Below, one piece after another: positions 1 through 64,000 of a DNA stretch of 64,000 bases. The translations under genes were made by a program, and so were the position numbers. The number at the start of each line of letters is the position of its first letter. Positions within the stretch are counted from its first letter, which is position 1. The notes under the pieces were generated by a model. That model was given only the letters and a program-made list of their open reading frames with translations. It did no database searches and was not told the origin of the DNA. Source of the stretch: Peptococcaceae bacterium (GTDB lineage Bacteria; Bacillota; Peptococcia; Peptococcales; Peptococcaceae); assembly GCA_017399005.1 (NCBI GenBank), contig JAFQEO010000004.1, forward strand, positions 1 to 64,000, written 5' to 3'.

Positions 1-2
1 CA

Positions 3-293
3 GCATGTCCGGATCACATTCATATGCTGGTCAGCATACCTCCAAAAATGTCGGTTTCCGAATTCGTTAGATATCTAAAGGAAAAAAGCAGTTTGATAAT
101 ATTTGAGCGGCATGCTAGTTTGAAGTATCAGTATGGAAACCGACATTTTTGGTGCAAGGGCTATTATGTGAGTACGGTGGGGGCAAATAAAAAAGCAATT
201 CAGAAATATATCCGGAATCAGTTGGAAGAAGATATGCTAGCGGATAAAATAGCAATGAAAGAACACAAGGATCCATTCAGCGAGAAGAAATGA
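3..293 (+). CDS. tnpA: IS200/IS605-family transposase TnpA, 3' part (cut by window edge)
   Basis: This is the C-terminal part of a single-strand-specific Y1 transposase of the IS200 type. The visible frame opens with A-C-P-D-H-I-H-M; the HIH is the metal-binding HUH motif of this family. It continues with the family-typical LVSIPPKMSVS, and the helix KKAIQKYIRNQ carries the tyrosine expected to be the catalytic Y1 nucleophile. The frame is open to the window edge, so the start lies outside and the ATG at 24 is internal. Known biology of the family: it moves a single-stranded DNA circle using hairpins at the element ends. No accessory TnpB follows, consistent with an IS200-type rather than an IS605-type element. 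Confidence 0.9.
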   Translation, partial: ACPDHIHMLVSIPPKMSVSEFVRYLKEKSSLIIFERHASLKYQYGNRHFWCKGYYVSTVGANKKAIQKYIRNQLEEDMLADKIAMKEHKDPFSEKK

Positions 294-297
294 TAGA

Positions 298-416
298 AGC
301 CCTTTAAGGGCTAGCCAGTAAAAATTGCGGGCGGCGGGCTTTACCATGAGCCTTGAGGCTCGGCTAGTAATAGACCCTTATATGGCAGCGACGAAACCCC
401 ACCTTGAAGGTGGGGT
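298..416. repeat. IS200 right-end hairpins
   Basis: Just after the transposase stop there are perfect short palindromes: AGCCCTTTAAGGGCT at 298-312 and a 10-bp-arm hairpin with a single-base loop at 396-416 (ACCCCACCTT/AAGGTGGGGT). A weaker one (GAGCCTTGAGGCTC) lies between them. IS200/IS605 elements end in subterminal hairpins that the transposase recognises, so the 396-416 hairpin is the likely right-end structure. It could also act as a bidirectional terminator between tnpA and the convergent phosphate transporter gene. Confidence 0.6.
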
Positions 417-453
417 CGTTCATTCCATAAAGATATCTTTTAAAATCTGTGTT

Positions 454-2154
454 TTACTGAACAACAGCTGCTTTTGGAGCTGCGGTATCTTTCTGATGTT
501 CCAGTACAAATACGGCAATATGGGCACAGCAGTCGCCGATTCGTTCCAGATTATGCAGAATTTCTGTGTAAACTACGGTCATTTCTGGTGTGCATACGCC
601 TTCATTTAAGCGACCCAGATGTTTTTTACGCAGGCGATGTTCCAGCTGGTTTACCTGATTTTCCATTTCCAGCACGCGAACTGCCGCATTGGCATCGTTG
701 TTTTTCAGTACATCGGTTACTTTATCCACCATGCTTTCCACCAGTTCAAAGGATTCGCTCAGTTCTTCCAGAGCCATGTTGGAGAAATTCTGCTGTTTTT
801 CCACTTTGGATTTGATTTTATGGGCAATACTTGCACAGCTGTCGCTGATGCGTTCCACATTGCTGGATACTTCCATCAGCCCTGCCAGACGCACACTCTG
901 CACTTCGTTCATATAACCAGTGGTAAACAGACTGGACATATAACGCACCAGTTTTTCCTGCACTTCGTCCAGGTCATTTTCCATGGCCAGTACATTTGCA
1001 TTGGCTTCCATATCATCATGCAGAACCGTTTTACGGGTGTTCAGCAGCATTTCGGAAGCTCTTTCGTTTACACCGCTGATTTCCTGCATTACCAGATGCA
1101 GCGCAAATTCAGGCTGATCCTGCAGACCATCTCTGATGTAACGCAGTTCGTTTTTCGGCATATCAAAGTCTTCTGCGGTATCCGGAATCAGTGTGGTTAC
1201 GATTTTTACCATCAGAGGCAGCAGCGGAATCCAGATTAAGGTATTAGTAAGGTTAAATGTGGTATGCGCATTTGCAATCTGACGGGAGATAACATCAATT
1301 TCCGCACCGGTTGGTGAAATCATCTGCACAAAGGCTGCAAACTGCGGAATAAACCAGATAAACAGCAGTGAGCCGGAGATATTAAAGATACTGTGTGATA
1401 ATGCAGTACGCTGTGCGTTTTTAGACTGGCCGATACATGCCAGCAGCGCTGTGATGGTTGTACCGATATTATCACCAAACAGGATTGGAATGGCTCCTTC
1501 AAGGCCAATGATACTGCTTACGCCGTCAGGCCCTGCAGTGGATGCAAAGTTCTGTAATACTGCAATGGTGGCACTACTGCTCTGTACCACAACGGTCATC
1601 AGTGTACCAACCAGTACCCCTAAAACAGGAATACCGGATACCTGCTGAATCATACTTACAAATACCGGGCTGGATGCCAGCGGTTTCATGACATCACCCA
1701 TAGTATCGATCCCCAAAAACAGCAGACCAAATGCAAAGATGGTTTCCCCGATGTATTTGATATTTTCTTTTTTCGCAAAGAAGTAAATAACAAACCCGAT
1801 AAAGATAATCGGCCAGATGTAATCACTGATTTTAAATGCAATCAGCTGTGCAGTCATGGTTGTACCAATGTTGGCACCAAAAATAATGGAGATTGCCTGC
1901 GGCAGTTTTAACAGCCCGGCACTTACAAAACCAATTGCCATAACAGTGGTGGCACTGCTGCTCTGTAACACAGCTGTAACAATCGCCCCGGCAATAACAC
2001 CGGTCACTGCATTTCGTGTCAGCAGCCCCAGAATATTTCGCATTTTTTCACCGGCCACTTTCTGCAGCCCTTCACTCATCATGTTCATCCCGAACAGGAA
2101 AATTGCCAGCCCGCCCAGCAGACCGAATAAGGTTTGTACAATTTCGTTGCCCAT
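454..2154 (-). CDS. Na/Pi cotransporter family protein with C-terminal PhoU-like domain
   Basis: This is a predicted inner-membrane sodium-dependent phosphate carrier (NptA/YjbB-like, Na/Pi cotransporter II family) of 566 residues. The N-terminal half holds two inverted Na_Pi_cotrans repeats, each with the signature QSSSAT (near residues 65 and 195), the substrate-site motif of the family. The last ~230 residues are helical and PhoU-like, rich in Glu/Asn, as in many bacterial NptA proteins. Start choice: the first ATG (2160) abuts GGAGG, whereas the ATG two codons later (2154) has a 6-nt spacer and is preferred. It appears monocistronic and ends convergent to the IS200 remnant. Direction of transport (uptake or efflux) cannot be read from sequence. 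Confidence 0.93.
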   Translation of the reverse strand: MGNEIVQTLFGLLGGLAIFLFGMNMMSEGLQKVAGEKMRNILGLLTRNAVTGVIAGAIVTAVLQSSSATTVMAIGFVSAGLLKLPQAISIIFGANIGTTMTAQLIAFKISDYIWPIIFIGFVIYFFAKKENIKYIGETIFAFGLLFLGIDTMGDVMKPLASSPVFVSMIQQVSGIPVLGVLVGTLMTVVVQSSSATIAVLQNFASTAGPDGVSSIIGLEGAIPILFGDNIGTTITALLACIGQSKNAQRTALSHSIFNISGSLLFIWFIPQFAAFVQMISPTGAEIDVISRQIANAHTTFNLTNTLIWIPLLPLMVKIVTTLIPDTAEDFDMPKNELRYIRDGLQDQPEFALHLVMQEISGVNERASEMLLNTRKTVLHDDMEANANVLAMENDLDEVQEKLVRYMSSLFTTGYMNEVQSVRLAGLMEVSSNVERISDSCASIAHKIKSKVEKQQNFSNMALEELSESFELVESMVDKVTDVLKNNDANAAVRVLEMENQVNQLEHRLRKKHLGRLNEGVCTPEMTVVYTEILHNLERIGDCCAHIAVFVLEHQKDTAAPKAAVVQ

Positions 2155-2331
2155 AGTCATCCTCCAGATTTTACACAGATTTTTTTAATTTTTCCGAACT
2201 TCTGTCGTTATCTGAAATTATGCCGCAGCAATGTAAAATGTATTCATCAGGTTATGTAAAATCTATGTAAAGTCCTATCAGTTTCATTGATGATAAACAC
2301 TGTGTCAAAAAATTTTAAATGTTCTGCCAAT

Positions 2332-2363
2332 AAAAAAACAGCCGCCTGTTAAACAGACAGCTG
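2332..2363 (-). terminator. Rho-independent terminator of cobO
   Basis: On the minus strand a stem CAGCTGTCTG / CAGGCGGCTG around the loop TTTAA is followed by seven T residues (2332-2338). It sits about 30 nt after the cobO stop. Confidence 0.85.
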
Positions 2364-2391
2364 CCAGATTGTTTTTTTTACTATATTTCAA

Positions 2392-2910
2392 TTAATATTC
2401 TATACCTTCCCGTGCGGAAATGTTTACGTCAAAAGGATGTTTCACAGCCTTCATTTCAGTAACATAATGTGCAATATCCATCCATTTCTGCGGTGCACTG
2501 CGTCCGGTCAGAACCAGTTCCAGATTTTCCGGTTTACCGGTAATCAGTTTATCGGCCAGTGCTTCATCCAGCAGGCCGGTTTGCACCGCTGCCATGATTT
2601 CATCTAAAATCACAACATCCCACAGTTCCTTCTCGCACTCATTGCAAACCGTTTGCATCATCTGATTCTGCAGTTCCATAGTCTGCTGTTTTTCTGCTTC
2701 GGTCATGTTCCACACAAAGCCGACCTTCTCCAGCCCCCGCACCTCTATGCCCATCTGACGCAGCATTGCAACTTCACCGGAATTCCCGTCTTTCAGAAAC
2801 TGCACAAACAATACTCGTTTGCCGCGGCCTTTAGCTCGTACGGCCAGCCCTGTGGCCGCTGTGGTCTTTCCTTTTCCGTCGCCAGTGTAAATATGCATCA
2901 GTCCTGCCAC
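2392..2910 (-). CDS. cobO: Cob(I)yrinic acid a,c-diamide adenosyltransferase
   Basis: This 172-residue cytosolic protein is a CobA/CobO/BtuR-type ATP:corrinoid adenosyltransferase, which puts the 5'-deoxyadenosyl group on the cobalt of corrinoids to make or salvage coenzyme B12. Evidence is the N-terminal P-loop GDGKGKTTAATG (residues 10-21), the following RGKRVLFVQFLK strand and VVILDEIMAA, all characteristic of the family, and the normal length. The start is a GTG at 2910 with AAGGAG 8 nt upstream. It follows secF by 71 nt with an imperfect hairpin between (2931-2961), so it may be partly read through from secDF. No other cobalamin genes are visible, so salvage is likelier than de novo synthesis, by inference. 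Confidence 0.95.
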   Translation of the reverse strand: MAGLMHIYTGDGKGKTTAATGLAVRAKGRGKRVLFVQFLKDGNSGEVAMLRQMGIEVRGLEKVGFVWNMTEAEKQQTMELQNQMMQTVCNECEKELWDVVILDEIMAAVQTGLLDEALADKLITGKPENLELVLTGRSAPQKWMDIAHYVTEMKAVKHPFDVNISAREGIEY

Positions 2911-2930
2911 GGTATTCGCTCCTTTACAGA

Positions 2931-2961
2931 AACAGACCCTGATGCTGTATCAGAGTCTGTT
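2931..2961 (-). terminator. Hairpin between secF and cobO (attenuating or weak terminator)
   Basis: Arms AACAGACTCTGAT / ATCAGGGTCTGTT pair almost perfectly around a GCTGT-type loop. No clear U-tract follows on the minus strand, so it may only stabilise or attenuate the secDF transcript before cobO. Confidence 0.45.
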
Positions 2962-2981
2962 GATTTTATAGTTATTGTGTT

Positions 2982-3854
2982 TTATTTTGTCTCTACACGG
3001 CTGCCTTTGATATGCATTTTGATTTCATACCAGATTGGGCTTGCGATGCACAGAGAGGAATAAGTACCGGCAATTACACCGATTACCATAGCCAGAACAA
3101 AAATACGTGTGGTCTGACCGCCTAAAAACAGCAGAGCCAGCAGTAAAATCAGAGTACTGATGGAAGTATTCATAGAACGTGTGAAGCTCTGACGGATACT
3201 TAAATCTACAATACCGGACAACTGGTCTTTTTTGACACGGCCCATATTTTCGCGAATACGGTCAAACACAACGATTTTATCGTTGATGGAATAACCGAAA
3301 ATAGTTAACAGCGCCGCAATAAAGGTGCTGTCCACTTCCAGCTGCAGAATGCTGAAAATAGCCACAACAATAAAGATATCGTGGAACAGGGCAATTACCC
3401 CTGCAATAGCAAAGTGCAGTTCAAACCGGTAACTGATATAGGCAATCATCAGTAAAACCGCCAGCGCCAGTGCAATAACCGCATTTTTTTTCAGCTCCGC
3501 ACCTACGCTAGGCCCTACCAGGCTGCTGGACACGATTTCCAGTTCACCAAAACGACTGGTTAAGTCAGCCATCAGGCTGTCCTGTTCTGCCTGATTCAGC
3601 TCTGTTGTTTTCAACATAAACGAGCCATCATCCAGTTCCTGAATTTTGCTGCCTTCCAGACCGTTTTCATTCAGCGCTGTGCGTAAATCAGCAATATCCA
3701 CCTGCTGTTCAAACTGTACCGCAATTTTGTTACCGCCTACAAAGTCAATCCCCAGATTTAAACCCTGTACCAGCATGGATACCATCCCTGCCAGCAGAAT
3801 CACAACAGAAATAATGTACCAGATTTTCCGTTTTTCAATAACACTAATCTTCAT
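2982..3854 (-). CDS. secF: Protein translocase subunit SecF
   Basis: SecF (290 residues) forms with SecD the RND-like membrane complex that uses the proton gradient to help pull preproteins through SecYEG. Visible hallmarks: first TM after the N-terminus, the GLNLGIDFVGG motif that follows it (residues ~31-41), a periplasmic domain, and a C-terminal five-TM block with FDRIREN and FTRSMNTSISTL. The ATG at 3854 is preferred because GAGG sits 8 nt upstream; a GTG at 3863 touches the Shine-Dalgarno. The chosen start overlaps the secD stop by 11 nt, indicating translational coupling. Confidence 0.97.
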   Translation of the reverse strand: MKISVIEKRKIWYIISVVILLAGMVSMLVQGLNLGIDFVGGNKIAVQFEQQVDIADLRTALNENGLEGSKIQELDDGSFMLKTTELNQAEQDSLMADLTSRFGELEIVSSSLVGPSVGAELKKNAVIALALAVLLMIAYISYRFELHFAIAGVIALFHDIFIVVAIFSILQLEVDSTFIAALLTIFGYSINDKIVVFDRIRENMGRVKKDQLSGIVDLSIRQSFTRSMNTSISTLILLLALLFLGGQTTRIFVLAMVIGVIAGTYSSLCIASPIWYEIKMHIKGSRVETK

Positions 3855-5115
3855 CACAGACACCTCTTTTCAGACCATACAGTTTTGGATTGGTGACCAG
3901 ATTGGAAGATACCAGAGTGGTCAGCATAAAACGGGTGAATGTGATGGCAGTAAACATACTTGCAATAATACCGATAGTCAGAGTAATTGCAAAACCGCGT
4001 ACTGCACCGCTGCCGAAGGCAATCAGAATAACCGCTGCCAGCAGAGTAGTAATGTTGGAGTCAAAAATAGTCGCAAATGCCTTTTTGAAACCGGATTCCA
4101 CAGAAACACGCAGTGTTTTGCAGGTATGCAGTTCTTCTTTGATACGTTCAAAGATAATAACGTTGGCATCCACTGCCATACCAACGGATAACAGGAATGC
4201 TGCAATTACCGGCAGGGTAATGGTTGCCTTGATTGCAATATTAGCCCCTACTACCAGAATTGCATATAACAGCAGCGCAAAGGTTGCAATTAAACCAGGC
4301 ACCCGGTAAACGGCAATCATAAATACTGCCAGTATTGCAATCCCTACAATGGCTGCCTTGATACTTTTTTCAATGGAGTCAGCCCCCAGCTGCGGACCAG
4401 TGGTCTGTTTCTCAACGATGGTTAAATCAATCGGCAGTGCACCGCCCTGCAGCATCATAGCCAGGCTCTGTGCCTCTTCAAAGGTTGCAAAGCTGCCGGA
4501 AATCTGTGCTTTCCCGTTTGGAATTGCTTCATTTACAGCAGGTGCAGAAATAATCTGATCGTCCAGAATAATGGCAATAATTCGCATTTCACGAGAGCTG
4601 TCATCTGCTCCGTAAGTATTTACTAAATCAGCTGTCGCATTTGCAAAGGCTTTTGTACCTTCATTGTTGAATTCCAGAGAAACCCCGTACATATCTGCCG
4701 GATTGGTTGCCTCCTGGTTTACATAAGCGCTTGCTTTGCTTAACTGGCTGCCTTCCACAATAATCTCGCCGTTATCATAACGCACAAACTGCAGTTTTGC
4801 AGTGGTACCAATAACACGTACTGCTTCCTCGGCATCCTCTACACCCGGCAGTTCCACAGAAATCCGGTTGCTTCCTTCCAGACGCACTTCCGGCTCCGCT
4901 ACGCCCAGCGCATTAATACGATTTTCAATGACGGTCTTAGCCGCCTCCATTTCTTCACTGGTGGTTCCTTCCGGCGCTTCCAGACGAACCATAACACCGC
5001 CCTGCAGGTCTAAACCCAGCACTGCATGATCTGCATAAACCGGGAACAGAATGCCTGCGGCCAGTACAACAATCAGAATTGTTGCAACCAGTGTAATCAC
5101 TTTTGGCCAACGCAT
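3844..5115 (-). CDS. secD: Protein translocase subunit SecD
   Basis: SecD (423 residues) is the larger partner of SecF in the Sec accessory complex. It has an N-terminal TM, the family motif LGLDLQGGVMVRLE soon after, a periplasmic P1 domain with ENRINALGVAEPEV, and six C-terminal TM segments with VDANVIIFERIKEEL and FDSNITTL. The start at 5115 (MRWPKV) has AGGAGG 9 nt upstream; an earlier in-frame start would add an 18-residue extension with no ribosome binding site. In many Bacillota yajC directly precedes secD; here yajC is 15 kb away, separated by nrdGD and a defence island. Confidence 0.97.
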   Translation of the reverse strand: MRWPKVITLVATILIVVLAAGILFPVYADHAVLGLDLQGGVMVRLEAPEGTTSEEMEAAKTVIENRINALGVAEPEVRLEGSNRISVELPGVEDAEEAVRVIGTTAKLQFVRYDNGEIIVEGSQLSKASAYVNQEATNPADMYGVSLEFNNEGTKAFANATADLVNTYGADDSSREMRIIAIILDDQIISAPAVNEAIPNGKAQISGSFATFEEAQSLAMMLQGGALPIDLTIVEKQTTGPQLGADSIEKSIKAAIVGIAILAVFMIAVYRVPGLIATFALLLYAILVVGANIAIKATITLPVIAAFLLSVGMAVDANVIIFERIKEELHTCKTLRVSVESGFKKAFATIFDSNITTLLAAVILIAFGSGAVRGFAITLTIGIIASMFTAITFTRFMLTTLVSSNLVTNPKLYGLKRGVCDED

Positions 5116-5215
5116 AAAGTCAATCCTCCTAGATTCATATACCTCATTTCGCTGCAACAAATGCTGCATCGGAACAAAGCGATTTCTTTAACTTGTCTAT
5201 TATAGCGCTAAATAC

Positions 5216-5246
5216 AAAAGGCTGCAATTACTTTTTGCAGCCTTTT
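5216..5246 (-). terminator. Terminator downstream of nrdD
   Basis: A perfect 12-bp-arm hairpin AAAAGGCTGCAA/TTGCAGCCTTTT with a 7-nt loop lies between the nrdD stop and the secD start and ends in T-rich sequence on the minus strand. The A/T outer arms make it potentially bidirectional. Confidence 0.85.
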
Positions 5247-5287
5247 ACAAATCTTAACATTTTATTCTTATGATTCAGCAGAACCTC

Positions 5288-7678
5288 TTACATATTCTGT
5301 GCCACATACTGGCGAATTTCCGGCACACTCACAAATTTCTGCACACCATCTGCAGTGTTTACAATCAGTGTCGGTGCCTGCATAATAGCGTACTGTCTTA
5401 CCAGATCAGCATGTTCTTCCGCCGCCATTTTTTCATAGCGAACACCGGCCTGCTGCAGCAGAGTTTCTGCAATTTTGCAGTTTGGGCAGGTTCTTGTGGT
5501 AAACAGCAGCACTTCATCACGGCCGCTGCCGGTTACCGGAGCTTCCGGCTGCAGTTCAGGCTGTTTCAGTTCCATGGCATGGTCAGCATGGGAACGTTTC
5601 AGCACAGAGTTTTCGATGTTATATACTTTTCTGTCTTTAAACTCTTTGCTCTTGCCATCGTTCCAGTTCTGTACCGGACGATAGTACCCGGTGATACGAC
5701 TGTAAACTTCGGTTTTGGCACCGCATTCCGGACAGGTGTAAACCTCGCCGGCAATGTAGCCGTGTTCTTTACAGATGGAATAGGTTGGCGACAGTGTATA
5801 ATACGGCAGTGTATAGTTTTCTGCAATTTTGCGAACCAGAGATGCTGCCGCCTGCCAGTCTGGCAGTTTTTCGCCCAGGAATGCATGGAATACAGTCCCG
5901 GATGTATATAAGGTATGCAGCTCATCCTGCAGATCCAGTGCAGTGAAGATATCTTCGGTATAGCCAACCGGCAGATGAGAGCTGTTTGTGTAATACGGTG
6001 TATCATTTGGCTCGGAAGCAGTAATGATATCCGGATACTGTTTCACATCGTGTTTTGCTAAACGATAGGATGTGGATTCGGCCGGTGTTGCCTCCAGATT
6101 ATACAGGTCGCCATAAAGTTCCTGATAATCGGATAAGCGGTTTCGCATGTGATTCAGCACATCTTTGGCAAACCGGGACGCTTTTTCATGGGTTAAATCC
6201 TCACGAATCCAGTTTGCATTTAAGCAGGCCTCGTTCATCCCTACCAGACCAATGGTGGAGAAGTGGTTGTCAAAGCTGCCCAGATACCGTTTGGTGTAAG
6301 GATATAATCCTTCTTCCAGCAGTTTTGTAATCTCAGTGCGTTTAATTTTCAGCGAACGTGCTGCGATATCCATTAATTTATCCAGACGGCGGTAGAAGTC
6401 TGCTTCATCGCTTGCCAGATACGCAATGCGAGGCATATTGATAGTAACAACACCCACAGAACCTGTGCTTTCCCCGCTGCCGAAGAACCCGCCGGATTTT
6501 TTGCGCAGTTCTCTTAAATCCAGACGCAGACGGCAGCACATACTGCGTACATCGCTTGGTTCCATATCGCTGTTGATATAGTTGGAGAAATATGGTGTGC
6601 CGTATTTGGATGTCATTTCAAATAATAAGCGGTTGTTTTCGGTATCAGACCAGTCAAAATCCCGTGTAATGGAGTAGGTTGGAATCGGATACTGGAAACC
6701 GCGGCCGTTGGCATCGCCCTCAATCATGATTTCAATAAAGGCTTTGTTGATGATATCCATTTCGGCTTTACAGTCTTTATATTTGAAATCCATCTCTTTG
6801 CCGCCTACGATGGCATACTGTTCTGCCAGGTCAGGTGGTACCACCCAGTCCAGAGTAATATTAGAGAATGGAGCCTGAGTACCCCAGCGGCTAGGTGTAT
6901 TAACACCATAGATAAAGGATTCTATGCATTTTTTCACCTGATCATAGCTCAGGTCGTCCACTTTTACAAACGGAGCCAGATAGGTATCAAAGGACGAGAA
7001 CGCCTGCGCCCCTGCCCATTCATTCTGCATGATACCCAGGAAGTTCACCATCTGGTTGCACAGAGTAGATAAATGACGCGCCGGTGCCGATGTAATTTTG
7101 CCTGGAATACCGCCTAACCCTTCCTGAATCAGCTGTTTTAACGACCATCCTGCACAGTAGCCGGTCAGCATGGATAAGTCGTGAATATGCATATCCGCAT
7201 TGCGATGGGCATCGGCAATGTCCTGATCATAAATTTCAGAGAGCCAGTAGTTGGCTGTGATAGCACCGCTGTTGCTCAGAATCAGACCGCCTACCGAATA
7301 GGTTACAGTAGAATTTTCTTTTACGCGCCAGTCGGTTACATTCAGATAACTGTCTACCAGATCTTTGTAGTCCAGAATGGTAGAGCGCATATTACGCATT
7401 TTTTCACGCTGTTTACGATACAGGATATACGCTTTTGCAACATCCGCATAGCCAGCCTGGATTAACACATCCTCAACGCTGTCCTGAATGTCCTCTACCT
7501 GAATCATATTGTTTTTTACTTTTGGTTCAAAATGAGCCGTTACTTTTAAAGCCAGCAGGTCAATCACAGTTGGATGATACTGCTTGTTCTGTGCTTCAAA
7601 AGCTTTCATGATAGCCGTACTGATTTTTGCAATATCAAAATCAGCAGTTGCGCCGTCGCGTTTTAATACTGAATACAT
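5288..7678 (-). CDS. nrdD: Anaerobic ribonucleoside-triphosphate reductase fused to a thioredoxin/glutaredoxin-like domain
   Basis: This is a class III ribonucleotide reductase, which makes dNTPs from NTPs without oxygen through a glycyl radical. In order: an ATP-cone (residues ~1-95, YSVLKRDGATADF), the 10-stranded barrel catalytic core with a Cys pair in SMCCRLRLDL, a C-terminal zinc region (ICKEHGYI...CPECG) and the glycyl-radical loop RITGYYRP. About 75 extra residues follow: VLLFTTRTCPNCK opens a thioredoxin-fold domain with a CPNC redox motif (about residue 730) and a cis-Pro-like APTLIV. At 796 residues it is longer than the usual ~700-730. The start at 7678 (MYSVLK) follows AGAGGTG. 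It is downstream of nrdG. The fused domain suggests dithiol-dependent rather than formate-dependent reduction (inference). Confidence 0.96.
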   Translation of the reverse strand: MYSVLKRDGATADFDIAKISTAIMKAFEAQNKQYHPTVIDLLALKVTAHFEPKVKNNMIQVEDIQDSVEDVLIQAGYADVAKAYILYRKQREKMRNMRSTILDYKDLVDSYLNVTDWRVKENSTVTYSVGGLILSNSGAITANYWLSEIYDQDIADAHRNADMHIHDLSMLTGYCAGWSLKQLIQEGLGGIPGKITSAPARHLSTLCNQMVNFLGIMQNEWAGAQAFSSFDTYLAPFVKVDDLSYDQVKKCIESFIYGVNTPSRWGTQAPFSNITLDWVVPPDLAEQYAIVGGKEMDFKYKDCKAEMDIINKAFIEIMIEGDANGRGFQYPIPTYSITRDFDWSDTENNRLLFEMTSKYGTPYFSNYINSDMEPSDVRSMCCRLRLDLRELRKKSGGFFGSGESTGSVGVVTINMPRIAYLASDEADFYRRLDKLMDIAARSLKIKRTEITKLLEEGLYPYTKRYLGSFDNHFSTIGLVGMNEACLNANWIREDLTHEKASRFAKDVLNHMRNRLSDYQELYGDLYNLEATPAESTSYRLAKHDVKQYPDIITASEPNDTPYYTNSSHLPVGYTEDIFTALDLQDELHTLYTSGTVFHAFLGEKLPDWQAAASLVRKIAENYTLPYYTLSPTYSICKEHGYIAGEVYTCPECGAKTEVYSRITGYYRPVQNWNDGKSKEFKDRKVYNIENSVLKRSHADHAMELKQPELQPEAPVTGSGRDEVLLFTTRTCPNCKIAETLLQQAGVRYEKMAAEEHADLVRQYAIMQAPTLIVNTADGVQKFVSVPEIRQYVAQNM

Positions 7679-7804
7679 ACGAACACCTCTGTTTCTTTTT
7701 CGTTGTTTCCACATGGTTCTGCTTCACTCAGATGTCTTTCTTTTATATAAGGCTTCTGTTTTGCTCTAATGTTCTAATTAATAAATCGGTTTTTGCTCAC
7801 AGCT

Positions 7805-8521
7805 TTACATCCGGCCGGATAAATCCACACCGCGCAGTTTTGCTGATGGAACCATAGGCAGAATCTGCTGCCGAAATGCCTCCATTTCTTCTGGCTCATA
7901 CGCATGCAGCCCTTCTGCCAGCACCTGTTCAGAATCTACAAAACTTTGCAGATACCAGGCATCCGTACCTTGAATCCACTCTGCCATCTGCCGAAAATCA
8001 TCAGCTGTATGGAATTCCTTCACCACAGTGGTACGGAACTCGTAAGGTACATGCCCCTGCAGCAGATATTTTACGCTCTGTTCCACTGCCTGGCTGTAAA
8101 GCCCCGTTGTTCCGGTGGTTTCCGCATAGCGTGCCGGGCTGTTTTTAATATCCATAGCCACATAATCCACTAGACCTTCCTCCACCAGTTCCCGTAGTTT
8201 TTCCGGAAAACTTCCGTTGGTATCCAGTTTAACAGCATAGCCCATCTGTTTTATTGCCCTGAGAAAATCAGCAAGGTTGTCCTGCAAAAGCGGCTCGCCG
8301 CCGGTAATACATACCCCGTCCAGCAGATGTTTCTTCCGGCGCTGTTCCAGAAATGCCAGCACTTCATCCGGATTCATGCCGCCCTCTTTATGGCACGGCA
8401 GAAGCTCGCTGTTCTGGCAAAACGGACAGCGAAAATTACATCCGCCGGTAAATATTGTGCATGCCACCTTGCCGGGATAATCCAGCAGGGTCAGTTTCTG
8501 CAATCCCTGCAAACAGATCAT
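7805..8521 (-). CDS. nrdG: Anaerobic ribonucleotide reductase activating protein (radical SAM)
   Basis: This 238-residue radical-SAM activase generates the glycyl radical on NrdD. It has the [4Fe-4S] signature C-N-F-R-C-P-F-C (CxxxCxxC, about residues 28-35), the following GGEPLLQ SAM-contact motif, and DTNGSFP. The start at 8521 (MICLQG) has GGAGG 7 nt upstream; a more upstream ATG lacks one. The nrdD start is 126 nt downstream on the same strand, so the two are probably one operon driven from the promoter at 8619-8647. The sequence also fits the longer, pyruvate formate-lyase-activase-like NrdG variants. Confidence 0.95.
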   Translation of the reverse strand: MICLQGLQKLTLLDYPGKVACTIFTGGCNFRCPFCQNSELLPCHKEGGMNPDEVLAFLEQRRKKHLLDGVCITGGEPLLQDNLADFLRAIKQMGYAVKLDTNGSFPEKLRELVEEGLVDYVAMDIKNSPARYAETTGTTGLYSQAVEQSVKYLLQGHVPYEFRTTVVKEFHTADDFRQMAEWIQGTDAWYLQSFVDSEQVLAEGLHAYEPEEMEAFRQQILPMVPSAKLRGVDLSGRM

Positions 8522-8864
8522 ACCCAGACCTCCGATTTCTATCCGATACGGTTTCATTCATACAAACAAAAAGCATACGTTCAAAAAGAACATAACTTTA
8601 ACCGTAGTTTCTCTAGAAAGTATATCACCATTTTAACAGGCATTCAAACTAGTGAAAAAAATATGGATTTTCAAACTTTTTTTCTTGACAGCACCAAACC
8701 CTCTTGCTAAAGCCTTTTTTCGTAATAGAAAGATTTCTAATATGTATACAGCATTTAATTTTATGTGTAAATTCACTACATTTAGTGATATTTTTTAAGA
8801 AACTGCTGTTACACAAACTAAATCTAGTAACAGCAAGTGCAGATTGTTTCACAGAGCAGGTATA
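8522..8864. other. Gap between nrdG and the defence island
   Basis: About 340 bp with no credible gene. It holds the predicted nrdG promoter and AT-rich sequence with no strong Shine-Dalgarno followed by a long frame. I see no NrdR box. Confidence 0.5.
8619..8647 (-). promoter_or_regulatory. Predicted sigma-A promoter for nrdG-nrdD
   Basis: On the minus strand TTGAAT (8642-8647) and TATACT (8619-8624) are separated by exactly 17 nt, about 100 nt before the nrdG start. Confidence 0.55.
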
Positions 8865-8896
8865 AAAAAACAGGCACAAGCCGTAGCCTGTACCTG
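8865..8896 (-). terminator. Terminator of hsdR; copy 1 of a 32-bp direct repeat bracketing the defence island
   Basis: Minus-strand hairpin ACAGGCTAC...GTGCCTGT followed by T6, five bases after the hsdR stop. All 32 bases (six A, then CAGGCACAAGCCGTAGCCTG, then TACCTG) recur identically and in the same orientation at 20132-20163 behind yajC. Confidence 0.85.
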
Positions 8897-8901
8897 CAAT
8901 C

Positions 8902-11900
8902 TTACGCTGCCGCATTGGCATTAATCTGTTCAATGACCGAGCGAATTCCCGCCCAGGTGTTCAGATTATCGGCAAATAAATCTACCACACTGCCTTTATC
9001 CGTAAACGGAGATTCCTGCAATACCGATAAATCTTTCATCATGCCGTTGTGTATGATGTACTCTACAATCTGATTGACAAAATAAATCTGCCGGCTGTCC
9101 ATGCTGGTTTCATTCAGATATTCTGCAAAGGCTTCTTTAGCCGCATTCATATCCAGCCCCACAATTTCCCGCACAAATTCGCCCAGCGGTTTCTGACCGT
9201 ATTCCGCTTCATAGTCCTGTTTTGTACCCACTTCATTCCAGAGTATCTGTTCCAGTGCCTTCACATCCAATTTTGTCAGCGGAATATTGGATTTTAGTTT
9301 TGCAATCGCCAGATGATCCTGATGTTCCCGCACATAAAATTCTGCTTTTGCCTTGTAGTTTTTCAGGTCATCATTTTCCAGTTCCGACTCTTTCCATTCC
9401 TGCGAAAGCAATTCATCGGAGAAGTGGGTATCGTAATGCAGTTCCACCTTAGGAATATATTTCATCAGGCCGCGCAGCCGTTCCCGGATTTCTTCAAACT
9501 GATGAATCCCGGCATTGTCCAGATAGTCCGTATGCAGAATCTGCTGAATAAATTCGCCCTGCATCTGAATTTCCGGAATATTAGCCACACTGGCAATACC
9601 ATTTACCCGTTTTACCAGATCACTTCTGGCTCTGGTATATTTTTTCCCGATCAGATAAGCCAGCTCAATACCATACATCAGGGCATCAAACCGCACCGCA
9701 CTTGCTTCGTCGCCATCAGGCAGAATCAGCGGTGACAATTCCTCCCGCACAATCAGTGTATCTTCATAGGTTAATGCCGTATAACTGCCTGGGTCTGCAT
9801 AAGTATCCACATATTTTAAATGCTGCCGTACTGCAAAATTGTCCCGGTGCTGACTGCTCAGTTCCTGTACTTTTTCAGCCATTTCCGTCACCAGTTGTTT
9901 GCGGAACGGAATCAGTTCCTCCGTCTGATAATCCAGATCCTGCAGTTTGTAGGCCATCTCAAATTTCAGCTGGAAAACTGCGCTCTGCAGCGCCATCATA
10001 TTGGCAGTTGCCTTGCCTTTGTTCATGCGGAAAAACTCAAAGTTGCCACAGAAATCAAAAATATAGAATTTCTCTTTGTCTGCTCCGTCCATAAGCCCTT
10101 TACACAGTCTGGTGCCACGGCCAATCATCTGCCAGAATTTTGCCTTGCTCATAACTTTTTTGAAAAAGACCAGATTAAGTATTTCCGGTACATCAATACC
10201 GGTATCCAGCATATCTACCGAGATAGCAATACGCGGCAATTTGTCTGCCTCTGAAAATTCATCAATGGCATTCTGGGCATATTTCACCTGATTATCAATT
10301 ACCTTTGCATAACCCGGCAAATGCGGATATTCTTTATTAAACACTTCAAAAATTTTCTCTGCGTGTCTGTGATTTTTCGCAAAGATAATGGTTTTACCCA
10401 GCGTTTCCCCATAATTCACTTTCAGACCGTCCGTCATCAGAATATGCAGCACCTGACGGATGGTGTCCTCGTTAAATATCCACGAATTCAGTGCGGAAGA
10501 ACTAATCCATTCCGGCAGTTCACCCGATTCATTCAGGAAATAATTCTCGTATTCCTCTTTCTCCTCGTCTGAAAGTTCGTCATAAACGATGCCCTGTTCA
10601 ATAAATTTCAGTTTCGTTTCCACCGACAGATAATCTACCAGATAGCCGTCTTTTACCGCCTGAGCCAGCTCATAGCCATAGGTTGGCACACCGTTTTCCA
10701 GTTCAAAAATTTCATAAGTGTTTTTATCAATTTCATCCTTTGGCGTAGCTGTTAAGCCTACCAGCGGAGCATCAAAATAATTGAAAATATCTTTGTATTT
10801 ATTGTAAATCGACCGGTGAGCCTCATCACAAATCAGCAAATCAAAATGACCGCAGGTAAACAGCTTGCCCTGTTCATCTTTCACAGAATCAATACAGTTC
10901 ATCATAGTCTGATAAGTGGAAAACACACAATGGGCGCTGTAATTATCCTTCTCCTCACAGAGGTTGGTTACCGACAAATCCGGCAGTTGGTTTGCAAAAG
11001 CTCGTTTTGCCTGTGTAACCAGCGAGTTACGGTCAGCTAAAAACAGAATATTTTTTACCCAGCCGTGCTGCAGCAGAATTTCGCACAATGCAATTACGGT
11101 TCTGGTTTTGCCCGAACCGGTAGCCATTACCAGCAGAGCCTTGCGTCGATTTTTTATATCCAGGCTGTTGCAGACTGCTTTAACAGCCGCCTCCTGATAA
11201 TAACGACCGGCAATCTTTTTATTTATCTGCACATGTTTTAAACTCGTGCGCATTGTCTGCAGATTAAACAGCTTTTCCAGATCACGTTTAGAATAAAACG
11301 CTGCTACTTTCCGTTCCGGATAGCGATTATCAATAATGCGGGTATCAAACCCGTTGGTTAAAAATATAACCGGGCGGTGGCCATACTGTTTTTCCAGCAA
11401 ATCGGCATACAATTTTGCCTGATGGCGTCCATTCTCCACACCTACGCAGGTGCGTTTCGCCTCCACCACAGCCAGAGGACGATGGGCATCATCGTACAAT
11501 ACATAATCGGCAATGCCTAAATCCGATTTATTTGGCATACCTGGCAATTCTACCTCATTGAGCCAGTCTTTGCCCTCTGTCCAGCCTGCATCTTCCAGCA
11601 TGGCATCAATATAGATTTTTCGTGTTTCATATTCCGATAATTCCAGAGGTTTCGCTACATAGCCAGGCTGCTGCTCTAAACGACGAGCCGTTAATTCTTC
11701 TTTCAGAGCCTTGTTTTCCGCAAGAAGTTTCTGCAAATCCACATCCGGAACCGATACATGACTATCCGCCTCTGCCTGTTCTAACAGTGATTTATCAAAA
11801 TCCCCAGCCGTACATTTATCCGTATAGCAGAACGCCACAAAATCCAGAAAATAATACAGATTTTCCACACAGAGCGCTACCCGTTCCTTCGACAGCTTTT

Positions 11901-12198
11901 TGCTCTCATGGTTTGCCGCATTGCCCGTTTTGCGGATAAAATCAATACGCTGCCATAAATCCGCACCAACAATATCACGAAAATCCTCATTGGTGATTAA
12001 ACTCTGCAGGTTATCCTGATACGGCGGCTCCAGGTCACGGTCTACCGAATACATAAATTTCACCGCAAACTCCATCGCACGACGGCAGTTTACCGCACAG
12101 GCACCCACATCAATTGTATATATTTTTTCAGCTGCAATCGCAGCCTGCGTAAAGCTGTCAAACCGCGGTTCCGCTTTCAGATAATCAAAATTGGTCAT
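8902..12198 (-). CDS. hsdR: Type I restriction enzyme, R subunit
   Basis: HsdR (1098 residues) is the ATP-dependent translocase and nuclease subunit of a type I restriction-modification complex. Order of domains: an N-terminal DUF4145-like helical region (~1-140), a short coiled coil, the HSDR_N nuclease with D-Y-V-L and V-V-E-A-K-R (PD-(D/E)xK type, ~residue 250), then SF2 helicase motifs: Walker A ATGSGKT, DEAH in ICDEAHRS, motif III LTATP, and IGRGTRLCKG. The C-terminal part matches the EcoEI-like R-subunit tail. The ATG at 12198 is preferred over an upstream TTG at 12213 because a GGTGAT lies just before it. It is encoded apart from hsdM/hsdS, with a toxin-antitoxin pair and accessory genes between. 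Confidence 0.95.
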   Translation of the reverse strand: MTNFDYLKAEPRFDSFTQAAIAAEKIYTIDVGACAVNCRRAMEFAVKFMYSVDRDLEPPYQDNLQSLITNEDFRDIVGADLWQRIDFIRKTGNAANHESKKLSKERVALCVENLYYFLDFVAFCYTDKCTAGDFDKSLLEQAEADSHVSVPDVDLQKLLAENKALKEELTARRLEQQPGYVAKPLELSEYETRKIYIDAMLEDAGWTEGKDWLNEVELPGMPNKSDLGIADYVLYDDAHRPLAVVEAKRTCVGVENGRHQAKLYADLLEKQYGHRPVIFLTNGFDTRIIDNRYPERKVAAFYSKRDLEKLFNLQTMRTSLKHVQINKKIAGRYYQEAAVKAVCNSLDIKNRRKALLVMATGSGKTRTVIALCEILLQHGWVKNILFLADRNSLVTQAKRAFANQLPDLSVTNLCEEKDNYSAHCVFSTYQTMMNCIDSVKDEQGKLFTCGHFDLLICDEAHRSIYNKYKDIFNYFDAPLVGLTATPKDEIDKNTYEIFELENGVPTYGYELAQAVKDGYLVDYLSVETKLKFIEQGIVYDELSDEEKEEYENYFLNESGELPEWISSSALNSWIFNEDTIRQVLHILMTDGLKVNYGETLGKTIIFAKNHRHAEKIFEVFNKEYPHLPGYAKVIDNQVKYAQNAIDEFSEADKLPRIAISVDMLDTGIDVPEILNLVFFKKVMSKAKFWQMIGRGTRLCKGLMDGADKEKFYIFDFCGNFEFFRMNKGKATANMMALQSAVFQLKFEMAYKLQDLDYQTEELIPFRKQLVTEMAEKVQELSSQHRDNFAVRQHLKYVDTYADPGSYTALTYEDTLIVREELSPLILPDGDEASAVRFDALMYGIELAYLIGKKYTRARSDLVKRVNGIASVANIPEIQMQGEFIQQILHTDYLDNAGIHQFEEIRERLRGLMKYIPKVELHYDTHFSDELLSQEWKESELENDDLKNYKAKAEFYVREHQDHLAIAKLKSNIPLTKLDVKALEQILWNEVGTKQDYEAEYGQKPLGEFVREIVGLDMNAAKEAFAEYLNETSMDSRQIYFVNQIVEYIIHNGMMKDLSVLQESPFTDKGSVVDLFADNLNTWAGIRSVIEQINANAAA

Positions 12199-12389
12199 AG
12201 ATATCACCTGCAATTGTTGGTAAGATTACTGAACGATGAGAAACATCCTTCAGCGTAGCGTGAATTGTAGATAAAATGCTTTTTCTGAATTTACTATATC
12301 ATTTTTGCGGGAAAATGTCGATAAAAGGCATACGATACATGAAAATTAATTCGCAGCCCCTTTCCCTTTTTTCAATCTACGATGTGTAC

Positions 12390-12411
12390 AACTATCACCC
12401 TGGCGATAGTT
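12390..12411. promoter_or_regulatory. Upstream operator-like palindrome of the DUF3990/XRE operon
   Basis: The 16-bp core TATCACC-CT-GGCGATA (12393-12408) has the same TATCAC half-site, length and 2-bp centre as the promoter-embedded palindrome at 12447-12462. The two centres are 54 bp apart, close to five helical turns. The extended arms AACTATC/GATAGTT followed by T5 could also form a terminator hairpin. Confidence 0.5.
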
Positions 12412-12437
12412 TTTTAGCACAATGTTTTCAGCATTCC

Positions 12438-12466
12438 TTGACACAATATCACTACAGTGATACTAT
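12438..12466 (+). promoter_or_regulatory. Promoter with embedded operator for the DUF3990/XRE toxin-antitoxin operon
   Basis: TTGACA (12438-12443), a 17-nt spacer and TACTAT (12461-12466) form a near-consensus promoter 38 nt before the toxin start. The spacer contains the perfect palindrome TATCACT-AC-AGTGATA (12447-12462), which overlaps the -10. This is the usual place for autorepression by an antitoxin with a DNA-binding domain. Confidence 0.7.
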
Positions 12467-12503
12467 AAAGTTAATTAGACTGGTTCAATTGGAGGTATTG
12501 TAA

Positions 12504-13196
12504 ATGGATAAAAAAATCACTCTTTTTCATGGGTCTGATAAAATTATAGAAGTTCCTGCTTTTGGTGAAGGGAAAAAAACGAACGATTTCGGGTTAGGCT
12601 TTTACTGTACGGAAAGTGAATGCCTCGCAAAAGAATGGGCGGTTTCCTCACTGCGAGATGGTTTTTGCAATCGATATACACTGGATACCGAGTATTTGAA
12701 TATTCTAAACTTAAACAGCCCCGATTATACCATTCTTAACTGGATTGCGGTTCTTGTTGAACATCGCCTTTTTGCCATAAAAACACCGGTCGCACGAAGA
12801 GCAAAACGATATTTAATTGATAACTTCGGTATCAACGTAAACGCTTACGATTTAATCATCGGATATCGCGCAGACGATTCCTACTTTGATTATGCCGAGT
12901 CTTTTATAAACAATGCCATTTCTGTTGAACAGCTTGCAAAAGCAATGCGTCTTGGAAAACTTGGCGAACAGATTGTTCTGAAATCAAAATTTGCTTTTTC
13001 CCGTATTCAGTATGAAGGCTTCGATGTTGCCGAAAAAGAAGAATTTTATGTTCTCCGCAAAGCTAGAGATCATGATGCAAACCACTTATATCTTGAAATG
13101 CTGGAAGAAGAAAGTGATGGTCTGTATATTCAGGATATTATCAGAGGAGGTATCACCAACGATGACCCACGCATACCAAGAAATATATCTAAATAA
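12504..13196 (+). CDS. DUF3990-type putative toxin (ADP-ribosyltransferase-like fold)
   Basis: This 230-residue protein resembles the DUF3990 family, thought to be related to ADP-ribosyltransferases. The opening ITLFHGSD, then DFGLGFYCTES with A-K-E-W-A downstream, and the later GEQIVLKSKFAFSRIQY, match the layout of that family (a beta-strand plus HG, the FGxGFYxT strand, and a late QIVLKS segment). The gene starts with an ATG after TTGGAGG and is followed, with a 35-nt overlap, by an XRE-domain gene, so a type II toxin-antitoxin pair is likely. The enzymatic activity is inference from fold resemblance and neighbourhood. It lies between hsdR and the other defence genes, transcribed opposite to them. 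Confidence 0.7.
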   Translation: MDKKITLFHGSDKIIEVPAFGEGKKTNDFGLGFYCTESECLAKEWAVSSLRDGFCNRYTLDTEYLNILNLNSPDYTILNWIAVLVEHRLFAIKTPVARRAKRYLIDNFGINVNAYDLIIGYRADDSYFDYAESFINNAISVEQLAKAMRLGKLGEQIVLKSKFAFSRIQYEGFDVAEKEEFYVLRKARDHDANHLYLEMLEEESDGLYIQDIIRGGITNDDPRIPRNISK

Positions 13197-13800
13197 AGCA
13201 CAATCGGTTTTAGGAGATGCTTTTGATTATGCCATCAATACATGTGGCATAACCGGTGAGGATTTCATAAAACTGTTTCTGGCAAGTACCATAAGCAAAC
13301 GAATGGAGAATGGAGAACCGGCTTATCTTGCCGGAAAAAGTGGAATCGAAATTGTCCGGGAAATTATCCTGGAAACAATGGGCAAAGAAATTACCAACGA
13401 ACCCGAGGAACATTTTGGACGCTCCAAAGAATACTGGGCTGGCTGGGCAGTGGCATATTACCAATGGTATTCGGCAAGAAGCTACCGTGAAATTTTCAAG
13501 GCTGTTTCGTTTCAGGATTTGCAGCAGATGTATTATACCCTTCACGAGGCAGACATCTCTAAATTTGTAGACATTGTAAATACACGCATTAAAGAATATT
13601 TCCCCGATACCAGCCTGAAGCGGCTTCGTACCACATACGGCTGCACCCAGGCCGAACTTGCACAAAAATCCGGTGTAAGCCTTCGTTCCATTCAGATGTA
13701 TGAACAGCGCAACAAAGACATAAACAAAGCAAGCGCCGATACCCTGTATCGACTTTCAAAAGCGCTCGGCTGCACAATGGAAGATTTGATAGAAAAATAA
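13162..13800 (+). CDS. XRE-family antitoxin/repressor paired with the DUF3990 protein
   Basis: A 212-residue protein whose last ~60 residues form a Cro/C1-type helix-turn-helix (LKRLRTTYGCTQAELAQKSGVS...IQMYEQ...ASADTLYRLSKALGC). The first ~150 residues are helical with SKEYWAGWAVAYYQWYSARSY and no recognised domain; this part probably binds the toxin. The ATG at 13162, 11 nt after GAGGAGG, lies inside the end of the toxin gene. An open frame upstream of it exists but overlaps the toxin out of frame without a ribosome binding site. It probably represses its own promoter through the TATCAC palindromes at 12393-12408 and 12447-12462 (inference). Confidence 0.75.
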   Translation: MTHAYQEIYLNKAQSVLGDAFDYAINTCGITGEDFIKLFLASTISKRMENGEPAYLAGKSGIEIVREIILETMGKEITNEPEEHFGRSKEYWAGWAVAYYQWYSARSYREIFKAVSFQDLQQMYYTLHEADISKFVDIVNTRIKEYFPDTSLKRLRTTYGCTQAELAQKSGVSLRSIQMYEQRNKDINKASADTLYRLSKALGCTMEDLIEK

Positions 13801-13820
13801 ATCCCTTACCCTTAAATAAA

Positions 13821-13939
13821 GAGGCTGGGACATAACTATTTTCTAGTAACTAAATAGCACCATACATAGCGATTTGAACATATCATTTCACTATATATGG
13901 TACTGTTTTGAAGCTTAAAATAGGTTTTGTCCCAGCCTC
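13821..13939. repeat. GAGGCTGGGACA inverted-repeat hairpin element (MITE-like)
   Basis: Perfect 12-bp terminal inverted repeats GAGGCTGGGACA (13821-13832) and TGTCCCAGCCTC (13928-13939) enclose about 95 bp. Inside is a second pair of arms, ACCATACATAG (13859-13869) and CTATATATGGT (13891-13901). GAGGCTGGGACA-ended hairpins are, as I recall, common between genes in several Bacillota. The element lies between the convergent antitoxin and HEPN genes and may double as a terminator. Confidence 0.65.
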
Positions 13940-13978
13940 ATATTACTTCAATATTTAAAAGCATTATCAACACAGTAT

Positions 13979-14011
13979 GAATTGTAATGCAGAAAACAAT
14001 AATTACAATTC
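13979..14011. terminator. AT-rich hairpin downstream of the HEPN gene
   Basis: Perfect 10-bp arms GAATTGTAAT/ATTACAATTC with a 13-nt loop, 22 nt after the HEPN stop. No clean U-tract follows, so terminator function is only possible. Confidence 0.4.
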
Positions 14012-14032
14012 ATAGAACACAAGCTATCTTTT

Positions 14033-14899
14033 TCAATTTATTGGAGGCAATACCGATAACAACAAGCTTACTTTACTATCATGTTTTCCAAATTTATGCC
14101 ATTCTTTTTTAGACACTACACAACAAGATATAAGTTTGCTTACCGTAACATCTCCGCTATTGAAAGTAATACTAAAATGCTTAGAATTACGATATTTTTC
14201 ATCTAAATCACGTCTAGAACTTGTCCAGAATATTTCATATTCGTTTTGTGCAAACGCAGAATCTATTTCTATATCAATTGAATAGCTATCCCCGCAATTC
14301 ATTTCTTGAGGTATTCTCTGTGTTACACCTGCTGTACGTTTTTCAATTAAATTTTCATAGACATTACCTAATGAATCAGAAACTCTTATTATTCTAGGAA
14401 CATTCCACATTTTTTCCTCACCCTTATTTTTATAATACTGTTTTAACCCTTCAATAAAATCATGAGAATAACATATTGCTCTTTCAGCTTGATACAACGA
14501 TATGTGATTAGAATGTGAAAGTGAATTTCGAATAGGAATTAATCGACTTAAAAATTCTCGAGCTTCTTCGCATCCTTGAGGATACGCATAATCTAAAGCC
14601 TCTTTAAACAGAATTTCATACCATTTTTTATTACATAAAAAATATATAATATGGTCAAGGAACAAAGTGTCGACCGGACGACTAAACCTTTCTGGTTCAT
14701 TCCGCATCATATTATTCACATGATCACGTATTTCTTTTTTTATCAATTTTTCATTTGCATTTAGATTTGCATCAATGTAATTTTCTCCATATTGGTTGGT
14801 CATTTTTTCATGAATTAATCTTCTTGCCCAAATTTCCATTGTTTCTATATTACTTTTACAATATGAACGTAGCTTTTCCTGTGTATATTCATGATACAT
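14033..14899 (-). CDS. Swt1-like HEPN-domain protein, putative defence RNase
   Basis: A 288-residue protein. Residues ~10-150 look like a Swt1-type HEPN domain: an all-helical region ending in R-N-S-L-S-H (124-129), the Rx4H catalytic motif of HEPN ribonucleases. Residues ~165-288 are predicted beta-rich (RIIRVSDSLGNVYENL..., FSITFNSGDVTVSK) and could be an Ig-like sensor or binding domain. It is the last gene of the hsdM-hsdS run. The ATG at 14899 follows GGAAGGGATG. Immediately upstream is a remnant resembling the hsdS C-terminus. It is visibly AT-richer than hsdM. RNase activity and a role in phage defence are inferred from the motif and context, not shown. Confidence 0.6.
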   Translation of the reverse strand: MYHEYTQEKLRSYCKSNIETMEIWARRLIHEKMTNQYGENYIDANLNANEKLIKKEIRDHVNNMMRNEPERFSRPVDTLFLDHIIYFLCNKKWYEILFKEALDYAYPQGCEEAREFLSRLIPIRNSLSHSNHISLYQAERAICYSHDFIEGLKQYYKNKGEEKMWNVPRIIRVSDSLGNVYENLIEKRTAGVTQRIPQEMNCGDSYSIDIEIDSAFAQNEYEIFWTSSRRDLDEKYRNSKHFSITFNSGDVTVSKLISCCVVSKKEWHKFGKHDSKVSLLLSVLPPIN

Positions 14900-14911
14900 C
14901 TTTTCATCCCT

Positions 14912-14938
14912 TCCAAAATACTGCCATAGTAAAGTCTT
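14912..14938 (-). pseudogene. Short remnant of an hsdS 3' end upstream of the HEPN gene
   Basis: In the minus-strand frame this stretch reads K-T-L-L-W-Q-Y-F-G, matching the HsdS C-terminus K-K-A-L-M-Q-Q-Y-F-G. The 12 bases GCAGTATTTTGG are identical to the hsdS tail. It fills the gap between the stop of the two-TM gene and the Shine-Dalgarno of the HEPN gene. Confidence 0.6.
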
Positions 14939-14941
14939 ATC

Positions 14942-15667
14942 TTAATTGGTTTTAAATTCTTCCTCATCTGCAAATATAGAAAATTCAGCGCTTTGATCCC
15001 ACTCATAACAATAATCCTTGATAATTCGCAAAATCTTTCTTTGTCTCTCCATGTCCCTCGTCCATGGAAAATTTAAATACTCATCCAAATCTGTTAAAAC
15101 AGATAACATTTCATCTTGTCCTTCTTTTTCAAATAATACATTTGTTTCAAATAATACTAGCGTTGAAAAGAATCGTTCCGCTACCCACTTAAATTCTTTT
15201 CGCTCTTTCTCAGTAATAAAAGCTTCAGATTCTGACCGTAATTGTTTAATTTTTTGATGTATTTCTTTCATATTGTCGATTTGCTTCGATATTTCAACAA
15301 TATCTAATTCTTCTTTTTCAAAAATTTTTTCTAAAGAATACATCGTCATGCTAACATCATACCTTAAGGAATATCTGCGTTTCAAATACATCTTATATTG
15401 CGGAATTTTTGTTGTTAAAACTGAAACAGCTGCAAGAACTACCGAGGTAAAAATAGAACACTTTGCTTCAGCAAGAACACTACAAAATGAGTTTTTTTCA
15501 AAAAAACATACAAGAATTATAAATACAACCCAAGAAACTAGTAACCAAAAAATCGGTTTTAGTAATCGAAGGCATAATATACTCCTTCTAGCTAATCTCC
15601 GACAAGACAGTTCAAATAAAATGCGCTGATATTTTATCCGTTTCTTCAGAGGCATTTTAATCTCCAT
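14942..15667 (-). CDS. Unknown membrane protein with two TM segments and a cytoplasmic helical domain
   Basis: I do not recognise this 241-residue protein. Visible: a basic N-terminus, two hydrophobic segments (around residues 37-57, PIFWLLVSWVVFIILVCFF, and 70-90, IFTSVVLAAVSVLTT), then ~150 charged helical residues with coiled-coil character (VEISKQIDNMKEIHQKIKQLRSESEA). The layout is reminiscent of 2TM effectors in defence systems, but no catalytic motif is seen. The ATG at 15667 has GAGGTGAT 8 nt upstream, contained in a duplicated hsdS tail. It sits between the membrane/beta protein and the HEPN gene on the same strand and is AT-rich, suggesting transfer as part of the hsdS-linked cassette. 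Confidence 0.6.
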   Translation of the reverse strand: MEIKMPLKKRIKYQRILFELSCRRLARRSILCLRLLKPIFWLLVSWVVFIILVCFFEKNSFCSVLAEAKCSIFTSVVLAAVSVLTTKIPQYKMYLKRRYSLRYDVSMTMYSLEKIFEKEELDIVEISKQIDNMKEIHQKIKQLRSESEAFITEKERKEFKWVAERFFSTLVLFETNVLFEKEGQDEMLSVLTDLDEYLNFPWTRDMERQRKILRIIKDYCYEWDQSAEFSIFADEEEFKTN

Positions 15668-15675
15668 CACAAAGC

Positions 15676-15729
15676 ATCACCTCACCAAAAATGTTACTGT
15701 ATTAAAGCTTTTTTCAATGTTCCCAGCTG
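15676..15729 (-). pseudogene. Duplicated hsdS 3' tail between two accessory genes
   Basis: These 54 bp match the hsdS 3' end (16244-16297) at 46 of 54 positions without gaps, including the downstream Shine-Dalgarno GGTGAGGTGAT. In the hsdS frame it reads Q-L-G-T-L-K-K-A-L-I-Q then TAA, against Q-L-E-T-L-K-K-A-L-M-Q-Q in the intact gene. It begins nine bases after the stop of the preceding accessory gene and supplies the ribosome binding site of the next. Confidence 0.85.
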
Positions 15730-15738
15730 GTCACAAGA

Positions 15739-16239
15739 TTATTTTGACTCAGTTATATACTGCTGAAGTGTTTTTGATGTATTACATTTATAGATAACTC
15801 CTGTAGAATCTGTCACACAAAAAGTAATCGTTTTATCTCTAGGTAATGTTTTTTCATCAGTCAAATACTTCATAAATTTTGCCTTTTCCCACGGAATAAA
15901 AACACTTTCTTCGATATCAACTGAAACAGGCCAAGACAATGTTCCTATCGGTGTTTGTTCTGGACTTATCACTGCCTTTACTCCATTAGGAAGTTCAATC
16001 CAAAAATTTTGAATAATAATTTTCCGGTTCCCTGTATTCACAAAATCAACACCTACATATTGATTTTTAGGCATATAGCCGAGTACTCCCATTGGAACTG
16101 TTGGCACTATAGTCATATTCTCAACAAAAGATATCTTTGCCTTTTTCAAATTAGCAACTCTTGTCTGATATAAAGCAACAATTACAGCAGCAGTTGTAGC
16201 AATTGCACTCGTTGCATCCCAAAATATATTCCAATCCAC
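15739..16239 (-). CDS. Unknown protein with N-terminal TM anchor and beta-rich domain
   Basis: I do not recognise this 166-residue protein. A single N-terminal hydrophobic segment (AIATTAAVIVALY, about residues 8-24) is followed by a domain rich in predicted beta strands with TG-N-R-K-I-I-I-Q-N-F-W-I-E-L-P, similar in feel to Ig-like domains. It probably sits in the membrane with the domain on the cytoplasmic side (inference). Start: a GTG at 16239 placed just after the Shine-Dalgarno GAGGTGAT that overlaps the hsdS stop; a TTG at 16257 is possible but lacks a site. The gene therefore follows hsdS directly and is probably translationally coupled to it. AT-rich like its two downstream neighbours. 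Confidence 0.55.
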   Translation of the reverse strand: MDWNIFWDATSAIATTAAVIVALYQTRVANLKKAKISFVENMTIVPTVPMGVLGYMPKNQYVGVDFVNTGNRKIIIQNFWIELPNGVKAVISPEQTPIGTLSWPVSVDIEESVFIPWEKAKFMKYLTDEKTLPRDKTITFCVTDSTGVIYKCNTSKTLQQYITESK

Positions 16240-16249
16240 TTGTATCACC

Positions 16250-17419
16250 TCACCCAAAATACTGCTGCATTAATGCTTTCTTCAATGTTTCCAGCTGCTC
16301 TAAGCTTTTTTGTACTGCCAATTTTGATTTGTCGGTCTGTTCGACAAAGACTGCGAACTGATTTTGTAAGTTAATATCTGGCTTTAATAGATTTAACTGC
16401 ACGAGCCTTTTTATCGGTAATTGAGGTTGTGCCGAACCGCTAATCAGTTTTTGAATCTCTGCCTGTGTATTATCCAATTTCAAATACCACGACAAAAACA
16501 AAGGGTTGTACTCTTTTTTAGGACACCTTAATAATACGATTTGTGCATTGATATTTGAGTCTTCGTGTCTTGGCGGTACGCATGCAATCTTGCCAATAGT
16601 TGCACCACGAGTTGTAATCAATACGTCCCCCGCTTTTACATGACCTTTAAGAAGAATAGCATGCTTTTCCTTTGTAATGAAATACATATTGTTATCTACA
16701 ATCGTATTCATTTCCATATTACTTGCTCTAATGAACGGGACACCTTCTTCTACGAACTCATCCGCTGTAGGGTACTTACTTGAATAGTTGCCATCGGAAA
16801 TATAGATATTTGAATCTTGTAGTAGTTCATAGGTGTCGCACGCACCAAACAGTTCGACAAATCGTGCTTTGACAAGCTCGTCTAATATAAAAAGTTGCTG
16901 TTTGCGTAAACTAATTAAATCAATAACTTTATTCATACAAGCAACGATTTCATTTTGTTTTTCATCATCATACATCGTTATTTCAAATTCACTTATATCT
17001 TTAAGAGAAAGATTTAACTGAGCAACGCCTTGTTTTCTTTTCTCTAATTGCTCTGTAATAACTGGTGATTGCATGAGATAATTCAAATACTGATAATTAA
17101 TTATTCCCTCTGGTACGCGAATAATAGCTAAGGCTTGGTTTGTATTTGCTGGAAGTATTTCATCAGTTACAATTGCTGTTCTACCAATCGCACCTGCAAT
17201 TGAAAAAAGTAAATCATTTTTCTTTAATTGTGAACGTGAAAGATTTTCATTACATTCATGCGTGATATGTGCAAATTTTTCTACAAGGAACTCACCATTT
17301 TCCGTAATACTCTCTATCTTCACAAAATTAATACCTTCATCAACGAAATTATATCCTAATGTCGTTGGAGTAGTCCCTTTTGTAATAAGCGTGGCAATAT
17401 CTCCCAATTTCACTCTCAT
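16250..17419 (-). CDS. hsdS: Type I restriction-modification specificity subunit
   Basis: HsdS (389 residues) gives the complex its DNA target. Two target-recognition domains are visible, each followed by a conserved helix: TRD1 starts VKLGDIATLITKGTTPTT and ends near the LISLRKQQLFILDELVKARFVELFG spacer helix (~165-195); TRD2 (SDGNYSSKYPTADEF..., GDVLITTRGATIGKI) ends in SLEQLETLKKALMQQYFG. The ATG overlaps the hsdM stop by 4 nt (ATGA). The gene is clearly more AT-rich than hsdM, normal for exchangeable specificity genes. Remnants of its 3' end recur twice further downstream (15676-15729 and 14912-14938). Confidence 0.95.
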   Translation of the reverse strand: MRVKLGDIATLITKGTTPTTLGYNFVDEGINFVKIESITENGEFLVEKFAHITHECNENLSRSQLKKNDLLFSIAGAIGRTAIVTDEILPANTNQALAIIRVPEGIINYQYLNYLMQSPVITEQLEKRKQGVAQLNLSLKDISEFEITMYDDEKQNEIVACMNKVIDLISLRKQQLFILDELVKARFVELFGACDTYELLQDSNIYISDGNYSSKYPTADEFVEEGVPFIRASNMEMNTIVDNNMYFITKEKHAILLKGHVKAGDVLITTRGATIGKIACVPPRHEDSNINAQIVLLRCPKKEYNPLFLSWYLKLDNTQAEIQKLISGSAQPQLPIKRLVQLNLLKPDINLQNQFAVFVEQTDKSKLAVQKSLEQLETLKKALMQQYFG

Positions 17420-18912
17420 AGCATCTCCTCCAGTTCTGCCAAACCGGCGGTGATTTGCATTTCGAGTTCGTGCAGTTCGGTCATGATTTCCATTGTGGAT
17501 GGGTATTCGACTGGTACATACTCAACTTCTTTGTATTTGTTGATGGATAAGTCGTACCCGTTATCAACGATTTCCTGTTTTGGCACAAAGAAGCTCTGTT
17601 CGGTGCGTTTGCGCTGTGCTTCATCGGCAAGGTTATGGAACCGGGCAATGATATCAGGGATATCGTTATCACTAATGGCGGTGCGTTTATCATCCAGGCT
17701 GTAGCCGTCGGCTTTCATGTCATAAAACCATATGTTATCGGTGCCGCCGTGGCCTGTTTTTGTGAAAATCAGAATCCCGGTGGATACGCCTGCATAAGGT
17801 TTAAATACGCCGCTCGGCATGGAGATGACTGCTTCCAGCCGATGGTTTTCCACCAGTTCTTTGCGGATGGCTTTATGAGCTGTGGAGGAGCCAAACAAAA
17901 CACCATCAGGTACGATACACGCACAGCGGCCACCGGTTTTCAGCATGCGAAGGAATAAAGCTAAAAACAGTAATTCCGTCTTTTTGGTTTTGCACAGTTT
18001 CAGTAAATCGGCGGATACAATATCGTTATCCAGGCTGCCTTTAAACGGAGGGTTGGCCAGAATCAAAGAATATTTATCCCGGTCTGCGTTCTGGTCGGAT
18101 AGACTGTCGCGGTATTCAATAAACGGGTTGTCCACACCATGGGTCATCATATTCATGGCGCCGATACGCAGCATGGTGCGGTCCATATCAAAGCCGTGAA
18201 ACATATGATTCATGTAATGCTCTTTGTTCTGTTTGTTAAAGAAAATCTCTTCTTTGTGTGTTTCTTTCAGATATTCGCTGGCATTTACTAAAAAGCCCGA
18301 TGTACCGCAGGCAGGGTCACAGATAATATCGCCCGGCTGCGGCTCCATTAATTCCACCATCATACGGATAATGTGCCTTGGCGTACGGAACTGACCGTTT
18401 ACACCGGCAGTGGCAATTTTAGAAAGCAGATATTCATAAATGTCTCCGCGGGTGTCACTGTCCTGCAGCTGTGCCATCTGTTCATAAATGGCATCCAGCG
18501 CAGTTACAATTTTGTCCAGCATCAGCGGAGTTGGAATTTTAAAAATAGCATCGTCCATATATTTTGCATAGGCACTTGCCTTATCGCCGTGCAGAGTTTT
18601 GATAAACGGGAACACCCACTCCTGCACTACCGAATACATCTTGCCGGCATTAAAATCCCGAAATACCGACCATTTCAGCTGATTCCCCAGGATAACACGG
18701 TCGCCGATGGTTATATCTCCTGCAAACATACTGTGATAAGGCAGCCCCAGCATAGCGCTTTCCTTTGCTTTACGGTTATCGGCATCGTCTAAATCATGAA
18801 TAAACATCAGGTAGGTCATCTGCTCCACCACATCCAGCGGATTGGTAATGCCGCCCGTCCAGAAAATCTCCCATAAACTGTCTACTTTATTTTTCAGTTC
18901 CCCTGTAATCAT
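17416..18912 (-). CDS. hsdM: Type I restriction-modification DNA methyltransferase subunit
   Basis: HsdM (498 residues) methylates adenine N6 in the target chosen by HsdS. It has the HsdM N-terminal helical domain (~1-150), the SAM-binding motif DPACGTSGFLV and the catalytic NPPF in ILANPPFKGSLD, plus the family-typical FGSSTAHKAIRKELVENHRLEAVISMPSGVFKPYAGV. The ATG at 18912 lies 1 nt after the fic stop with AGGGAG upstream; ATG 18921 is an alternative. fic, hsdM and hsdS are thus tightly packed and probably one transcript from the promoter at 20027-20055. Confidence 0.96.
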   Translation of the reverse strand: MITGELKNKVDSLWEIFWTGGITNPLDVVEQMTYLMFIHDLDDADNRKAKESAMLGLPYHSMFAGDITIGDRVILGNQLKWSVFRDFNAGKMYSVVQEWVFPFIKTLHGDKASAYAKYMDDAIFKIPTPLMLDKIVTALDAIYEQMAQLQDSDTRGDIYEYLLSKIATAGVNGQFRTPRHIIRMMVELMEPQPGDIICDPACGTSGFLVNASEYLKETHKEEIFFNKQNKEHYMNHMFHGFDMDRTMLRIGAMNMMTHGVDNPFIEYRDSLSDQNADRDKYSLILANPPFKGSLDNDIVSADLLKLCKTKKTELLFLALFLRMLKTGGRCACIVPDGVLFGSSTAHKAIRKELVENHRLEAVISMPSGVFKPYAGVSTGILIFTKTGHGGTDNIWFYDMKADGYSLDDKRTAISDNDIPDIIARFHNLADEAQRKRTEQSFFVPKQEIVDNGYDLSINKYKEVEYVPVEYPSTMEIMTELHELEMQITAGLAELEEML

Positions 18913-18913
18913 A

Positions 18914-19969
18914 TCAATCATTCTCCCTGTTCCATGTATAAGCTGTATATCGCCCGCCACCGATTTTTATAATATCACCGCTTGCCATCAGATTATTTAA
19001 TGTACGCTGAATCGTAATGGTACTGATATCCGGGCATTTCTGCTGAATCTCTGCTTTTGTAATTTTACCTACTGTGTTTTTTATCAGTTCTGCTATCCGT
19101 TCCGGTTTTGATAACCCGCTGGCAGTCAGTGTTTTTACACGGGAAGAAAACTCCCGGTAGGCACTAAGTATAATCCCTAACATATAACGTACAAACGGTT
19201 CATAGCGGTTCTGCTCCTCGTGCCAGTTCTGTGAGCTGGTCTGCAATGCCTCATAGTATGTTTCTTTCGTCTGTTCAATCAGCTTTTCAATACTGATATA
19301 TTTTCCCACGATATAACCGGAACGATATAACAGCAGTAATGTAAGCAGTCTGCTCATTCGACCGTTTCCATCATTAAATGGATGAATACACAGAAAATCC
19401 AGCACAAACATCGGAATCAGAAGCAGCGCATCTATCTCCTCACGCCCTATCGCTTCATCAAAAGCTTTACATAACCGTTCCATGGCATCCTGTGTTTCCC
19501 ATGCCGGAACCGGCTGAAATCGAATCGTCCGTCTCCCCTGTGCATCTTCTTCTGCAATCACATTATCGGTATTCTTATAGCGTCCACCTTCAGTTCCACT
19601 GAACCGGTATAAATCTCTATGCAGCTGCAGCATAATCGAAGGTTTCACCGGAATATAGTCATAATTTTCGTGAATACTGTTTAAAACATCCCGATAACCG
19701 GCAATCTCCTGTTCGCTCCGCGTACTGGGCATTGTCTTATCTTTTACAAGCAACCGCAGTCGTTCATCAGAGGTATATATGCCTTCAATGCGGTTGGATG
19801 CCTCTGTACTCTGAATCCGGGCAATCTCTGTAAGCTGTGCCAGAGTATCTGTCTGTGCTTCAATAAACAGCGTCTGCTCTCCTTTATATTCGTGAATCCG
19901 GGTGAGCAAGCCGACAATTTCAGGAGTCAGCAACTGCTCCCACTTTTTTGTATAATCATAATTTCTCAT
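18914..19969 (-). CDS. Fic-domain protein (class II, N-terminal inhibitory helix) with C-terminal winged helix
   Basis: A 351-residue Fic/DOC-superfamily protein expected to transfer AMP or another nucleotide moiety to a protein target. The N-terminal helix has STEASNRIEG (54-63), the (S/T)xxxE(G/N)-type inhibitory motif that blocks the active site in cis. The catalytic loop is HPFNDGNGRMSR (196-207), intact. The C-terminus (~285-351, PERIAELIKNTVGKITKAEIQQ...TIQRTLNNLMASGDI) is a winged helix typical of Fic regulators. It leads the fic-hsdM-hsdS run. A 42-bp perfect palindrome overlaps its promoter -35, suggesting autoregulation. Fic genes next to type I systems are common; what it modifies here is unknown. 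Confidence 0.92.
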   Translation of the reverse strand: MRNYDYTKKWEQLLTPEIVGLLTRIHEYKGEQTLFIEAQTDTLAQLTEIARIQSTEASNRIEGIYTSDERLRLLVKDKTMPSTRSEQEIAGYRDVLNSIHENYDYIPVKPSIMLQLHRDLYRFSGTEGGRYKNTDNVIAEEDAQGRRTIRFQPVPAWETQDAMERLCKAFDEAIGREEIDALLLIPMFVLDFLCIHPFNDGNGRMSRLLTLLLLYRSGYIVGKYISIEKLIEQTKETYYEALQTSSQNWHEEQNRYEPFVRYMLGIILSAYREFSSRVKTLTASGLSKPERIAELIKNTVGKITKAEIQQKCPDISTITIQRTLNNLMASGDIIKIGGGRYTAYTWNREND

Positions 19970-20026
19970 GTTAACTTCCTCATTCCAGTTTTAATTACAT
20001 CATCTTAGATAAAATGATATAGTTAT

Positions 20027-20055
20027 ATTATACAATGCAACTGCATCATTTTCAA
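20027..20055 (-). promoter_or_regulatory. Predicted promoter of the fic-hsdM-hsdS operon
   Basis: On the minus strand TTGAAA (20050-20055), a 17-nt spacer and a perfect TATAAT (20027-20032) stand 58 nt before the fic start. Confidence 0.75.
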
Positions 20056-20095
20056 TTCAATTACATCATTTTTGCAAAAATGATGTAATTGAATT
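20054..20095. promoter_or_regulatory. 42-bp perfect palindrome overlapping the fic promoter -35
   Basis: Twenty-one consecutive base pairs are symmetric around the GC at 20074/20075; the inner arm contains ATTACATCATTTTT. Partial copies of the half-site (TTACATCAT near 19994, GCATCATTTT near 20043) flank the promoter. Likely operator for the winged-helix Fic protein or another regulator. A hairpin or terminator role is less likely as no gene ends here. Confidence 0.6.
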
Positions 20096-20131
20096 CAGAA
20101 ATGAGTAAATTGAACAATAACATAACACACA

Positions 20132-20163
20132 AAAAAACAGGCACAAGCCGTAGCCTGTACCTG
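20132..20163 (-). terminator. Terminator of yajC; copy 2 of the 32-bp direct repeat
   Basis: Identical over 32 bp to 8865-8896 and in the same orientation, 13 nt after the yajC stop. The minus-strand hairpin ACAGGCTAC...GTGCCTGT is followed by a T-run. Together the two copies enclose the defence island. Confidence 0.85.
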
Positions 20164-20176
20164 TCAAAAAACAATA

Positions 20177-20551
20177 TTACATTTTTTTCTTATCGTCTGC
20201 ATCGATGATATCTTCGTCTTCATCATAATAAATATCATCGTCCTCGAGTTCTTCTTCGTCCTCTGCAAACGGATCTTTCAGATTGGATAAATCTTCTTCC
20301 AGTGTGGAAATAGAATTACGCAGCATTTCCAGAACAACGCCTTCGGATACTTCCACATAGATTTTATCATCGGTCATACGGGAAACTGTACCACAGATAC
20401 CGCCGATGGTAACAACTTTGTCACCCGGTTTCAGTGCGGTTAACATTTCTGCCCGCTGTTTTGCCTGTTTCTGCTGTGGACGAATTAAAAACACCCAGAA
20501 CACCAAAACGACCAGCAGTAACGATAACATACCGTTCATATCGCCGCCCAT
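20177..20551 (-). CDS. yajC: Preprotein translocase subunit YajC
   Basis: YajC (124 residues) is the small single-TM partner of SecDF. A hydrophobic N-terminal segment (MLSLLLVVLVFWVFLIRPQQK, with the signature F-L-I-R-P-Q-Q-K-Q) is followed by the conserved cytoplasmic KPGDKVVTIGGICGTV domain and a long acidic tail (about 30 D/E), which is longer than in many homologues. The ATG at 20551 has AAGGAGG 8 nt upstream; the GTG at 20560 touches it. It follows tgt by 65 nt, the ordinary Bacillota order. Its usual neighbours secD and secF are displaced to 3-5 kb. Confidence 0.95.
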   Translation of the reverse strand: MGGDMNGMLSLLLVVLVFWVFLIRPQQKQAKQRAEMLTALKPGDKVVTIGGICGTVSRMTDDKIYVEVSEGVVLEMLRNSISTLEEDLSNLKDPFAEDEEELEDDDIYYDEDEDIIDADDKKKM

Positions 20552-20616
20552 ACACGACACCTCCTTACATTTTTACACTCTGACGCTTAGTTTCTCTATT
20601 AGTTTTGTGAAACCCT

Positions 20617-21774
<1,158 letters not shown>

Positions 21775-21854
21775 TTATCAGAATATTTTCCTGTAAAACA
21801 GCAGGATTGTCAAGAGAAATACGAAAACATTGCGCAGGATTTTACAGCACATCT

Positions 21855-22700
21855 CTACCGTTCCAGAAACAATAAATCTCTGCCCTCTGGCTTGAACTTA
21901 TGCACCGGTTTCTGCTTATACCGGTCGCTGTATCCGCTGCTTTTTAACGAGGTGCCGCTTTGTGCATTCTCCTCCGCCAGCAGTTTTGCTCCGCTTGGCT
22001 TCGGCTTTACCTTCAACGCAAAAAAGCCTTTCCAGCGCCGCTTTACGGATTGTGCCACAATCTGGCTCATCCGGGCTCCATTGCCCGCCGACAGCTCTAT
22101 CAGATTTTTAAACAGTGCCTCTAATCCCCACAGTGTCAGCGTCCAGCCGTTTTGGCGGCGCATCTCCGCCCACTGCATCAAATCATCCTTCATAAGCGGG
22201 CCGAATTTCTCACAGAACTGCTCAATATACGGCCGGAACCGTTTGTTGAGAATGATGTCGCCGGATGGATATTCTCCTGACACCGTAGGGGACGGGTTCC
22301 CCGTCCCGCTGCTCTGGATAACCATACGGATTAAATTTCCTGGCTGCTGGCAGGGAAACCCTGCCCCTGCAGCATCTTCCGATTTTTTCGTTGTCGTTTC
22401 TACCGGCGCTGCCTTTTCTCCCACAACTTTGCCGTTTAACAGCAGGGTGTAAAAAATCTGCTGATGCTCGTCCTGACGGATGGCCAGAAACCCTTTATCA
22501 ATTAAGGTCTGGCGCATGGTCTGCAGCCCCTGGCGGGTTACATCCAGCATGGCGGTCAGTACCGCGGTATGCTGCTGCACATCAGCATACTGGTTTTTGC
22601 GCTGCATGGTGAAAAACAGCTGATGCCACAGCAGAATAGCACCGGCAGACAGATTTTCCTTTACAGCATGCTGGTTAAAGCGTTCAATGGCGTACATCAT
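21855..22700 (-). CDS. Phage/plasmid-type replication-initiator-like protein
   Basis: A 281-residue protein with the two-part layout of phage replication proteins of the DnaD-like, winged-helix kind. N-terminal ~90 residues: AGAILLWHQLFFTMQRK...LTAMLDVTRQGLQTMRQTLIDKGFLAIRQDE, a winged helix of the type that selects naive DNA. C-terminal part: DDLMQWAEMRRQNGWTLTLWGLEALFKNLIEL...AQSVKRRWKGFFALK, like the terminal helices of phage initiators. The linker is Gly/Pro-rich and is encoded by two palindromic repeats kept in frame (22288-22307, 22349-22365). The ATG at 22700 follows AGGGAG by 9 nt. It stands alone among housekeeping genes and is probably a remnant of an integrated element. Family assignment is by architecture only. 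Confidence 0.5.
   Translation of the reverse strand: MMYAIERFNQHAVKENLSAGAILLWHQLFFTMQRKNQYADVQQHTAVLTAMLDVTRQGLQTMRQTLIDKGFLAIRQDEHQQIFYTLLLNGKVVGEKAAPVETTTKKSEDAAGAGFPCQQPGNLIRMVIQSSGTGNPSPTVSGEYPSGDIILNKRFRPYIEQFCEKFGPLMKDDLMQWAEMRRQNGWTLTLWGLEALFKNLIELSAGNGARMSQIVAQSVKRRWKGFFALKVKPKPSGAKLLAEENAQSGTSLKSSGYSDRYKQKPVHKFKPEGRDLLFLER
22288..22365. repeat. Two GC-rich palindromic repeats inside a coding region
   Basis: GGGACGGG-TTC-CCCGTCCC (22289-22307, preceded by GTAGG) and GGCAGGG-AAA-CCCTGCC (22349-22365) lie in the linker region of the replication-like gene and preserve its frame. A similar GTAGGGG-ended GC-rich hairpin occurs between genes at 36315-36340. Confidence 0.6.
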
Positions 22701-22703
22701 CAC

Positions 22704-23253
22704 ACATCACTCCCTTGTGCAGAAGAATAACACATACCGAAACCTTTGTGCAAAGCAGGAGTTCCGACAGAAAGCAGGACTTACGACGTCACTTCTCCTG
22801 CTTTTTTGCTGGTTCTCCTGCTTTTTGTGTAAAAAGTCCTACCCTGAAAAAATTTTTTTGGCTCAACCAGTACCTCTAACACCGGGCAGGACTTTTTTGT
22901 GCACCCCTTCTGCGTATTCTGCTGCGCATTATACACCAGCAGACCGCTGCTTTGCAAAGTGGCTTATTCCGGTATTTCATCGCTTATTTCACTGCAAATA
23001 AGCCATAAAAAGCCGAAATAAGCACCCTGTAAGGCAAATAAGCAACGTTTGAGAAAATTTTTTATATCAGCCAGTGCAGCCGGCAGAATGTTTACCATGT
23101 TTACCATGTTTTTAATGTTTTGCAGTGTTTTACTATGTTTTAAATCATGTTTTATGTTTTTATGTTTTATATAATATTAATAATATATAAGCGTTTGTAG
23201 AATCAATTACATGCCAACCAGGGTTGTCAGGTATTTTTTATCCTTCTTCTGCA
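22704..23253. repeat. Gene-free region with four kinds of clustered short repeats
   Basis: No credible gene. Moving right: AGCAGGA twice (22754, 22773) and its complement TCCTGCT twice (22796, 22816); then GCTTATT twice and AATAAGC three times within 22970-23045; then an AT-rich tract (23088-23170) with about nine ATGTTT-like units (CATGTTTACCATGTTTACCA and so on); then an A/T-only stretch 23165-23190. It lies upstream of the replication-initiator-like gene. The layout resembles an iteron-type origin or a leader of a mobile element, which is inference only. Confidence 0.45.
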
Positions 23254-23296
23254 CAAAAAAACAGAGACCGTGCAGAATGTTCTGCATAGCCTCTGT
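23254..23296 (-). terminator. Terminator of the SulP-partner operon
   Basis: Minus-strand stem ACAGAG...CTCTGT with an inner TGCAGAA/TTCTGCA stem and a T7-8 tail, about 20 nt after the stop at 23318. Confidence 0.85.
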
Positions 23297-23317
23297 CTGA
23301 TATTTTGCACAGCGTCG

Positions 23318-24367
23318 TTACATCTGCTGTGTATTATAAATTGCTTTTTCGTATTCCTGCATTTTTTCTTTGGTATCTTCCGGCATCGCGGCTTTTAATT
23401 CCTGTGCACAGTATTTAATCAGTTCATCCTTGTCATTCTGTACAGCAAAGAAATTAGATTTCGGGAAGAAGTCTGCAGTTTTCTTGATTTTTTTACGGGT
23501 TTCTCTGTCATCCAGCAAATGTTTCCAGGAGATTTTTTTACCGTGCCAGTATAAATCCAGATATACAATACGGCTGCCGCCACTGGAATATTCCAGCCCG
23601 ATGAGCATTTTTTTCAGTTCCAGCGGTTCTAAAAATGTCAGCAGACGAATATGATAAGTGCCTACCGGTTCTGCAAACATGCTGACTTCACGGTTCCAGG
23701 TTTCGGTTACAATATAGCCCAGTTTCATCCCTTTAATAGCTTCCACAATTCGTTTATACTGCACTTCGTAAGCTTCATAGTGGTCAAAAATTCGTAAATC
23801 CACCATATGCCATACATCCGGCGCAAAGGCTTTTGCCAGATAACGAGGCGCATGAATCCGCAGATAGCTCATCAGCTGGGCATAGTCCTGCTTCACAAAC
23901 AGCATTTCTTCATGAAATTTACGTTTCCCGTCCGCCTCACTGGTCAGGAAGGTAACAATCACGCCTTCATTGTTTTCACGACGCAGGATATCCGATGTGC
24001 TGGTGCTTTCGCACTGCAGTTCCGCCTTGATTTTTTCCACCATCGGTTTTGTATCGCCCAGACTGTTGAAAACGATAATCTGCGGCAGTGCACGAACAAA
24101 ACTGATATGCTGCTGAATCTCCGCTTTCATCAGATGGCACAGAACATATTCAATGGATTCCTGAATAGCAAGAAAACGGGTTTTCCCTTCGGTGCCGGAT
24201 TCATCCAGCAGACAGATTAAGCAGTGAACGCGGGCAGTATCAATTCCATGACCCAGTTCCGCCATTTTACTGCAGGTAAACAGTTCCATCAGTTTTTCTT
24301 CTACAATATCCTGCTGGCCGGAGCGAATGGCAATCATTCTAGGGCCGGTTGCTACTAAATTTAACAT
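23318..24367 (-). CDS. Unknown conserved-looking protein encoded with a SulP transporter
   Basis: I do not recognise this 349-residue protein. It is soluble by appearance: no signal peptide or TM segment, mixed alpha/beta, with a notable Cys/Met-rich first third (FTCSKMAE, VHCLICLLDES, EYVLCHLMK) and a basic C-terminus (RKKIKKTADFFPKSN). The ATG at 24367 has AGGAGG 7 nt upstream and starts 13 nt after the SulP stop, so both genes share one transcript that ends at the strong terminator 23254-23296. A regulatory or accessory role for the transporter is inference from the operon. Confidence 0.7.
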   Translation of the reverse strand: MLNLVATGPRMIAIRSGQQDIVEEKLMELFTCSKMAELGHGIDTARVHCLICLLDESGTEGKTRFLAIQESIEYVLCHLMKAEIQQHISFVRALPQIIVFNSLGDTKPMVEKIKAELQCESTSTSDILRRENNEGVIVTFLTSEADGKRKFHEEMLFVKQDYAQLMSYLRIHAPRYLAKAFAPDVWHMVDLRIFDHYEAYEVQYKRIVEAIKGMKLGYIVTETWNREVSMFAEPVGTYHIRLLTFLEPLELKKMLIGLEYSSGGSRIVYLDLYWHGKKISWKHLLDDRETRKKIKKTADFFPKSNFFAVQNDKDELIKYCAQELKAAMPEDTKEKMQEYEKAIYNTQQM

Positions 24368-24380
24368 GCTTATTCCTCCT

Positions 24381-25826
24381 CTACGCTCTTGCGTTTCCAT
24401 ACAGGGTGGTTACCAGCGATACGCTGTTCTGATCCAGCCCGATTACTTCTACATGTTTTCCGTTTGCCTCAAATTTCAAAATAGTTTTCTTTAATGCTGT
24501 AGCTGCCGATTCATCCAGCAGACGGGCATCAGAGAAATCCAGCACTACATTTGCCGCATTATCACGGAAATCAAAGGCTTCCATCATTGGTTCAGTGGAT
24601 GCAAAGAAAATCTGGCCATGCATCTGATACACTGCAGTATTGCCGTTCATCACTTTTTCCACTTTAATTTTAGACATCTGCATTGCAAAGAAAATTGCAG
24701 TCATGATCAGCCCGATTACTACGCCATAAGCCAGGTTATCGGTCGCTACTACCACAGCAACTACTACTACAATAACCAGTGCATCGGTACGCGGCATTTT
24801 TGCCAGATTGCGCAGCGAATCCCAGTCAAATGTAGAAATGGATACCGTAATCATAACAGCTACCAGTGCCGCCAGCGGAATCTGAACCATTAAATCATTC
24901 AGTACAAAAATCAGTACCATCAGAAAAGCACCGGATACAAAGTTAGACAGACGGCCTCTCCCGCCGGAGTTTACATTTACAATCGCCTGGCCAATCATTG
25001 CACAGCCGCAGGTACCGCCAAAGAAACCGGATACGATGTTTGCCAGCCCCAGGCTGCGGCATTCACGGTTGCGGTTACCTTCACTGTCAGTCATTTCATC
25101 AATTACTTTCGAAGTTAACAGGGTTTCTACCAGCCCTACCAGTGCAAGCGACACCGAATAAGGGAAGATAATGGTTAATGTTTCCATATTCAGCGGTACA
25201 GAAGGAATATGGAATGCAGGCAGAGCCGCTGTGATTGTTCCGATATCGCCGATGGTGCGTACCGGTGCATCGCCGAAAATGGCAATTGCAGTTACCACAA
25301 TAACTGCTACCAGAGTGGACGGAATGACTCTGGTAATACGAGGGAACAGATAAATAATGGCAATGCCCAGCGCTACCAGCGCATACATCTGCCAGCCTTC
25401 ACCCTCAAAGTTGCCCATCTGGGACATAAAAATCATAATCCCCAGCGCATTTACGAAGCCGATATTTACACTGTTCGGAATCAGTTTAATCAGATTGCCC
25501 ACTTTCAGTAAGCCCAGAATGGTCATAATCACGCCACATAAAATGGTGGCCGCCATCAGATATTCCGGCCCGTAATCCCGCACCAGACTTACAATTACCA
25601 TAGCCATAGAGCCGGCGGCAGCAGAAATCATCCCTGGACGACCGCCGATAAACGCCATCAGCACTGTCAGCCAGAAGGACGCATACAGCCCCATCATCGG
25701 GCTGATACCGGCTACAATACAGAAGCCTACAACTTCCGGGATAACAGCAAAGGAAGATACCAGCCCTGCCAGAACATCACCGCGGACATTACCGAACCAT
25801 TCTCCCAGTTCTTTCTTCAGATTCAT
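24381..25826 (-). CDS. SulP family inorganic anion transporter with STAS domain
   Basis: A 481-residue SLC26/SulP permease. It has the transmembrane core with the N-terminal signature AGLVSSFAVIPEVVGFCIVAGISPMMGLYASF, the GGRPGMISAAAGSMAMV segment and GGTCGCAMIGQAIVNVNSGGRGRLS (family 'sulphate transporter' region), followed by a cytoplasmic STAS domain (~390-481, QIFFASTEPMMEAFD...VVLDFSDARLLDESAATAL). Substrate cannot be decided from sequence; family members carry sulphate, bicarbonate or dicarboxylates. It is first in a two-gene operon with the unknown gene 23318-24367. Confidence 0.93.
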   Translation of the reverse strand: MNLKKELGEWFGNVRGDVLAGLVSSFAVIPEVVGFCIVAGISPMMGLYASFWLTVLMAFIGGRPGMISAAAGSMAMVIVSLVRDYGPEYLMAATILCGVIMTILGLLKVGNLIKLIPNSVNIGFVNALGIMIFMSQMGNFEGEGWQMYALVALGIAIIYLFPRITRVIPSTLVAVIVVTAIAIFGDAPVRTIGDIGTITAALPAFHIPSVPLNMETLTIIFPYSVSLALVGLVETLLTSKVIDEMTDSEGNRNRECRSLGLANIVSGFFGGTCGCAMIGQAIVNVNSGGRGRLSNFVSGAFLMVLIFVLNDLMVQIPLAALVAVMITVSISTFDWDSLRNLAKMPRTDALVIVVVVAVVVATDNLAYGVVIGLIMTAIFFAMQMSKIKVEKVMNGNTAVYQMHGQIFFASTEPMMEAFDFRDNAANVVLDFSDARLLDESAATALKKTILKFEANGKHVEVIGLDQNSVSLVTTLYGNARA

Positions 25827-26056
25827 TTTACAAAAACCTCTTTTCTTATGTTCGAGCAGACTATGCCCACATTACATTTTTCATGGCATATTATAAATCT
25901 ATCATTGGTTCGTTGCAATCCTTTCAACCTTCATTCTACAAACGCCTTGAAGCTATTAAAAAATTTTATCAATTTTTTGTATTGTAGCATTGCCTGTACC
26001 GAATAAAAAAACTGGCTGTATGAGCTGTACCCTGCCGTAACCGTTTTGCGGCAAAA

Positions 26057-26101
26057 CAAAAAGCCCCGCTTACGCATGGAAACCTTCCAGCGCAGCGAGG
26101 C
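26057..26101 (-). terminator. Terminator of the Cys-rich small protein gene
   Basis: Minus-strand stem GCCTCGCTGCGC / GCGTAAGCGGGGC around a TGGAAGGTTTCCAT loop region, then TTTTTGTTTT, 21 nt after the stop. Confidence 0.8.
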
Positions 26102-26121
26102 CATTCATATTCTATTCGATT

Positions 26122-26376
26122 TTATTCCGGCTTTGCTTCGCCGTATTCCTTGCGGTAAACACGGGCTGCCAGGGATTTATCGGTATACCATTTGCCAACC
26201 TGGGTAGACTCAAATTCCTCCAGTTTAGACGGATCTTCCATCAGTTCTTTCAGATAGTACCCTGCAAGCCCGGAGTTAAAACGCCCCAGCCAGTCCCGGC
26301 ATGTTCCGCAGCTGCACCCGCAGGTACACTCATCGCCTGTTTTCTTTGAACAAAACACATTGGTAACTTCTTTCAT
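26122..26376 (-). CDS. Small Cys-rich protein of unknown function
   Basis: An 84-residue protein, not recognised. Six cysteines lie in the first 26 residues (FCSKKTGDECTCGCSCGTC), spacing that could bind Zn or an Fe-S cluster. The rest is helical and charged (AGYYLKELMEDPSKLEEFESTQVGKWYTDKSLAARVYRKEYG, quoted in part by position 38-78), with no TM segment. The ATG follows CAGGGGCTGATACTG, a weak ribosome binding site, but a strong terminator follows the gene, and composition matches its neighbours, so it looks real. Confidence 0.65.
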   Translation of the reverse strand: MKEVTNVFCSKKTGDECTCGCSCGTCRDWLGRFNSGLAGYYLKELMEDPSKLEEFESTQVGKWYTDKSLAARVYRKEYGEAKPE

Positions 26377-26469
26377 CAGTATCAGCCCCTGTCTCTGTCT
26401 TTTACTTTCTATGATAGTATCACTGACTCTATTGTACCAACTCTATAACATTTGTGCAATAGCATATTA

Positions 26470-26856
26470 TTATTTGTTTATCGTTTCACAGTAAGGCTTC
26501 AGCATTTCTGTAATCTGCATATACAGCCGCACCGAAAGTTTCTCCAGACTGAGCCGGTATCGCTTTTTTCCGTCGATATACAGATACACACAGCGCTCTG
26601 TACGCTGATACTGCACCTGCTCCGGCTTATAGGTGAACCAGTCATTAAACAGAAACAGTTTGATACCGATAGCGCCCTCCTCCATAAGAATGCGGTCCGG
26701 ATAAAGATTGTTCAGATAATATCCGGTCAGCACCAGCACCACCGAAGGCAGCTTCCAGATATCCAGCCACGGAACAATAAAACTGCACAAAAGCGGCACT
26801 CCCAGAAGCACGGTCATCTTCACCAGCAGAATCACACGCTGATTTACCAGATACAT
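26470..26856 (-). CDS. Small membrane protein of unknown function
   Basis: A 128-residue protein with two adjoining hydrophobic segments (about residues 8-28 and 35-50) followed by a soluble tail with alternating strand pattern (EQVQYQRTERCVYLYIDGKKRYRLSLEKL), compatible with a small PH-like or anti-parallel beta domain. It begins 3 nt after the rbgA stop and is probably co-transcribed with rbgA. Family not recognised. Confidence 0.6.
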   Translation of the reverse strand: MYLVNQRVILLVKMTVLLGVPLLCSFIVPWLDIWKLPSVVLVLTGYYLNNLYPDRILMEEGAIGIKLFLFNDWFTYKPEQVQYQRTERCVYLYIDGKKRYRLSLEKLSVRLYMQITEMLKPYCETINK

Positions 26857-26859
26857 AGG

Positions 26860-27714
26860 CTACTCCAGTGTAATGCGGCCGATTTTTGCCTGGCGGAAAT
26901 CAATCAGAATCCCTTTGGATACTTTACCATAATCAATGCGGCCGCCTTTTAACAGACATCCGCGATTTTTCCCGATCTGATCCATGATTGCCAGAGGTTC
27001 CTGCTGCATCACTTCATCATCCAGTTTAAAACGTTCCTGCAGCTGTTTTGGATAACGCTCCTGTAAAAAGCCAATCAGTTTAAAGGCTGCCTCATCGTTG
27101 TCAAACACTTCATCATTGACTGCACCGCTTACTGCTAAACGGAAGCCCACCGCTTCATCCTCGAATTTGGGCCACAAAATCCCCGGTGTATCCAGCAGTT
27201 CCAGATCTTCATCCAGACGAATCCACTGTGTGCCACGGGTTACGCCCGGTTTATCACCAGTCTGTGCTGCTTTTTTCCCGGCGATGATATTGATAAAGGT
27301 GCTTTTCCCTACATTTGGGATACCCACAATCATACAGCGGATAGTCTGTTTGCGAATCCCTTTTTTCGCCTGCCGTTCCCGTTTTTCAGCAGTTACTTCC
27401 ATCAGAGCCTCTTTCAGTTTTGCAATCAGCTGTTTTTTACCAACCGTTGCGTTAAACGGAAACGCTTTGCATCCGCTCTGCTGATTGAAATAATTTACCC
27501 AGTAGGCTGTTCTCTGCGGGTCAGCCAGGTCTTCCTTGTTTAAAATAATAACCCGCGGTTTTTTATCCGCCACCAGCTGCTCCAGAAGCGGATTGCGGCT
27601 GCTTACCGGCAGACGGGCATCCACAATCTCGATTACAACATCCACTAATTTAATCTGTTCCTGAATCATGCGTTTGGTTTTTGCCATATGGCCCGGAAAC
27701 CACTGTACATGCAT
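26860..27714 (-). CDS. rbgA: Ribosome biogenesis GTPase (RbgA/YlqF)
   Basis: This 284-residue circularly permuted GTPase acts in late assembly of the 50S subunit. The G motifs appear in the permuted order: G4 NKED (~56-59), then G1 GIPNVGKSTFIN, and G3 DTPG (LLDTPGILWP), with the N-terminal WFPGHMAKTKRM signature and a C-terminal ANTAR-like helical region. The ATG at 27714 (MHVQWFPGHM) has GAGGAAGTG 6 nt upstream; an ATA/ATG three codons earlier is not needed. A small membrane-protein gene follows immediately. Confidence 0.96.
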   Translation of the reverse strand: MHVQWFPGHMAKTKRMIQEQIKLVDVVIEIVDARLPVSSRNPLLEQLVADKKPRVIILNKEDLADPQRTAYWVNYFNQQSGCKAFPFNATVGKKQLIAKLKEALMEVTAEKRERQAKKGIRKQTIRCMIVGIPNVGKSTFINIIAGKKAAQTGDKPGVTRGTQWIRLDEDLELLDTPGILWPKFEDEAVGFRLAVSGAVNDEVFDNDEAAFKLIGFLQERYPKQLQERFKLDDEVMQQEPLAIMDQIGKNRGCLLKGGRIDYGKVSKGILIDFRQAKIGRITLE

Positions 27715-27817
27715 ATCTATCACTTCCTCTATATAATTACAATCCTGTTTTGCTCATTTTATCAGTTCTTTATTTTACCAGTAAAACTTCCGTTTGTCCA
27801 CTTTTCCGCCTGTTCCT

Positions 27818-27862
27818 GAAAAAAGAAAACAGATTTCTGTGATAAGATATCACAAAAATCTG
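27818..27862 (-). terminator. Terminator of the six-TM permease gene
   Basis: Minus-strand arms CAGATTTTTGTGATA/TATCACAGAAATCTG with a 3-nt loop, then TTTTCTTTTTTC. Confidence 0.9.
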
Positions 27863-27890
27863 TTCCAGTTCAAGTCAATCTATAAATTCA

Positions 27891-28514
27891 TCAATAATAG
27901 TCACCGTAACGTTTCTGAAGCAATCCGTTTAGTTTTACACAAACCGTTGCCGTCATTGGTATCAGCACAATCAGCGCATATAATCCCCACTGTTCCAGCA
28001 GAATAAAACGGTCACCCATCAGAGTCAGCGCACTGGTTGCAAACATCATAAACCCTATCTCCGTCAGAGCCAGCATACCAGCAGTTAAAAAACGCTGTAC
28101 TAAATTCAATGCATACGTCAGCGGTACCAGAATACTGATAAATGCCAGATTACACACAATTACCAGTGCAAAGGTTTCACGCAGCATCGGATTTTCCACA
28201 TATCCCGGGAAATAACACTGCCCAAGAGCCGTAATCCCTCTCAGGTACAGCAGCCCAACCAGCATCAGCAGATAACTCATAATATAACGACTCATCAGCT
28301 CCCGGTCTTCCGGCACATCCATTGCAAAACAGGTCGTATGCTTTGTCTGGGAGAAAAACGGCAGAAATGCCATGCACAAACCGGTCAGCATAATAGAATT
28401 GCCAGACATCAAAGTTCGCACTGTAACCAGTATCATCATAATACACACCATAGGGTTCAACCGCAGATTCATAAACTGCCCCGCCACCAGATGTAACATT
28501 CTCATTTGCATCAT
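27891..28514 (-). CDS. Six-TM membrane protein, ABC-2 permease-like
   Basis: A 207-residue polytopic protein with about six hydrophobic segments (for instance VCIMMILVTVRTLMSG, YIMSYLLMLVGLLYLRGITAL, TFALVIVCNLAFISILVPLTYAL, WGLYALIVLIPMTATVCV) and the F-A-M-D-V-P-E-D-R-E cytoplasmic loop seen in ABC-2-type permeases. No ATPase partner is adjacent, so it is either an orphan permease subunit or a different membrane protein. Several ATGs cluster at the start (28514, 28505, 28499); AAGGA precedes them and the exact start is uncertain. It has its own strong terminator. Confidence 0.5.
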   Translation of the reverse strand: MMQMRMLHLVAGQFMNLRLNPMVCIMMILVTVRTLMSGNSIMLTGLCMAFLPFFSQTKHTTCFAMDVPEDRELMSRYIMSYLLMLVGLLYLRGITALGQCYFPGYVENPMLRETFALVIVCNLAFISILVPLTYALNLVQRFLTAGMLALTEIGFMMFATSALTLMGDRFILLEQWGLYALIVLIPMTATVCVKLNGLLQKRYGDYY

Positions 28515-28586
28515 TCCTTGCTAATAAATTTCTTTTCGTCTATATCTGTTATTATAACAAATATGCACAGTTGATGCAACTATTAT

Positions 28587-30476
28587 TTATTCCCACTCTA
28601 TTCCGAACAGTCTCAAAAGTTTCTGCCAGAACGAGAGCTTTTTCTCTGTATTCCCGTCGAGCTCTGCATCGTCAGGAATTTCTATTGATGGCGTGCGAAT
28701 CACAAACTGTACCGCCTGTACATTCTCATTTTTGTCCGATACAAACGATTCTATTTCATCACCGTTGCCAAACAGCTCATCCACTCCGGCACGCAGCTCA
28801 TCGATTAATTTTCGGTCCAGGTTGGCTGTTTTATTGCGAAACTCCATAGTTCCACTCTGCATCTGAATCAGCCCGTCTTCTAAGGTTATGATGCCATCTT
28901 CCAGTGTAATGGCACCGTCGCACAGCTCGGCACTTCCATTTTTCAGCTCCACAAGACCATCGGCCAGTGCAATACTTCCATCCAGCAGAGAAACTGTTCC
29001 GTCTACCAGTTCAGACGTACCATCCTCCAGTTCTACAAGCCCTTCGTACAAAGAGGCCGTCCCGTCAGATAACTGCATGGTTCCCTCTTTCAGCTCGGCA
29101 GTGCCGTCATAGAGTTTTTCCGCACCTTCCAGAAGCTGTGCTGTACCTTTTTCCAGTTGCAGCAGTTCATCATACAGCAGTACAACCTCCTCCCGGGTCT
29201 GCTTTAATTCCGCAATACTCGTTTTTAAGGTTTCGATTTCCACTTCATAGTCCTGCAATATATAATCCCAGTCAATCCGGGTGGTAACCTCCCCGATAAT
29301 ACCAAACAGACGGTTTAGTTTTTCATCCTGCTCCGCTGCGTTTGTCAATGCCTCAAGGCTTTCTTCCATCTGCGCAATCACTGTATCCAGTTTCTGCAGA
29401 TACATATCCAGCTTTTCCACGCCCTCATGCAGTGTTTCTACCCCTTCCAGCAGCTCCCCGGCGCCTTCATAAAGCTGTTCGGCTCCATCCGAAAGCTCCA
29501 CCGTCCCGTCTTTCAGCTGATGGGCACCATCTTTGGCATCCATTACCCCTTTTTGCAGAGAAATTGTACCATTTTTCAGCTCTGCAAGGCCGTCCCGCAA
29601 TTCTACCGCTCCATCGCTGGCCTCGCCAATACCATCCCTTAATTGATGCATATAATCCGTCAGTTCTACGGAACCTTCATATAGTTTTTCCATACCGTGA
29701 AACAGCTCCAGTGTGCCGTCGTCAAACTGTACCGCTGCATCCGTAATCTGATTCATCTGTTCGGTCATGGCACCATACTGCTCCTCGTTCAAATCCAGCG
29801 CCATAGACAGGGTAATGCCATTTAAGGATATCTGTTCCATTTCAAAATCAGTTACATCCGCTGATACGGACAAATAGCTGTCTTTGCCGGGCAGAATGGT
29901 CCATGTAAGCTGCTTATTGCGTCCAACACTTGCCAGGGTAGCCTCCTCCGCCCGAATGTTTCGGCATAACGATGTATCCAGCTGCATAGAAACCTGCAAA
30001 GCATAGTTTTCAAAAAACAGCGGATTACATTCTTTATTCTGCACAATAGATACATCTATCTGCAGATGCCCGGTTTGACCTGCAAGTTCTTCTGCCGTCA
30101 GATGCTTTCCATCCAGCCAGTACTGAATTGAAAAATCCCACGGCAGCGTATCATCATTTAAAATGCCTTCATAGTACAGCCTTCCTGCTTTGGCATCCAC
30201 AATTACCTGCTGATTTTTAAACTGCAATTCCTCCATGGATGTCATATTACGTAATGAGCTATAATCTCCGTAATCAATAATCTGCCCATCCTCGTTCAGC
30301 AGAAAGCTGTTTACCACATAAATGGTATCCACAGAGCCATCACCATAAAGATTGGCATAAACCACTTCCTCTTTCTGTATCTCATGCTGTCCTGCCTGAG
30401 CCGGAACAACAAAAGAAAACAGCAGACCGGGAAGCAGTAACGCCGCAACCCATTTCTTTTTTTCTTTCCATCTCAT
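28587..30476 (-). CDS. Exported DG-heptad-repeat protein paired with an MMPL exporter
   Basis: A 629-residue secreted or surface protein. Residues 1-28 form a signal peptide (KKKWVAALLLPGLLFSFVVPAQA). After a ~220-residue N-terminal domain come two long blocks (about 250-355 and 445-570) of heptad-like units of the form L-x-D-G-x-x-E-L (ELSDGAEQLYEGAGELLEG), the X-X-x-DG repeats also found in YhgE/Pip-type proteins, separated by a coiled coil. The C-terminus ends in a short amphipathic segment (LSFWQKLLRLFGI). It overlaps the end of the MMPL gene by 4 nt, so the two products probably act together, the repeat protein possibly as periplasmic extension (inference). Confidence 0.75.
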   Translation of the reverse strand: MRWKEKKKWVAALLLPGLLFSFVVPAQAGQHEIQKEEVVYANLYGDGSVDTIYVVNSFLLNEDGQIIDYGDYSSLRNMTSMEELQFKNQQVIVDAKAGRLYYEGILNDDTLPWDFSIQYWLDGKHLTAEELAGQTGHLQIDVSIVQNKECNPLFFENYALQVSMQLDTSLCRNIRAEEATLASVGRNKQLTWTILPGKDSYLSVSADVTDFEMEQISLNGITLSMALDLNEEQYGAMTEQMNQITDAAVQFDDGTLELFHGMEKLYEGSVELTDYMHQLRDGIGEASDGAVELRDGLAELKNGTISLQKGVMDAKDGAHQLKDGTVELSDGAEQLYEGAGELLEGVETLHEGVEKLDMYLQKLDTVIAQMEESLEALTNAAEQDEKLNRLFGIIGEVTTRIDWDYILQDYEVEIETLKTSIAELKQTREEVVLLYDELLQLEKGTAQLLEGAEKLYDGTAELKEGTMQLSDGTASLYEGLVELEDGTSELVDGTVSLLDGSIALADGLVELKNGSAELCDGAITLEDGIITLEDGLIQMQSGTMEFRNKTANLDRKLIDELRAGVDELFGNGDEIESFVSDKNENVQAVQFVIRTPSIEIPDDAELDGNTEKKLSFWQKLLRLFGIEWE

Positions 30477-32569
30477 ACTGTCATCGGCTCCTTTCTCTCC
30501 TGTTCCAGATTGTTTTTGTGCTTATCCTGTTTTCTGTTTTTTACAAGAAAACGGTCAAATGTATATAAATATGCTGGAAGAACCAGCAGTACCATCGTGC
30601 AGGAAAGTACCGCACCGCGACCCAGAAGAATCCCAAGCTGAGCAATAGCTGTGTTGGTACAGAAAAATCCAATCAGGAAGCCGGCAACCGCTAAAATTAC
30701 AGCCGGTGTCAGTATCGAGATGCTGGTTATATTCACGGTATCGATTAATGCCTCGTACCGTTCTTTTCTGTATCGTTCCTCCTGATAGCGCGTGCCCATT
30801 AGAATTGCATAGTCCACTGTTGCACCCAGCTGAATCGAGCTGATAATCAGATAGGCAATATAAAACAGCGTTTCATCGGTAAAATAAGGCACAGAAAGAT
30901 TTATCCACACGGAAGTTTCAATAATAAGCATCAGAAGCAGCGGCAGCAAAAACATTCGCATTGTAACAACCAGAATGAGAAATATCACCCCGATTACCAG
31001 CAGATTTACCCGCATCTGGTCGGACTCTACCGTATCTTTCAAATCAAAGGTGCTGACCGTATCCCCAGCCAGATGATACCCATCCCCATAATATCGGGAC
31101 ACAGCCTCCTGCAGTTTTTTCACAAAATCAAAGGCTTCTTTGCCTTCTGCCGGTACATTGGCATTAATCAGCATACAACTGTAATGCTGTGAAATCAGCT
31201 GCGAAACCAGGCTTTCATCCAGATACTCCATTGGAATTTCCGAACCAACCATATTCACATAGGATACAATACTGGTAATCTCGTTCATCTGCTTCAGCTC
31301 TGTATTGAGTGCACTTTCTCTCGGCAAATCACCGTTCGGCACCAGCAGCACAAAAGTATTAGACTGCCCGAAAACCTCTTCTACTTCCGCCTGCTGCTGC
31401 CCGGGAATAGTATCTGGCCCGAACATTCTGGATGCACCATAATAAAAGCTGTTGCTTCCCTGCGCCAGAAAAGATGGAACAAGAACCAGTAAAAATAAAA
31501 GCATAACTGGTTTTCTTATTTTTAACACCAGCGGCCCTAAAAACTGAAACGACGGAATCAGAGGGCGATGCGTCAGCCAATCCACCCACTTCAATACACA
31601 CAATGTTACCGCCGGCAGCAGAATCAGCACTGCAATCAAGCTGAACGCAATCCCTTTTGCCAGTACCCGTCCTAAATCCGAACCGATACCGAATTCCATA
31701 GCCATCAGCGCCGCAAAGCCCATTACCGTAGTCAGCCCGCTGGACAAAATGGACGGGGTAGCCCGGCACAAGGCTTCCAGCATAGCCTCCTCCGGATTAT
31801 CAAATTCTTTACGGCATTCTTCAAACCGGTGAAGCAGAAACAGCGAATAATCTAGTGAAACGGCCAGCTGCAAAACACTGCCCGCAATTTTTGTGACAAA
31901 AGATATCTCGCCAAAAATCAGATTGGTACCTATATTCAACAGGATAGCCACACCAATGATGCCCAAAAACAGAAACGGTTCCAGCCAGGACGAAGAAACC
32001 AGTGCCAGCAGAAATACACAGAATGGGACTACAATCAGCATGATAGAGGCAACCTCTTTGCCAGCTGATTCCTGACTTGCCACACTGTTTACCGCTGAAC
32101 CGCTCAATACCCCGGCTTCTCCGACTAAATTCTCAATAGAATGAACAATCTGTGCCTGATTCTCCTTTTCCACTGTAAGTGAAAACACTGCGTTCCCGTT
32201 TTTATACCAGGTTTCCACGGTTTCCGGCTTCTGCATCTCTAAAGGTTCCAGCATCGAAACCGAATCATCCAGCCAGGTAACACTTTTTACACCATCCAGC
32301 GCTTCCAGTTTTTCTTTCATGGCAAGCGCCTCCGGCACAGAACAATCGTACAGCATAACCCGGCAGTTTGGAATATCCAGCTGATATTCACTCTGCAGAG
32401 TATCAATGGCTACAGTCGAGGACGACTGTTCCGGCAGGTACGCCATCATATCGTACTGCACACCGGTTAATGGCGTCAAAAAAGCACAGAACAGTGCCGC
32501 CAGCAGAAACAGAACGATGACATTTTTACGGTGCCGTATGATATACCGATAAAACCCGCGCAGTTTCAT
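30473..32569 (-). CDS. MMPL/RND-family transporter
   Basis: A 698-residue inner-membrane exporter of the RND superfamily, MMPL branch. Two repeats, each with one TM, a large extracytoplasmic loop and a five-TM block; signatures QLAVSLDYSLFLLHRFEE and QLGATVDYAILMGTRYQEE correspond to the conserved GxxxDYxxF/L segments in TM4/TM10 regions. The start at 32569 (MKLRGFYRYIIRHRKN) has GGAGGG 7 nt upstream; an upstream open frame of 47 codons lacks a site. It is followed by the DG-repeat protein with ATGA overlap. Substrate unknown; family members export lipids, peptides or antibiotics. Confidence 0.9.
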   Translation of the reverse strand: MKLRGFYRYIIRHRKNVIVLFLLAALFCAFLTPLTGVQYDMMAYLPEQSSSTVAIDTLQSEYQLDIPNCRVMLYDCSVPEALAMKEKLEALDGVKSVTWLDDSVSMLEPLEMQKPETVETWYKNGNAVFSLTVEKENQAQIVHSIENLVGEAGVLSGSAVNSVASQESAGKEVASIMLIVVPFCVFLLALVSSSWLEPFLFLGIIGVAILLNIGTNLIFGEISFVTKIAGSVLQLAVSLDYSLFLLHRFEECRKEFDNPEEAMLEALCRATPSILSSGLTTVMGFAALMAMEFGIGSDLGRVLAKGIAFSLIAVLILLPAVTLCVLKWVDWLTHRPLIPSFQFLGPLVLKIRKPVMLLFLLVLVPSFLAQGSNSFYYGASRMFGPDTIPGQQQAEVEEVFGQSNTFVLLVPNGDLPRESALNTELKQMNEITSIVSYVNMVGSEIPMEYLDESLVSQLISQHYSCMLINANVPAEGKEAFDFVKKLQEAVSRYYGDGYHLAGDTVSTFDLKDTVESDQMRVNLLVIGVIFLILVVTMRMFLLPLLLMLIIETSVWINLSVPYFTDETLFYIAYLIISSIQLGATVDYAILMGTRYQEERYRKERYEALIDTVNITSISILTPAVILAVAGFLIGFFCTNTAIAQLGILLGRGAVLSCTMVLLVLPAYLYTFDRFLVKNRKQDKHKNNLEQERKEPMTV

Positions 32570-32745
32570 TCTGTTTCCCTCCATTCCTCGTTTTTCTGAT
32601 TCCATTATAGTCCATTTTATTCTGTTTTTCATCTTACACTTTTCTTCATCTGGGAAAAATATAAATAAAACAAAATGGATGCCTCCTGTGTAATACAGAA
32701 AAGCATCCATAAGTGTACATGTTATATCAAATGAATCTGGTTTTA

Positions 32746-33871
32746 TCAGTCTTCTTTTTTGCGGACAGCTTTTGCTGCCTGCTGTTTCAGATAGCCCTGA
32801 ATGAAGTCCTGAATATCACCGTCCATAACGGCCTGGATATTCCCTTTTTCAATATTGGTACGATGGTCTTTCGCCATGCTGTACGGATGGAATACATAGG
32901 AGCGAATCTGGCTGCCCCAGCCGATATCCTGCTGTTCACCCTGTAAAGCTGCCATTTCCTGTTCGTGTTCCTTGATTTTCAGCTCAACCAGACGGCTGGT
33001 CAGCATTTTCATACAGGTAGCACGGTTCTGAATCTGGGAACGCTCAGTCTGGCACTGTACCACAATCCCGGTTGGCATATGCGTGATACGAACCGCCGAG
33101 TCAGTTGTATTGATGTGCTGCCCGCCGGCACCAGTGGAGCGATAAGTATCCACTTTTAAATCTTTCTCGTCAATCTGGATATCATTATCGTGTTCTACCT
33201 CCGGCATAACCTCAACCGCAGTAAAGGATGTATGACGGCGCCCTGCCGAGTCAAACGGAGAAATACGAACCAGACGGTGTACCCCTTTTTCCGCTTTCAG
33301 ATAACCAAAGGCATTTTCCCCTTTGATTAACAGAGTAACACTCTTAATACCAGCTTCCTCACCTGCCAGATAATCCAGCAGAGTTACACCGAAGCCGTTT
33401 TTCTCAGCCCAGTGCACATACATACGATACAGCATATCGGCCCAGTCCTGCGACTCGGTACCGCCTGCACCCGGATGGATGGAAATAATCGCATTGTTAC
33501 GGTCATATTTGCCGTTTAACAGAGTTTCCAGCTCCATTTTTTCCAGCGCTTCGGTAGCTTTGTCCGCAGCCTCGCCGGTTTCTTTCAGTAACTCTTCATC
33601 ATCGCCCATTTCCTTAAACATTTCGTATAAGGTTTCCGCATCTTCCACTAAAGTCTGCACGGCGTTAAACTGATCCATTTTACTGCGCAAACCAGTAATT
33701 TTCTGCATAATCTGCTGCGCCTCGTCCGGTTTATCCCAGAAACCAGGCTGCGCCACAACTTCTTCTAATTCCGCAATCTGTGCCTGTCTGCCGGCAAAGT
33801 CAAAGAGACTCCCTCAAATCTTCGAGAATTTTTCTTGCCGCTTCCAGCTGTTTTTTAATTTCAAAATCCAC
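32746..33871 (-). CDS. prfB: Peptide chain release factor 2 (programmed +1 frameshift)
   Basis: RF2 (374 residues after shifting) ends translation at UGA and UAA. It has the stop-codon-reading S-P-F (in RISPFDSAGRR) and the catalytic GGQ (STGAGGQHINTTDSAVRI). The gene starts at a GTG at 33871 (V-D-F-E-I-K-K-Q-L) with AAGGGAAG 8 nt before; 23 codons later an in-frame UGA (33800-33802) must be passed by a +1 shift at CTT-TGA-C, after which the frame continues D-F-A-G-R-Q-A-Q. Join is 33871-33803 then 33801-32746. In Bacillota prfB normally follows secA; here two accessory units sit between them. Confidence 0.97.
33799..33814 (-). promoter_or_regulatory. RF2 autoregulatory frameshift site
   Basis: AGGGAGTCTCTTTGAC: an internal Shine-Dalgarno-like AGGGAG three bases before the slippery CTT and the UGA stop followed by C, as in the classical RF2 site. 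Low RF2 favours shifting and hence RF2 synthesis. Confidence 0.95.
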
Positions 33872-33966
33872 AAAAATCACTTCCCTTGATGAATGACTCT
33901 GTCATTTCATAGTTTTCTACATTATTGTATTATACCGTTTCCGGCATAATATAGCAAGCCGGATTC

Positions 33967-34590
33967 CTATCGCAAACGATTAATTTCCTTTTGCAAATTC
34001 GATAAAAAGCTGCCTGCATGAGCACCATCCATCTGCGTATGATGAAATTGAAAAGAAAGAGTTAGATAATATCTAAATAATTTCTTTTTGTATCTGCCCC
34101 AAATGATAAACGGATTATTGAAAATACCACTATTCATGCCAACAGCACCATCAATTTCTGTATCAACAATCGCCGATGTTCCTATTACCATACTATCGTT
34201 TGACAAGTCTCTATCCTGACAGCTCTCCGCAACTCGAACGGTATATTTTAAATACTGCTTATTGTATTCCTCCAGGTCTTCCACATATAAAATATCACAA
34301 GAACTGACCTCACCCTCTTTATTCTTCACGATTGTATTTACTGCGATCTTATCATATTGCATAAGTTTTTCACCGACTGGAAGAACGTAAAACTCTTTTA
34401 CACCTGCTGCAGCCTTGCCAATGCAATAATCAAGAAGCATATTAAATTTCATACCTCTTTTTTTACTGATTCTTATTAAATTTGTCACATCTACCGTCTT
34501 AAAAAATGTCACCATTGGATTAGGTGCTTTCATCCATAATTCATAGGCCATAGCTCTTGTTGTGTCTTTGGGATTAAGTTCTTTTATCAT
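33967..34590 (-). CDS. CatA-like O-acetyltransferase (chloramphenicol acetyltransferase family)
   Basis: A 207-residue protein of the CAT fold, which in classical members acetylates chloramphenicol using acetyl-CoA. The catalytic HHxxxDG is intact (HHTQMDG, 183-189), the conserved N-terminal RxxxYELWMKAPNPM and the central F-x-N-P-F-I-I-W are present. It is shorter than the ~220-residue type enzymes but within the CatA-like range. It overlaps the upstream regulator/GNAT gene by 4 nt. Composition is AT-richer than prfB and secA next to it, suggesting transfer. Whether it confers resistance cannot be told from sequence. Confidence 0.85.
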   Translation of the reverse strand: MIKELNPKDTTRAMAYELWMKAPNPMVTFFKTVDVTNLIRISKKRGMKFNMLLDYCIGKAAAGVKEFYVLPVGEKLMQYDKIAVNTIVKNKEGEVSSCDILYVEDLEEYNKQYLKYTVRVAESCQDRDLSNDSMVIGTSAIVDTEIDGAVGMNSGIFNNPFIIWGRYKKKLFRYYLTLSFQFHHTQMDGAHAGSFLSNLQKEINRLR

Positions 34591-35432
34591 TTTACATCCT
34601 CCTTTTCTTTAGGAGAGATAGTGAAACGTTGTGTCGGATATCCATATTCTATCATCAATTCTCTTTCTGCAAAACCCAGATTCTTTAACAACTCACGATG
34701 TCCTGTATCCGCTCTATCACCTTCACGATAGGTCGTCATACTGATTTCCTTTCCTGGTAAATACGTTTCTAAAAGAACATCTAAAAACAGTTTTTGAATA
34801 TCCTGTTTGCGATATTGTGGATGTATACCTAAAAAATCAATGCAGCCCGGGTTATCAGAAAAAGCCATCGCCCCAACTAAAATACAGCCATCTTTTAATA
34901 CAAGAGCATGTTTTTCGTTTATATGTCTTGTTATCTCGTTCAAATAGTCTTCTTCATTCATAACTGGATACCCGTCAATCACTAATCGCATCAAATCCAT
35001 CCAAATTGGGATATCACTTTTTTCAGCAAAGCGGATATCCTCCTTTGTAAATTCTTTATTAACTATATTTCTATGCAATGTAAATCTCAATTGTAATGGG
35101 TAGAACTCTCGATTTTCCCGATAGCATGCAGGCGGAATTTTATACATCGACTTAAATGCTGAAGAAAATGCCTGCTGACTTTCATAACCGCAAATAAAAG
35201 CGATTTCAATAATCGGTCGATCCGAACAAACCAGTAATTTTGCTGCTTCAGTCAACTGCCGACGCCCGACATAGTCATGAATCGTCATACCCACTGTATC
35301 GGAAAACAGCCGATGCAAATGGTACTTGGAATAGTGGACTGCTTCAGAAATTTTCTCTAAATCCAGCTTGTTACTAAGATTGTTTTCAATGTAGTCAATA
35401 ACTTTTTCGATATTCACAATATTATCATTCAC
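34587..35432 (-). CDS. AraC-type HTH fused to a GNAT acetyltransferase domain
   Basis: A 281-residue fusion. Residues 1-~105 carry two helix-turn-helix units of the AraC/XylS kind (VIDYIENNLSNKLDLEKISEAVHYSKYHLHRLF... and IIEIAFICGYESQQAFSSAFKSMY). Residues ~130-270 resemble a GNAT N-acetyltransferase (IRFAEKSDIPIWMDLMR..., FLGIHPQYRKQDIQKLFLD with the acetyl-CoA-loop region somewhat degenerate, and GHRELLKNLGF). GTG start at 35432 with AAAGGAGG 9 nt upstream. It overlaps the CatA-like gene, so it probably regulates or accompanies it. AT-rich like its partner. Confidence 0.8.
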   Translation of the reverse strand: MNDNIVNIEKVIDYIENNLSNKLDLEKISEAVHYSKYHLHRLFSDTVGMTIHDYVGRRQLTEAAKLLVCSDRPIIEIAFICGYESQQAFSSAFKSMYKIPPACYRENREFYPLQLRFTLHRNIVNKEFTKEDIRFAEKSDIPIWMDLMRLVIDGYPVMNEEDYLNEITRHINEKHALVLKDGCILVGAMAFSDNPGCIDFLGIHPQYRKQDIQKLFLDVLLETYLPGKEISMTTYREGDRADTGHRELLKNLGFAERELMIEYGYPTQRFTISPKEKEDVK

Positions 35433-35540
35433 TATTGATTCCCTCCTTTCGTAGAAGAATTATAGCAAAACAAAGAATCATTGTTTTAATATTTCTTGCT
35501 ATTCACAGTCAGTTTTCTGGACCGGGCATAGCGTACGAAA

Positions 35541-35571
35541 AAAAAGCCTCAGGAAATTTCCTGAAGCTCTT
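35541..35571 (-). terminator. Terminator behind the Uma2 gene; copy 1 of a 26-bp repeat
   Basis: Minus-strand hairpin AGAGCTTCAGGAAA/TTTCCTGAGGCT followed by eight T. The 26 bases at 35546-35571 recur identically at 36239-36264. Confidence 0.85.
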
Positions 35572-35602
35572 AAAAACTCTCTATAACTTTTACATCTTGA
35601 TT

Positions 35603-36130
35603 TTAATTTATTCCCTCAAACAGCGTTTCCACGGCGATTACAATTTCCGGGCGGGCCATTGACTGGACGCTGTCATGAATACCGTATGTCTCAGCGGTAT
35701 TGTTTACATAATCATGTACGGTGACGGTTTTCACTTTTGGATCAATAATCCAGTATTCCTTTACCACTTTCATTTCTTCGTATTTTGCCACTTTAAGGCG
35801 CAAATCTCTCTGGCGTGTGGAAGGGCTCAGAATTTCAAAAATAATCTCAGGCAGTTCGGCATCTTTATCGCAAAAGACCATCATATCCGGTTTGTAAACA
35901 TTATTATTGAACTGGATATCCATTTCATAAATAGAACGGCATTTGGTTCCAGTTAACCTTGAGCGCAATACGAAATGCAGTTCACTTGCAATTTCCTGAT
36001 GCTCCCTTGACGGGCTTGGTGACATCATAACAAAGCCGTCAACCAGTTCGTAATTCCAGCCTTCTTCTTTTGTCATTGCATAAAATTCCTCTGGCGAGGA
36101 CAGTTTTAACGGTTTTACAGCATTCATCAC
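35603..36130 (-). CDS. Uma2-family (DUF820) PD-(D/E)xK nuclease-fold protein
   Basis: A 175-residue protein with the Uma2 layout: YELVDGFVMMSPSPSREHQ near the N-terminus, then P-D-M-M-V-F-C and E-I-L-S-P-S-T-R-Q-R-D-L-R-L-K-V-A-K-Y (the D and E-x-K-like positions of the nuclease fold), and EYWIIDP. Uma2 proteins are abundant in cyanobacteria and some anaerobes, often linked to mobile DNA; their function is not established. The GTG at 36130 is 8 nt after AAGGAG, the ATG at 36127 is an alternative. It stands alone between secA and the CatA unit and is bracketed by duplicated terminators. Confidence 0.9.
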   Translation of the reverse strand: MMNAVKPLKLSSPEEFYAMTKEEGWNYELVDGFVMMSPSPSREHQEIASELHFVLRSRLTGTKCRSIYEMDIQFNNNVYKPDMMVFCDKDAELPEIIFEILSPSTRQRDLRLKVAKYEEMKVVKEYWIIDPKVKTVTVHDYVNNTAETYGIHDSVQSMARPEIVIAVETLFEGIN

Positions 36131-36238
36131 ACATCACGCTCCTTTGTTTTATTATACTACAATCGCATAGCATCTGTCATTGCCTTTTCCGATTATTTTA
36201 GCTTTTAAAAAGCAGAAATATTGCAGGCAAACAAAAGA

Positions 36239-36264
36239 GCCTCAGGAAATTTCCTGAAGCTCTT
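36239..36264 (-). terminator. Terminator copy 2 of the 26-bp repeat (upstream of Uma2)
   Basis: Identical to 35546-35571. The minus-strand hairpin ends in CTCTTTTGTTTGC. It probably terminates the secA transcript. Confidence 0.75.
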
Positions 36265-36410
36265 GAAAACTATCGTTTATTAATTCAAAGCAAGTATTTT
36301 ATTTAACGGGTAACGGGGCGTCGAGGACGCCGCCCCCTACAATGCATATATTATAGACGGTCACAATCCCAGTGGCGCAGGATTTTTTGCCTGCCACTAT
36401 CCCAGGAACG

Positions 36411-36515
36411 CCGGGAATTTTTCGTAGGGCAAGGCCGTGAGGAAATTTGTGCCGCGCCGCGTACATAAGGTACGCAAGCAAGCAAATTTTCTCGCAACAC
36501 AGCCATACGGAAAAT
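36411..36515 (+). repeat. Three-copy intergenic repeat, copy I
   Basis: Shares with copy III the exact block GCGTACATAAGGTACGCAAG (36460-36479), and with copy II the AAGCAAGCAAATTT and CATACGGAAAAT segments. Ends are loosely inverted (AATTTTTCGTA and TACGGAAAATT). Just upstream, GGCGCAGGATTTTTTGC repeats the 5' end of the other copies. Confidence 0.75.
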
Positions 36516-36526
36516 TAATGCGTTCC

Positions 36527-39031
36527 TCACTTGCCGCAGCAGTGTTTATATTTCTTGCCACTCCCGCAAGGACATAAATCGTTACGGCCTACTTTTTCTT
36601 TGTTTACTTTTGGTTTTTTCACCTGTGCTTCGTCACCGTGGGATGCTTCCAGAATGTCGGTGCGTTCTTTTGGTTTTTCCACGATAGCCACACGGAAAAT
36701 CAGACGGATGGTTTCGTACTGGATTTCGTACATCATCTGCTGGAACATGTCAAAGGCTTCGTTTTTGTATTCGTCAACCGGATTGCGCTGTGCATATGCA
36801 CGCAGGTTAATACCCTGACGGAGCTGGTCCATAGCATCCAGATGTTCCATCCATTTGATATCAACGTTTTTCAGCAGAATCAGGCGCTCCACTTCGTGGA
36901 ACTGTTCGCTGCCCAGTTCTTCCTCTCGCTGATGATAGCGGTTCAGAGCCACTTCTTTCAGGTAAGCTTCCACTTCCGGTTTTTCCATTTTCAGAATTTT
37001 ATCTTTATCGATTGGTTCCGGCAGAGCGAATGCTTCCACCATACGCTGCTGCAGTAAATCCAGATCCCATTCTTCCGGATATTTGCCTGCTGCGGAGATT
37101 TCGTCCAGAATGGTTGTGGCGATGGTTTCCACCATGCTCTGCAGGCTGGCGCTCATGTTTTCGCCCATCAGAATCTGGCGGCGCTGCCCGTAGATAACCT
37201 CACGCTGCTGGTTCATAACGTTATCGTATTCCAGCACATTTTTACGAATCTCAAAGTTACGCACTTCCACACGTTTCTGTGCGGTTTCAATACTCTTGGA
37301 AATCATTTTATTTTCAATCGGCATATCATCATCCATACCGATTTTGTCCATGATACCGGTGATGTTGTCGGCACCGAAGCGACGCATTAAATCATCTTCC
37401 AGAGAGATATAGAACTGGGTGAAACCAGGGTCCCCCTGACGGCCGCTACGACCGCGCAGCTGATTATCGATACGGCGTGCTTCATGACGCTCTGTACCGA
37501 TGATGTATAAACCGCCCAGGTCTTTTACGCCTTCGCCCAGCACGATATCGGTACCACGGCCTGCCATGTTGGTGGCAATGGTAACGGTATGCTGCTGACC
37601 TGCCAGTGCAACAATCTCTGCTTCTTTTTCATGATATTTTGCGTTCAGTACCTGATGCGGAACGCCTCTGCGTTTTAACAGTTCGCTCAGCATTTCAGAA
37701 ATCTGGATGGAAACAGTACCAACCAGAACCGGCTGACCAGCCTGATAACGCTCTACTACTTTTTCAATAATGGCTTTGTATTTGCCCATCTGGGTGCGAT
37801 ATACCACGTCTGGACGGTCTTCACGCACAACCGGTTTGTTGGTTGGAATAATTACAACGTCCATACCGTAAATGCCGCGGAATTCGTCTTCCTCGGTTTT
37901 TGCAGTACCTGTCATCCCTGCCAGTTTGTTGTACATACGGAAGTAGTTCTGGAAGGTGATAGTTGCCAGTGTCTGAGATTCTTTCTCGATTTTTACGCCT
38001 TCTTTGGCTTCAATGGCCTGATGCAGGCCTTCACTGTAACGACGGCCAAACATTAAACGGCCGGTAAATTCGTCTACGATAATAACCTGGTCATCTTTCA
38101 CCACATAGTCACGGTCGCGTTTCATGATAACATGGGCACGCAGACCCTGATTTACATGATGTGCCAGTTCCATGTTGTTTTCATCCGCCAGGTTTTCGAT
38201 GCCCAGCAGTTTTTCTACATGTGCAACCCCTTCTTCGGTCAGCACTACGTTTTTCGCTTTTTCATCCACGGTATAATCTTCTTCCGCGCGCAGACGAGGA
38301 ATCAGTTTGGATACCACAGTATAATAATCTTTTGGTTTTTCCGCAACGCCGGAAATGATTAACGGTGTTCTTGCTTCGTCGATGAGGATGCTGTCCACCT
38401 CGTCCACCAGCGCAAAGTTTAAATCACGCTGTACCATATTTTCCGGATGCATAACCATATTGTCACGCAGATAGTCAAAACCGAACTCATTGTTGGTACC
38501 GTAGGTGATATCGGCAGCATATGCCTCTTTTCTCTGGTTGAAATCCAGACCGTGTACAATCAGACCTACGCTCAGGCCCAGGAAATTATACAGCTGCCCC
38601 ATCTGCTCGCTGTCGCGGGTAGCCAGATAATCGTTGACAGTAATAACGTGAACACCTTTGCCTGTTAAAGCATTCAGATAAACCGGCAGTGTTGCCACCA
38701 GAGTTTTCCCTTCACCGGTTTTCATTTCGGCAATACGGCCCTGATGCAGTACAACACCGCCCATCAGCTGAACATCAAAATGACGCATGCCCAGTACACG
38801 GGTGGATGCCTCACGCACAACAGCATAAGCCTCCGGCAGAATCTGATCCAGCGTTTCACCATTTGCCAGACGGGATTTAAATTCATCGGTTTTTGCACGC
38901 AGCTGTTCATCACTCAGTTTTGCCACTGCATCAGTAAAGCTGTTAATTTGTGCAACCTGCTTTTCCAGCTTCTTTATATCTTTTTTGGTATCGTTATTAT
39001 CAATAAAGTTTCGTAAAAATTCAAAAGCCAT
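36527..39031 (-). CDS. secA: Preprotein translocase ATPase SecA
   Basis: SecA (834 residues) is the motor that drives preproteins through SecYEG. Visible: the N-terminal [21 protein letters not shown]-type region, Walker A GEGKTL ([16 protein letters not shown]), DEAD-like [19 protein letters not shown], the second nucleotide domain with NMAGRGTDI and [10 protein letters not shown], and a C-terminal SEC-C zinc motif [13 protein letters not shown]. The ATG has AAGGAGG 10 nt upstream. hpf lies upstream, divergently transcribed; prfB, its usual follower, is separated by inserted genes. Confidence 0.98.
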
Positions 39032-39177
39032 CGAATATGACCCTCCTTATATTCCGGGTTCTAAACCGTAACTTATATTATAACACAGTAAAACCATTCT
39101 TGAAACAATATTTCCTGCAAAAATTACTAGATACCTGCCGCACGATAATTAATTTTATAAAATTTTCAAAAAACATA

Positions 39178-39206
39178 TTTACAAATCGGCCGTTATCGTT
39201 CATAAT
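39178..39206 (+). promoter_or_regulatory. Predicted promoter of hpf
   Basis: TTTACA (39178-39183), 17-nt spacer, CATAAT (39201-39206), about 70 nt before the hpf start. Confidence 0.6.
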
Positions 39207-39275
39207 AGACTAAACAGATAAATATTTTTTATCTATCTGGACTCAATTTTTTTAACCCGAAAGGAGTTGGCAATT

Positions 39276-39791
39276 ATGAGAATCACTGTAAAAGCCAAAA
39301 ACACTCAAGTTACTGAACCATTAACAGACTATATCGAAAAACGGTTTGCAAAACTGGACAAATATTTCGCTGATGCTGATTTAGCTGCAACCGTAACACT
39401 GGTTGTTGAAAAAGGTCTGCACCGCGTTGAAGCTACCATTCCGATGAACCGCTACATCCTGCGTGCTGAAGACAGCACTAACGATATGTACGCATCCATC
39501 GACGGCGTAGTAGATAAACTGGAAAGACAGGTTCGTAAATACAAAACCAAAATCAACCGTAAAGGGAAAGCTCAGATTATCAACGAACTGCCAGCAATGG
39601 AAGAAGAAGCTGAAATCATCAAAACAAAAAGCTTCGTATTAAAACCAATGGATGAAGAAGAAGCTATTATGCAGATGGAATTACTGGAACATGATTTCTT
39701 CGTATTCCTGCACGCTGAAACCAACGCTGTTAATGTTGTTTACAAACGCAAAGACGGTCAGTATGGTTTAATCCAGCCTATCATCGATTAG
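39276..39791 (+). CDS. hpf: Ribosome hibernation-promoting factor, long form
   Basis: A 171-residue long-form HPF, which in Bacillota joins idle 70S ribosomes into 100S dimers. Residues 1-~100 are the HPF/RaiA domain (ITVKAKNTQVTEPLTDYIEKRFAKLDKYF..., YASIDGVVDKLERQVRKYKTKINRK), and the C-terminal domain (~118-171: IKTKSFVLKPMDEEEAIMQMELLEHDFFVFLHAET) mediates dimerisation. The ATG at 39276 has AAAGGAG 9 nt upstream; a TTG at 39267 overlaps that site. Divergent from secA. Confidence 0.96.
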   Translation: MRITVKAKNTQVTEPLTDYIEKRFAKLDKYFADADLAATVTLVVEKGLHRVEATIPMNRYILRAEDSTNDMYASIDGVVDKLERQVRKYKTKINRKGKAQIINELPAMEEEAEIIKTKSFVLKPMDEEEAIMQMELLEHDFFVFLHAETNAVNVVYKRKDGQYGLIQPIID

Positions 39792-39920
39792 TCTTCCGCT
39801 TTGCCAATAAATTTTTTCTGAAATGTGGAAAAGTCCTTGCCATTTATTTGAAAGACCGTTATAATGGTTACTGTAGCTGCGAATCCGCAAGCTATTATCT
39901 ATCTTGAAAGGATGATTCAC

Positions 39921-40118
39921 ATGCAGGGTAAAGTAAAATGGTTTAATGCAGAAAAAGGTTATGGTTTTATCGAAGGTCAGGACGGCAAAGATGTATTCGT
40001 ACACTTTTCTGCAATTGAACAGGAAGGGTTCAAAACTTTAGACGAAGGTCAGGAAGTTGAATTCGAAGTAGTTGAAGGCGCAAGAGGTCCTCAGGCTGCT
40101 AACGTTGTTAAACTTTAA
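39921..40118 (+). CDS. Cold-shock protein (CspA family)
   Basis: A 65-residue OB-fold RNA chaperone. RNP1 KGYGFI ([11 protein letters not shown]) and RNP2 VFVHFSAI are intact, with the typical opening QGKVKWFN and ending GPQAANVVK. The ATG at 39921 follows GAAAGGATG; upstream in-frame ATGs at 39864 and 39912 are not needed. It has its own terminator. A role in RNA unwinding is family knowledge; nothing here shows cold regulation. Confidence 0.97.
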
Positions 40119-40172
40119 TTTTAAAATTAATATCTCAGATTTTAATATATAGATTAAAGAAGCACGATCACG

Positions 40173-40203
40173 GAGCGTACAGCAATGTACGCTCTGTTTT
40201 TTT
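40173..40203 (+). terminator. Terminator of the csp gene
   Basis: Stem GAGCGTACA/TGTACGCTC with a 4-nt loop followed by TGTTTTTTT. Confidence 0.9.
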
Positions 40204-40257
40204 ATCCTCTTCCCACTTCTGTTTCTCCGTAAAAAATTCATTCATATAAAACAAAAA

Positions 40258-40431
40258 GAGCAGGAAAAAGCCTGTTATCTTTGAACGAATTCCGACTATA
40301 GATGGACATGATCCAGTCTGTCATACGTGCATCGGACATCATCTATGATGTTCCGAATGCACAGGACGGACTGGAGGTAATGTCCATGTATGGAGGGAAA
40401 GTGAAAATGATAACAGCCGTTTTTCCTGCTC
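40258..40431 (-). ncRNA. Structured 3'-UTR RNA element R1 (downstream of ridA)
   Basis: On the minus strand an outer stem GAGCAGGAAAAA/TTTTTCCTGCTC plus CTGTTATC/GATAACAG encloses core A (40376-40400, TCCCTCCATACATGGACA) and core B (40288-40312, TGTCCATCTATAGTCGGAA), which pair as ATGGACAT/ATGTCCAT and ATA/TAT. An inner long hairpin (CCAGTC, GTGCAT, AACATCAT arms) has no counterpart sequence in R2 or R3. It begins 16 nt after the ridA stop and ends in TTTTTGTTTT. Core and layout recur in R2 (49265-49481) and R3 (46945-47112). Function unknown. Confidence 0.7.
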
Positions 40432-40446
40432 CTATCTGTTTTTAAT

Positions 40447-40824
40447 TTATTTTACCGCAATTGCGTCCATTTCCAGTAACACATCTTTTGGCAGACGCGC
40501 CACTTCTACGCATGCTCTTGCAGGGCAGTTTTCTTTGAAATACTCGCTGTAAACGGCATTGATTTTTGCAAAGTCGTCCATGTTTTTGATAAACACGCTG
40601 GTTTTTACTACATGGTCTAATGTTAAGCCTGCTGCTTCTACAACTGCTTTCACATTTTCCATAACCTGACGAGCCTGTTCCTCCACTTTATCGGATACGA
40701 TTACACCGGTTGCAGGAATTACAGGAATCTGACCGGATACATATAAAGTATCACCAGCCATAACAGCCTGCGAATACGGGCCGATAGCCTGCGGTGCATT
40801 GTTTGTCTGAATAATCTGTTTCAT
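40447..40824 (-). CDS. ridA: RidA family enamine/imine deaminase
   Basis: A 125-residue YjgF/YER057c/UK114 protein that hydrolyses reactive 2-aminoacrylate-type enamines from PLP enzymes. Typical start TNNAPQAIGPYSQAV, central YVSGQIPV, and the C-terminal PARACVEVARLPKDVLLEMDAIA with the conserved catalytic-site Arg. ATG preceded by GGAGG. Structured RNA element R1 follows on the same strand. Confidence 0.95.
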   Translation of the reverse strand: MKQIIQTNNAPQAIGPYSQAVMAGDTLYVSGQIPVIPATGVIVSDKVEEQARQVMENVKAVVEAAGLTLDHVVKTSVFIKNMDDFAKINAVYSEYFKENCPARACVEVARLPKDVLLEMDAIAVK

Positions 40825-40885
40825 GTGATATTCCTCCTGTTTTCTTATTATTTATATAACCTATTGCGAGCAGAAGTGTCGGCAC

Positions 40886-41614
40886 TTATTTCTGTGCGGA
40901 AGCCACTCCTGCGATTTCACATATTAATTTCGGTCTAAATGCCAGATAATCGGCACTGACCAGATGAAAATCAATACCCCAGTGCGTTCCTTCAAAAGCA
41001 TTCTGCAGCGCATAGCTATGCAGATGACCGTACAGGCATGTTTCCACGCCATACTGCTCCATCAGCTCCACAAAGACACTCTTCTCATGTTTTCCGTTTA
41101 CCGGCGGATAATGAAACATTACAATTTTATGTGATATACCCTTTGGCACACTATCCAGCGATAATTTTAAACGGCCCAGCTCTCGCTGAAAGATTTTTTC
41201 GTCATGCGGGTCACTGAATTCTCCATCCGGGCAGGTCCACCCTCTGGTGCCGCACACAGCCACATCGCCGAAAACAAAGCAGTTATTCTGCAGAACCGCA
41301 AAGCCCTCCGGCAGAATCTTTCTGATTTTACTCAGGCTGTCCCACCATAAATCATGATTGCCTTTGGCGATAATTTTCTGGCCGGGCAGCTGTTCCAGAA
41401 ATTTTAAATCCGGTTCAAATTCCTCCAGCGTCATGGCCCAGGAAATATCTCCCGGCAGCAGTACTACATCTTCCTCTGTAACACAATCCAGCCAGTGCTG
41501 GCGAATCTTTTCGCCGTGGTCCTGCCAGCTGTCACCAAAAATCCCCATAGGCTTATATTCGTTTCCTTCTGCATCAAAAGAAAGATGCGGGTCACCCAGT
41601 GCAAACAGTTTCAT
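40886..41614 (-). CDS. Calcineurin-like metallophosphoesterase
   Basis: A 242-residue cytosolic metallophosphoesterase. All dimetal-site motifs are present: GDPHL (D-x-H, residues 7-11), GDISW, GNHD (~102), H in VMFHYPP, and GHLH. The substrate is not evident; homologues near rng and ribosome-related genes are often annotated only as phosphohydrolase. It overlaps the rng stop by 4 nt and is thus translationally coupled to it. Confidence 0.93.
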   Translation of the reverse strand: MKLFALGDPHLSFDAEGNEYKPMGIFGDSWQDHGEKIRQHWLDCVTEEDVVLLPGDISWAMTLEEFEPDLKFLEQLPGQKIIAKGNHDLWWDSLSKIRKILPEGFAVLQNNCFVFGDVAVCGTRGWTCPDGEFSDPHDEKIFQRELGRLKLSLDSVPKGISHKIVMFHYPPVNGKHEKSVFVELMEQYGVETCLYGHLHSYALQNAFEGTHWGIDFHLVSADYLAFRPKLICEIAGVASAQK

Positions 41615-43296
41615 CGCGATACCTCCTCTTCCGGAAGAATCATCGTCGCTTCCGCATGGCTTCGCATCACATGCTGAATTTCCAGCATTACCGGCTTTCC
41701 GCTTCCGGCAAGATTGCCTGCACCAGCCACACGAATCACATAACCGTTTAAACGGGCTAAACCATCCTTCTTATCATTCTGATAACGGCTTTCAATCGGT
41801 ACCTGCAGCACTTCCCCCTTATGCACCGGCAGAAACTCGCTGCACTGGTTTTCCTGCTGCGCTTTTACAGTGAAATCCTGCATAGCGAACGAGGCATCGC
41901 CTCGCAGAAGGACTTGCCGTTCTGTTTGCAGTTCCAGTTTTTTCAGCCACTGCCCTTCTTCGGTAAGCAGCCATGCTGCCACCTGAGGATGACAGTTCAC
42001 AGTAAGAACCGGATGTTCCGAACGGTTTGCCTCTTCCTCCAGTTTTTCCAGAACTCGAAGCCCCACTGTTGCTGCACTGTCTACCCTGCCCCGTTCCAGA
42101 CAGAACGGACACGGCTGTTCCAGCGTTTCACACAGCGGCGCCCGCATTTTTTTGCGTGTCATCTCCACAAGCCCCAGCTGTGTCATACCAAGCACATTGG
42201 TTTTCACACGGTCTTTTTTCAAAAGATTCTCCAGAGTCTCCAGTACCAGGTTCTGATCTTCCGGCTTCTGCATATCAATAAAATCAATCAGAATAATGCC
42301 GGATAAATTACGCAGGCGAATCTGCCATGCAATCTCCTCGGCTGCTTCCAGATTCATCTGCACGATGGTATCCTGAAAATCCTGTTTACCTGTAAATTTG
42401 CCCGTATTCACATCAATTACATTCAGCGCCTCTGTCCGGTCAAACACAATGTATCCACCGTTTTTCAGCCAGATTTTGCGACTGTGAATGCCTCGAACAG
42501 CTCCTTCCAGCCCGAATTTCCCGATAAGATTTTCTTCACGCCAGCGGATTTTAAACCGTACCTTTCTCTGCACAATCTGCTGCTGCAGAGTTTCATACAG
42601 CGCAAAGTCGTTCACATAAATGCCTTCCAGAGCATCCTCCCGGGCGCAGTCCCGGATAATCTGTGCGGCTAAATCCTGATCTGCCTGAATCAGCCCCGGA
42701 CTTTGCACCTGAGCAATTTTTTCCTGCAGCTGTTCCCATCGGCTCAAAAGCCACTGAAACTCCTGGCGAAGTTCTTCCGGGGTGCAGTTCTGCCCGGCCG
42801 TGCGCACAATCAGCCCGCAGGACTGACCTGCCAGCAGTTCATCGGTTAACTCCTTCAGTGCCTGCCGTTTGCCATCCGGCGTGATTTTTTTGGATACCGC
42901 CGCATACGGTTTTCCCGGCACAAGCACCAGAGTACGGCCTGGAATGGAAATCTTACCGCTTACCTTTGGCCCTTTGGCATCCACCGCCTCTTTTTTGATT
43001 TGCACCACAATCGACTGCCCTGTTTTCAGCACATCGCTGATATTAGGTTTACAGCCTTCCTGTTCTTCCGGAAGCGCCACATCCTCCAGTGCCAGATAGG
43101 CATTTTTCTCCCATCCAATATCAATGAAAGCTGCCTGCATACCCGGAAGCACCGATTCCACAATACCGCGATATATACTGCCGGTTGTTGGATTTGCATC
43201 CACACGCTGCACATAATACTCCGCAAGACGGCCATCCTCCAGCACTGCCACCTGCATCTGCCGTTTATCGTTCTGGATGATTATTTGTTGCTGCAT
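41611..43296 (-). CDS. rng: Ribonuclease E/G family endoribonuclease
   Basis: RNase G-like protein (561 residues) that cleaves single-stranded AU-rich RNA and matures rRNA. N-terminal S1-type domain with GSIYRGIVESVLPGMQAAFIDIGWEKNAYL (~38-67), then the catalytic FDRTEALNVIDVNTGKF with the conserved metal-binding D-V-N and IILIDFIDM, and the zinc-link-like C-P-F-C region (LEQPCPFCLERG). No long E-type scaffold tail, so the shorter RNase G form. In many Bacillota this gene follows the radical-SAM/DUF2344 pair, as here. Confidence 0.95.
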   Translation of the reverse strand: MQQQIIIQNDKRQMQVAVLEDGRLAEYYVQRVDANPTTGSIYRGIVESVLPGMQAAFIDIGWEKNAYLALEDVALPEEQEGCKPNISDVLKTGQSIVVQIKKEAVDAKGPKVSGKISIPGRTLVLVPGKPYAAVSKKITPDGKRQALKELTDELLAGQSCGLIVRTAGQNCTPEELRQEFQWLLSRWEQLQEKIAQVQSPGLIQADQDLAAQIIRDCAREDALEGIYVNDFALYETLQQQIVQRKVRFKIRWREENLIGKFGLEGAVRGIHSRKIWLKNGGYIVFDRTEALNVIDVNTGKFTGKQDFQDTIVQMNLEAAEEIAWQIRLRNLSGIILIDFIDMQKPEDQNLVLETLENLLKKDRVKTNVLGMTQLGLVEMTRKKMRAPLCETLEQPCPFCLERGRVDSAATVGLRVLEKLEEEANRSEHPVLTVNCHPQVAAWLLTEEGQWLKKLELQTERQVLLRGDASFAMQDFTVKAQQENQCSEFLPVHKGEVLQVPIESRYQNDKKDGLARLNGYVIRVAGAGNLAGSGKPVMLEIQHVMRSHAEATMILPEEEVSR

Positions 43297-43330
43297 GACA
43301 ATTCACCTCCTCCGCCGTCGCTTGCCTTTT

Positions 43331-43435
43331 TTACCTCCAACTGCGTTGTTTTGAATTTTTCTCGCCTTGCGTACCTTATGTACGCGTCGCTCAAAAAATC
43401 CAAAGCCGCCTTGTCGGATGCAAAAAATTCTGCGC
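43331..43435 (-). repeat. Three-copy intergenic repeat, copy III (inverted)
   Basis: Read on the minus strand it begins GCGCAGAATTTTTTGC, then ACAAGGCGGCTTT, the block GCGTACATAAGGTACGCAAG, and ends AACAACGCAGTTGGAGG. It fills the 185-bp gap between the DUF2344 gene and rng. Confidence 0.75.
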
Positions 43436-43480
43436 TCTTTGTTTCTATTTTTGTTATACCAGGCACAAAAAAATAAGTTC

Positions 43481-44182
43481 CTATACCACATCTAACGGTG
43501 TAATCAGCTCACCCTGCTTATTTAGTAAATATAATCCATTTCGATGAATCCGCACTACATTCAGCACCGATGGCATACCAGCAGACATTAAGCCGTAGGC
43601 CACTTCTTCCGGACGCACGTTAAAATCGTTTCCGGTCTGTACTAAAATATGCAGCACGGCAAATTTGCCTTCGGCCTCCATACGGAGTTTAAATACACCC
43701 GGGCGGATATTCACCGGTTTTTTATCAGGGCTGTTCTTTTTAAAGCGATACACTGTAATCTCATCGCGGTTAAAAAATTCCACAATGGCTTTGTCCAGCT
43801 GTTCCTGCGATACCTCATCTACAAATTCCAGACGAATCTGATAGGCCGCACGTTCCATAATCGACATCAGTGACGGCACTTTGCCTTTCACTTCTTTGAT
43901 CTGTGTCACTTCAAAGGCTGGCGGCATAGCGCGGTCTAATGCAGCTTTAATATCCGCCAGCGGCATATCCTGTGTCAGTTCCATATCCATATATTCGCCA
44001 TCGCTGGTGGTGCCCACTGCACAGGCTGATGCAAAATTCATTTTTGGATGAGGATTAAAGCCCTGGCTGAATGCCAGCGGCAGCTGAGAACGGCGAATCA
44101 CACGCTCCCAGGTATGCATTAAATCCAGATGGGACATAAAGCGCCCTTCTCTAGTCTTGCGGAACTGCATTCGTATTAACAC
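43481..44182 (-). CDS. TIGR03936/DUF2344 family radical-SAM-associated protein
   Basis: A 233-residue protein of the DUF2344 family, almost always next to or fused with the TIGR03960 radical SAM protein. Signature: RFMSHLDLMHTWERVIRRSQLPLAFSQGFNPHPKMNFASACAVGTTSDGEYMD near the N-terminus. Function is not established. GTG at 44182 is chosen because GGGGG lies ~8-10 nt upstream; ATG 44170 is an alternative. Either start lies inside the end of the radical SAM gene, so the two are translationally coupled. Confidence 0.9.
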   Translation of the reverse strand: MLIRMQFRKTREGRFMSHLDLMHTWERVIRRSQLPLAFSQGFNPHPKMNFASACAVGTTSDGEYMDMELTQDMPLADIKAALDRAMPPAFEVTQIKEVKGKVPSLMSIMERAAYQIRLEFVDEVSQEQLDKAIVEFFNRDEITVYRFKKNSPDKKPVNIRPGVFKLRMEAEGKFAVLHILVQTGNDFNVRPEEVAYGLMSAGMPSVLNVVRIHRNGLYLLNKQGELITPLDVV

Positions 44183-46055
44183 AGAGCCATCCCCCTTTCA
44201 AATCCAGTTTCACATCTAAATCCTGACAGGCACCGCACACATGGCACTGCCCCACACGGCAGTCCACGGTGGTTTCCGCCCGCATAGCCTTCTGATGTTC
44301 TTTGATTAAATAGTCTTTTCTCACGCCACAGCTGATATGATCCCACGGCAGCACTTCATCGTACGGAATCTGGCGATACGCATAAAATTCAGGGTCCAGG
44401 CCGCATTCTTCAAATGCCTCCATCCACCAGTCCATATAGAAATATTCGCCCCAGCCGTCAAATTTACAGCCTTTCTGCCATGCTTTATACAGAACTTCCC
44501 CTAAACGGCGGTCCCCTTTGGCAAAAATAGCCTCTACATAAGTTACCTGGCTATCGTGATAATGATAAGTCACTCGTTTGTGTTTGATTTTATCCCGCAG
44601 ATATCTCTGACGACGACGCAGTTCTTCCCCGCGCACCTGCGGTTCAAACTCAAACGGCGTAAATGGTTTCGGTACAAAGCCGGATACACTGATGGTTACC
44701 TGCGGCGACGGCCCTTTACCGCCATTTTCCCGGCGGATTTCATCACCAATCTGAATTACTTTATAAGCCAGCGCTGCAATGCCGTCTAAGTCTTCATCGG
44801 TTTCCGTCGGCAGCCCCATCATAAAGTACAGTTTGATTTTGCTCCATCCACTCGAGAATGCCATGCGGGCAACACTTTCCAGATTGGCCTCCAGAACCCC
44901 TTTATTAATCACGTCGCGCAGACGCTGGGTACCTGCTTCCGGCGCAAAGGTCAGCCCCGTTTTTTTCAGTTTCTGCATCTCATTGGCCAGATTCATGGAG
45001 AAGTTGTCCACACGCAGAGAAGGCAGCGATACGCTGATATTCTTTGGCGCCATCTCTTCAATTAACGAGCGCAGCAGAATATCCACGCTGGTATAGTCAC
45101 TGGTACTCAGCGATGTCAGTGATAAATCATAATGCCCGGTGTTGCACAGAATATTGCGTGCCTGTTCCTCCAGTTCGCCAACGGTTTTTTCACGCACCGG
45201 ACGATACAGCATTCCCGCCTGACAGAACCGGCAGCCTCTGGTGCAGCCTCGCTGCACTTCCAGCATGGCACGGTCATGGATAACATCCAGATACGGCACA
45301 ATCGGTTTTTCCGGAAAGAAGGCATTGTCCATATGTTTCAGGAAACGCTTCACAATTTTTGCAGGTGCATCGGGATGATTTGGCGTTACTGATGTTACAC
45401 GGCCTGTTTCATCATACGCAACATCATAAAAACGAGGCACATACACACCCGGAATTTTTACCACTTCATCCAGCAGTTCTTTTTTATTCATTTTGCCGCC
45501 GTGTGCTCTTAAATGGTCAGCCCAGACTTTATAAAACTCCAGGTTCATTTCTTCCCCTTCACCAATTAAAAACACATCGGCAAAGTCCGCCAGCGGTTCC
45601 GGGTTATAGGCACAAGGCCCTCCCATAAACACCAGCGGGTCATCATCGCTTCGTTCCCACCAGCGCAGCGGAACACCAGCTAAATCCAGCATATTTAAAA
45701 TATTGCTGTAGCTCATTTCATACTGCAGTGTAAACGCTATGCCGTGAAAATCTTTTACCGGGCGATAGCTTTCCAGGCTGAACAGCGGAATGTTATTCTC
45801 CCGCATCATGCCTTCCATATCCACCCACGGCGCAAATACACGCTCCATTAAATAATCCGGTTCTTCATTGGCCTGATGATACAAAATACTCAAGCCTAAA
45901 TGACTCATACCGATTTCATATACATCCGGGAACGCAAAAACCATACGCAGCGTAGTAGAATCCCAGTCTTTATGTACGGCATTCATCTCATTGCCCTGAT
46001 AGCGCAGCGGCTTTTCCACTTTTCCCAACAGATTATCTTCAATCCATTCTCGCAT
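44151..46055 (-). CDS. TIGR03960 family B12-binding-domain/radical SAM protein
   Basis: A 634-residue radical SAM protein. N-terminal ~200 residues form a B12-binding-like Rossmann domain (FAFPDVYEIGMSHLGLSILYHQAN, FMGGPCAYNPEPLADFADVFLIGEGEE). The [4Fe-4S] motif C-T-R-G-C-R-F-C (CxxxCxxC) stands near residue 275, with FAPEAGTQRLRDVINK further on. The C-terminus has a Cys cluster (C-R-V-G-Q-C-H-V-C-G-A-C) that could bind a further cluster. Reaction unknown; the conserved link to DUF2344 and rng suggests an RNA or ribosome modification (inference). Confidence 0.92.
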   Translation of the reverse strand: MREWIEDNLLGKVEKPLRYQGNEMNAVHKDWDSTTLRMVFAFPDVYEIGMSHLGLSILYHQANEEPDYLMERVFAPWVDMEGMMRENNIPLFSLESYRPVKDFHGIAFTLQYEMSYSNILNMLDLAGVPLRWWERSDDDPLVFMGGPCAYNPEPLADFADVFLIGEGEEMNLEFYKVWADHLRAHGGKMNKKELLDEVVKIPGVYVPRFYDVAYDETGRVTSVTPNHPDAPAKIVKRFLKHMDNAFFPEKPIVPYLDVIHDRAMLEVQRGCTRGCRFCQAGMLYRPVREKTVGELEEQARNILCNTGHYDLSLTSLSTSDYTSVDILLRSLIEEMAPKNISVSLPSLRVDNFSMNLANEMQKLKKTGLTFAPEAGTQRLRDVINKGVLEANLESVARMAFSSGWSKIKLYFMMGLPTETDEDLDGIAALAYKVIQIGDEIRRENGGKGPSPQVTISVSGFVPKPFTPFEFEPQVRGEELRRRQRYLRDKIKHKRVTYHYHDSQVTYVEAIFAKGDRRLGEVLYKAWQKGCKFDGWGEYFYMDWWMEAFEECGLDPEFYAYRQIPYDEVLPWDHISCGVRKDYLIKEHQKAMRAETTVDCRVGQCHVCGACQDLDVKLDLKGGWLCVNTNAVPQD

Positions 46056-46262
46056 TGTTTCAACTCCTGTTTGCCGACAGGACCATGCCCGTCAGACAGA
46101 TTCATAATATTTTATTTTACCGTAAAATGCGGGCGGAGACAATAGAAAGTCGGTAATCCTGCTGATTTTCCTATTGCATCCGTTCTCGCTGTGTGGTAAC
46201 ATTTGAGATAATCATGTGTTGCATTATACATAAGGAGGCGTGCTGCGCTGAATCAGACGGAA

Positions 46263-46892
46263 ATGAGAGAACTGCTGAAAAAGCAGGCAATTTTAGATAT
46301 TATTATTACCCCGGAACACGATGCATGGCGCCGGCTGGTAAGTTATGAATACGATAAAACAAAACGATGCGACCGGTTTCATATCTCCAACGATTCCGGC
46401 GACCATTTGTATGTGCTGATTTCTCCTCAGGGAGCGATTATTAAAGGGTTTGACCACGAATCCTGCTTATCGCCTTATCAGAATGACGAGGAACCGACAG
46501 CGGAATCCATATATGCCAATGTACCGGCAGAACTGCTGGAACTTCTGGATGAGGAAACCGAAAAAGACGATGTGACATTCTGCATCTGGCAGAAGCCGGG
46601 CGAAAGCCACTGGCACCAGAACGATATCGAATTGCCGGACTACTGCTTTGACCCGGACCGTACCCAGCCGGAAGACGGCGGCCAGGCATTTTTACTGAGC
46701 TACATCTTTGCCGGTGCCGAAGAATGGTTTGAGTGGGCATCTATTTATTATGAACTGCAGGAAGAAGCCTGGGATGCCGCTGCTCTGCTGTATGAAACAG
46801 GCGAAATCACCCGCTCCATGGTAATGGATCTGAACCCGGAACGGGATTACGACACCATCATTGATGAATGCGAAGTAAGCAGACTGATTTAA
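46263..46892 (+). CDS. Acidic protein of unknown function
   Basis: I do not recognise this 209-residue soluble, very acidic protein (clusters such as NDEEPTAES, ELLDEETEKDD). The pattern HDAWRRLVSYEYD...F-H-I-S-N-D-S-G-D-H-L-Y-V-L-I-S-P-Q-G-A-I-I-K-G-F-D-H-E-S shows a mixed alpha/beta N-terminus resembling some SMI1/immunity-like proteins, but I cannot assign it. The ATG at 46263 is 24 nt from the only good Shine-Dalgarno (AAGGAGG, 46232-46238); an in-frame CTG at 46248 has the ideal 9-nt spacing and may be the true start, adding L-N-Q-T-E. Structured RNA R3 follows the stop. Confidence 0.75.
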   Translation: MRELLKKQAILDIIITPEHDAWRRLVSYEYDKTKRCDRFHISNDSGDHLYVLISPQGAIIKGFDHESCLSPYQNDEEPTAESIYANVPAELLELLDEETEKDDVTFCIWQKPGESHWHQNDIELPDYCFDPDRTQPEDGGQAFLLSYIFAGAEEWFEWASIYYELQEEAWDAAALLYETGEITRSMVMDLNPERDYDTIIDECEVSRLI

Positions 46893-46944
46893 CATTACCG
46901 GCAGGATAAAAACAAAAAATATAATCCCAAAGATATATAATGCA

Positions 46945-47112
46945 AGAAAAACCCGCAGGGTATCATTTCTCTTTTCCCTCCGTACATGTACACTACCTGT
47001 GTACGGTACAGCCTTGCCGGAACAGCATACATGCTGTCCGTCAGGCTCCTGTACCGCACACATCGTGTTCATCTACAGTCGGAATTCAGAGAAATATACA
47101 CTGCGGGTTTCT
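46945..47112 (+). ncRNA. Structured 3'-UTR RNA element R3 (downstream of the acidic protein gene)
   Basis: Outer stem ACCCGCAG/CTGCGGGT plus GTAT/ATAC and ATTTCTCT/AGAGAAAT encloses core A (46973-46997, TCCCTCCGTACATGTACA) and core B (47062-47086, TGTTCATCTACAGTCGGAA). Between them lies an unrelated inner hairpin (CGGTACAG/CTGTACCG and further arms). Core A GTA pairs with core B TAC where R1 has ATA/TAT and R2 has GCA/TGC. It starts 52 nt after the stop of the upstream gene and ends in TTTCTGTTTT. Confidence 0.7.
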
Positions 47113-47153
47113 GTTTTATAGATAGTGCTTTTCTATTTTCTTTTATTCTACTG

Positions 47154-47516
47154 TTACCCTTTCGGGTCAAATATCATGGCTACTAAAAAGCCCATCATTA
47201 ACGCAACTGTAATGCCAAATGCCGATGCCGTAAGCCCTCCGGTAAACACACCTTTCAAGCCTTCTTCGCCGACTGCCTCAAATACGCCCTGCACCAGCAT
47301 ATGGCCGAACCCGGATAATGGAACTGTTGCCCCCGCCCCGGCAAAATCCACAAGGGGCTGATACCAGCCCAGCCCGCTTAAAACAGCACCGCCAACGACA
47401 TAACATACCAGAATATGCGCCGGTGTAATGGAGTACGGTGTCAGTTCAATAATCAGCTGTGCCAGCACACAAATCAGCCCGCCGATAACAAATGCAGTGA
47501 GTAATCCATCTAACAT
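47154..47516 (-). CDS. spoVAE: Stage V sporulation protein AE (SpoVAE/SpoVAEB-like)
   Basis: A 120-residue membrane protein with four hydrophobic segments and the family motif GGAVLSGLGWYQPLVDFAGAGATVPLSGFGHMLVQGV. SpoVA proteins form the channel that moves dipicolinic acid with Ca2+ across the spore inner membrane. The ATG at 47516 overlaps the spoVAD stop by 7 nt with GGGGGGAG upstream; a longer open frame upstream is the spoVAD sequence in another frame. Confidence 0.93.
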   Translation of the reverse strand: MLDGLLTAFVIGGLICVLAQLIIELTPYSITPAHILVCYVVGGAVLSGLGWYQPLVDFAGAGATVPLSGFGHMLVQGVFEAVGEEGLKGVFTGGLTASAFGITVALMMGFLVAMIFDPKG

Positions 47517-48535
47517 GTAACTCCCCCCTGTCGATACTCGATGAGTACAGCGTGGGCAATGCCCGGAATGGTTTCGCCCTGCTGCACTGTCAGAGGGCTG
47601 AGCAATGCACCTGTACCAACCAGCAGAAGCCGGCTGCGGGATTTCTGCGCCATCAGCGGCAGATATTTTGCTCCCAGCACAACGGCTGAGCATCCGCATC
47701 CACTTCCCCCTGCATGCACATCCTGATCCTCCGCGTGATAAATCTGCATACCGCAGTCAAAATACTTGTCGATAACATCATACCCCTGTTCCAGCAGCTG
47801 TTTTCTGCAGATTTCATAACCGATTTTGCCTAAATCCCCGGTGATAATATAATCCAGCTGCTCTAAATCGTTCATATCCTCCAGCCACGCGCAGATGGTA
47901 TCCACTGCAGCGGCAGCCATTGCCGAACCCATGTCGGAACTGTTTTTAATGCCGCGGTCTACAATGCGGCCGGGCAATGCACCGGTAATGCTCCACTCAC
48001 ACGGCGCACAGTCAAGAATATAGGCACCGCTTCCGGTAACCGTCCATTGAGCCGACAATGTGCGCTGTACTCCCATTTCGGTTGGATAGCGCAGCTGCCG
48101 CTCTGCCGCATCGTGATGGCTGGATGTGCACACTGCCGCCCGCTTTCCAAAACCGCCGTCCAGCAGGCAGCTTCCAAGAATCATCCCTTCGGCCAGCGAT
48201 GAGCACGCGCCGTACAGCCCGAAATAAGGTGCACCAACCGTTCTTGCCGTGTAACTTGTGGCAATAATCTGATTCAGTAAATCACCGCCCAGAAAAAAAT
48301 CAAGCTGATGGCCGTATAAACCCGCCTTTTCCAGTGCCAGCTCCAGGGCATACTGCTGCATTTTCTGCTCTGCCCGCTCCCAGGATTTTTCACCAAACTG
48401 ATTATGATTGATAATAAAATCAAACTGCTGTCCCAGTTTTCCGCCAGCCTCCTTGCGGCCTGCGGCTGTGGCCCAGGAGCGAATCCCCACCGGATTGTCA
48501 AACAGAAGTGCTCTTGCTCCGATACGCCGTCCCAT
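47510..48535 (-). CDS. spoVAD: Stage V sporulation protein AD
   Basis: SpoVAD (341 residues) has a thiolase/ketosynthase fold and in spore formers binds dipicolinic acid. Typical segments: NQFGEKSWERAEQKMQ, the cysteine-containing GLYGACSSLAEGM in place of an active-site loop, TSSHHDAAERQLRYPTE, and GGSGCGCSAVV. Length is normal. It starts 4 nt from the spoVAC stop and overlaps spoVAE, so C-D-E form one operon on the minus strand. Confidence 0.95.
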   Translation of the reverse strand: MGRRIGARALLFDNPVGIRSWATAAGRKEAGGKLGQQFDFIINHNQFGEKSWERAEQKMQQYALELALEKAGLYGHQLDFFLGGDLLNQIIATSYTARTVGAPYFGLYGACSSLAEGMILGSCLLDGGFGKRAAVCTSSHHDAAERQLRYPTEMGVQRTLSAQWTVTGSGAYILDCAPCEWSITGALPGRIVDRGIKNSSDMGSAMAAAAVDTICAWLEDMNDLEQLDYIITGDLGKIGYEICRKQLLEQGYDVIDKYFDCGMQIYHAEDQDVHAGGSGCGCSAVVLGAKYLPLMAQKSRSRLLLVGTGALLSPLTVQQGETIPGIAHAVLIEYRQGGVTC

Positions 48536-48539
48536 ATAC

Positions 48540-49205
48540 TCACCCCATTACATAATAAATCAGCCCAATGATTACCGATGCCAGTGTACCGTATAAAATC
48601 ACCGGCCCGGCAATCTGAAATATCTTGGCCCCGATGCCGTAAATCATGCCTTCCCGCTTAAATTCCAGCGCTGCTGACACCACCGAGTTGGCAAATCCGC
48701 TGATTGGCACCATGGACCCGGCCCCTCCATAGCGGCCTATCTCATCATATACACCGATACCGGTTAAAAGCGATGCAATAATTACAATAGTGATGCTGGC
48801 AAAAGGTGCTGCTTCTTTAAAATCCAGCCCGTACTGCAGCATTACGCTGTTGATGATCAGCTGTCCGAAGGCACATATCAGCCCGCCTACCAGAAAAGCT
48901 CTGCCGATATTTTTCATCAGCGGTGCCTTTGGCGTTACTGTTTTTATCTGTTTCTGATAAATTTTATCTCTTTTTTTCTGCACCAGTGTGCTCTGGTTCT
49001 GGTTCTGTTTTATCAGCTGCCGGTAATAGCCCGCCTCCGCCGCATCGGCACAATCAGCTTCCAGCGAAACCAGATGCTGATGCTCCTCTCTTAGTTCTAT
49101 CAGAATCGATTCCAGCTCAGTCGCATCCATCTCCTTCAGATTGCGAATCCTCTTTTCACGGCTCTGCATCGCCTGTTCCAGCGCTTGTTTCTGTTCCTGT
49201 TCCAA
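48540..49205 (-). CDS. spoVAC: Stage V sporulation protein AC with an N-terminal coiled-coil extension
   Basis: The C-terminal ~125 residues (NIGRAFLVGGLICAFGQLI..., LLTGIGVYDEIGRYGGAGSMVPISGFANSVVSAALEFKREG) are SpoVAC, the mechanosensitive-like core of the dipicolinate channel. The first ~95 residues are an unusual charged helix rich in Q/E/R (EQEQKQALEQAMQSREKRIRN, LIKQNQNQSTLVQKKRDKIYQK), absent from ordinary SpoVAC (~150 residues). Start: a TTG at 49205 has AAGGAGG 9 nt upstream; the GTG at 49238 would place that site in the coding region. A shorter start at the ATG before KNIGRAF cannot be excluded. Confidence 0.88.
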   Translation of the reverse strand: MEQEQKQALEQAMQSREKRIRNLKEMDATELESILIELREEHQHLVSLEADCADAAEAGYYRQLIKQNQNQSTLVQKKRDKIYQKQIKTVTPKAPLMKNIGRAFLVGGLICAFGQLIINSVMLQYGLDFKEAAPFASITIVIIASLLTGIGVYDEIGRYGGAGSMVPISGFANSVVSAALEFKREGMIYGIGAKIFQIAGPVILYGTLASVIIGLIYYVMG

Positions 49206-49264
49206 ATACCTCCGCCTCCTTTTTTCGTAGTATGTCACCTGATGGAAAAATTATGCGAAAACAA

Positions 49265-49481
49265 AAGAGACCAGGACAAAACAGAACCAAAATCCAGAAA
49301 CAGTATCGTACATTTCCTTAAATTCCAACTGCAGATGAACACGATTTTCTCTGTCCAGGAGCGTTGACGAACATTTGTGTTCGTCAACGCTGGACAGAGA
49401 AAAGCTAGTGTCCATGTGCGGAGGGAGCAAGGAAATCGTACCATACTGTTTCCAGGACGGTTTCGTAATGTCCGGTCTCTT
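49265..49481 (-). ncRNA. Structured 3'-UTR RNA element R2 (between glyS and spoVAC)
   Basis: Minus strand: outer stem AAGAGACC/GGTCTCTT, then GAAACAGTAT/ATACTGTTTC and ATTTCCTT/AAGGAAAT, then core A (TCCCTCCGCACATGGACA, about 49407-49431) and core B (TGTTCATCTGCAGTTGGAA, about 49323-49345) around an inner hairpin of about 26 bp (TTTTCTCTGTCCAG arm and CGTTGACGAACA arm). Core pairing is GCA/TGC and ATGGACAC/GTGTTCAT. It starts 39 nt after the glyS stop and ends in TTTTGTTTT. It could also shape the spoVAC leader. Confidence 0.7.
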
Positions 49482-49520
49482 CCGGTTTATATTCTCTTGT
49501 GCGTTTATCTTCTGTATTTT

Positions 49521-51590
49521 TTACGCCTGTACGATTTTGGTTAAATCGGCAATCTGGTTGGACAGAGCACTTACTCTTACCAGCAGAGCCAGACGGTTGT
49601 TTTTAATATTTTCGTTTTCATCCATAACCATAACCCCGTCGAAGAATGCGCTGATGGATTCTTCCAGTGTGGAGATTACGGTTAATGCTTCGGCATACAT
49701 GCGTTGCTGTACCTGATTTGCGATAGCGGTTTCTGCAAACTGAACATCGCTCCACAGCTGTTTTTCCACATCTTCTACCAGATATTCTTCGCTTACTTCG
49801 CTGCCTTCCGCCTTTTTCGCCAGATTGTTTGCACGGGTAAATGCAGTTAATACTTTTGCGAAGGTATCGGTTGCCTGCATTTTGTTCAGCGCTTCTGCGC
49901 GCAGCAGAGTTTCGGTCAGATTGTCGTAGCCGCAGGTTACAACTGCTTCGATTACGTCATAACGGAAGCCTTTGTCGTTGAGCACGTTGCGGATACGCTG
50001 TTCAAAGAATTCGTATACACGCTGGCACAGTGCATCTTTATCGCCAACGATTTCAGCAGGGTAGTTGTTGATAGCCTGTTCAATTAACGCAGTCAGACTA
50101 ACCAGAACACCGCGGCCCAGAATCATGCTGCAGATACCTGCTGCCTGACGGCGCAGAGCGTATGGGTCCTGAGAACCGGTTGGTTCAATGCCGGCAGCAA
50201 AACAGCCAACGATGGTATCCATTTTATCGGCCATACTGCATACCAGGCCTTCAAAGGTCAGCGGAATTTCATCGTCTGCATTTTTTGGCATGTAGTGTTC
50301 TGCAATGGCTTTGGATGTCAGCGGATGTTCGCCCTGGGCAAATGCATATTTGTAACCCATGATACCCTGCAGTTCAGGGAATTCATATACCACGTTGCTC
50401 ACCAGATCGGCTTTTGCCAGATAAGCAGCACGCATTGCACGTTCTTTTACATCTTCGCCTAACAGCAGCAGGTCGGAGATAACAGCGGCACCTTTCTGTA
50501 CACGCTGCATTTTTTCATAAATGGTACCCAGTTTTTCCTGGAATACGATGGTTTTCAGTTTTTCTACGTTGTCAGCCAGATTGATTTTCAGGTCTTCATC
50601 GTAGAAGAATTTAGCATCGGCTAAACGTGCTTCCAGCACTTTTTCGTTGCCGGCCTGTACAATTTCCAGATGTTCCGCACCGCCGTTGCGTACAGTCACA
50701 AATTTTGGCAGCAGGTGATGGCCTTTCAGCACAGGGAAGTAACGCTGATGTTCTTTCATTGGGGTAATAACCAGTTCTTCCGGAATCATCAGATAGGCAG
50801 GGTTAAAGTTGCCCATCAGAGCAGTTGGATATTCTACCAGATATAATACTTCTTCCAGCAGGTCTTCATCAATCTGAACAGTGCCTTCTACTTCATCTGC
50901 CAGTTTCTGAATCTGTTCCAGAATCATTGCCTGGCGTCTGTTCTGGTCAGCGATAACATAATCGCTTTCCATGACGGTCAGATATTCTTCTGCACATGGG
51001 ATAACCAGATGGTCGGTACCCAGATAACGATGACCGCGGGATACATTGCCGCTTGCAATATCTTCAATGGTGAATGGAACCACTTTATCACCGTGCAGAG
51101 CCACAATCCAGCGGATTGGACGAGCATAGCGCAGTTCCGTAAAGCCCCATCTCATTGGTTTCGGGAAGTGAATGCCGGTAACCAGCTGAGGCAGAAGAGC
51201 TGGCAGCACTTCAGAAGTGGCAACCCCGGCTGCTTTTTTGGTAGCAAACACATATAAACCGCCGTTTACTTCTTTCTGGTATAAGTCAGCCACATCCACA
51301 CCCTGGCCGCGGGCAAAACCCATAGCCGCTTTGGTAGGATTGCCGTCGGCATCGTATGCCGCTTTTACTGCAGGGCCTTTTGCTTCTTCTTCTAAATCCT
51401 GCTGTTTATCGGCAATATTTTTTACCACCAGCGCAATACGGCGAGGGGTACCGTAAGTTACCACTTCATCATAGCTGATGCGCTGTTCATTTAACTGAGT
51501 TTCCGCCATCTGTTTCAGCTCAGCCAGAGCAGGCGGCATAAATTTTGCAGGGACTTCTTCCAGCCCGATTTCTAATAACAGATCGCTCAT
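49521..51590 (-). CDS. glyS: Glycyl-tRNA synthetase beta subunit
   Basis: GlyS (689 residues) is the tRNA-binding beta chain of the alpha2beta2 bacterial glycyl-tRNA synthetase. Family-typical start LLLEIGLEEVPAKFMPPAL, the middle LVEYPTALMGNFNPAYLMIPEELVITPMKEHQRYFPV, ADLVSNVVYEFPELQGIMGYKYA, and a C-terminal anticodon-binding region ending in ENIKNNRLALLVRVSALSNQIADLTKIV. Its start overlaps the glyQ stop by one base. Regulated with glyQ by the upstream T-box. Confidence 0.97.
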   Translation of the reverse strand: MSDLLLEIGLEEVPAKFMPPALAELKQMAETQLNEQRISYDEVVTYGTPRRIALVVKNIADKQQDLEEEAKGPAVKAAYDADGNPTKAAMGFARGQGVDVADLYQKEVNGGLYVFATKKAAGVATSEVLPALLPQLVTGIHFPKPMRWGFTELRYARPIRWIVALHGDKVVPFTIEDIASGNVSRGHRYLGTDHLVIPCAEEYLTVMESDYVIADQNRRQAMILEQIQKLADEVEGTVQIDEDLLEEVLYLVEYPTALMGNFNPAYLMIPEELVITPMKEHQRYFPVLKGHHLLPKFVTVRNGGAEHLEIVQAGNEKVLEARLADAKFFYDEDLKINLADNVEKLKTIVFQEKLGTIYEKMQRVQKGAAVISDLLLLGEDVKERAMRAAYLAKADLVSNVVYEFPELQGIMGYKYAFAQGEHPLTSKAIAEHYMPKNADDEIPLTFEGLVCSMADKMDTIVGCFAAGIEPTGSQDPYALRRQAAGICSMILGRGVLVSLTALIEQAINNYPAEIVGDKDALCQRVYEFFEQRIRNVLNDKGFRYDVIEAVVTCGYDNLTETLLRAEALNKMQATDTFAKVLTAFTRANNLAKKAEGSEVSEEYLVEDVEKQLWSDVQFAETAIANQVQQRMYAEALTVISTLEESISAFFDGVMVMDENENIKNNRLALLVRVSALSNQIADLTKIVQA

Positions 51591-52507
51591 TATTCTTCCT
51601 CCTTCGCCTGATCCAGATTGAGTTTTGCACGCAGCTCGGCATCTTTAATCATTGGATAGCCCAGAGCTTCACGCTGTGCCACATATGCCTGTGCACACAG
51701 ACGAGCCATGTTACGAACACGCGCAATGTAATGAGTACGTTCGGTAACACTGATGGCACCTCTGGCATCCAGCAGGTTGAATGTATGAGAACATTTTAAT
51801 ACATAGTCAAAAGCAGGCTGTACTAAACCAGCTTCCACTACACGGATTGCTTCTTTTTCGTAAGCATCAAAGAACATAAACAGCATATCGGTATCTGCTA
51901 CTTTGAAGTTGTATTCGGAGTAATCCACTTCGTTCTGATGGAATACATCACGGTACTGTACATCGCCTACCCACTGGATATCGTAAACGCTGTCCACGCC
52001 CTGAATAAAGGTTGCCAGACGTTCCAGACCGTATGTGATTTCACCGCATACCGGTTTACAGTCAATACCGCCGCACTGCTGGAAATAGGTGAACTGGGTT
52101 ACTTCCATACCGTCCAGCCATACTTCCCAGCCCAGGCCCCATGCGCCCAGAGTTGGAGATTCCCAGTTATCTTCTACGAAACGGATATCGTGTTCCAGAG
52201 TGTTGATACCCAGCGCTTCCAGACTCTGCAGGTATAACTCCTGAATGTTGTCTGGAGATGGTTTTAAAATAACCTGATACTGATAATAATGCTGCAGGCG
52301 GTTCGGGTTTTCCCCGTAGCGACCGTCGGCCGGACGGCGGCATGGTTCAATGTATGCCACGTTCCATGGTTCTGGCCCCAGCGCATGCAGGAAGGTGGCA
52401 GGGTTCATAGTGCCGGCCCCTTTTTCAATGTCATACGGCTGCAGAATAATGCAGCCCTGCTCGCCCCAGAACTTGTTCAATGTTAAAATCATTTCCTGAA
52501 AGTTCAT
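51590..52507 (-). CDS. glyQ: Glycyl-tRNA synthetase alpha subunit
   Basis: GlyQ (305 residues) carries the class II catalytic core. Signature [40 protein letters not shown], then [40 protein letters not shown] and [18 protein letters not shown] with the motif-3 Arg. Length is standard. It opens the glyQS operon behind the T-box leader. Confidence 0.98.
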
Positions 52508-52593
52508 TGCAATTTCACTCCTTGACTATAGTTCAGAAGCCTGTGCTGCTTCTGTGATTTCTGTATCTCTCTGAATCAGCGTTTGCGGCAAAT

Positions 52594-52800
52594 AAAAAAC
52601 TCCCGCCTCTGTCTGTTCGACAGGGACGAGAGATACAATTCCCGCGGTTCCACCCTGATTGACACAATGAACATCGTGCCCTCTTTGTGTATCCGGCTCC
52701 AGAGTGCCCTTCAACTGATTTCAGCACCGGGCTCACACCGCCCCCGGCTCGCTTCGGCATCCACACAGCCTACTCTTCTCTTTCAACGCCAGCAATATGA
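52594..52800 (-). promoter_or_regulatory. Glycine T-box riboswitch of glyQS
   Basis: The minus-strand leader contains the invariant T-box sequence AGGGTGGAACCGCGGG (about 52641-52656), preceded by a stem I with the AGAGTAGG and GAAGGGCACTC-type features, and followed by a terminator hairpin (52600-52632, CTCTCGTC...GGCGGGAG) and T6. Uncharged tRNA-Gly would stabilise the antiterminator. Glycine specificity is taken from the downstream genes; I did not locate the specifier codon with certainty. Confidence 0.92.
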
Positions 52801-52805
52801 AAATT

Positions 52806-53301
52806 AATGCATATACTATACCATATTGCGCGTTATATGTCAATCTGCAAAATCCCCGCTATTCCCCATCAGTTTCACGCACCGGGGATTAAGTGGGGAA
52901 TTGTAACGTATATTGGTTGAGCTGTTTTTTTAGAAAAGCCCCCAACCCCCCGCAAAATCAGTAAGAAGATATCTACATAGATAATCTATATCCAGTTCTG
53001 TATAGAATATAAACAATAATATATATCTAGCATTATTTTATGTGGGATTGGGGGTTTTTCTTCTGTAATACCTATGGTTAAGCTATTTTTTTGCCCCCCA
53101 TTTCAGCCTCCGCAAACCTCCTTGCGGGGAACGCAGTGGAGACATTGATTGTATAAAGCCTATGGTTAAATTGTTTATTTCTCACATATATCTCACATAC
53201 ATAGGGTTGTAAATCTACATTTTCTATATTTTACTATCTAATAACATTCCATTCAATCCTATAATGGTAAATTTTGTATTCATCTTATATAACATCTTTT
53301 C
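52806..53301. other. AT-rich gene-free region with degenerate repeats and a long inverted repeat
   Basis: About 500 bp with no credible gene. A repeat unit TATGGTTAAGCTATTTTTTT occurs in varied form at 52911-52931, 53073-53093 and 53161-53180. AAAAGCCCCCAACCCC (52934-52949) and GGGATTGGGGGTTTTT (53044-53059) form a large inverted repeat around an A/T-rich centre. Possibly a decayed mobile element. Confidence 0.5.
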
Positions 53302-53348
53302 AAAAACAAAAACAGTATCGACGCAGAATGATTCCGTTATCGATACTG
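53302..53348 (-). terminator. Terminator of the AlbA_2 regulator gene
   Basis: Minus-strand arms CAGTATCGA/TCGATACTG followed by TTTTTGTTTTTG, just after the stop codon at 53356. Confidence 0.9.
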
Positions 53349-53355
53349 CTGTTTT

Positions 53356-54756
53356 TTACGCTTTCAGCCGGTATATCCGGTGGCGGTGTGTGCCTTCTGC
53401 CACGATTAATTCATCGGCCAGCAGTTCTTTTAAAATCAGAATGACCCGGGCGGCAGATAAGCCGGTAATACCTCTGAAATCAGCATTGGTGCCGGTTACA
53501 TGGTCGGTAAGATAGTCCATGATAATTTCTTTGTAAGTCATGCGGTTCTGCATGGCATCACCGGTGTAATCACCCAGTGAAAGGGTGATGGTGGTGCGGT
53601 TTGGGGCAAATAGTTCCTGCACAACGGGATCATCCCAGCCATGTTTTTCCCATGCATGATAAATATGCGGCATACCGCTGCCGGTGCCCCGGCCGATGCC
53701 GACCAGGTTAAACATTTTCAGCAGGGCCGCATTTCGCGGGTCGGAGATACCCCCGCTTTTTGCCTCCCGCAAGTCAATACGGAATGTCCCCGGGTTGGAA
53801 AACACAACAGCATTGGCTTTTTTGATTATTACAACGCCTCTTGAACCGTGATAATCGGCATGAATCAGTGCATTGGCAAGTGCTTCGCAAAGAGCGCTTT
53901 GAACCAGCGCATGATTTTCTCTGCCTGTGCATTCTCTGGACAGCCGGTTATATACGAGCTGATAAAAATCATAGAGATTGCCGCTCCAGTCACCCGATTC
54001 GGAACCAATACGTTCTGCTTCTTCCAGGCATCCATGTTCCTGATATTCCAGTACATACTGCGGATATACTTTCACAATCTCATCCTCACGGCCAAACATC
54101 AGAAGCCCTGCCGCTGTAGGATGAAGCGTTCCGTCAGAACTGCGCCCGGCTGCACCAAGCCGGTACAGAAATTCGGTATCGTTCAGCTCTTCCCATACAT
54201 GCCCGGGCCTTTCCTCCTGCATCCGGCTGCGATAACGATGCACCGTATCATAATCCAGTGCTGAAAGTTCGGCCTGCGCCAGCACTTTCATATCCTGCGT
54301 GTGCACAGCTGCATCCCGCAGCATAGCCTGTACTTCCTCCCGGGTACATCGGTAATCGCCCTCTCCGTTTCGCCGATAGGTTCCGGTAAAAGGGTCCCCG
54401 TCTATGTACACCGGTTTGTCATAACGGCGGGCACGAGGCACATGAATCACAATCATGCGGTTCCCGTCAACGTCCCGAATGGTAACATCCTGCTCTGTCA
54501 GAATATTGGCACTTACTTTTTTCGGATTTTTCAGAATGGCAAAAAATTCGGCAACTAGCGCTTCCGGATTAGGCAGATTCACCACATGCAGCGATTTATC
54601 TCTATATTCCTCTACACCGAGCAGAAGAATACCGCCCATGGTGTTGGCAAAAGCCGAGTAGGTTTCCCACAGGCTTTTGGGCAGCCCTCCCAGCGATTTT
54701 TTCGCCTCGATGCGATTGTTCTCCCGGTACCTCTCGATATTGGATAAATCAATCAT
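53356..54756 (-). CDS. AlbA_2 (Schlafen-like) ATP-binding transcriptional regulator
   Basis: A 466-residue protein with the AlbA_2/divergent-AAA_4 layout. N-terminal ~120 residues: ERYRENNRIEAKKSLGGLPKSLWETYSAFANTMGGILLLGVEE, the AlbA_2 signature. Middle: a GHKL/HATPase_c_4-like region (~260-360) with HALVQSALCEALANALIHADYHGSRGVVI and VGIGRGTGSGMPHIY. The last ~65 residues form a winged helix (ITGLSAARVILILKELLADELIVAEG). The ATG at 54756 has AAGGGGG 7 nt upstream; an earlier frame start lacks one. Such proteins are usually called transcriptional regulators; targets unknown. It has its own terminator. Confidence 0.88.
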   Translation of the reverse strand: MIDLSNIERYRENNRIEAKKSLGGLPKSLWETYSAFANTMGGILLLGVEEYRDKSLHVVNLPNPEALVAEFFAILKNPKKVSANILTEQDVTIRDVDGNRMIVIHVPRARRYDKPVYIDGDPFTGTYRRNGEGDYRCTREEVQAMLRDAAVHTQDMKVLAQAELSALDYDTVHRYRSRMQEERPGHVWEELNDTEFLYRLGAAGRSSDGTLHPTAAGLLMFGREDEIVKVYPQYVLEYQEHGCLEEAERIGSESGDWSGNLYDFYQLVYNRLSRECTGRENHALVQSALCEALANALIHADYHGSRGVVIIKKANAVVFSNPGTFRIDLREAKSGGISDPRNAALLKMFNLVGIGRGTGSGMPHIYHAWEKHGWDDPVVQELFAPNRTTITLSLGDYTGDAMQNRMTYKEIIMDYLTDHVTGTNADFRGITGLSAARVILILKELLADELIVAEGTHRHRIYRLKA

Positions 54757-54815
54757 GTGCCATCCCCCTTTCTGAAACAATGTCTGCCGGATTGTGTTAT
54801 TCGGTTAAAAGCCGG

Positions 54816-55523
54816 CTACAGGCTCTCTACATAGGCCAGCAGTTCTTTTCTGGTGCCTTTTTTACCTTCAAACTGTTTCTCTGCTTCCGGAGAGTCCTCA
54901 TTCAGAAGCAGATAAAAATCCATCCCCAGTTCAGTTGCCGGATAATCTTTCACCAGACTGTCGCCAATCATCAGACATTCTGCCGGGTTCAGCTGGTATT
55001 TGCTGCAAATCTGTTCAAAATATTTTGCATTTGGTTTGCTGTAATTATAGGTTTCAAAACTGGTTACATCCAGCCATGGAATATCACTTAACCCACTCCA
55101 GCGAACTCGTTCATCGTTGGCAATGCGAGGCACAACCGGTGTGGTTGCCACCAGAAGCTGATAGCCTTTCTGATGCAATGTGCGTACAGCGTTCTGCATA
55201 TCTTCATCCGGTACATAGGTATCCCCAATGTGGGTAAAGTCGGTCTGATAATACTGTGTGATAACCGGCTCGATTTCCGCTCTGGTTTTACCGCTTGCTT
55301 TTTCAAAGCCTTCCCAGAATACTTCCAGATTGGTGCGGCTGCCATTGCTCACTTTCATCATTTCAGCACCATAGCCCACCGCTTTTACTAAATCCTTGCC
55401 ATAGCCCGGATAGCGCTGTTCTAAAAAGAGGACCATCCGTTTTAAATATTCTTTCTCAAATGCACTCTCGCCCATATTCAGCAATGTGCCGTCCATATCA
55501 AATAACACGGTCTTGATTGCCAT
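54816..55523 (-). CDS. HAD-superfamily hydrolase
   Basis: A 235-residue HAD phosphatase. Motif I DMDGTLL (VLFDMDGTLLNM, residues 6-15), motif II in LLVATTPV, Lys in KPNAKYF, and motif IV GDSLVKD, with a helical cap between I and II (~15-100). The substrate is not evident. The ATG at 55523 is preceded by GGGGTGTATAAA. Downstream on the same strand is the AlbA_2 regulator, 59 nt away. Confidence 0.9.
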   Translation of the reverse strand: MAIKTVLFDMDGTLLNMGESAFEKEYLKRMVLFLEQRYPGYGKDLVKAVGYGAEMMKVSNGSRTNLEVFWEGFEKASGKTRAEIEPVITQYYQTDFTHIGDTYVPDEDMQNAVRTLHQKGYQLLVATTPVVPRIANDERVRWSGLSDIPWLDVTSFETYNYSKPNAKYFEQICSKYQLNPAECLMIGDSLVKDYPATELGMDFYLLLNEDSPEAEKQFEGKKGTRKELLAYVESL

Positions 55524-55634
55524 TTTATACACCCCGTCTGATTTTTATCCATAGATTTGATGGTTTTCCAGTCTATTATATCACAGATTTGCCAGCACGC
55601 AATGCATGCTGCAGGTTCATTCGTTCTTTTTATG

Positions 55635-55705
55635 TTCACTATTCTTATGTATTCACTATTCTTAAAATTTCAGTACTTGACATTGCATAGTAGTTGGTAT
55701 AACAT
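55635..55705 (+). promoter_or_regulatory. Promoter and tandem operator-like repeat of the padR operon
   Basis: TTCACTATTCTTA occurs twice in direct orientation (55635-55647 and 55652-55664), 17 bp apart. Downstream is TTGACA (55677-55682) with TAACAT (55700-55705, 17-nt spacer) or TATAAC (55698-55703, 15-nt spacer). The repeats lie upstream of the -35, so activation or repression is open; the PadR product is the obvious candidate binder. Confidence 0.5.
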
Positions 55706-55729
55706 ATGACTTGTAAGGAGGTGGTGTTT

Positions 55730-56050
55730 TTGAATGCACAATTCAAAAAAGGCGTGCTGGAGATGGTCGTGCTGCTTTCCCTGGCCAGGAAGGATATGTA
55801 CGGTTACGAAATCGTCAGCGAGGTTTCCAAAATTATCGAGGTAAATGAAGGTACCATCTATCCATTGTTAAAACGATTAACCAATGAGAAATTTTTTGAG
55901 ACCTATCTGCGTGAATCTTCCGAAGGCCCACCGCGAAAATATTATCATCTCACCAAAGCCGGTGAAATGTATAAAGACGAATTAAAAAATGAATGGCTCC
56001 AGTTTAATGAGAGCGTTATGACCTTTATCAAGGAGTGTGATTCCCCATGA
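55730..56050 (+). CDS. PadR-family transcriptional regulator
   Basis: A 106-residue winged-helix regulator of the PadR family. Signature KKGVLEMVVLLSLARKDMYGYEIVSEVSKI, then EGTIYPLLKRLTNEKFFETYLRESSEGPPRKYYHLTKAGEMY, and a short C-terminal dimerisation helix. Start: a TTG at 55730 with AAGGAGG 8 nt upstream; the ATG at 55706 lies before that site. It overlaps the DUF1700 gene by 4 nt. PadR plus DUF1700 is a recurrent membrane-stress-type pair in Bacillota. Confidence 0.94.
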   Translation: MNAQFKKGVLEMVVLLSLARKDMYGYEIVSEVSKIIEVNEGTIYPLLKRLTNEKFFETYLRESSEGPPRKYYHLTKAGEMYKDELKNEWLQFNESVMTFIKECDSP

Positions 56051-57075
56051 CCAAAAAAGATTTTCTGAATTTTCTGGAACAGCGGCTCATGGTCCTGAAC
56101 GACACAGAACGAGCCGATTTATTAAACGAATACGAAGAACATATCGAGATGAAAATGGCATCCGGTTTATCGGAAGAGGAAGCCATCGCAGGCTTCGGCG
56201 ACCCGGAGGAACTGGTAAAAGAACTGCTGGATGCCTATCACTTAAACACGGACTATCAGCCGTCGGGCAGCCGCTCTGCCTCCCGCATCGCCTGGTATGT
56301 AAAAAGCTGCGCCCATTTTGTAAGCAGTATGTTTGACACACTGTTTCACTATAGCATACGTGATTTGTTTAAATTATTTCTGCAGGCCTGCTTTCTGGCA
56401 GCCTTCCTGGGCGTAATTCTGCTGGGCGGCGCCTTCCTAGGCTCCCTGCTGCACGGAACGTTCTGGCATCTGGGCTGGATTGGCCGCCTGTTTTATGATA
56501 TGGTTGCTCTGTTTGCATGGATTATCTATATTGCACTGGCAATCTATCTGGTAATCTTCTTCATCAAGCGCTATATTCTGATTGATTACCAGCCGTTAGA
56601 ACCGCCTGCTGGAAACAGTCAGCCAAAAGAGCTGTTCCGCATGGAAAACCTCCATCTGGACGAGCATTTTGACAATGCAAAAACCTATGCCGGCAATATG
56701 GCAGAGCAGACCGGCGAAGCCTTTGCCCGCATGAAACAGAAAGCAGCCGAAAGCCGTGAACTGCGCGCAGCAAGACGGGAAGGCCGGGAACCGGTAAAAG
56801 TTCCATTTCCGGATATCTCCCTCGGGGAACTTTGCATGAAAATCATTGTATTCTGCTGCCGGTTTATAGGCTTCTTCTTCCTGCTGATGGCGGGCTGTTC
56901 CGCATTGAGCCTTATTGCAGCATCCGCTGCCGGGCTTGTATTTGTTGTGATGGGGTATAAAATCATTGGCCCGTTTTTAATGCTTCTGGGCTGTGCGCTG
57001 TTATCCATCGTAATCACTGGACTGCTTCTGCAGTTTGTTTTTGGTATCGGAGGTGGCAAGCATGAAACTGTTTAA
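56047..57075 (+). CDS. DUF1700 family membrane protein
   Basis: A 342-residue protein. The first ~75 residues are the DUF1700 helical domain (FLNFLEQRLMVLNDTERADLLNEYEEHIEMKMASGLSEEEAIAGFGDPEELVKELL). Five or so TM segments follow (~110-180 and ~275-335), separated by a soluble Ala/Glu/Arg-rich helical stretch (MKQKAAESRELRAARREGREP). It overlaps padR (ATGA) and the downstream gene by 14 nt, making a tight three-gene operon. Role unknown; family members with PadR and a DUF4097-type partner are linked to envelope functions. Confidence 0.9.
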   Translation: MTKKDFLNFLEQRLMVLNDTERADLLNEYEEHIEMKMASGLSEEEAIAGFGDPEELVKELLDAYHLNTDYQPSGSRSASRIAWYVKSCAHFVSSMFDTLFHYSIRDLFKLFLQACFLAAFLGVILLGGAFLGSLLHGTFWHLGWIGRLFYDMVALFAWIIYIALAIYLVIFFIKRYILIDYQPLEPPAGNSQPKELFRMENLHLDEHFDNAKTYAGNMAEQTGEAFARMKQKAAESRELRAARREGREPVKVPFPDISLGELCMKIIVFCCRFIGFFFLLMAGCSALSLIAASAAGLVFVVMGYKIIGPFLMLLGCALLSIVITGLLLQFVFGIGGGKHETV

Positions 57076-57850
57076 GAAAACATACCGCCTCTATTTTATT
57101 CTGACCATTCTGGGCATTGTGTGTATCGGGCTGGGTTGCGGCATCGCAGTATTTGAACTGAGCGAATACAAAACTGCCGACTATCGCTCTGTTTTATCCG
57201 ATGCTTCTCTCCCGCAGCTCAAAAGCGAAGTCATCACTCTGGAGGCACCGCTTTCCGGCAGCGAACCGTTTAAACTGGATGCCACCCACTGGAATACAAA
57301 GGGCTACGATATCCAGTATGATAATTCGCTCACCGATAAAGTGATGATTGAGGTAACCGCACCGGAGGATATTTACAATATTTCTCTTCACCGGCCGGAT
57401 ATGCAGATGAACAACTATTATTATCTGGAATGTACTTCCAACGAATTCTCGCTGATGCGGCTTTCTCTGGAGCTGGCAAAACAGGGCTACATCCCGGAAA
57501 ATTATCCCCCTGCCCGGCTAAAGCTGATTATGAGTGAAGCACAGGCGAAAAACTTTCAGTTAAACGAAATGCGGGATATCATCCAGTCTATGGAGAATAC
57601 CCACTATGCCGAGGTGCAGGCTTATCAGGAACAGCACAACAAACAGATTACCGAGCTGACTGAACAAAACGAACAGCATATTCAAAATCTGTAGAATCAG
57701 TACGACGAGCAGATTGCAATGATGAATGAACAGCATGAGGAACAGCTGGAAGCTATTCGCCAGCAGTACGAAGACCAGCTGATGCAGAAAAACGAGGAAA
57801 TCGAAAATCTGAACCAGCAGCTGAATAATGTTCGCAACTCGTTGCAGTAA
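57062..57850 (+). pseudogene. Membrane-anchored coiled-coil protein interrupted by an in-frame TAG
   Basis: The frame starts at ATG 57062 (GGAGGTGGC upstream): a TM anchor (YFILTILGIVCIGLGCGIAVF), a ~130-residue beta-rich extracytoplasmic region resembling the DUF4097 adhesin-like partners of DUF1700 operons, then a Gln/Glu coiled coil. A TAG at 57692-57694 stops translation after 210 residues, but the same frame goes on for 51 more codons with identical coiled-coil style (N-Q-Y-D-E-Q-I-A-M-M-N-E-Q-H-E-E-Q-L) to TAA at 57848. The TAG sits where a Gln (CAG) would be expected. Either a recent nonsense mutation, readthrough, or a sequencing error. Confidence 0.75.
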
Positions 57851-57977
57851 ACCTGTATAACCCACTCTTCACAGATGGCCGTATGTTTTTATTACATGCG
57901 GTTATCTGTTTTTTTATAACATGCTGCAAACAATATATTACAATGTTTTATCTTCAGCGAATATCCCCTGTAAACAC

Positions 57978-58006
57978 TTGACAAACGGCTCTGAATCAAG
58001 TATTGT
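57978..58006 (+). promoter_or_regulatory. Predicted promoter of uppP
   Basis: TTGACA (57978-57983), 17-nt spacer, TATTGT (58001-58006), 49 nt before the uppP start. Confidence 0.7.
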
Positions 58007-58055
58007 AGCAAAGGACTATTTACTATTTATTTTAAACGATTAGGAGATTTCACTC

Positions 58056-58895
58056 ATGACTGATTTTTTATCGGAACTGTTTAAAGTCATTATCATCGGT
58101 ATCGTAGAAGGGATTACCGAATGGCTTCCGGTTTCCAGCACCGGGCATATGATTCTGGTGGAGGCGTTTCTACCGCTGAATGTATCGGCCGAATTCATGG
58201 AAATGTTCAATGTGGTGATTCAGCTTGGGGCTATTATGGCGGTTGTGGTTCTGTATTTTCACAAACTCTGGCCGTTCCAGCGCAAGGTGCACGGCTTCCA
58301 GGGCTGGATTAAACGGGATGTATGGGATTTATGGATTAAGGTTATCATCGCTGTGATTCCGGCAGCTGTTATCGGGATTCCGCTGGATGACTGGTTCACC
58401 GAACATTTCCACAACTATCAGGTTGTTTCGCTGATGCTGATTATCTACGGGATTCTGTTTATCATAGTGGAAAACTACAACAAACACCGCACTCCAACGA
58501 TTACCAGCTTCTCGCAGATGAGCTGGAAAATGGCGCTGGCTATCGGTGCATTCCAGGTGTTATCGCTGATTCCAGGTACTTCCCGCTCCGGTTCCACCAT
58601 TTTAGGGGCGCTGCTGTTAGGCAACTCCCGCTTTATTGCCGCTGAGTTCAGCTTCTATCTGGCCATTCCGGTTATGTTCGGCGCAAGCCTGCTGAAACTG
58701 CTGAAATTCGGCTTTGCCTTCACCATGGCGGAAACTATTATTCTGATTACCGGTATGCTGGTGGCTTTTGTGGTATCCATTCTGGCTATCAAATTCCTAA
58801 TGAGCTACATCAAGAAAAACGACTTCAAAGCCTTCGGTTATTATCGTATCGTACTGGGGATTCTGGTACTGGGGTATTTTAACTTTATTGCGTAA
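58056..58895 (+). CDS. uppP: Undecaprenyl-diphosphatase (BacA/UppP)
   Basis: UppP (279 residues) recycles the cell-wall lipid carrier by dephosphorylating undecaprenyl diphosphate; it also gives bacitracin tolerance. About eight TM segments, with the two signature motifs [17 protein letters not shown] (residues 15-31) and [17 protein letters not shown] (~173-189). ATG with TAGGAG upstream. Single gene with its own promoter and terminator. Confidence 0.98.
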
Positions 58896-58901
58896 GAACA
58901 T

Positions 58902-58955
58902 AAAAAGAGCTGTTTATCTGACACGACATCTGATAAACAGCTCTTTTTTATTTTG
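58902..58955 (+). terminator. Terminator of uppP
   Basis: Arms AAAAAGAGCTGTTTATC/GATAACAGCTC-type (GATAAACAGCTCTTTTT) with T-rich tail; symmetric enough to act in both directions. Confidence 0.9.
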
Positions 58956-58959
58956 AAAT

Positions 58960-59123
58960 AAAGCAGCAACAGGCAGTTTGCTCGACGGCTTTCCCTCAGT
59001 TCCTCGGACATTTCCTCGACTGTTCACTTTAGCCGGACTTAACGTCCGTCTCAGTTGAACAGTCATCGTCAAAGTCCGCCTCAATTCGGAAGGCGCCGCT
59101 CGCAATACTGCCTGTTCTGCTTT
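58960..59123. repeat. Large nested inverted-repeat element
   Basis: Outer arms AAAGCAGCAACAGGCAGT (58960-58977) and ACTGCCTGTTCTGCTTT (59107-59123). Within them CTGTTCA (59020 region) and TGAACAG (59056 region) frame GGAC/GTCC. TCCTCGGACATTTCCTCGAC contains a short TCCTCG-AC tandem. No gene. Such nested hairpins resemble a MITE or structured RNA. Confidence 0.5.
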
Positions 59124-59160
59124 TGTGTTGATGCATCTACTAATTTCTATCAAAGCCAAG

Positions 59161-59273
59161 GCGCAGGAAAATTTTCGTAGAACAAGGCGGCTTTCAAATT
59201 TGTGAAGCGCCGCGTACTAAAACGTAGGCAAGCAAGCAAATTTGAAAACAACGCAGTTATACGGAAATTTTAC
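59161..59273 (+). repeat. Three-copy intergenic repeat, copy II
   Basis: Begins GCGCAGGAAAATTTTCGTAG, contains ACAAGGCGGCTTT, GCGCCGCGTAC and AGCAAGCAAATTTG, ends AACGCAGTTATACGGAAAT. It abuts the lpd stop. Confidence 0.75.
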
Positions 59274-59278
59274 AAGCC

Positions 59279-60673
59279 TTATCTTCTTGATGGGGCGGTA
59301 TGGATACTGTGCCCTGCTGCCGCTTCAACTGCTTCGGTAATCCCTTCACAGAAGGTTGGATGCGGACGCATGGTGCGGGCAAGCTGTTCTCTTGTCAGAC
59401 CCAGAGAAACGGCAGTTACCAGCTCGGTAATTAAATCGGTTGCACGGGCACACATCAGCTGTGCACCAACAATTACATCGGTTTCTTTATCGAATACTAC
59501 TTTGATAAAGCCTCTGTCCTGCATTTCGATAACTGTTTTTGCATTGCCGTTCATCACATATTTGCCGGTTACCACTTCACGGCCCAGTTTTTTGGCCTCA
59601 TCTGCAGTGATACCAACGGATGCAATTTCCGGTGTGGTGTATACGCAGGATGGCACCAGTTCGTGATTCACGGTCGCCTGCTCCATACCGCTGATAAATT
59701 CAACAGCTGCGATACCCTGTGCTTCGGCTGCATGGGCCAGCTGCATACGGCCAGTCACATCGCCCACAGCGCAGATGGTTGGCACCGATGTACGGAATTT
59801 TTCATCCACCTGGATAAAGCCGCGCTCGTTCTGCTCTACGGAGAATCCGTCAGCAAACAGCCCTGCTGTGCAAGGTTTACGTCCTACGCTGATTAATACT
59901 ACATCGGCCTCTGCGGTCTGTTCCCCTTTTTTATCAGTAAAGTGACACATGAGCCCGCCATCGGTTTTGCTGATTTCATTTACCATAGCGGAGGTGAACA
60001 CAGTCACGCCCCGTTTTTTCAGAATCATAGAGAGGTTCTGGGAAATTTCGCGGTCCATTGGCGGAAGAATTTTTTCTGCAGCTTCCACGATGGTCACCTG
60101 TTTTCCCAGAGAAGCATAAATGGATGCCATTTCCACACCGATAACACCGCCGCCGATAATCAACAGGCGTTCGCAGTTGACGCCGGCTTCTTCCAGCATG
60201 GCATCGCTGGTTACTACACCCGGTAAATCAGCGCCTTTAATCGGAGGCACTGCCGGTACCGAACCAGATGCAATCAGAATATGCCCGGCTGTCAGTGTTT
60301 CTTCACCGGCCAGAACGGTATTGCCGTCCACAATTTTTCCGGCAGCCTGATACACATCCACTTTGTTGGCTTTCAACAGCTGCCCGATGCCGTCACGCAG
60401 CTGCGCTACCACATCGTTTTTGCGCTGATGGATTTTTTCAAAATCATATCCGGTTTCCCCAAACTGCAGACCCAGTGCCTCACCTTCCCCGGCTTCCCGG
60501 TACAGATTAGCGGTATGCATCAGGGTTTTCGTAGGGATGCAGCCTCTGTTCAGGCAGGTACCGCCCAGTTCCCGTTTTTCTACTAATGCTGTTTTCATGC
60601 CCAGCTGGCTGGCACGGATTGCCGATACATAACCACCCGGGCCGCCGCCGATAACAATCAGATCATATTGCAT
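59279..60673 (-). CDS. lpdA: Dihydrolipoyl dehydrogenase (L-protein)
   Basis: A 464-residue FAD flavoprotein that reoxidises dihydrolipoamide with NAD+. N-terminal GGGPGGYVSAIRASQLG, redox disulfide GGTCLNRGCIPTK (C-x4-C), NAD-binding GGGVIGVEMASIYASLGKQVTIVE, and the C-terminal His-Glu active-site region H-P-T-F-C-E-G-I-T-E-A. With gcvPA, gcvPB and lplA next to it, its likely partner is the glycine cleavage H-protein, though it could also serve 2-oxoacid complexes outside the window. Confidence 0.97.
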   Translation of the reverse strand: MQYDLIVIGGGPGGYVSAIRASQLGMKTALVEKRELGGTCLNRGCIPTKTLMHTANLYREAGEGEALGLQFGETGYDFEKIHQRKNDVVAQLRDGIGQLLKANKVDVYQAAGKIVDGNTVLAGEETLTAGHILIASGSVPAVPPIKGADLPGVVTSDAMLEEAGVNCERLLIIGGGVIGVEMASIYASLGKQVTIVEAAEKILPPMDREISQNLSMILKKRGVTVFTSAMVNEISKTDGGLMCHFTDKKGEQTAEADVVLISVGRKPCTAGLFADGFSVEQNERGFIQVDEKFRTSVPTICAVGDVTGRMQLAHAAEAQGIAAVEFISGMEQATVNHELVPSCVYTTPEIASVGITADEAKKLGREVVTGKYVMNGNAKTVIEMQDRGFIKVVFDKETDVIVGAQLMCARATDLITELVTAVSLGLTREQLARTMRPHPTFCEGITEAVEAAAGHSIHTAPSRR

Positions 60674-60720
60674 GACAGCAATTCCTCCATTCGTTTTTTA
60701 TATTTCGAAATGCATTCTTT

Positions 60721-60761
60721 AAAAAAGCCGCTGAAATCAGCAGTTGCCATTTCAGCGGCTT
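60721..60761 (-). terminator. Terminator of lplA
   Basis: Minus-strand arms AAGCCGCTGAAAT/ATTTCAGCGGCTT, loop GGCAACTGCTG, then T6, directly after lplA. Confidence 0.9.
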
Positions 60762-60768
60762 ATCATGT

Positions 60769-61752
60769 TTATATATTCTGTTCCAGCAGATAAGCGGATA
60801 AATCGGCAATTTCCTGCCGTCCGGCCAGAGGGGCCAGCCGCTCTGCCATAGCTTTGCTGCTGAATGTACAGTCTTTCAGCGCATCCTTCAGCCATTGTGC
60901 CAGAGAGGCATCCATAGCATCAGAATACACCTGCAGCTGTCGGATTTTTCCGCCGTTGGCCTCGCACTGCAGCTGAATCTCACCCCACGGAAACCGGTGC
61001 TCCAGTTCCCATGTAAACGGGATATTCCGTCCAAAACGAAATTCGTCCGATGCATAATGCTGCCGGTACATCTCCACCTGATTGCGGTCGATGGCTGTTT
61101 TTGGCCACACAGTCGCTTTTGCACCGTATACCAGTCCCATAGCGTCAATCAGTGCCTGTTTCAGCTGCGAGATGGTTAAACCGGGCTTTAACTCAGTCAG
61201 ATTGACAACTCTTGCCTGCACCGATGCAACGCCTTTGCTTTTCAGCTTGCTGGCGGATACCTGCAGATATTTTCCAAGCTGCTCCCGGTCAACCTGCACC
61301 ATCAGCGTTCCATGATGATAACAGCGGTCACCGGTTTCATAAAAAGCATTGCCGGAAAATTTTCGCCCGTCGGCATGTAAATCATTACGACCGCTTTTTT
61401 CCGCCTGGATTCCCAGAAGCTCCAGCGCTTTTAAAATAACATCCAGCTGGCGGGAAATATCGTAATCTGCTTTATGAATCAGGAAGGTAAAGTTCAGATT
61501 CCCCAGGTCATGGTATACAGCGCCGCCACCCGACAGTCTGCGGGCAAGTCTTCCGCCGTCATCGGCCAGCTGCTGCACTCTGCATTCTTTCCATGCATTC
61601 TGATTTTTTCCGATAACCACCGTATGCCGGTTCTGCCAGAGGTACAGAATACAACCGCCATCCGGCACCGTTTCCATCAAATGCTGTTCCAGCGCCAGAT
61701 TTTCAAAGGGGTCTGTTCCTTCCTGCAGATAATAGAATGTCTGGTGAATCAT
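60769..61752 (-). CDS. lplA: Lipoate-protein ligase A
   Basis: A 327-residue ligase that attaches lipoate to the lysine of lipoyl proteins such as GcvH. Catalytic-core motifs: LYLWQNRHTVVIGKNQNAWKEC, RRLSGGGAVYHDLGNLNFTF (~70-90), and GRNDLHADGRKFSGNAF, with an accessory C-terminal domain (~250-327). It starts 34 nt after gcvPB on the same strand and ends before lpd, so the glycine-cleavage cluster is gcvPA-gcvPB-lplA-(terminator)-lpdA. Confidence 0.95.
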   Translation of the reverse strand: MIHQTFYYLQEGTDPFENLALEQHLMETVPDGGCILYLWQNRHTVVIGKNQNAWKECRVQQLADDGGRLARRLSGGGAVYHDLGNLNFTFLIHKADYDISRQLDVILKALELLGIQAEKSGRNDLHADGRKFSGNAFYETGDRCYHHGTLMVQVDREQLGKYLQVSASKLKSKGVASVQARVVNLTELKPGLTISQLKQALIDAMGLVYGAKATVWPKTAIDRNQVEMYRQHYASDEFRFGRNIPFTWELEHRFPWGEIQLQCEANGGKIRQLQVYSDAMDASLAQWLKDALKDCTFSSKAMAERLAPLAGRQEIADLSAYLLEQNI

Positions 61753-61785
61753 CGCCTTCCCTCCCTTCTTTTTATTATTTTCCGG

Positions 61786-63210
61786 TTATGCCTGTTCCCA
61801 CTGGTAACGCAGTACCGGCTGACGAGCTGCTAATACTTCGTCTGGACGCTTAATCTGTGCATGATGCGGTGCATGATGCATTTCTTCGCCGTTTTCGCAA
61901 GCCATCTGATACAGCTGACGCATTACCGCGATGGCTTCGTCCAGTGTTTCACGGGATTCGGTTTCGGTTGGTTCAAACATCAGCGCTTCATGTACAATTA
62001 ACGGGAAGTACATGGTCGGCGGATGAATATCGTGGTCAATCAGAGATTTTGCCACATCCAGAGCCGATACACCGGTTTCTTTTTTCAGTTCTTCCAGAGT
62101 CAGTACAAATTCATGCATGCAGTGGTCACCGGCATACGCTACCGGATATACATCTTTCAGACCATGCATCATGTAGTTGGCATTTAACACAGCACCCTCG
62201 CAGGCATTTCGAATGCCTTCCGCACCCAGTGTCAGCATGTAGGTCATAGCTTTCAGCACTACCAGGAAGTTGCCGTAGAATGCTTTCAGCTGCAGTCTGC
62301 CTTCGGTGCCGTCCTGCCCGTTCTGAATTGCAGAAGCAGGCAGATAAGGAGCCAGAATCGCCTTGCATGCAACCGGACCACTGCCAGGACCGCCACCGCC
62401 GTGCGGTGTTGCAAACGTTTTATGCAGGTTCAGATGAACCACATCAAAACCCATATCACCAGGGCGAACTACACCCATGATAGCGTTAAAGTTTGCGCCG
62501 TCATAGTAGTTCAGACCGCCTGCCTGATGGATAATCTCGGTGATTTCTAAAATATTCGGGTCAAAAATTCCGACAGTATTCGGATTGGTCAGCATTAAAC
62601 CGGCGGTATCTTCACCAACACTGGCACGCAGCGCATCTAAATCTACACAGCCGTGTTCGTTGGATGGAATGGTCACAACAGTAAACCCTGCCATAACAGC
62701 ACTTGCCGGGTTAGTACCATGTGCCGCATCCGGAATAATGATTTTTTTACGGTTAAAGTCGCCATTTGCTTCATGATACGCTTTCATCAGAAGCAGACCG
62801 GTAAATTCGCCATGCGCACCGGCTGCAGGCTGGAAGGTGATATCGTCCATGCCGGTTGCTTCGCACAGATACTGTTTTGCTGTATCCAGAACCTGTTTGC
62901 AGCCCAGCACGGTATCGGCAGGCTGTAATGGATGGATGCCGGTAAAGCCAGGCAGAGCCGCCATTTCTTCATCAATTCTCGGATTGTATTTCATGGTACA
63001 GGAGCCCAGAGGATAAAAACCATCGTTCACACCGTGCGCCCGTTTTGCCAGCGCTGTATAGTGACGGCTGATTTCGGTTTCAGATAATTCCGGTAACCGC
63101 AGTGCCTCTTCACGCTGTAATTCTTCCGGCAGAGCTACCTCCGGCACATCACAGGCCGGCAGCAGCACACTGCCTCTTCCCTGTCTGCTTTTTTCAAAAA
63201 TCAGTTGCAT
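61786..63210 (-). CDS. gcvPB: Glycine dehydrogenase (decarboxylating), subunit 2
   Basis: Subunit 2 of the split P-protein (474 residues), a PLP enzyme that decarboxylates glycine and passes the aminomethyl group to lipoyl-GcvH. The PLP lysine lies in HLNLHKTFATPHGGGGPGSGP, preceded by DAAHGTNPASAVMAGF. N-terminal GSCTMKYNPRIDEEMA is characteristic of this subunit. The ATG at 63210 has GGAGGTG 8 nt upstream. Its start overlaps the gcvPA stop by 10 nt. Confidence 0.97.
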   Translation of the reverse strand: MQLIFEKSRQGRGSVLLPACDVPEVALPEELQREEALRLPELSETEISRHYTALAKRAHGVNDGFYPLGSCTMKYNPRIDEEMAALPGFTGIHPLQPADTVLGCKQVLDTAKQYLCEATGMDDITFQPAAGAHGEFTGLLLMKAYHEANGDFNRKKIIIPDAAHGTNPASAVMAGFTVVTIPSNEHGCVDLDALRASVGEDTAGLMLTNPNTVGIFDPNILEITEIIHQAGGLNYYDGANFNAIMGVVRPGDMGFDVVHLNLHKTFATPHGGGGPGSGPVACKAILAPYLPASAIQNGQDGTEGRLQLKAFYGNFLVVLKAMTYMLTLGAEGIRNACEGAVLNANYMMHGLKDVYPVAYAGDHCMHEFVLTLEELKKETGVSALDVAKSLIDHDIHPPTMYFPLIVHEALMFEPTETESRETLDEAIAVMRQLYQMACENGEEMHHAPHHAQIKRPDEVLAARQPVLRYQWEQA

Positions 63211-64000
63211 GCTGCACACACCTCCCTGATGATGGCTGCTGCTTTGTCAAGCTGCGCTTTGCTTACTACTTCGGTTACACACCACAGTACGCCGTCTTTT
63301 ACCGGCAGACCGCCTAAAATATCTTTTTCCGCCAGTGCATCCAGCACTTTTTCTGCTGGAACCGGCAGGGTAGTTACAAATTCATGGAACCATGCACCCT
63401 GGTTCTGTACGGTTACGCCAGGGACAGCAGCCAGCAGATCTGCAAAATAATGTGCTTTGCTCATAGACTGGCCTGCAGCCTGTTTTACACCTTCAGGCCC
63501 CATGGTACTCATATAAACAGCGGCTGTTAACGCACACAGCGCCTGGTTGGAGCAAACATTGCTGGATGCTTTCTCACGGCGGATGTGCTGTTCACGAGCC
63601 TGTAAGGTTAATACATAGGCACGGTTGCCATCGGCATCTTTGGTTTCCCCAACGATACGGCCAGGCAGTTTGCGGGTCATGGCAGAGGTTGCCGCCATAA
63701 AGCCCAGGTATGGACCGCCGTATGCCAGAGGCATACCCAGCGGCTGGCCTTCGCCTACAGCGATATCAGCACCGCATGCAGCCGGTGTTTTCATCAGAGC
63801 CAGAGCCATCGGGTTGCAGCCCATGATATATTTGGCACCGCCATTGTGAACCACTTCGCCTAATGCAGTACAGTCCTCAAAATTTCCGTAGAAGTTCGGC
63901 TGCTGTACATAGAAGCAGCAAACATCAGAAGTCACAGCCTCTGCCAGCGCCTCCATATCGGTACGGCCGTCTTTTTCCGGCACCATGCGCATTTCAAAAC
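63201..64000 (-). CDS. gcvPA: Glycine dehydrogenase (decarboxylating), subunit 1, C-terminal part
   Basis: The 3' ~265 codons of gcvPA; the frame is open to the window edge, so the start lies outside and the ATG at 63992 is internal. Typical segments: NFYGNFEDCTALGEVVH, GEGQPLGMPLAYGGPYLGFMA, MTRKLPGRIVGETKDADGNRAYVLTLQAREQHIRREKASSNVCSNQAL (signature of subunit 1). The product pairs with GcvPB to form the decarboxylase. gcvT and gcvH are expected beyond the right edge. Confidence 0.97.
   Translation of the reverse strand, partial: FEMRMVPEKDGRTDMEALAEAVTSDVCCFYVQQPNFYGNFEDCTALGEVVHNGGAKYIMGCNPMALALMKTPAACGADIAVGEGQPLGMPLAYGGPYLGFMAATSAMTRKLPGRIVGETKDADGNRAYVLTLQAREQHIRREKASSNVCSNQALCALTAAVYMSTMGPEGVKQAAGQSMSKAHYFADLLAAVPGVTVQNQGAWFHEFVTTLPVPAEKVLDALAEKDILGGLPVKDGVLWCVTEVVSKAQLDKAAAIIREVCAACN

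Follow-up and report, generated by a model that had tools for sequence, protein, structure and literature searches.

The C proteins of type II restriction-modification (R-M) systems are small helix-turn-helix (HTH) proteins that regulate their own genes through palindromes and thereby set R-M expression. Regulation of type I R-M operons is little known; in the literature we searched, the only dedicated repressor of a type I system is RptR, reported in 2025. For Fic proteins, the catalytic motif is worded HPFx[D/E]GN[G/K]R in the available text of PMC2686095, and the accessible part of Kinch et al. 2009 suggests that an HTH domain joined to Fic may serve to regulate the fic gene. CccR of Yersinia pseudotuberculosis, according to the available sections of its description, combines a class II Fic domain, with the inhibitory motif SARIEG, and a C-terminal HTH, and it represses its own promoter (PMC9755527). 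Its footprint is AGATAATCAT-N26-ATGATAATCT, mutation of which abolishes binding and repression, and the authors report its regulatory and toxic activities to be independent (PMC9755527). In the accessible text on CbFic2 of Coxiella burnetii, DNA stimulates the enzyme, which is a precedent for a link between DNA and AMPylation (PMC10628234). Fic proteins that repress their own genes are known, and so, separately, is a repressor of type I R-M; a Fic protein acting as a dedicated type I R-M controller, with a multi-site operator and an evolving code, was not found in the literature searched. Here we analyze a candidate for such a site, located in front of a fic-hsdM-hsdS operon.

The fic locus and its palindrome

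The window, a 64,000-nucleotide stretch of Peptococcaceae DNA, carries on its minus strand fic (18914-19969), hsdM (17416-18960), whose start region overlaps the fic end, and hsdS (16250-17419), which overlaps the hsdM end. The type I R-M set is complete, since the PADLOC matches MTase_I, Specificity_I, and REase_I correspond to hsdM, hsdS, and hsdR. However, hsdR, also on the minus strand, stands apart in the same island (8902-12213), and the initial proposal that Fic controls the whole restriction operon must be narrowed: it extends to hsdM and hsdS and leaves out the separate hsdR. The gap contains three genes that match no family with confidence and a pair on the opposite strand. The three lie behind hsdS on the minus strand (14033-16257; 288, 242, and 172 amino acids) and are without a Pfam or NCBIfam match. 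The pair is on the plus strand (12504-13800); its first product matches the PADLOC candidate defence models PDC-M42A, and its second, by eye, has an HTH-like stretch at its end. Upstream of the fic promoter is a gene that looks yajC-like by eye, with its own intrinsic terminator-like site at its end, ahead of that promoter (20136-20165, minus strand).

Fic itself is a class II protein with an intact catalytic motif, HPFNDGNGRMSR, a Pfam Fic match of 58 bits against a cut-off of 24, and, by inspection, the class II inhibitory-helix motif SNRIEG at residues 58-63. Across 50 aligned Fic proteins H196, P197, and D200-R204 are invariant, and F198 and N199 are conserved in at least 90%. HTH matches of this protein in Pfam are below cut-off only. 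The AlphaFold2 model (mean pLDDT, 87.7) bears out the C-terminal winged helix that had been assigned from sequence, with helices at residues 288-298, 305-311, and 317-329 and strands at 333-336 and 343-346. Helix 317-329 is the predicted recognition helix (codons at 18983-19021, minus strand) and is followed by a two-strand wing.

The fic promoter, TTGAAA-17-TATAAT, was called correctly in the initial annotation. It is read from the minus strand (20055-20027), with the -35 box at 20050-20055 and the -10 box at 20027-20032, and it agrees with the consensus at 11 of 12 positions. The perfect palindrome of 42 bp is there as well: 21 pairs without interruption between the arms AATTCAATTACATCATTTTTG and CAAAAATGATGTAATTGAATT, spanning 20054-20095 with the center at 20074/20075. 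We call it O1, the proposed principal Fic operator. Its overlap with the -35 box is real but amounts to two bases only (20054-20055). The further half-sites that had been pointed out around the promoter are also present, which brings the upstream region to six half-sites of the form AATTnnnTCATTT. O1 contributes an inner pair, AATT-ACA-TCATTT on the plus strand (20059-20071) and again on the minus strand (20078-20090), both with the core ACA and with 10 bp separating the TCAT ends. A second, imperfect palindrome, O2, lies 2 bp beyond the -10 box and starts 8 nt after the start of that hexamer; it consists of AATT-ACA-TCATCT (19993-20005, plus) and AACT-ATA-TCATTT (20012-20024, minus). The two accessory half-sites are AACT-GCA-TCATTT (20039-20051, plus), which sits between the -35 and -10 boxes, touches the former, and is about two helical turns from an O1 half-site, and the weaker AATT-TAC-TCATTT on the far side of O1 (20099-20111, minus). 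Since O2 is about half a turn out of phase with O1 (spacings of 66 to 68 bp), we claim no looping model.

A palindrome of 42 bp is far beyond chance: the window scores 21, and a score of at least 13 was reached in 0 of 395 dinucleotide shuffles of the 79 such upstream regions. In the 2.41-Mb genome, the 32-bp inner part of O1 has one site with up to 3 mismatches allowed. When the central 10 bases were left free, the scan returned three sites, O1 (0 mismatches), O2 (2), and one inside hsdR (3). That last match (9033-9062) falls within coding sequence and is probably due to chance. Matches at about -16 were taken as ribosome-binding sites (AGGA) and left out of the operator half-site counts.

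The symmetry of the arms can run well past the half-sites. It is perfect for at least 5 further bases in 13 of 104 loci, against about 2% when arms are compared between loci; examples are the window (20054-20095) and L047, L049, L143, L051, and L022. The sequence of the extended stretch is largely unshared between loci. Template-switch correction of quasi-palindromes is perhaps the source of this symmetry, and it could let both arms change together.

Conservation and placement of the site

A single scan gave 80 relatives of Fic, 63 to 75% identical to it; 78 of them had upstream DNA, which with the window makes 79 regions (L055 and L077, with no upstream DNA, and L083, truncated, were unusable). 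The initial annotation had tied its proposal to recurrence of the half-site before other fic genes, and the site does recur: an inverted half-site pair with up to 2 mismatches is found in 58 of the 79 regions, compared to 0.08% of 3950 shuffles and 2 of 1725 control windows from the same loci. The half-site motif was derived from these same loci, so a motif-free test matters. Indeed, a motif-free palindrome score of at least 10 is reached in 58/79 regions versus 0.5% of 395 shuffles. Measured from start to start, the half-sites lie 19 or 20 bp apart in 71 of the 72 loci with a callable pair. The cores are then separated by 21 to 22 bp, roughly two turns of the helix. The accessory half-sites stand a further 20 to 21 bp out and, at up to 2 mismatches, occur on the left in 16/74 loci and on the right in 20/74, compared to 3 to 4% of random windows. 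No callable operator pair was found in 7 of 79 loci of the first set and in 6 of 45 test loci (described below).

Two observations concern sites elsewhere. At L059 (4321-4352) there is a second operator copy, with the core ATA, about 260 bp downstream of fic, and some Fic proteins may therefore control another promoter. Among 104 newly located Fic proteins, 43 of about 44 to 53% identity are as a rule without this motif, and these were excluded from rule testing and covariation. Subfamilies in this range (44 to 52% identical; L154, L169, L170, L174, L176, L180, and L186) have other inverted pairs upstream, such as TATCGCCTAAT, ATACTCCTAATTT, and ATTCCCTTAATTT, together with a different recognition helix; judging from sequence, they may represent another class of operator of this kind.

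We then related the palindrome to the promoter in 104 loci whose Fic proteins are less than 97% identical. By a simple score, 90 of them have a strong promoter. The -35 box starts 14 to 24 bp past the palindrome center in 74 of the 104, and in 72 of those the distance is 18 to 22 bp; the palindrome-to-ATG distance, in contrast, differs greatly between loci. At 10 other loci the -35 box is upstream of the palindrome center and the palindrome covers the -10 region, an arrangement that fits the clade whose site is at about -57. An O2 pair with up to 4 mismatches is present at 26 of the 74 loci with the O1-type position, and in 21 of these 26 its start follows that of the -10 box by exactly 8 nt. 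With the palindrome locked to the -35 box and O2 to the -10 box, the site is tied to the promoter. This fits control of transcription, not of translation.

Core bases and residues of the recognition helix

The three core bases, p3, p4, and p5, vary by locus (TAA, GCA, TTA, ATA, TAG, ACA, TGA, and others), and in 50 of the 72 loci that could be called the two arms have identical bases at all five core positions. We ranked all 305 variable columns of 71 non-redundant Fic proteins (less than 85% identical) for covariation with the core. For the whole triplet, the top three are residues 317, 318, and 321, which open the predicted recognition helix of the winged helix. Base by base, the best column is 317 for p3, 321 for p4, and 318 for p5. 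Because all protein columns were ranked, shared ancestry is controlled for.

Three rules were fixed before the test loci were fetched. New Fic proteins came from 397 and 394 genomes plus 40 further stretches. Of the 104 located, 60 were at least 55% identical and had a readable helix (L116 lacked one), 45 of the 60 were less than 90% identical to every training protein, and 39 of these had a callable operator. Rule 1, by which T, K, or R at 318 gives G at p5 and I, V, or A gives A, held in 30 of 39 test loci and failed in 9; where both arms agree, it held in 17/17. Rule 3 (E at 321 gives C at p4, and Q gives a base other than C) held in 37/39. Rule 2, which reads p3 from residue 317, was right for Q and T in 17/17 loci; for residues other than Q at 317 it held in 3 of 16 test loci and failed in 13, chiefly in one K317 clade with C at p3. 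With the 37 loci of the test-only set ranked by themselves, 318 again leads for p5, p4 is best tracked by 317 and 321, and 317 comes second for p3; for the whole triplet, 317, 318, and 321 rank 1, 37, and 7.

Nature also provides a helix swap of one residue and one base: L109 has KTTVERTL with CTCCG, while L111 and L112 have KVTVERTL with CTCCA. Independent pairs were drawn on a tree that left the winged helix out of account. For 318 and p5 they gave 4.4 in the predicted direction and 0 in the opposite one among 5 supported pairs, too few for significance, and the pairs for 321/p4 and 317/p3 often held no difference. Taken together, the covariation between core bases and helix residues reads like a protein-DNA recognition code.

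Competing readings and described systems

Since the palindrome precedes hsdM and hsdS, and hsdM follows fic in 62 of 80 relatives, the site might instead be read by the HsdM/HsdS methylase or be its recognition sequence. Three results make this highly improbable. Eleven other fic loci have about 3 kb of downstream DNA without hsdM; 10 of these also have upstream DNA, and a callable operator is retained by 9 of them, all except L079. Conversely, the palindrome is absent from all three HsdM relatives without fic (only three, 55 to 64% identical). Finally, the core tracks Fic residues and not HsdS, whose median identity across 36 loci is 27% in 86 same-core pairs and 27% in 544 different-core pairs; recognition by HsdS was rejected on this equality. 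A site that solitary fic genes keep, that HsdM relatives without fic lack, and that HsdS does not track belongs to fic. The solitary fic genes have varied neighbors, including a HipA-like protein, a GGDEF-like protein (by eye), a DEAD helicase, and a YhcG nuclease. At L008 (4079-5224), the place of hsdM behind an operator-bearing fic is taken by genes for a HipA-like protein (weak Pfam match) and an ATPase-like product. At L079 (4392-6803), where the solitary fic has no clear operator, the opposite strand downstream of it encodes a TIR-STAND-TPR-like protein. Binding by some other host regulator is conceivable, as Fic binding is itself deduced from sequence, but we give it a very small probability, because, of all Fic columns, the covariation picks those in the protein's own helix, and because the site goes with fic even where the surrounding genes are unrelated. 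Perfect inverted repeats can extrude or fold, and O1 could in principle act as nucleic-acid structure (a terminator, a cruciform, or an RNA hairpin) or be the remnant of a mobile element. This is next to negligible: the palindrome is upstream of the promoter and so outside the fic transcript, its position is locked to the -35 box, and its core is tied to protein residues. A terminator or repeat element was rejected, given the single genomic site at up to 3 mismatches, that same locked position, and the separate terminator-like site at 20165-20136.

More serious is the possibility that Fic binds the palindrome but activates, or that it switches, activating from O1 alone and repressing once O2 is bound. 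Some controller proteins of type II R-M systems do switch between activation and repression. The O1 center precedes the start of the -35 box by about 20 bp, which is where an activator could sit, and O2 just downstream of the -10 box would suit a switch. However, many of the promoters have the full consensus TTGACA-17-TATAAT and would need no activator, the palindrome covers the -10 region in another 10 loci, an O2 pair is found in only 26 of the 74 O1-type loci, and CccR represses. We therefore regard activation or switching as unlikely.

We consider it quite probable that a Fic autorepressor of fic-hsdM-hsdS uses the palindrome as its main operator. In a putative Fic dimer, the recognition helix of each winged helix would enter a major groove, the two grooves facing the same side of the DNA at a distance of about 21 bp. 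The dimer would bind O1, abutting the -35 box, and further Fic would fill the accessory half-sites and O2. Cover from the -35 box to the +1 region would then shut the near-consensus promoter and turn off transcription of fic-hsdM-hsdS. Residue 317 would mainly set p3 and help with p4, 321 would set p4, and 318 would set p5; with such settings, lineages could have drifted to different operators. The earlier suggestion of autorepression through the winged helix thus gains from conservation of the palindrome before orthologous fic genes and from covariation of the core with the predicted helix, while repression as such is what these patterns suggest. Its companion idea, tuning of operator control by AMPylation, has no support in this analysis.

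A broader proposal, which we hold tentatively, is that this Fic family may be a dedicated transcriptional controller of type I R-M operons in gut Firmicutes and others. It would have evolved many orthogonal operator specificities by a compact three-residue, three-base code (317 to p3, 321 to p4, 318 to p5), which would let several such Fic controllers share a cell, and operator binding may set the AMPylation state, coupling expression of the restriction genes to a relative of phage-defence toxins. With a Fic enzyme as controller, restriction would be linked to an AMPylating protein that has abortive anti-phage toxins among its relatives. The code would predict operators of unstudied Fic proteins from sequence, and many orthogonal repressor-operator pairs on one scaffold would be useful genetic parts.

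Among described proteins, the anti-phage protein SoFic (PMC12249575) is a related Fic: the window protein matches the PADLOC SoFic model with an E value of 1.4e-38. It falls far short of the cut-off of the NCBIfam SoFic equivalog (50.5 versus 550 bits), the PADLOC profile matching more broadly, and the terms winged, DNA-binding, and transcription are absent from the available text of the SoFic paper (PMC12249575). CbFic2 is likewise a Fic enzyme with a DNA-binding winged helix, and its structure aligns with residues 1-348 of our model (Z score, 24.5; rmsd, 4.9 over 302 residues), a comparison that mostly tests the Fic domain and says little about the winged helix. In the accessible part of its description it differs, in that it was tested on random DNA, without an operator, and it AMPylates a host histone (PMC10628234). 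RptR, as far as its available text goes, resembles the Fic proposed here in being a dedicated autorepressor, encoded by the first gene of a type I R-M operon, with several operator copies at the promoter; unlike it, RptR is a small helical protein with TAGCTA direct-repeat sites and few operator variants (PMC12255303). Words beginning with "fic" are absent from that text (PMC12255303), and by reading, TAGCTA is absent from 19970-20130 of the window. Type II C proteins share autoregulation through a palindrome, whereas here the protein is a Fic and the system is type I. CccR differs, in the available sections of its description, as a secreted T6SS effector whose half-sites are 26 bp apart, compared to 10 in O1, and neither a restriction operon nor an operator code is part of those sections (PMC9755527). 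Given this spacing, we take the window Fic to be CccR-like in its working and do not claim the same type of protein. The likeness is that of a distant Fic-HTH protein with inverted half-sites at its own promoter, as in the window, and it reaches the half-site itself: AGATAATCAT shares TAATCAT with AATT-TAA-TCAT, a common half-site in this family (PMC9755527, available text).
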